A stretch of 10,059 nucleotides of DNA from a candidate division Zixibacteria bacterium RBG_16_43_9 (GTDB lineage: Bacteria > Zixibacteria > MSB-5A5 > RBG-16-43-9), in the NCBI GenBank assembly GCA_001775355.1, contig MEWM01000110.1:1610-11668 (forward strand). Reading direction: 5' to 3'. Positions within the stretch are counted from its first letter, which is position 1. Every line of letters starts with the position of its first letter. The translations under genes were made by a program, and so were the position numbers. Below, in pieces: positions 1 through 10,059 of this stretch. The notes under the pieces are model-generated. The model saw only the letters and a list, made by a program, of their open reading frames with translations, did not search any database and was not told where the DNA came from.

Positions 1-601
1 CGCCTAAAATTCCCATCAGATTTTTCATCCCCAGAGTTAGCCTAGATAAGCCGTGATGTTTGGCAATCGGTATATTGATCAAAACATCACATTCCATAGC
101 AGGCGTATAAACTGCCCAGGATTTTAAATAGATGCCCTGCGGGAACTTTGCCTCTTTAAAAGCCGCATCTATAACGTAGCTCACCTCAGCCCCAGCCTTA
201 GTAGCGGCTTTTTTAATCCCGCTACTTTCATAGCATCTCTGTGCAGTATTGCAGGACCGGTCAAATACTTTTACCTTTTTAGCCCCGGCTTCATAACACA
301 TCTTTATCACCTCTGAGACGACATCGGGATTGGTGTTAGCGGCCTGCTCCGGCCTTCTATCCCAGCCAATGTTGGGCTTTACCACCACAATATCACCCTT
401 AGACACAAAATTTTTCATCCCGCCTAAAAGCTCAACTGCTTTTCTGACCATATATTCTGGTGCACCGTCTTTAACCACAGCTAAATCAGGAGTAGTTACT
501 CTCTGGAGTTTTTCTCCAAAAGACTTAAGAGGAACGAAAGAGGAAAGGCTTAAAGCCGCACCTAAACCCAAGGAGCTTTTTATAAAATCTCTTCTTCTCA
601 T
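1..601 (-). CDS. Tat-exported DUF362 domain protein, 3' end cut by window edge
   Basis: The frame is open from an ATG at 601 to the window edge, about 200 codons without a stop; the C-terminus is missing. The N-terminus reads MRRRDFIKSS followed by a small hydrophobic stretch (LGLGAALSLSSF), a twin-arginine signal, so the protein is probably exported folded. The mature part resembles DUF362: a strand ending in VVVKPNIGW near residue 75, a segment with KVKVFDRSCNT around residue 110, and near the cut end INIPIAKHHG and LGMKNLMGILG, the usual 'ideal lysine/histidine then KNLMG' pattern of the family. The start has an AGGAAGG ribosome site 9 bases upstream (611-617) and overlaps the stop of the preceding gene as ATGA (598-601), which implies translational coupling. 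The biochemical role of DUF362 is not established and I assign no reaction. Confidence 0.85.
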   Translation of the reverse strand, partial: MRRRDFIKSSLGLGAALSLSSFVPLKSFGEKLQRVTTPDLAVVKDGAPEYMVRKAVELLGGMKNFVSKGDIVVVKPNIGWDRRPEQAANTNPDVVSEVIKMCYEAGAKKVKVFDRSCNTAQRCYESSGIKKAATKAGAEVSYVIDAAFKEAKFPQGIYLKSWAVYTPAMECDVLINIPIAKHHGLSRLTLGMKNLMGILG

Positions 602-1554
602 AAAAGAATTCCTTCCTGCCAGCCTAATTTTATCAACTCGATTTTATTTAGATCGCTCGTCCCAGCCTTATATCTGGTATCAGCTAAAGGTATATGAAGA
701 GGAGGAGGGTTTAAAATCCATTTCCCTTTTTTGTACTCATCCCTTTTGTTCTGGGTGATTTTGAGAGCTACTGTGTCGACTGCCACGTGGTCGTGCCCTA
801 AGATTAAAGCGTTGTAATTCCACAAATACTTGGGGTCAACCTGAGGTCCTCCGTTAAACAAGGGTCTTAGACCATCCAGAATAATAAGCCTGCATTTTGA
901 TTTTATCTCCGGATTGGCGCATAAAGCTCCAAAAGAGGAACAGCAGTCCTCGGTATGATATTCGACTGCATTGTCAACTGCACCAGCCCAGTTCTTGATG
1001 GAAAAGGCTGCCCCAGAAAGCCAGTGGCTTTTCATTCCTGGGACGTTGATTAAAGCAGTGCACCTCTTTATAACCTTACTCAGATGGTCTTTCTCATATC
1101 CAAAACTTCTTGGCCGGGAATGCATCTCCGCAGAGCCTATTCCCACTTTATCCCTGTCCCAGATATAGATATTCTTATCCTCAACCCCTGATTTTATAAG
1201 ATTCTGAACGATAAGCTCGATCAACTCATTGTGAGTCGGAATCATCATAACGTTTATTTTTACCCCTACAATATCTTTAGGATTAAAAAGCTTTTTCCAG
1301 ACCTTTGAGGGGTCGTTTTCACCGGCTAAATTTGCTATTCCAGAGTCCAGCATCTGAGATAGAAGATTTTTATCCAGATCCAGGTCATTATTCAAAACAT
1401 CTTTTTCTCGAATCAGGATAACTCTTTCTTTTTTCCCTCCCTGAGAAGAAAAAGCTTCAAAAGGAACCAGCCCCAGGGCTACTCCTAAGGTGGTGAATGC
1501 CGTCCCCTTCAAAAAATCGCGCCGGGTGAAGGACATTTCCTCTTTTTTATTCAA
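598..1554 (-). CDS. Tat-exported DUF362 domain protein (tandem paralogue)
   Basis: This 318-residue protein has a twin-arginine signal, TRRDFLK at residues 10-16 followed by a hydrophobic stretch to about residue 35. The body shows DUF362-like segments: DIVGVKINVMM near residue 95, a metal-ligand-like stretch around IYIWDRD near 130, INVPGMKSHWLSG near 170, SIKNWAGAVDN near 185, and a C-terminal ILGHDHVAVDTVALKI. It is a divergent neighbour of the next gene downstream, to which it is joined by ATGA. The chosen start is TTG at 1554, because GAGG (1563-1566) lies 8 bases upstream inside the end of the preceding gene. An ATG at 1536 (MSFTRRDF) is possible, but its GAGGA sits only one base away. 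No cysteine cluster or cofactor motif is visible. Function is unknown; localisation in the periplasm or outside the cytoplasmic membrane is inferred from the Tat motif. Confidence 0.88.
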   Translation of the reverse strand: MNKKEEMSFTRRDFLKGTAFTTLGVALGLVPFEAFSSQGGKKERVILIREKDVLNNDLDLDKNLLSQMLDSGIANLAGENDPSKVWKKLFNPKDIVGVKINVMMIPTHNELIELIVQNLIKSGVEDKNIYIWDRDKVGIGSAEMHSRPRSFGYEKDHLSKVIKRCTALINVPGMKSHWLSGAAFSIKNWAGAVDNAVEYHTEDCCSSFGALCANPEIKSKCRLIILDGLRPLFNGGPQVDPKYLWNYNALILGHDHVAVDTVALKITQNKRDEYKKGKWILNPPPLHIPLADTRYKAGTSDLNKIELIKLGWQEGILL

Positions 1555-1559
1555 TGCAG

Positions 1560-2582
1560 TTACCTCAACTTTTCCCTTACGTTCTTTAAAAAGGTTCCAG
1601 TTTTCTTCTCATCCTTGCTCTCAAAGGTAATCCATAAGTAATTTTTCTCCAGTTCCAGCCCGACGAATTTGTTCTCCTCCACTTTCTGGATGATTCTTTT
1701 ACTGGCAGGGGAGACCTTTAGATATTTAGTGCAAAAATTGTCAAAAGAAGACTTAGCTGAAGATGAGTCTGGATAAGAGATCAATAGGAGCTTCAGGTTC
1801 ATCTTCCCCAAAAGATAATCTCCCATCACCGCAGAGGTATTTTCGCTTAAATTAAGGAGGTTCTCCGTGGAAAGAAAATAAAGATTATTCAAAATAATTT
1901 GTTTACTGAAAAATCTCTCGGAATATGGAACCAGCCCTTCAGACGGGAGTTTAGACAAAAGTTTTGGAAGCTCCCCTTTTACATCTATTTTTCGGGAAAT
2001 ATCTTTGCCTAACTCTAAAATCTCTTCTTTAGACCGATCGTTCCCGCTCATATCGATTATCCTCACAAAAAACTTACCTCTCCAGAACTTTAAAAGACCT
2101 GAACCATAATTTGCTTTATCTCCGATTTGAAGAGCCTCCCCTTCCTGGTCCAGAGAATAAAGCCCAAAAGCATCCTGAGAGGTTTCCATCAAATAGACCT
2201 CGACAGTTATAGATTTCTCCCCAGCCTTATAATCCTGGACCAAAAGGCTTTGAAAATCATAAGCTAAATAAAGCTCTGCTCCTCCATCCAGATAATCATA
2301 CAGGTTTTTCCGATCAAATGATTTTGCCTTATCCGATTTTTCAAAATCCTTTACCTTCTGAGGCAATAAAGATTCAAGCTGGTTTCCCATAGCATCTCCC
2401 CCAAAAAATAGAATTAAAAAAAATACTGCCAAAAAATTAAGAAGAAAGCTATTAAAAGGTAACGAAATATGGCGGACAGGGGTGTCCGCCCTACGAGGGT
2501 TCATTGGTTGAATATTCGTAGGCGGGGCTCCCATCCCCGCTAATGTAATATTATCCAGAACCAAAAGAATTGAGCTTGACAT
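1560..2582 (-). CDS. DUF6599-like exported protein with repeat-derived 5' end
   Basis: From the internal Met at 2390 the protein runs 276 residues and begins MGNQLESLLPQKVKDF. It then has NLYDYLDGGAELYLAYDF and VEVYLMETSQDAFGLYSLD, which I recognise as the pattern of DUF6599, a family of unknown role usually exported. The start is uncertain. ATG 2390 has a good GGAG site (2396-2399) with 5-base spacing. However, the frame continues upstream through a signal-peptide-like hydrophobic run (SFLLNFLAVFFLILFFGGDA) that would be lost with that start. In-frame ATGs farther up are at 2504, 2534 and 2582, all lacking a clear ribosome site. The first two lie inside an inverted hairpin repeat (2471-2540). 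I give the longest ATG frame because the hydrophobic run looks real. The next gene, a Tat DUF362 protein, follows within 5 bases, suggesting co-expression. Confidence 0.75.
   Translation of the reverse strand: MSSSILLVLDNITLAGMGAPPTNIQPMNPRRADTPVRHISLPFNSFLLNFLAVFFLILFFGGDAMGNQLESLLPQKVKDFEKSDKAKSFDRKNLYDYLDGGAELYLAYDFQSLLVQDYKAGEKSITVEVYLMETSQDAFGLYSLDQEGEALQIGDKANYGSGLLKFWRGKFFVRIIDMSGNDRSKEEILELGKDISRKIDVKGELPKLLSKLPSEGLVPYSERFFSKQIILNNLYFLSTENLLNLSENTSAVMGDYLLGKMNLKLLLISYPDSSSAKSSFDNFCTKYLKVSPASKRIIQKVEENKFVGLELEKNYLWITFESKDEKKTGTFLKNVREKLR
2471..2540. repeat. REPIN-like pair of GTAG-headed hairpins, heads inward
   Basis: Three inverted repeats are nested without gaps. Arms GGCGGACA (2471-2478) and TGTCCGCC (2483-2490) form a perfect 8-bp stem with a GGGG loop. 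CTACGA (2491-2496) pairs with TCGTAG (2516-2521) across a 19-base spacer. GCGGGG (2522-2527) pairs with CCCCGC (2535-2540) around a 7-base loop. Read outward on each strand, each terminal hairpin is headed by TCGTAG, so this is two REP-like units in inverted orientation. A GTAG head before a hairpin is the known signature of REPs handled by RAYT transposases. The element overlaps the 5' part of the DUF6599 reading frame. Confidence 0.8.
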
Positions 2583-2606
2583 CTCTTTAAATTAATAGAA
2601 AACGAT

Positions 2607-3338
2607 TCATCCCTTTAACAGCCCAGGGAAAAGGCGCACTAAAATGGCTGAAAGATAACCCATGGCGTTAAAGAAGATCAAGACCCCGATGACCATAAGG
2701 AAGATTCCGCTTATGGTCTCAATGATTCTGAAATATTTCTTGACTTTAGAGAAAAATTCCAGGAAAAGATTAAATCCGATACCGGTTATCAAAAAGGGTA
2801 TCCCTAAACCTAAGGAATAAGCTAAAAGCAGACCCATTCCCTGGGTGATGGTCTCCTGGTTGGAGGCTAAGACCAGAATCCCAGCCAAAATCGGACCAAT
2901 GCAGGGGCTCCAGCCAAAGGCAAACGCCAGACCGATTAAAAAGGATTCGAACAAGCCCACCCCTTTTTTCCGGGCGTGAATTCTTTTCTCATAATCCAGC
3001 CAGGGGATCCTGAAGATGCCGACAAGATGGAACCCGAAGATGAAGATTATGAGGCCAGCGATCTTATTGAAAATGGATATTTTTGAGATAAGGAATTTCC
3101 CCAGAAAAGAGGCGGATGCCCCTAAAAGCACAAAAATTACAGAAAATCCGAGGATGAAGAAAAGCGAATTTAAGCTGGTTTTCTTCAGGGTTTCAAGCTT
3201 GTCTTCTTTTTTCTGAAGCTCCTCTAAAGTCAGCCCGGAGATGAAAGATAGGTACCCGGGTATTAATGGCAGCACACAGGGTGAGATGAAGGAGATTATT
3301 CCCCCGGTAAAAGCCGCTAAAAGTGAGACGTTATTCAG
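2607..3338 (-). CDS. ccdA: CcdA-type thiol/disulfide transporter (DsbD membrane domain)
   Basis: This is a six-helix membrane protein of 243 residues that in this family carries electrons from cytoplasmic thioredoxin across the membrane to periplasmic thiol-disulfide partners. The start I prefer is CTG at 3338, giving (M)NNVSLLAAFTGGIISFISPCVLPLIPGYLSF, the standard CcdA first helix. A perfect AAGGAGG (3343-3349) lies 4 bases upstream. The next in-frame start, a GTG at 3275, would fall just after Cys21 and remove it. The two transport cysteines are then Cys21 (SPCVLP) and Cys146 (GWSPCIGP), both in the expected SPC context. Stops in frame upstream of the CTG rule out a longer ATG form. No TlpA/ResA-like thioredoxin or cytochrome c assembly gene is visible nearby. 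It is followed after about 24 bases or more by the DUF6599 gene. Confidence 0.92.
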   Translation of the reverse strand: MNNVSLLAAFTGGIISFISPCVLPLIPGYLSFISGLTLEELQKKEDKLETLKKTSLNSLFFILGFSVIFVLLGASASFLGKFLISKISIFNKIAGLIIFIFGFHLVGIFRIPWLDYEKRIHARKKGVGLFESFLIGLAFAFGWSPCIGPILAGILVLASNQETITQGMGLLLAYSLGLGIPFLITGIGFNLFLEFFSKVKKYFRIIETISGIFLMVIGVLIFFNAMGYLSAILVRLFPGLLKG

Positions 3339-3342
3339 GCAT

Positions 3343-3349
3343 CCTCCTT
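3343..3349 (-). promoter_or_regulatory. Strong ribosome binding site selecting a CTG start of ccdA
   Basis: The minus strand reads AAGGAGG, a full Shine-Dalgarno core, then four bases, then CTG at 3338. An ATG inside the spacer (3340-3342) opens only a three-codon frame ending in TAA, so it cannot start the transporter. The homology of the residues encoded after the CTG to CcdA N-termini decides the start. Confidence 0.7.
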
Positions 3350-3433
3350 GAATTTAAGTTCAATTATTAAAAATACGGATTGAAGCAAGGAAAATTTAAG
3401 GTTGGTAGGGAAATGCTGTATTTTCGTTGGTTT

Positions 3434-3509
3434 TCGTAGTGCGACCCTTTAGGGTCGCATTGTGCTTGCGGGGGGCTGGGAACCCCACCTACGAGGATAG
3501 AGTCTATCC
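3434..3509. repeat. GTAG-headed hairpin pair, heads outward, plus adjacent small hairpin
   Basis: TCGTAG (3434-3439) is followed by a perfect 9-bp stem, TGCGACCCT (3440-3448) and AGGGTCGCA (3451-3459), with a 2-base loop. On the other strand TCGTAG (3489-3494 as CTACGA) is followed by a G-rich hairpin, GGGG pairing with CCCC (3483-3486 with the G run at 3470-3475). The two heads are at the outer ends, opposite to the arrangement at 2471-2540. A further hairpin, GGATAG/CTATCC with a 3-base loop (3495-3509), abuts the right-hand head. It sits in the 199-base gap between the receiver-domain gene and ccdA. No T-run follows the hairpins, so this is not a canonical terminator, though it may still affect mRNA ends. 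Confidence 0.75.
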
Positions 3510-3537
3510 GCTCAAAACGAACAGGAAAGTGTAGAAA

Positions 3538-4368
3538 TCAGACCAGCTCTTCGATCTTCTCTTTTATCAGCTGCTTTATTTCCTGAGCATCGATTTTCTC
3601 GGCGATCTTCTCCGCAACTCTGGCTGAAACCTCATTAACTATCTTCCGGGTCAGGTTCTCAAAATCCAAATCTTTGACTCTTACTGTCTCAACGGATCTG
3701 ACTTCTGGTTTTTGCTCCCCCGGTGTCTCCAATTTCATCTCCTGGTAGACCATCGGTTCGTCTTCTTCCATCCCTTCCATTTCTTTTTTGAACTCGGAGA
3801 CGAATTTTTCGTAACTATCCTCTTGCTTGACTTTCGGCTGAGTTATCTTCTCTTCTTCGTCAGAGGTGAATTGTTCCACGCGGGGTTCGAACACGGATTT
3901 GTCCTGCACAGAGTCCGGTATCCTGTCTACGCCTCCGGGATAAGCCTCCGGCTCTTTTATGAGATTCATCTCTTCGATTTTGACCTGTGAGGTTTTTTCG
4001 GTTTTCTTTAGAGACTCCTCCACCTTCTCTAAAAACTCTCTGGGCGAAAAGGGCTTGAGGATAAAAGAGTCACAGCCTGACGTTTTAAACCCTTCCTGGT
4101 TGACCGATTCTCTGGAATTGAGCAGCATAACCACCGGGATATTTTTCAAAGCATAGTCGTTTTTAAGGTCCTGACACAGGCTAAACCCGTCTTTGAGCGG
4201 CATGGAATTATCCAGAAGCACTAAGTCTGGTGAAATTTTCTTAATCAGGGTAAAAGCCTCTTCTCCATTCTGAGCTAGAAAAACCTCATACCCTTTCTGG
4301 CGGAGCAGAAATTCAGCCACGCTGCGGATAGTCTGGCTATCATCCGCTACTAAGATTTTATTGGGCAT
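3538..4368 (-). CDS. Response regulator receiver protein with acidic linker and helical tail
   Basis: Residues 1-122 form a CheY-like receiver domain: acidic pair Asp9-Asp10, phospho-acceptor Asp53 in PDLVLLDNSMP, and Lys105 in FILKPF. The position of the conserved switch Thr/Ser (Thr87 of CheY) is Leu83 in IPVVMLLNS, which is unusual. From about 125 to 230 there is a low-complexity, acidic, probably disordered linker. Residues 233-276 form a charged amphipathic region with repeated VAEKIAEKID-type turns ending KEKIEELV. This resembles the helical tails of some response regulators in Deltaproteobacteria. There is no DNA-binding output domain, so it probably acts through protein contacts. The start has GGGAGGG (4374-4380) 5 bases upstream. 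It lies 20 bases after the rhomboid gene and is probably co-transcribed. No histidine kinase is present in the window. Confidence 0.88.
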   Translation of the reverse strand: MPNKILVADDSQTIRSVAEFLLRQKGYEVFLAQNGEEAFTLIKKISPDLVLLDNSMPLKDGFSLCQDLKNDYALKNIPVVMLLNSRESVNQEGFKTSGCDSFILKPFSPREFLEKVEESLKKTEKTSQVKIEEMNLIKEPEAYPGGVDRIPDSVQDKSVFEPRVEQFTSDEEEKITQPKVKQEDSYEKFVSEFKKEMEGMEEDEPMVYQEMKLETPGEQKPEVRSVETVRVKDLDFENLTRKIVNEVSARVAEKIAEKIDAQEIKQLIKEKIEELV

Positions 4369-4388
4369 GGCAACCCTCCCTATTTAGA

Positions 4389-5195
4389 TTACTTCTTCTC
4401 ATCTGACAATCTATGGCTGGCTTCCTCTAAAAGCTTTTTCTCCTCTTTGGTCAGATTCTGGTAACCGACCTGGTTGATCTTGTCCAGGATCTGGTCAACC
4501 TTTGACATCAGCCTCTCGGTCTTCTTCCTTTTTTTCTCGGAGGCTTTGACTTTAAAGTTATGCCCTATATCTCCTAAGTATCGGAAAAAGCTCTTGATTC
4601 TCCAGTCAGCCTTAAGATATAAATATCCGACGACCATCCCTCCCAGATGTGCGAAATGGCCAATCCCATCTCCGGTATAGCGAAAAGAGGCTAAAAGCTC
4701 AATCCCTCCGAAAAGCAAAGCTAAATATTTGGCTTTGATCGGGAAAAGAAAGTAAAGGTAAATTATCCTCTCCGGAAACATCAGGGCAAAAGCGACTAAA
4801 AGCCCGAAAATAGCGCCAGAAGCTCCGATGGTGACAACTGAGGAGTTAAAGGATAAAAGAAAACTTGCTATTCCTGCTCCGACACCGGTTATGAAATAGT
4901 ATTTGATGAACTCCTTTGTGCCCCAGGCTCTCTCGATATCTCCTCCGAAGATGTAAAGTGCGAACATATTGAAAAGAATATGAAAAAGACCACCATGTAA
5001 AAACATATAAGTGAAAAGCTGCCAGACATACCCTTCCTTAACCAGGATAGGTGTAAGCCCGAATATATAAAGGAGCTTGCCCCTTAAGAAAAGCTGGGCC
5101 AAATAAACTATTCCGTTTACCAGCAGAAGCGATTTTACCCCTCTGGTCAGGCCTCCGCCCCAGCCCAGATTATAAGAGCGATAATTGTAACTCAT
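4389..5195 (-). CDS. Rhomboid family intramembrane serine protease with C-terminal DUF6576-like tail
   Basis: This 268-residue protein has the six-helix rhomboid core between about residues 20 and 193. Active-site features are the His72-Asn76 pair in HILFNMFALYIFG, the nucleophile Ser126 in GASGAIFG, and the partner His183 in FAHLGGMVVG. The family cleaves membrane-anchored proteins within or near their transmembrane segments. After the core there is a basic, charged linker (about 215-228), then VDQILDKINQVGYQNLTKEE and KKLLEEAS at 233-260. I recognise this as the DUF6576 motif often found at the cytoplasmic end of such rhomboids. The start gives the usual MSYNYRSYN opening, but no Shine-Dalgarno sequence is visible; AT-rich TATATATAG lies directly upstream, so a short or absent leader is possible. 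The receiver-domain gene follows after 20 bases. The substrate is unknown. Confidence 0.93.
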   Translation of the reverse strand: MSYNYRSYNLGWGGGLTRGVKSLLLVNGIVYLAQLFLRGKLLYIFGLTPILVKEGYVWQLFTYMFLHGGLFHILFNMFALYIFGGDIERAWGTKEFIKYYFITGVGAGIASFLLSFNSSVVTIGASGAIFGLLVAFALMFPERIIYLYFLFPIKAKYLALLFGGIELLASFRYTGDGIGHFAHLGGMVVGYLYLKADWRIKSFFRYLGDIGHNFKVKASEKKRKKTERLMSKVDQILDKINQVGYQNLTKEEKKLLEEASHRLSDEKK

Positions 5196-5243
5196 AGCTA
5201 TATATAAGTATCGGAAGTTTTAAAAAATACCTAATCGATTTAT

Positions 5244-5272
5244 GTAGGGACAGAACAGTGTTCTGTCCTTAC
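5244..5272. repeat. Single GTAG-headed hairpin repeat
   Basis: GTAG (5244-5247) is followed by a perfect 10-bp stem, GGACAGAACA (5248-5257) and TGTTCTGTCC (5259-5268), around a single-base loop. Including the head, the arms extend to 14 bp with one C-to-T difference that still allows G-U pairing. It lies in the 118-base gap between the nuclease gene and the rhomboid gene. The GTAG head is shared with the elements at 2471-2540 and 3434-3509, but the stem sequence is different. No T-run follows on the minus strand, so a standard terminator is not supported. Confidence 0.7.
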
Positions 5273-5313
5273 TAAGTAAAATACGTGTTTCAAAAGAGAA
5301 ATTTTATAACCGT

Positions 5314-6099
5314 TTAAAGAAGTTCCAACTGTTCTATAGCCTCATTTTCTAAAAATTTTCTGATGCTTTTCTGGTTTCTCGTTCCGCCCAGATTATTTAC
5401 TGTCTTTTTAATTACTCCTAAGCAGAGTTGGAGTTTCTGGTTTATCTCCTTACTTCCGAATCTCAAGACTGACCAGCCTGAACCAGTAAGGTAGTTATTT
5501 CTCTGATTATCTTTGAAGATCAGGTTCTTTTGAGAATGCCAGAAATCACCATTACATTCCACATCTATTTTCCCTTTCTGGCAGAAAATAGCGAAATCCA
5601 GATAATATCTTACTTTTCTTTCTCCGATAAGATATTGTCTCTCTGCTTCTATCTTCTTTTTCTTCAGCTCATACCAGAGTTTTTCCTCCAGGGGGCTTTC
5701 CATAAATAGATCATTGATCTCCTCAGCTTTTTTCAGACGGCTCAAACTGGTAGAGATAAAGGTGATCCTGCGCCATCTTCTGCTGATAACCGGCTGGGGT
5801 AAAGGCTTTAACTCTCCCAGCTTGATCTTATAATAATCCTCTAAAGCTCGGGGATGATCTTTTTCCTGAGGAAGAAGCTCCATTCTTTTTAGTTTTTCAA
5901 ATCCTTTAATCTCCGCATAGTAATTTATCGCCCATTTCTCCTTCTCAAAAACTTTGGTCTGATAAAATGCTATGAAATCAGCTTTCCATCTCTTGGGGGC
6001 AGTTTTGACCGGGATCCTATACCAGTGTTCTTCTCTGGCAATTTTAAAGTCCTTTAGGTTATTAATGACTGCGACTAAGACTTTTATATCTTCTGGCAT
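5314..6099 (-). CDS. DUF559/Vsr-like nuclease with unassigned N-terminal domain
   Basis: The C-terminal half (about 133-225) of this 261-residue protein looks like a PD-(D/E)XK nuclease of the DUF559/Vsr type. It has SPLEEKLWYEL with Glu138/Glu139, then Asp168 in YYLDFAIF, Glu181 in DVECNGDFWH, Asp197 and Arg200 in KDNQRNNYL, and GWSVLRF at 208-214. All expected catalytic acidic positions are present. Residues 1-130 contain HWYRIPVKTAP, ADFIAFYQTKVF, AINYYAEIKGF and SRRWRRITFI. I cannot assign this domain to a named family. Its strand-rich look and aromatic residues loosely suggest a PUA/EVE-like binding fold, which is inference. I recall similar two-domain proteins in other phyla such as Chloroflexi, so the architecture appears conserved. 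The start is ATG, 39 bases after the DUF362 gene, with no clear ribosome site. A role in DNA repair or defence is possible but unproven. Confidence 0.82.
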   Translation of the reverse strand: MPEDIKVLVAVINNLKDFKIAREEHWYRIPVKTAPKRWKADFIAFYQTKVFEKEKWAINYYAEIKGFEKLKRMELLPQEKDHPRALEDYYKIKLGELKPLPQPVISRRWRRITFISTSLSRLKKAEEINDLFMESPLEEKLWYELKKKKIEAERQYLIGERKVRYYLDFAIFCQKGKIDVECNGDFWHSQKNLIFKDNQRNNYLTGSGWSVLRFGSKEINQKLQLCLGVIKKTVNNLGGTRNQKSIRKFLENEAIEQLELL

Positions 6100-6138
6100 T
6101 AGGTTTGATTCTTTTTAGAACGAATTGAAGAAAAAGCT

Positions 6139-7215
6139 TTAATACCTTTCAAACAGCTTGCCCCATTCGGTCTTCCTGAACCGGTTTATCCTTGCCCTGC
6201 CGATCAAGGGATACCAGAAATAGTCATGATAGAGATTAGAAGCCATTGGAGCCCAGAAAACTAAAGGCGATTTTAAAGCAACTTTTTCTAAAAATCTCAG
6301 AGGTCCCAGTCTCAACATCTGGTCCCCCCAGATCACGAAGCTTTTCCTGGTCTTGAATCCGAAATTAACTGAGGATATATCCTCGCCTATTATCTCTATA
6401 TCTTTAGGATTGCTCACTCCCAGCCCTTTTTCCTGGCAGAGCCGGATATAAGGAATCTGCAGAGGGTCAAAGCCCATCATCTTAGCTGCAATGGCATCCA
6501 ACGCCACAGAATCATTTGAAGCTAAGATGTAATTTTTTATCACCGGTTGCATAGTTCTGGGACCTGCTCCATCACCGCATACAGTTCCATCCATAACTGC
6601 TAAAATTCCAGGGTGAAGCTCTTTTTGCATAATCATCAGGTCAACTAAAACTTCGTGAATATATTTATGGGCATAATGTCTGACCTCTTTTAAAAGCCCG
6701 CCAAAAGCATTTTTCACAGCGCCTGTAGTTACCGAATGGCCATGTGTTTTCAAAGTCGGAAGGTGAATGATCTGTTTACCTATATAAATTTTGGGGATTT
6801 CTATCCCCTCAGGAAAGATCTGATTGAGCCTTAAGAGCTTTTCCTTGAATTCATATTTGACCCATTCAGCTTCAGGCAGGGGGTTGAACTTCAGCCCGTA
6901 CTTTTCCAGGATTGAAGTCCAGCGGTTATTTTCCGCCCCTTTAACCGGATCAGTCACCACGGTCTTATTTTCCACCGGGAAGAGCCTTTTCCTCTCGAAT
7001 CCATCCTCAATCAGAGTTTTCACCACACTTTCCAACTGCCAGGGCTGGGTGGAACAGGCAGGGAAATATTTGGTCCAGGATAAATTGAGCTTGATTAAAG
7101 TATCTTTTTCCCTGGAGATATACTTGCTATAATCTAAAAGATGAAGAAGCTTTTGATAATCTTCTAATACCGAATCTGTGCTGGTCTTTAATACCACCAC
7201 TTTAGAGCCGGGCAT
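6139..7215 (-). CDS. Cytosolic DUF362 domain protein in the polysaccharide operon
   Basis: This 358-residue DUF362 protein has no signal peptide or Tat motif, unlike the two at the left end of the window. Recognisable family segments include TLIKLNLSWTKYFPACST near residue 42, IIHLPTLKTHGHSVTTGAVKNAFGGLL near 155-180, ILAVMDGTVCGDGAGPRTM near 205-225, and NDSVALDAIAAKMMGFDP near 235-255. The last motif is typical of the C-terminal half of the domain. The start is ATG 7215, preceded by GGAGAG (7223-7228) at 7-base spacing. A GTG at 7230 would extend it by five residues but has no ribosome site. It follows the UbiA-family gene by about 20 bases, suggesting a shared transcript and perhaps a role linked to lipid or glycan modification. 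That link is by context only; the reaction is unknown. Confidence 0.88.
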   Translation of the reverse strand: MPGSKVVVLKTSTDSVLEDYQKLLHLLDYSKYISREKDTLIKLNLSWTKYFPACSTQPWQLESVVKTLIEDGFERKRLFPVENKTVVTDPVKGAENNRWTSILEKYGLKFNPLPEAEWVKYEFKEKLLRLNQIFPEGIEIPKIYIGKQIIHLPTLKTHGHSVTTGAVKNAFGGLLKEVRHYAHKYIHEVLVDLMIMQKELHPGILAVMDGTVCGDGAGPRTMQPVIKNYILASNDSVALDAIAAKMMGFDPLQIPYIRLCQEKGLGVSNPKDIEIIGEDISSVNFGFKTRKSFVIWGDQMLRLGPLRFLEKVALKSPLVFWAPMASNLYHDYFWYPLIGRARINRFRKTEWGKLFERY

Positions 7216-7234
7216 AATTAATCTCTCCACGCTT

Positions 7235-8104
7235 TTATAGATATACGATTAAAATCACGAAAAAAAACCAGAGCAGAATGTCGAAAATCAAAGGTTTATC
7301 AGTCAGAAGGGCAGTGGTGGGACTTCCCCCTTTTTCTTTCTGATGTATCAGGTAAAGGTATCTGAAGACCCCATAAAGGACAAAAGGGATGGTTAAAGCC
7401 ATGTGGGTCGTGCCTAACTTATCCTCTACCTCCGGTGAAAGGGTGTAGAAAGCATAAGCCACAACTGTGGAGGCAGTGACTACCGAGATGAGCTGGTCTA
7501 AAAAATAAGGGGTATACTCAGCTAAGCTTTTTCTATGTTCAACAGCTTTATCCTCTAGCAATACCAGTTCGTACCTTCTTTTACCGAATCCCAAAAACAG
7601 AGCTAAAAGTGTGGTGCAGACAATCAGCCAGGAAGAGATTTCCACATCGATAATTACTGCTCCGGCCACTGCTCTCAAGACAAACCCCAAGGATATAGCC
7701 ATAACGTCCAAAATCACTATATGTTTTAAGTATCTTGAATAAATTAGATTCAAAACCAGATAGGAAAGCGCTACCAGTCCAAAAATCCAGTTGAGATAAA
7801 ATGAAAAAGCCAGGGCTATGGCAATAAAAAGTAGGGAAAAAAACAGGGCAGTAGAAGGCTTGAGTTTGCCAGAGGCTATAGGCCTTTTGCTTTTCAGAGG
7901 GTGAGCTTTATCGCTATTTAAGTCCAGGATGTCATTCAAAAGGTAAACTCCACTGGTCAGAAAGCAGAACAGAAAAAATGCAATTAAAACCTGCAGGAAC
8001 AAATCGAGCTGGAAAAGATTAAAAGAGAAAACCAGCCCGGCAAAAAGGACCAGATTTTTCACCCATTGCTGGGGCCGCATCGATATGAAAAGCGCCTTAA
8101 ACAT
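7235..8104 (-). CDS. UbiA-family polyprenyl-phosphate phosphoribosyltransferase-like enzyme
   Basis: This is a 289-residue integral membrane protein with about eight or nine hydrophobic segments. The first Asp motif is Asn57-Asp58-x2-Asp61-x3-Asp65 (LLNDILDLNSDKAHP), followed by KSKRPIASG. The second region has YSRYLK (122-127) and Asp133 in LDVMAISLGFVLRAVAG, then a GFGKRRYEL segment. With the opening MRPQQWVKNLVLFA, this pattern best fits decaprenyl-phosphate phosphoribosyltransferase-like UbiA enzymes. These move phosphoribose from PRPP to a polyprenyl phosphate; an ordinary aromatic prenyltransferase fits less well. The exact acceptor is not determined. The start chosen is ATG 8104, with GGAG (8111-8114) 6 bases upstream and an 8-base overlap with the deacetylase stop. 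A TTG at 8140 would add 12 residues and lengthen the overlap to 44 bases. No DprE1/DprE2-like epimerase gene is visible. Confidence 0.88.
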   Translation of the reverse strand: MFKALFISMRPQQWVKNLVLFAGLVFSFNLFQLDLFLQVLIAFFLFCFLTSGVYLLNDILDLNSDKAHPLKSKRPIASGKLKPSTALFFSLLFIAIALAFSFYLNWIFGLVALSYLVLNLIYSRYLKHIVILDVMAISLGFVLRAVAGAVIIDVEISSWLIVCTTLLALFLGFGKRRYELVLLEDKAVEHRKSLAEYTPYFLDQLISVVTASTVVAYAFYTLSPEVEDKLGTTHMALTIPFVLYGVFRYLYLIHQKEKGGSPTTALLTDKPLIFDILLWFFFVILIVYL

Positions 8105-8936
8105 CCAGAGCTCCGGAAAGGGAAAATGAGGTAAACTCAAATTCCTCCAGCAGTTTCTTTATCTTCAGCTTCATCAGATCCAGGTTAGTGTAATGCCTGA
8201 AGCTTTTGAAAAAGCCGATCTCTTCCCTGGGCTGGTCCGGATCGATCTCCCAGGGATGAAAATAGACTATTGCAGACCGGCCTTCGGAGTTGAGTTTTTT
8301 TATGCCCCAACGGTTATACCAGTAGGGAAATATCCTCAAATAAGCTCCACCCGCCACCGGCAGATTTAAACCTAAAAGGCGAATGGTGGACAAAGGGAAC
8401 TCTTTCAATTCCCTACCGTTTTTGAGCTTGAAACTATAGGGGAAACGGGGAGCTGAAGGCATCCCGTATTCTGGATGCCTTATCGGAAAGATGCTGGAGT
8501 CGTACCTTATCCCTAACTCGGAAAGAACTTCAAAAGCCCAGAGACATCCAGAATTAATCGAAAAGGAAGGGGCTCTGTAGCCCAGGACCGGCTGGTCAGT
8601 AAGTTTTCCTATAATCTCCAAAGATTTCTTCACATCCTCCCTGAATTCCTTTTCGGTCTGGGTGAAGACCAAGGAATGAGAATAGCCGTGCGAGCCGATC
8701 TCGTGCCCCTTTTGTTGAATGGTTTTTATTGGCTCCGGGAAATGTTCTGCAATCCAGCCTAAAACAAAAAAAGTAGCCTTAACGCCTTTTTCTTCCAAAA
8801 GTCTCAGAATCTCAGAGAGGTTGAAAGATAACCTCTTCTCACAATAGGACCATCCTTGCGGGGTTATGGTCTGTTTGAGATTCTGCACCTGAAACCATTC
8901 CTCCACGTCTATGCTCAGGATATTTTTTATCTTCAT
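8097..8936 (-). CDS. Polysaccharide deacetylase, exosortase (XrtA/PEP-CTERM) locus type
   Basis: This 279-residue protein is a NodB-fold deacetylase that should remove acetyl groups from amino sugars of an exopolysaccharide. It begins SIDVEEWFQ (Asp10), has TFFVLGWIAEHFP (55-67), the metal-binding GHEIGSHGYSH with His83 and His87, YRAPSFS with Arg121, and YDSSIFP at 145-151. The second half, with PVAGGAYLRIFPYW (193-206) and SAIVYFHPWEIDPDQPR (221-237), is the DUF3473-like extension of the deacetylases of exosortase-type loci. All catalytic residues expected for activity are present. There is no signal peptide, as usual for this subgroup. The start at ATG 8936 lies 14 bases after the kinase gene and has no clear Shine-Dalgarno sequence. 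Its position after a chain-length determinant and a tyrosine kinase matches exosortase exopolysaccharide loci. Confidence 0.93.
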   Translation of the reverse strand: MKIKNILSIDVEEWFQVQNLKQTITPQGWSYCEKRLSFNLSEILRLLEEKGVKATFFVLGWIAEHFPEPIKTIQQKGHEIGSHGYSHSLVFTQTEKEFREDVKKSLEIIGKLTDQPVLGYRAPSFSINSGCLWAFEVLSELGIRYDSSIFPIRHPEYGMPSAPRFPYSFKLKNGRELKEFPLSTIRLLGLNLPVAGGAYLRIFPYWYNRWGIKKLNSEGRSAIVYFHPWEIDPDQPREEIGFFKSFRHYTNLDLMKLKIKKLLEEFEFTSFSLSGALDV

Positions 8937-8950
8937 TGGAAAAATAAAGT

Positions 8951-9667
8951 TTACTTTCTTTTTTTGGAGTACCCATATTCGTATCCATAATATTTATAGC
9001 TGTAATAGTAGGGCAGGACCTCATCCATATTGTTCATTATCACCCCAAGCAGTTTCACCTGGGCATTTCTCAGGATCTCGACTGCTCTTTTTGCAACTTC
9101 CACCTGGGTAAATCCAGCTTTCAGCACCAGGATTGCCCCGTCCATCAGCGATCCTATGATCAGCGGGTCTGATACCGGAATAACCGGAGCACAATCTGCG
9201 ATCACCAGATTAGAATAGAGCTTGGCTTCTGCTATCACTTCCTGCAAATAAGGGGTATCTATAAGCTCAGCCGGGGTATTAGTTTCCTGGCCACTGGTCA
9301 TAACCTTTAAATTCTCTAAGGGGGTCGGCTTCAGGCAGTCCTGCAAGTTGAGCTTCCCCTGTAAAAGCTCGGTAAGTCCTTTTTCCTGGTTTAAGGCGAA
9401 AAAATGGTGAAGATTGGGCCTTCTTAAGTCACAGTCGATCAGGATTACTTTCTTATTATGCCGGTGAGCGATCTCAATCGAAAGTAAACTTGCCAGGGTG
9501 CTTTTACCTTCACCCAGGGCCGGGCTGGTGATCAGCACCGACTTTATCTCCTGCCCGGGCAGGTAATTCCTTAAATTCGAATAGACCCTTCTGAATTCCG
9601 TGGCAACTGGAGACTCGCTCTCATAGAAGCTCAGGATATTACCGCTCGGTTTTCTTTTATCTTCCAT
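8951..9667 (-). CDS. CpsD/CapB-type bacterial tyrosine autokinase
   Basis: This 238-residue cytoplasmic protein is a BY-kinase that autophosphorylates on tyrosines and regulates polysaccharide chain length with its membrane partner. It contains Walker A at 48-57 (SPALGEGKST), Walker A' ILIDCDLRRP at 75-84, and Walker B LVIADCAP at 154-161. The last twenty residues hold nine tyrosines (220-233), followed by SKKRK. This cluster is the usual phosphorylation site, which must be dephosphorylated and rephosphorylated for export to proceed. The protein has no transmembrane domain, so it depends on the adjacent Wzz-type partner encoded just upstream (stop at 9690) as its activator. The gap to that gene is 22 bases. 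The nearest purine-rich site, GAGG, is 14 bases from the ATG, so the start context is weak. The N-terminal EFRRVYSNLRNYL is typical of the family. Confidence 0.93.
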   Translation of the reverse strand: MEDKRKPSGNILSFYESESPVATEFRRVYSNLRNYLPGQEIKSVLITSPALGEGKSTLASLLSIEIAHRHNKKVILIDCDLRRPNLHHFFALNQEKGLTELLQGKLNLQDCLKPTPLENLKVMTSGQETNTPAELIDTPYLQEVIAEAKLYSNLVIADCAPVIPVSDPLIIGSLMDGAILVLKAGFTQVEVAKRAVEILRNAQVKLLGVIMNNMDEVLPYYYSYKYYGYEYGYSKKRK

Positions 9668-9689
9668 AAAGGTTGAGTGAACCTCGATC

Positions 9690-10059
9690 TTAAAACTTCC
9701 TTTTATTCAATTTCTCCAGGTATTCTATCCGGGGGATAGTCCCTAAAACTTTCAAACCTAAATATTCCTCCACCTCTTCGACTTTCCTGAAGGAATGGTC
9801 AAAAAATTCCATCAGAACCACACCACCGCCTCCGATGACCAGGCCCAGAAGACAACCTAACAGGGTGATTTTAATCCGGTCAGGTTTTACCGGGGAAAGA
9901 GGAATGCTGGCGGGCTCTATTACTCTGAACCTATTCTGAGCCTCTGCCTGCTTAACCTGCTGGGAGATCTGGGAGCCCTGGGATTGGGACACGAACATCT
10001 CGTAAATGCTTCTATAGGTGTCAACATCCTGCTGCAGATTTCTTAGAGTCTGCTCCTGA
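9690..10059 (-). CDS. Wzz/GumC-type polysaccharide chain-length determinant, 5' end outside window
   Basis: Only the last 122 residues are present; the frame is open to the window edge, so the start lies beyond 10059. The visible part begins with QEQTLRNLQQDVDTYRSIYE, the end of a coiled-coil region, followed by RFRVIEPASIPLSPVKPDR at about residues 44-62. The last is the conserved Pro-rich motif before the second transmembrane helix (ITLLGCLLGLVIGGGGVVLMEFF). A short cytoplasmic tail (DHSFRKVEEVEEYLGLKVLGTIPRIE) contacts and activates the kinase encoded next. This is the standard C-terminal end of GumC/Wzz and exosortase-locus chain-length proteins, which set polymer length at the inner membrane. 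An internal Met at 9998 is not a plausible start because it falls after the coiled coil. Confidence 0.9.
   Translation of the reverse strand, partial: QEQTLRNLQQDVDTYRSIYEMFVSQSQGSQISQQVKQAEAQNRFRVIEPASIPLSPVKPDRIKITLLGCLLGLVIGGGGVVLMEFFDHSFRKVEEVEEYLGLKVLGTIPRIEYLEKLNKRKF

Follow-up and report, generated by a model that had tools for sequence, protein, structure and literature searches.

The question raised by this locus is why five strong hairpins, all within 3 kb, share a GTAG head and differ in the stem. The window (the whole stretch of DNA analysed) comprises 10,059 nucleotides of contig MEWM01000110.1 (positions 1,610 to 11,668) of a candidate division Zixibacteria bacterium, RBG_16_43_9. 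Very probably the five are REPs (repetitive extragenic palindromes, small mobile DNA elements) and represent four of the roughly twenty GTAG-headed families that this genome contains; RAYT transposases are the most likely agents of their spread. The hairpins are as follows (positions of the window):

Hairpin 1: 2471..2494, minus strand; GTAG + GGCGGACA-cccc-TGTCCGCC; family xxCGGGCA-ccct; found by the strict scan.
Hairpin 2: 2518..2540, plus strand; GTAG + GCGGGGCTCCCATCCCCGC; a GCGGGGCT-ccc-AGCCCCGC copy that has decayed (C5 RAYT family); found by the strict scan.
Hairpin 3: 3436..3459, plus strand; GTAG + TGCGACCC-TTTA-GGGTCGCA; family GCGACC(T)-ttta, that of the C22 RAYT; found by the strict scan.
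Hairpin 4: 3468..3492, minus strand; GTAG + GTGGGGTTCCCAGCCCCCCGC, stem imperfect; decayed GCGGGGCT-ccc copy (assigned by eye).
Hairpin 5: 5244..5268, plus strand; GTAG + GGACAGAAC-AGT-GTTCTGTCC; family GGACAGAAC-att, to which a hairpin within the frame of the C84 RAYT also belongs; found by the strict scan.

All five GTAG-headed hairpins listed in the earlier note at three places were present in the sequence; the places were intergenic and lay between genes of the same strand, and in each case a short hairpin had GTAG immediately at its foot, the position of GTAG (or GTGG) in the GTAG REP superfamily. The strict scan of the window recovered four of the five, at 2494 (−), 2518 (+), 3436 (+) and 5244 (+); hairpin 4 (head 3492–3489, minus strand), with its imperfect stem, was missed. 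The stems had been called five unrelated ones: the families do differ, and their number is reduced to four, hairpin 2 and, by eye, hairpin 4 being decayed copies of one family. The TCGTAG form of the head was confined to some families and is not general; TC preceded GTAG in 27/35 GCGACC, 16/17 xxCGGGCA and 14/24 GCGGGGCT copies. Every stem of the window was found elsewhere in the genome, decay of hairpins 2 and 4 allowed for, the family of hairpin 1 with 19 strict copies. One adverse outcome named in the earlier note, stems lacking further copies, was thus not observed. In the window alone the excess was modest: GTAG headed a hairpin at 4 of 31 sites (272/20,112 for all heads), and CGAT at 5 of 60.

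Genome-wide, the 958,813 bases analysed of this 1.95-Mb genome contained 398 GTAG hairpins (stem of 7 or more), and five Markov-1 simulations gave 5, 6, 8, 7 and 6; the counts were thus far above the chance level that had been named beforehand as the adverse outcome. Clusters of at least 5 near-identical copies numbered 22 and held 310 of the 398; no such cluster was obtained in the simulations, and seven other head tetramers (5–59 hairpins each) gave one altogether. In contigs 1–68, a set defined by contig number irrespective of content (853,071 b in all, certain contigs being limited to 20 kb; 342 GTAG hairpins), 218 of 3,810 GTAGs were directly followed by a hairpin with a stem score of at least 8, against 3,268 of 1,699,478 positions overall (30-fold). 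For the first 60 stretches, some of which had been picked for the presence of TTCGTAGG or a RAYT, the corresponding figure was 219 of 3,336 (32-fold), and GTAG ranked first among all tetramers. The octamer TTCGTAGG alone was not enriched genome-wide (73 sites; 91 for the pattern read backwards); the excess of GTAG emerges once a hairpin is required. Midpoints of only 51 of the 398 hairpins fell inside ORFs of at least 120 aa, though such ORFs cover 84.5% of the sequence; GTAG hairpins are mostly extragenic, as expected for the GTAG REP superfamily. The earlier note's assumption of a stem normally common to all REPs of a genome was too strong: several GTAG families are reported in each of several species (PMC3733652).

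RAYT (TnpA_REP) genes: matches were 10 to PF01797 and 13 to NF047646, the latter at 12 loci, 6 of them above the cut-off (80 bits). The C5 and C22 RAYTs scored 137.5 and 116.7 bits; HuH motifs were NHIH (C5) and DHLH (C22), Y---NP motifs YIHKNP (C5) and YILNNP (C22). Within 300-bp flanks, four of the 12 RAYTs (C5, C22, C85:21099, C67) were flanked on either side by hairpins of one and the same family, against 40 of 34,402 windows (background 0.1–0.3%); at the other eight loci no same-family GTAG hairpins were found on both sides, and at C126, C6 and C134 no convincing GTAG hairpin was seen. When borders were taken from stop-to-stop ORFs, only 3 of 12 RAYTs scored for one family on both sides, as did 4 of 371 control ORFs. 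The C5 RAYT was flanked by GCGGGGCT-ccc hairpins, the family of hairpins 2 and 4, the C22 RAYT by GCGACCT-ttta hairpins, the family of hairpin 3, and the C84 RAYT contained in its frame a hairpin of the family of hairpin 5. Judged by sequence, hairpins 2–5 can be paired with a putative RAYT of their own and hairpin 1 cannot: in the 74% complete assembly no cognate RAYT was found for its family, and the nearest RAYT match to any of 17 sampled copies lay 908 bp off. Several stem clusters, each of many copies, together with RAYT genes that carry a matching hairpin, constitute the result by which the earlier note proposed to recognize several coexisting REP families, and that suggestion is supported.

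In-gene hairpins: three further RAYTs (C124, C84, C99) contained a GTAG hairpin in frame, between the HuH and Y motifs. In a first sample of genes of this type it was present in 65 of 85 (110 loci, one strand read, 25 without ORF; the alignment used for ranking itself contained palindromes); with a palindrome-free N-terminal query it was present in 26 of 30, and in control RAYTs of other types in 0 of 17 (20 taken, 3 gave no match). In-gene and flanking hairpins matched gene by gene in 40 of 49 cases (counted here). The left edges of 86 in-gene hairpins fell into different frames and orientations (46, 18, 12, 9, 1), which speaks against a single ancestral insertion and for a tolerant loop in which hairpins were repeatedly inserted or replaced. 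A rule of one family to one RAYT was dropped: the GGGCRGGTT family was missing from a 508,980-b sample of sister genome G002, yet three copies were found there by whole-genome pattern search. These three copies persist in G002 although the only C124/C84/C99-clade gene detected in that genome has a different hairpin.

Sister genomes: hairpin 1 was conserved in G002, and no GTAG hairpin stood at the corresponding place in G001 or G003; hairpin 2 had the perfect form GCGGGGCT-ccc-AGCCCCGC in G002; hairpin 3 was present in G002; for hairpin 4 no counterpart was seen in G002, the alignment breaking off at window position 3469; hairpin 5 was absent at the orthologous place in G001, the contig of G002 ending before it. 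Close relatives thus differ in the presence of elements; as no precise empty site was demonstrated, we infer movement of the elements. At 37 comparable sites in G002, 12 elements were kept at an identity of at least 0.93, and none of these 12 had a two-sided (compensatory) change of the stem.

The last figure bears on the other suggestion of the earlier note, a single class of element, constrained in nothing but its GTAG head and its base-pairing, whose stems change freely in place by compensatory mutation. Groups with a common loop (ttta/ttca, cttgt) do carry different stems, inner stem pairs vary with pairing kept (a biased observation, the finder accepting only paired stems), and in the C124/C84/C99-type clade in-gene stems differed at more than one pair in 155 of 208 gene pairs (N-domain identity of at least 0.6). 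Against it stand the 310 of 398 elements in near-identical clusters, the 12 elements of G002 and some families in which the stem is fixed and the loop variable. For recent copies the suggestion is not supported, and as a general account it is unlikely; on a longer time-scale it may hold in part, as the loop-sharing groups, collected by a biased finder, indicate.

Still less probable is a role as ordinary transcription terminators or structured RNA elements, with GTAG incidental. The places lie between genes of one strand, and hairpin 1 (minus strand) was among four terminator-like hits in 2380–5330; shuffled sequences gave 4.2 such hits, the other four hairpins were not among them, no Rfam match was found within the window, and head-specific enrichment and copy families would be left unexplained. 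Chance hairpins beside a common tetramer, to which the small window excess and the unenriched octamer might point, can be dismissed on the simulations (398 hairpins against 5–8; 22 clusters against 0), the other heads and the contig set blind to content.

The preferred explanation, REP families spread by RAYTs, would operate as follows. Cognate RAYTs (TnpA_REP, HuH/Y1 single-strand transposases) most likely spread the families; by analogy with E. coli and other TnpA_REP, the enzyme would bind the hairpin folded in single-stranded DNA, read the GTAG foot plus family-specific features of stem and loop, and cut beside the hairpin, the copies landing in intergenic DNA. Copies decay where they stand, as hairpin 2 did. 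Each RAYT lineage having its own hairpin, stems would differ from family to family; GTAG, as the guide to cleavage, would be common to all. The sequences themselves show the dispersed copy families, their bias towards intergenic DNA, RAYT genes that carry a matching hairpin and the differences among close relatives; we infer that cleavage and transposition took place, and likewise the origin of individual copies from particular RAYTs. Counting against this explanation are the eight RAYT loci without one hairpin family on both sides, the weaker result with stop-to-stop borders, the missing cognate RAYT for hairpin 1 and the three GGGCRGGTT copies of G002. In this cell about twenty families coexist with several RAYTs under a single GTAG head, so that separation of the families must lie in the stem and loop.

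For RAYTs resembling subclass 2.4 a tentative extension, rather doubtful at present, is that the hairpin is an exchangeable label: GTAG, base-pairing and the outer G/C pairs would be all that the enzyme needs, and the loop and the inner part of the stem would be replaced over time, in-gene and flanking copies together, so that each gene would hold its own substrate as a matching set. New REP families would arise quickly in a lineage with several genes of this sort, and this would account for the twenty or so in the present genome. Two features stand out: the number of families, an unusually rich mix for so small a genome, and the gene-by-gene agreement of in-gene and flanking hairpins. Recognition of its own REP by each RAYT and the birth of new REP families become testable questions; if in-gene and flanking hairpins are truly replaced together, the transposase gene would be a written record of its substrate, and such a record would allow RAYTs and REPs to be paired in any genome.

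Comparison with known systems: as with REPINs (PMC3116915, PMC8049555), inverted REP pairs occur, GTAG being on the outside in 21 of 28 same-family neighbours at most 100 bp apart; unlike REPINs, none of the five window elements pairs with a same-family neighbour. In E. coli TnpA_REP with Y-REPs (4er8; PMC8266576) an HuH/Y1 enzyme contacts the GTAG foot, and the C5 RAYT matches the solved TnpA_REP structure 4er8 by sequence (E 2.9e-13); the E. coli REPs have a bulged stem, whereas those of the window, where well formed, are perfect palindromes. For TnpA_Y1 subclass 2.4 (RAYT group 4; Quentin et al. 2018, PMC6006769) both REPs in frame and 'double foot' REPs have already been published, so that the in-gene hairpins of C124, C84 and C99 are not new in kind; symmetrical GTAG...CTAC REPs are likewise present in this genome. 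The published motifs NH[IFV]H, WQ and YIxNNP are largely fitted: C84 has NHIH, WQ and YIINNP (NF047646 65.4 bits, under the cut-off of 80), C99 has NHFH and WQ (its Y region masked), and C124 departs from the set with NYVH and YILYNP. Shared with the GTAG-tagged REP superfamily (Di Nocera et al. 2013, PMC3733652) are the GTAG foot, stems of 6–9 bp, short loops, a mostly intergenic position, sub-families whose stems differ by complementary changes, and the presence of more than one family in a genome. The family-specific REPtrons of that superfamily have likely counterparts here for the families of hairpins 2, 3 and 4; for hairpin 5 the copy lies inside the C84 gene, and for hairpin 1 none was found. 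Whereas that superfamily comprises 24 families over more than 80 species, about twenty groups, which are clusters of our own and are not equated with GTAG-1 to GTAG-24, occur here in one 1.95-Mb draft genome.

The earlier note had claimed five GTAG-headed hairpins with unrelated stems; all five hairpins were present in the window, and the stems were distinct as several but not as five, since site 2 and, as judged by eye, site 4 are copies of GCGGGGCT-ccc, so that the five stems make four families (named stem-loop; x, variable).

2471..2494 (−): site 1; family xxCGGGCA-ccct
2518..2540 (+): site 2; family GCGGGGCT-ccc, one base changed; perfect form at the same place in the sister genome G002
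3436..3459 (+): site 3; family GCGACC(T)-ttta
3468..3492 (−): site 4; also GCGGGGCT-ccc, decayed, assigned by eye
5244..5268 (+): site 5; family GGACAGAAC-att
2471–2540: site A (sites 1 and 2); DUF6599 gene on one side, DsbD_TM gene on the other
3436–3492: site B (sites 3 and 4); DsbD_TM and response-regulator genes as neighbours
5244–5268: site C (site 5); rhomboid and DUF559 genes as neighbours

All ten window genes scanned (Pfam) were on the minus strand. The longest ORF at 1560–2582 (−) begins upstream of site A and runs through both hairpins; as its DUF6599 domain starts only at residue 81, the true start of the gene is probably downstream of these repetitive extragenic palindromes (REPs). 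Two DUF362 genes were found within 7 kb (598–1554 and 6139–7230, both minus strand), with UbiA, polysaccharide deacetylase and ParA-like genes nearby.

Enrichment was determined in the draft genome (G000; 1,951,274 bases, 160 contigs, 74% complete; window at C110:1610–11668). In the window alone the excess was modest: 4 of 31 GTAGs headed a hairpin, whichever the head it was 272 of 20,112 positions. The octamer TTCGTAGG by itself was not enriched (73 sites; backward control, 91). When a hairpin was required the signal was strong: 218 of 3,810 GTAGs were directly followed by one, vs 3,268 of 1,699,478 positions (30-fold; stem score at least 8; 853,071 b in 68 contigs selected by their number, some truncated to 20 kb). 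With a stem of at least 7, 398 GTAG hairpins were found in 75 contigs (958,813 b; seven picked for holding a RAYT, i.e., a TnpA_REP transposase, or the window), vs 5 to 8 in five Markov-1 simulations. Density in G002 was the same (207 in 508,980 b, 407 per Mb vs 415 in G000).

Single-linkage clustering of the 398 hairpins (two pair or loop changes allowed) gave 84 clusters, of which 22 had at least 5 copies and together held 310 elements. Merging by hand gave 20 named groups (328 elements; 70 in no group); this merging is a judgement, and the mechanical number is 22 clusters. One-footed groups include GCGGGGCT-ccc, GCGACC-ttta, CGTCxxxx-tttat, GGAxxxC-ttca, xxCAGACA-ttcc, xxCGGGCA-ccct and GGxxxxxx-cttgt; symmetrical GTAG...CTAC groups are GGGCAxxx-catg, GGGCGTAT-tgca, GGGCxGGTT-tna, AGACGCAT-tgc and GGGTTCAA-aatt. 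In several groups the loop was nearly constant and inner stem pairs differed with pairing kept, which is not independent proof of covariation because the finder takes paired stems only; in others the stem was fixed and the loop variable.

The DsbD_TM protein was 98% identical in G002 and 97% in G001 (both of the same genus) and 82% in G003 (same family). In G002, site A carries both hairpins; G001 and G003 are without a GTAG hairpin there. The site 3 hairpin of site B also occurs in G002, where that of site 4 was not seen, and neither G001 nor G003 has a GTAG hairpin at this place. G001 lacks the site 5 element at site C, yet has two different REP families about 100 bp further on; no GTAG hairpin was found in G003, and the G002 contig stops short of the place. 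Between the two genes bordering site B (window 3350–3540), G002 and G001 (stretches L119 and L120) are about 1.6–1.7 kb longer, with a 118 aa ORF in G002 and a 429 aa ORF in G001; the window–G002 alignment is broken at the REP pair. Genome-wide there were 268 element groups (261 with usable flanks, 37 placed in the G002 sample). The element was kept, at least 0.93 identical, at 12 of the 37 places, with no two-sided stem change in these 12 (printed pairs inspected); of the remaining 25, 1 was clearly different and 24 were unequal in length, some with a similar hairpin out of register. No precise empty site was demonstrated at sites A–C in the relatives or at the 37 places in G002.

RAYT search of G000 gave 10 matches to PF01797 and 13 to NF047646 (12 loci; 6 matches above cut-off). 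The loci, named by contig, were as follows.

C5: GCGGGGCT-ccc and GCGGAGCA-cct, both sides
C22: GCGACCT-ttta, both sides
C85:21099: CGTCGGGC-tttac, both sides
C67: AACAGACA/AACAGGCA-ttcc, both sides
C36:13682–14609: AACAGACA hairpins, both sides, head GTGG
C124:6486–6890, C84:15835–16278, C99:3242–3655: in-frame GTAG hairpin, after the HuH motif
C85:3909: GTAG hairpin at one side only
C126, C6, C134: no convincing GTAG hairpin

A stop is present in two loci (C85:3909 and C134). The AACAGACA stem, headed by GTGG around the C36 gene, has GTAG elsewhere in G000. The same hairpin family stood on both sides in 4 of 12 RAYT loci (match coordinates, 300-bp flanks) vs 40 of 34,402 background windows (wider flanks: 73 of 33,802 or 110 of 33,202); with stop-to-stop ORF borders, it did so in 3 of 12 loci, in 36 of 16,907 windows and, among 371 control ORFs, in 4. 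The in-frame hairpin of C84 is of the site 5 family; no sampled copy of the site 1 family was nearer than 908 bp to a RAYT.

RAYT-like genes of one clade, that of C124, C84 and C99, were sampled from many phyla (loci L159–L298 and L319–L338). A GTAG hairpin lay between the HuH and WQ motifs in 24/30 phylum loci, 55/80 named loci (best 80 of 567, ranked by a query itself with the palindrome), 26/30 loci from a palindrome-free N-terminal query and 18/20 further loci, the four sets overlapping; distinct genes with the frame open to the WQ motif had it in 86 of 116 cases. None of 17 other RAYTs had it; a GTAG hairpin was upstream in 9 of them and downstream in 9. Of the 49 genes having both in-gene and flanking hairpins, 40 showed agreement between the two (no more than one differing pair), vs 248 of 2,352 cross-gene comparisons; for named genes only (from the best 80 of 567), 22/25 vs 93/600. 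The G000 stems GGGCGTAT, GGGCACGG-catg and GGGCAATT-catg recur inside RAYT genes of distant phyla (L200, L201, L227, L235, L254, L261), which suggests either transfer or that only a restricted range of stems is allowed.

A literature search that left out most subscription journals, and hence is weak as evidence of novelty, gave no recognisable report of the G000 REPs or of about 20 REP families in a single genome. According to PMC8266576, the importance of foot, stem and loop differs among TnpA_REP enzymes; the mechanism inferred for G000 rests on this finding. Two features merit a specialist's attention: how many families this small genome contains, and the agreement, gene by gene, of in-gene and flanking hairpins. 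The G000 hairpins are a rich case of an element type already known. Di Nocera et al. 2013 (PMC3733652) describe 24 families of GTAG REPs, some species having several families and repeat-specific REPtrons; Quentin et al. 2018 (PMC6006769) describe 'double foot' REPs and, as a unique, predominant feature of TnpA_Y1 subclass 2.4, in-frame REPs between the HuH and Y motifs. The in-gene REP is already published for that subclass; its match with the flanking hairpins was counted in this analysis.
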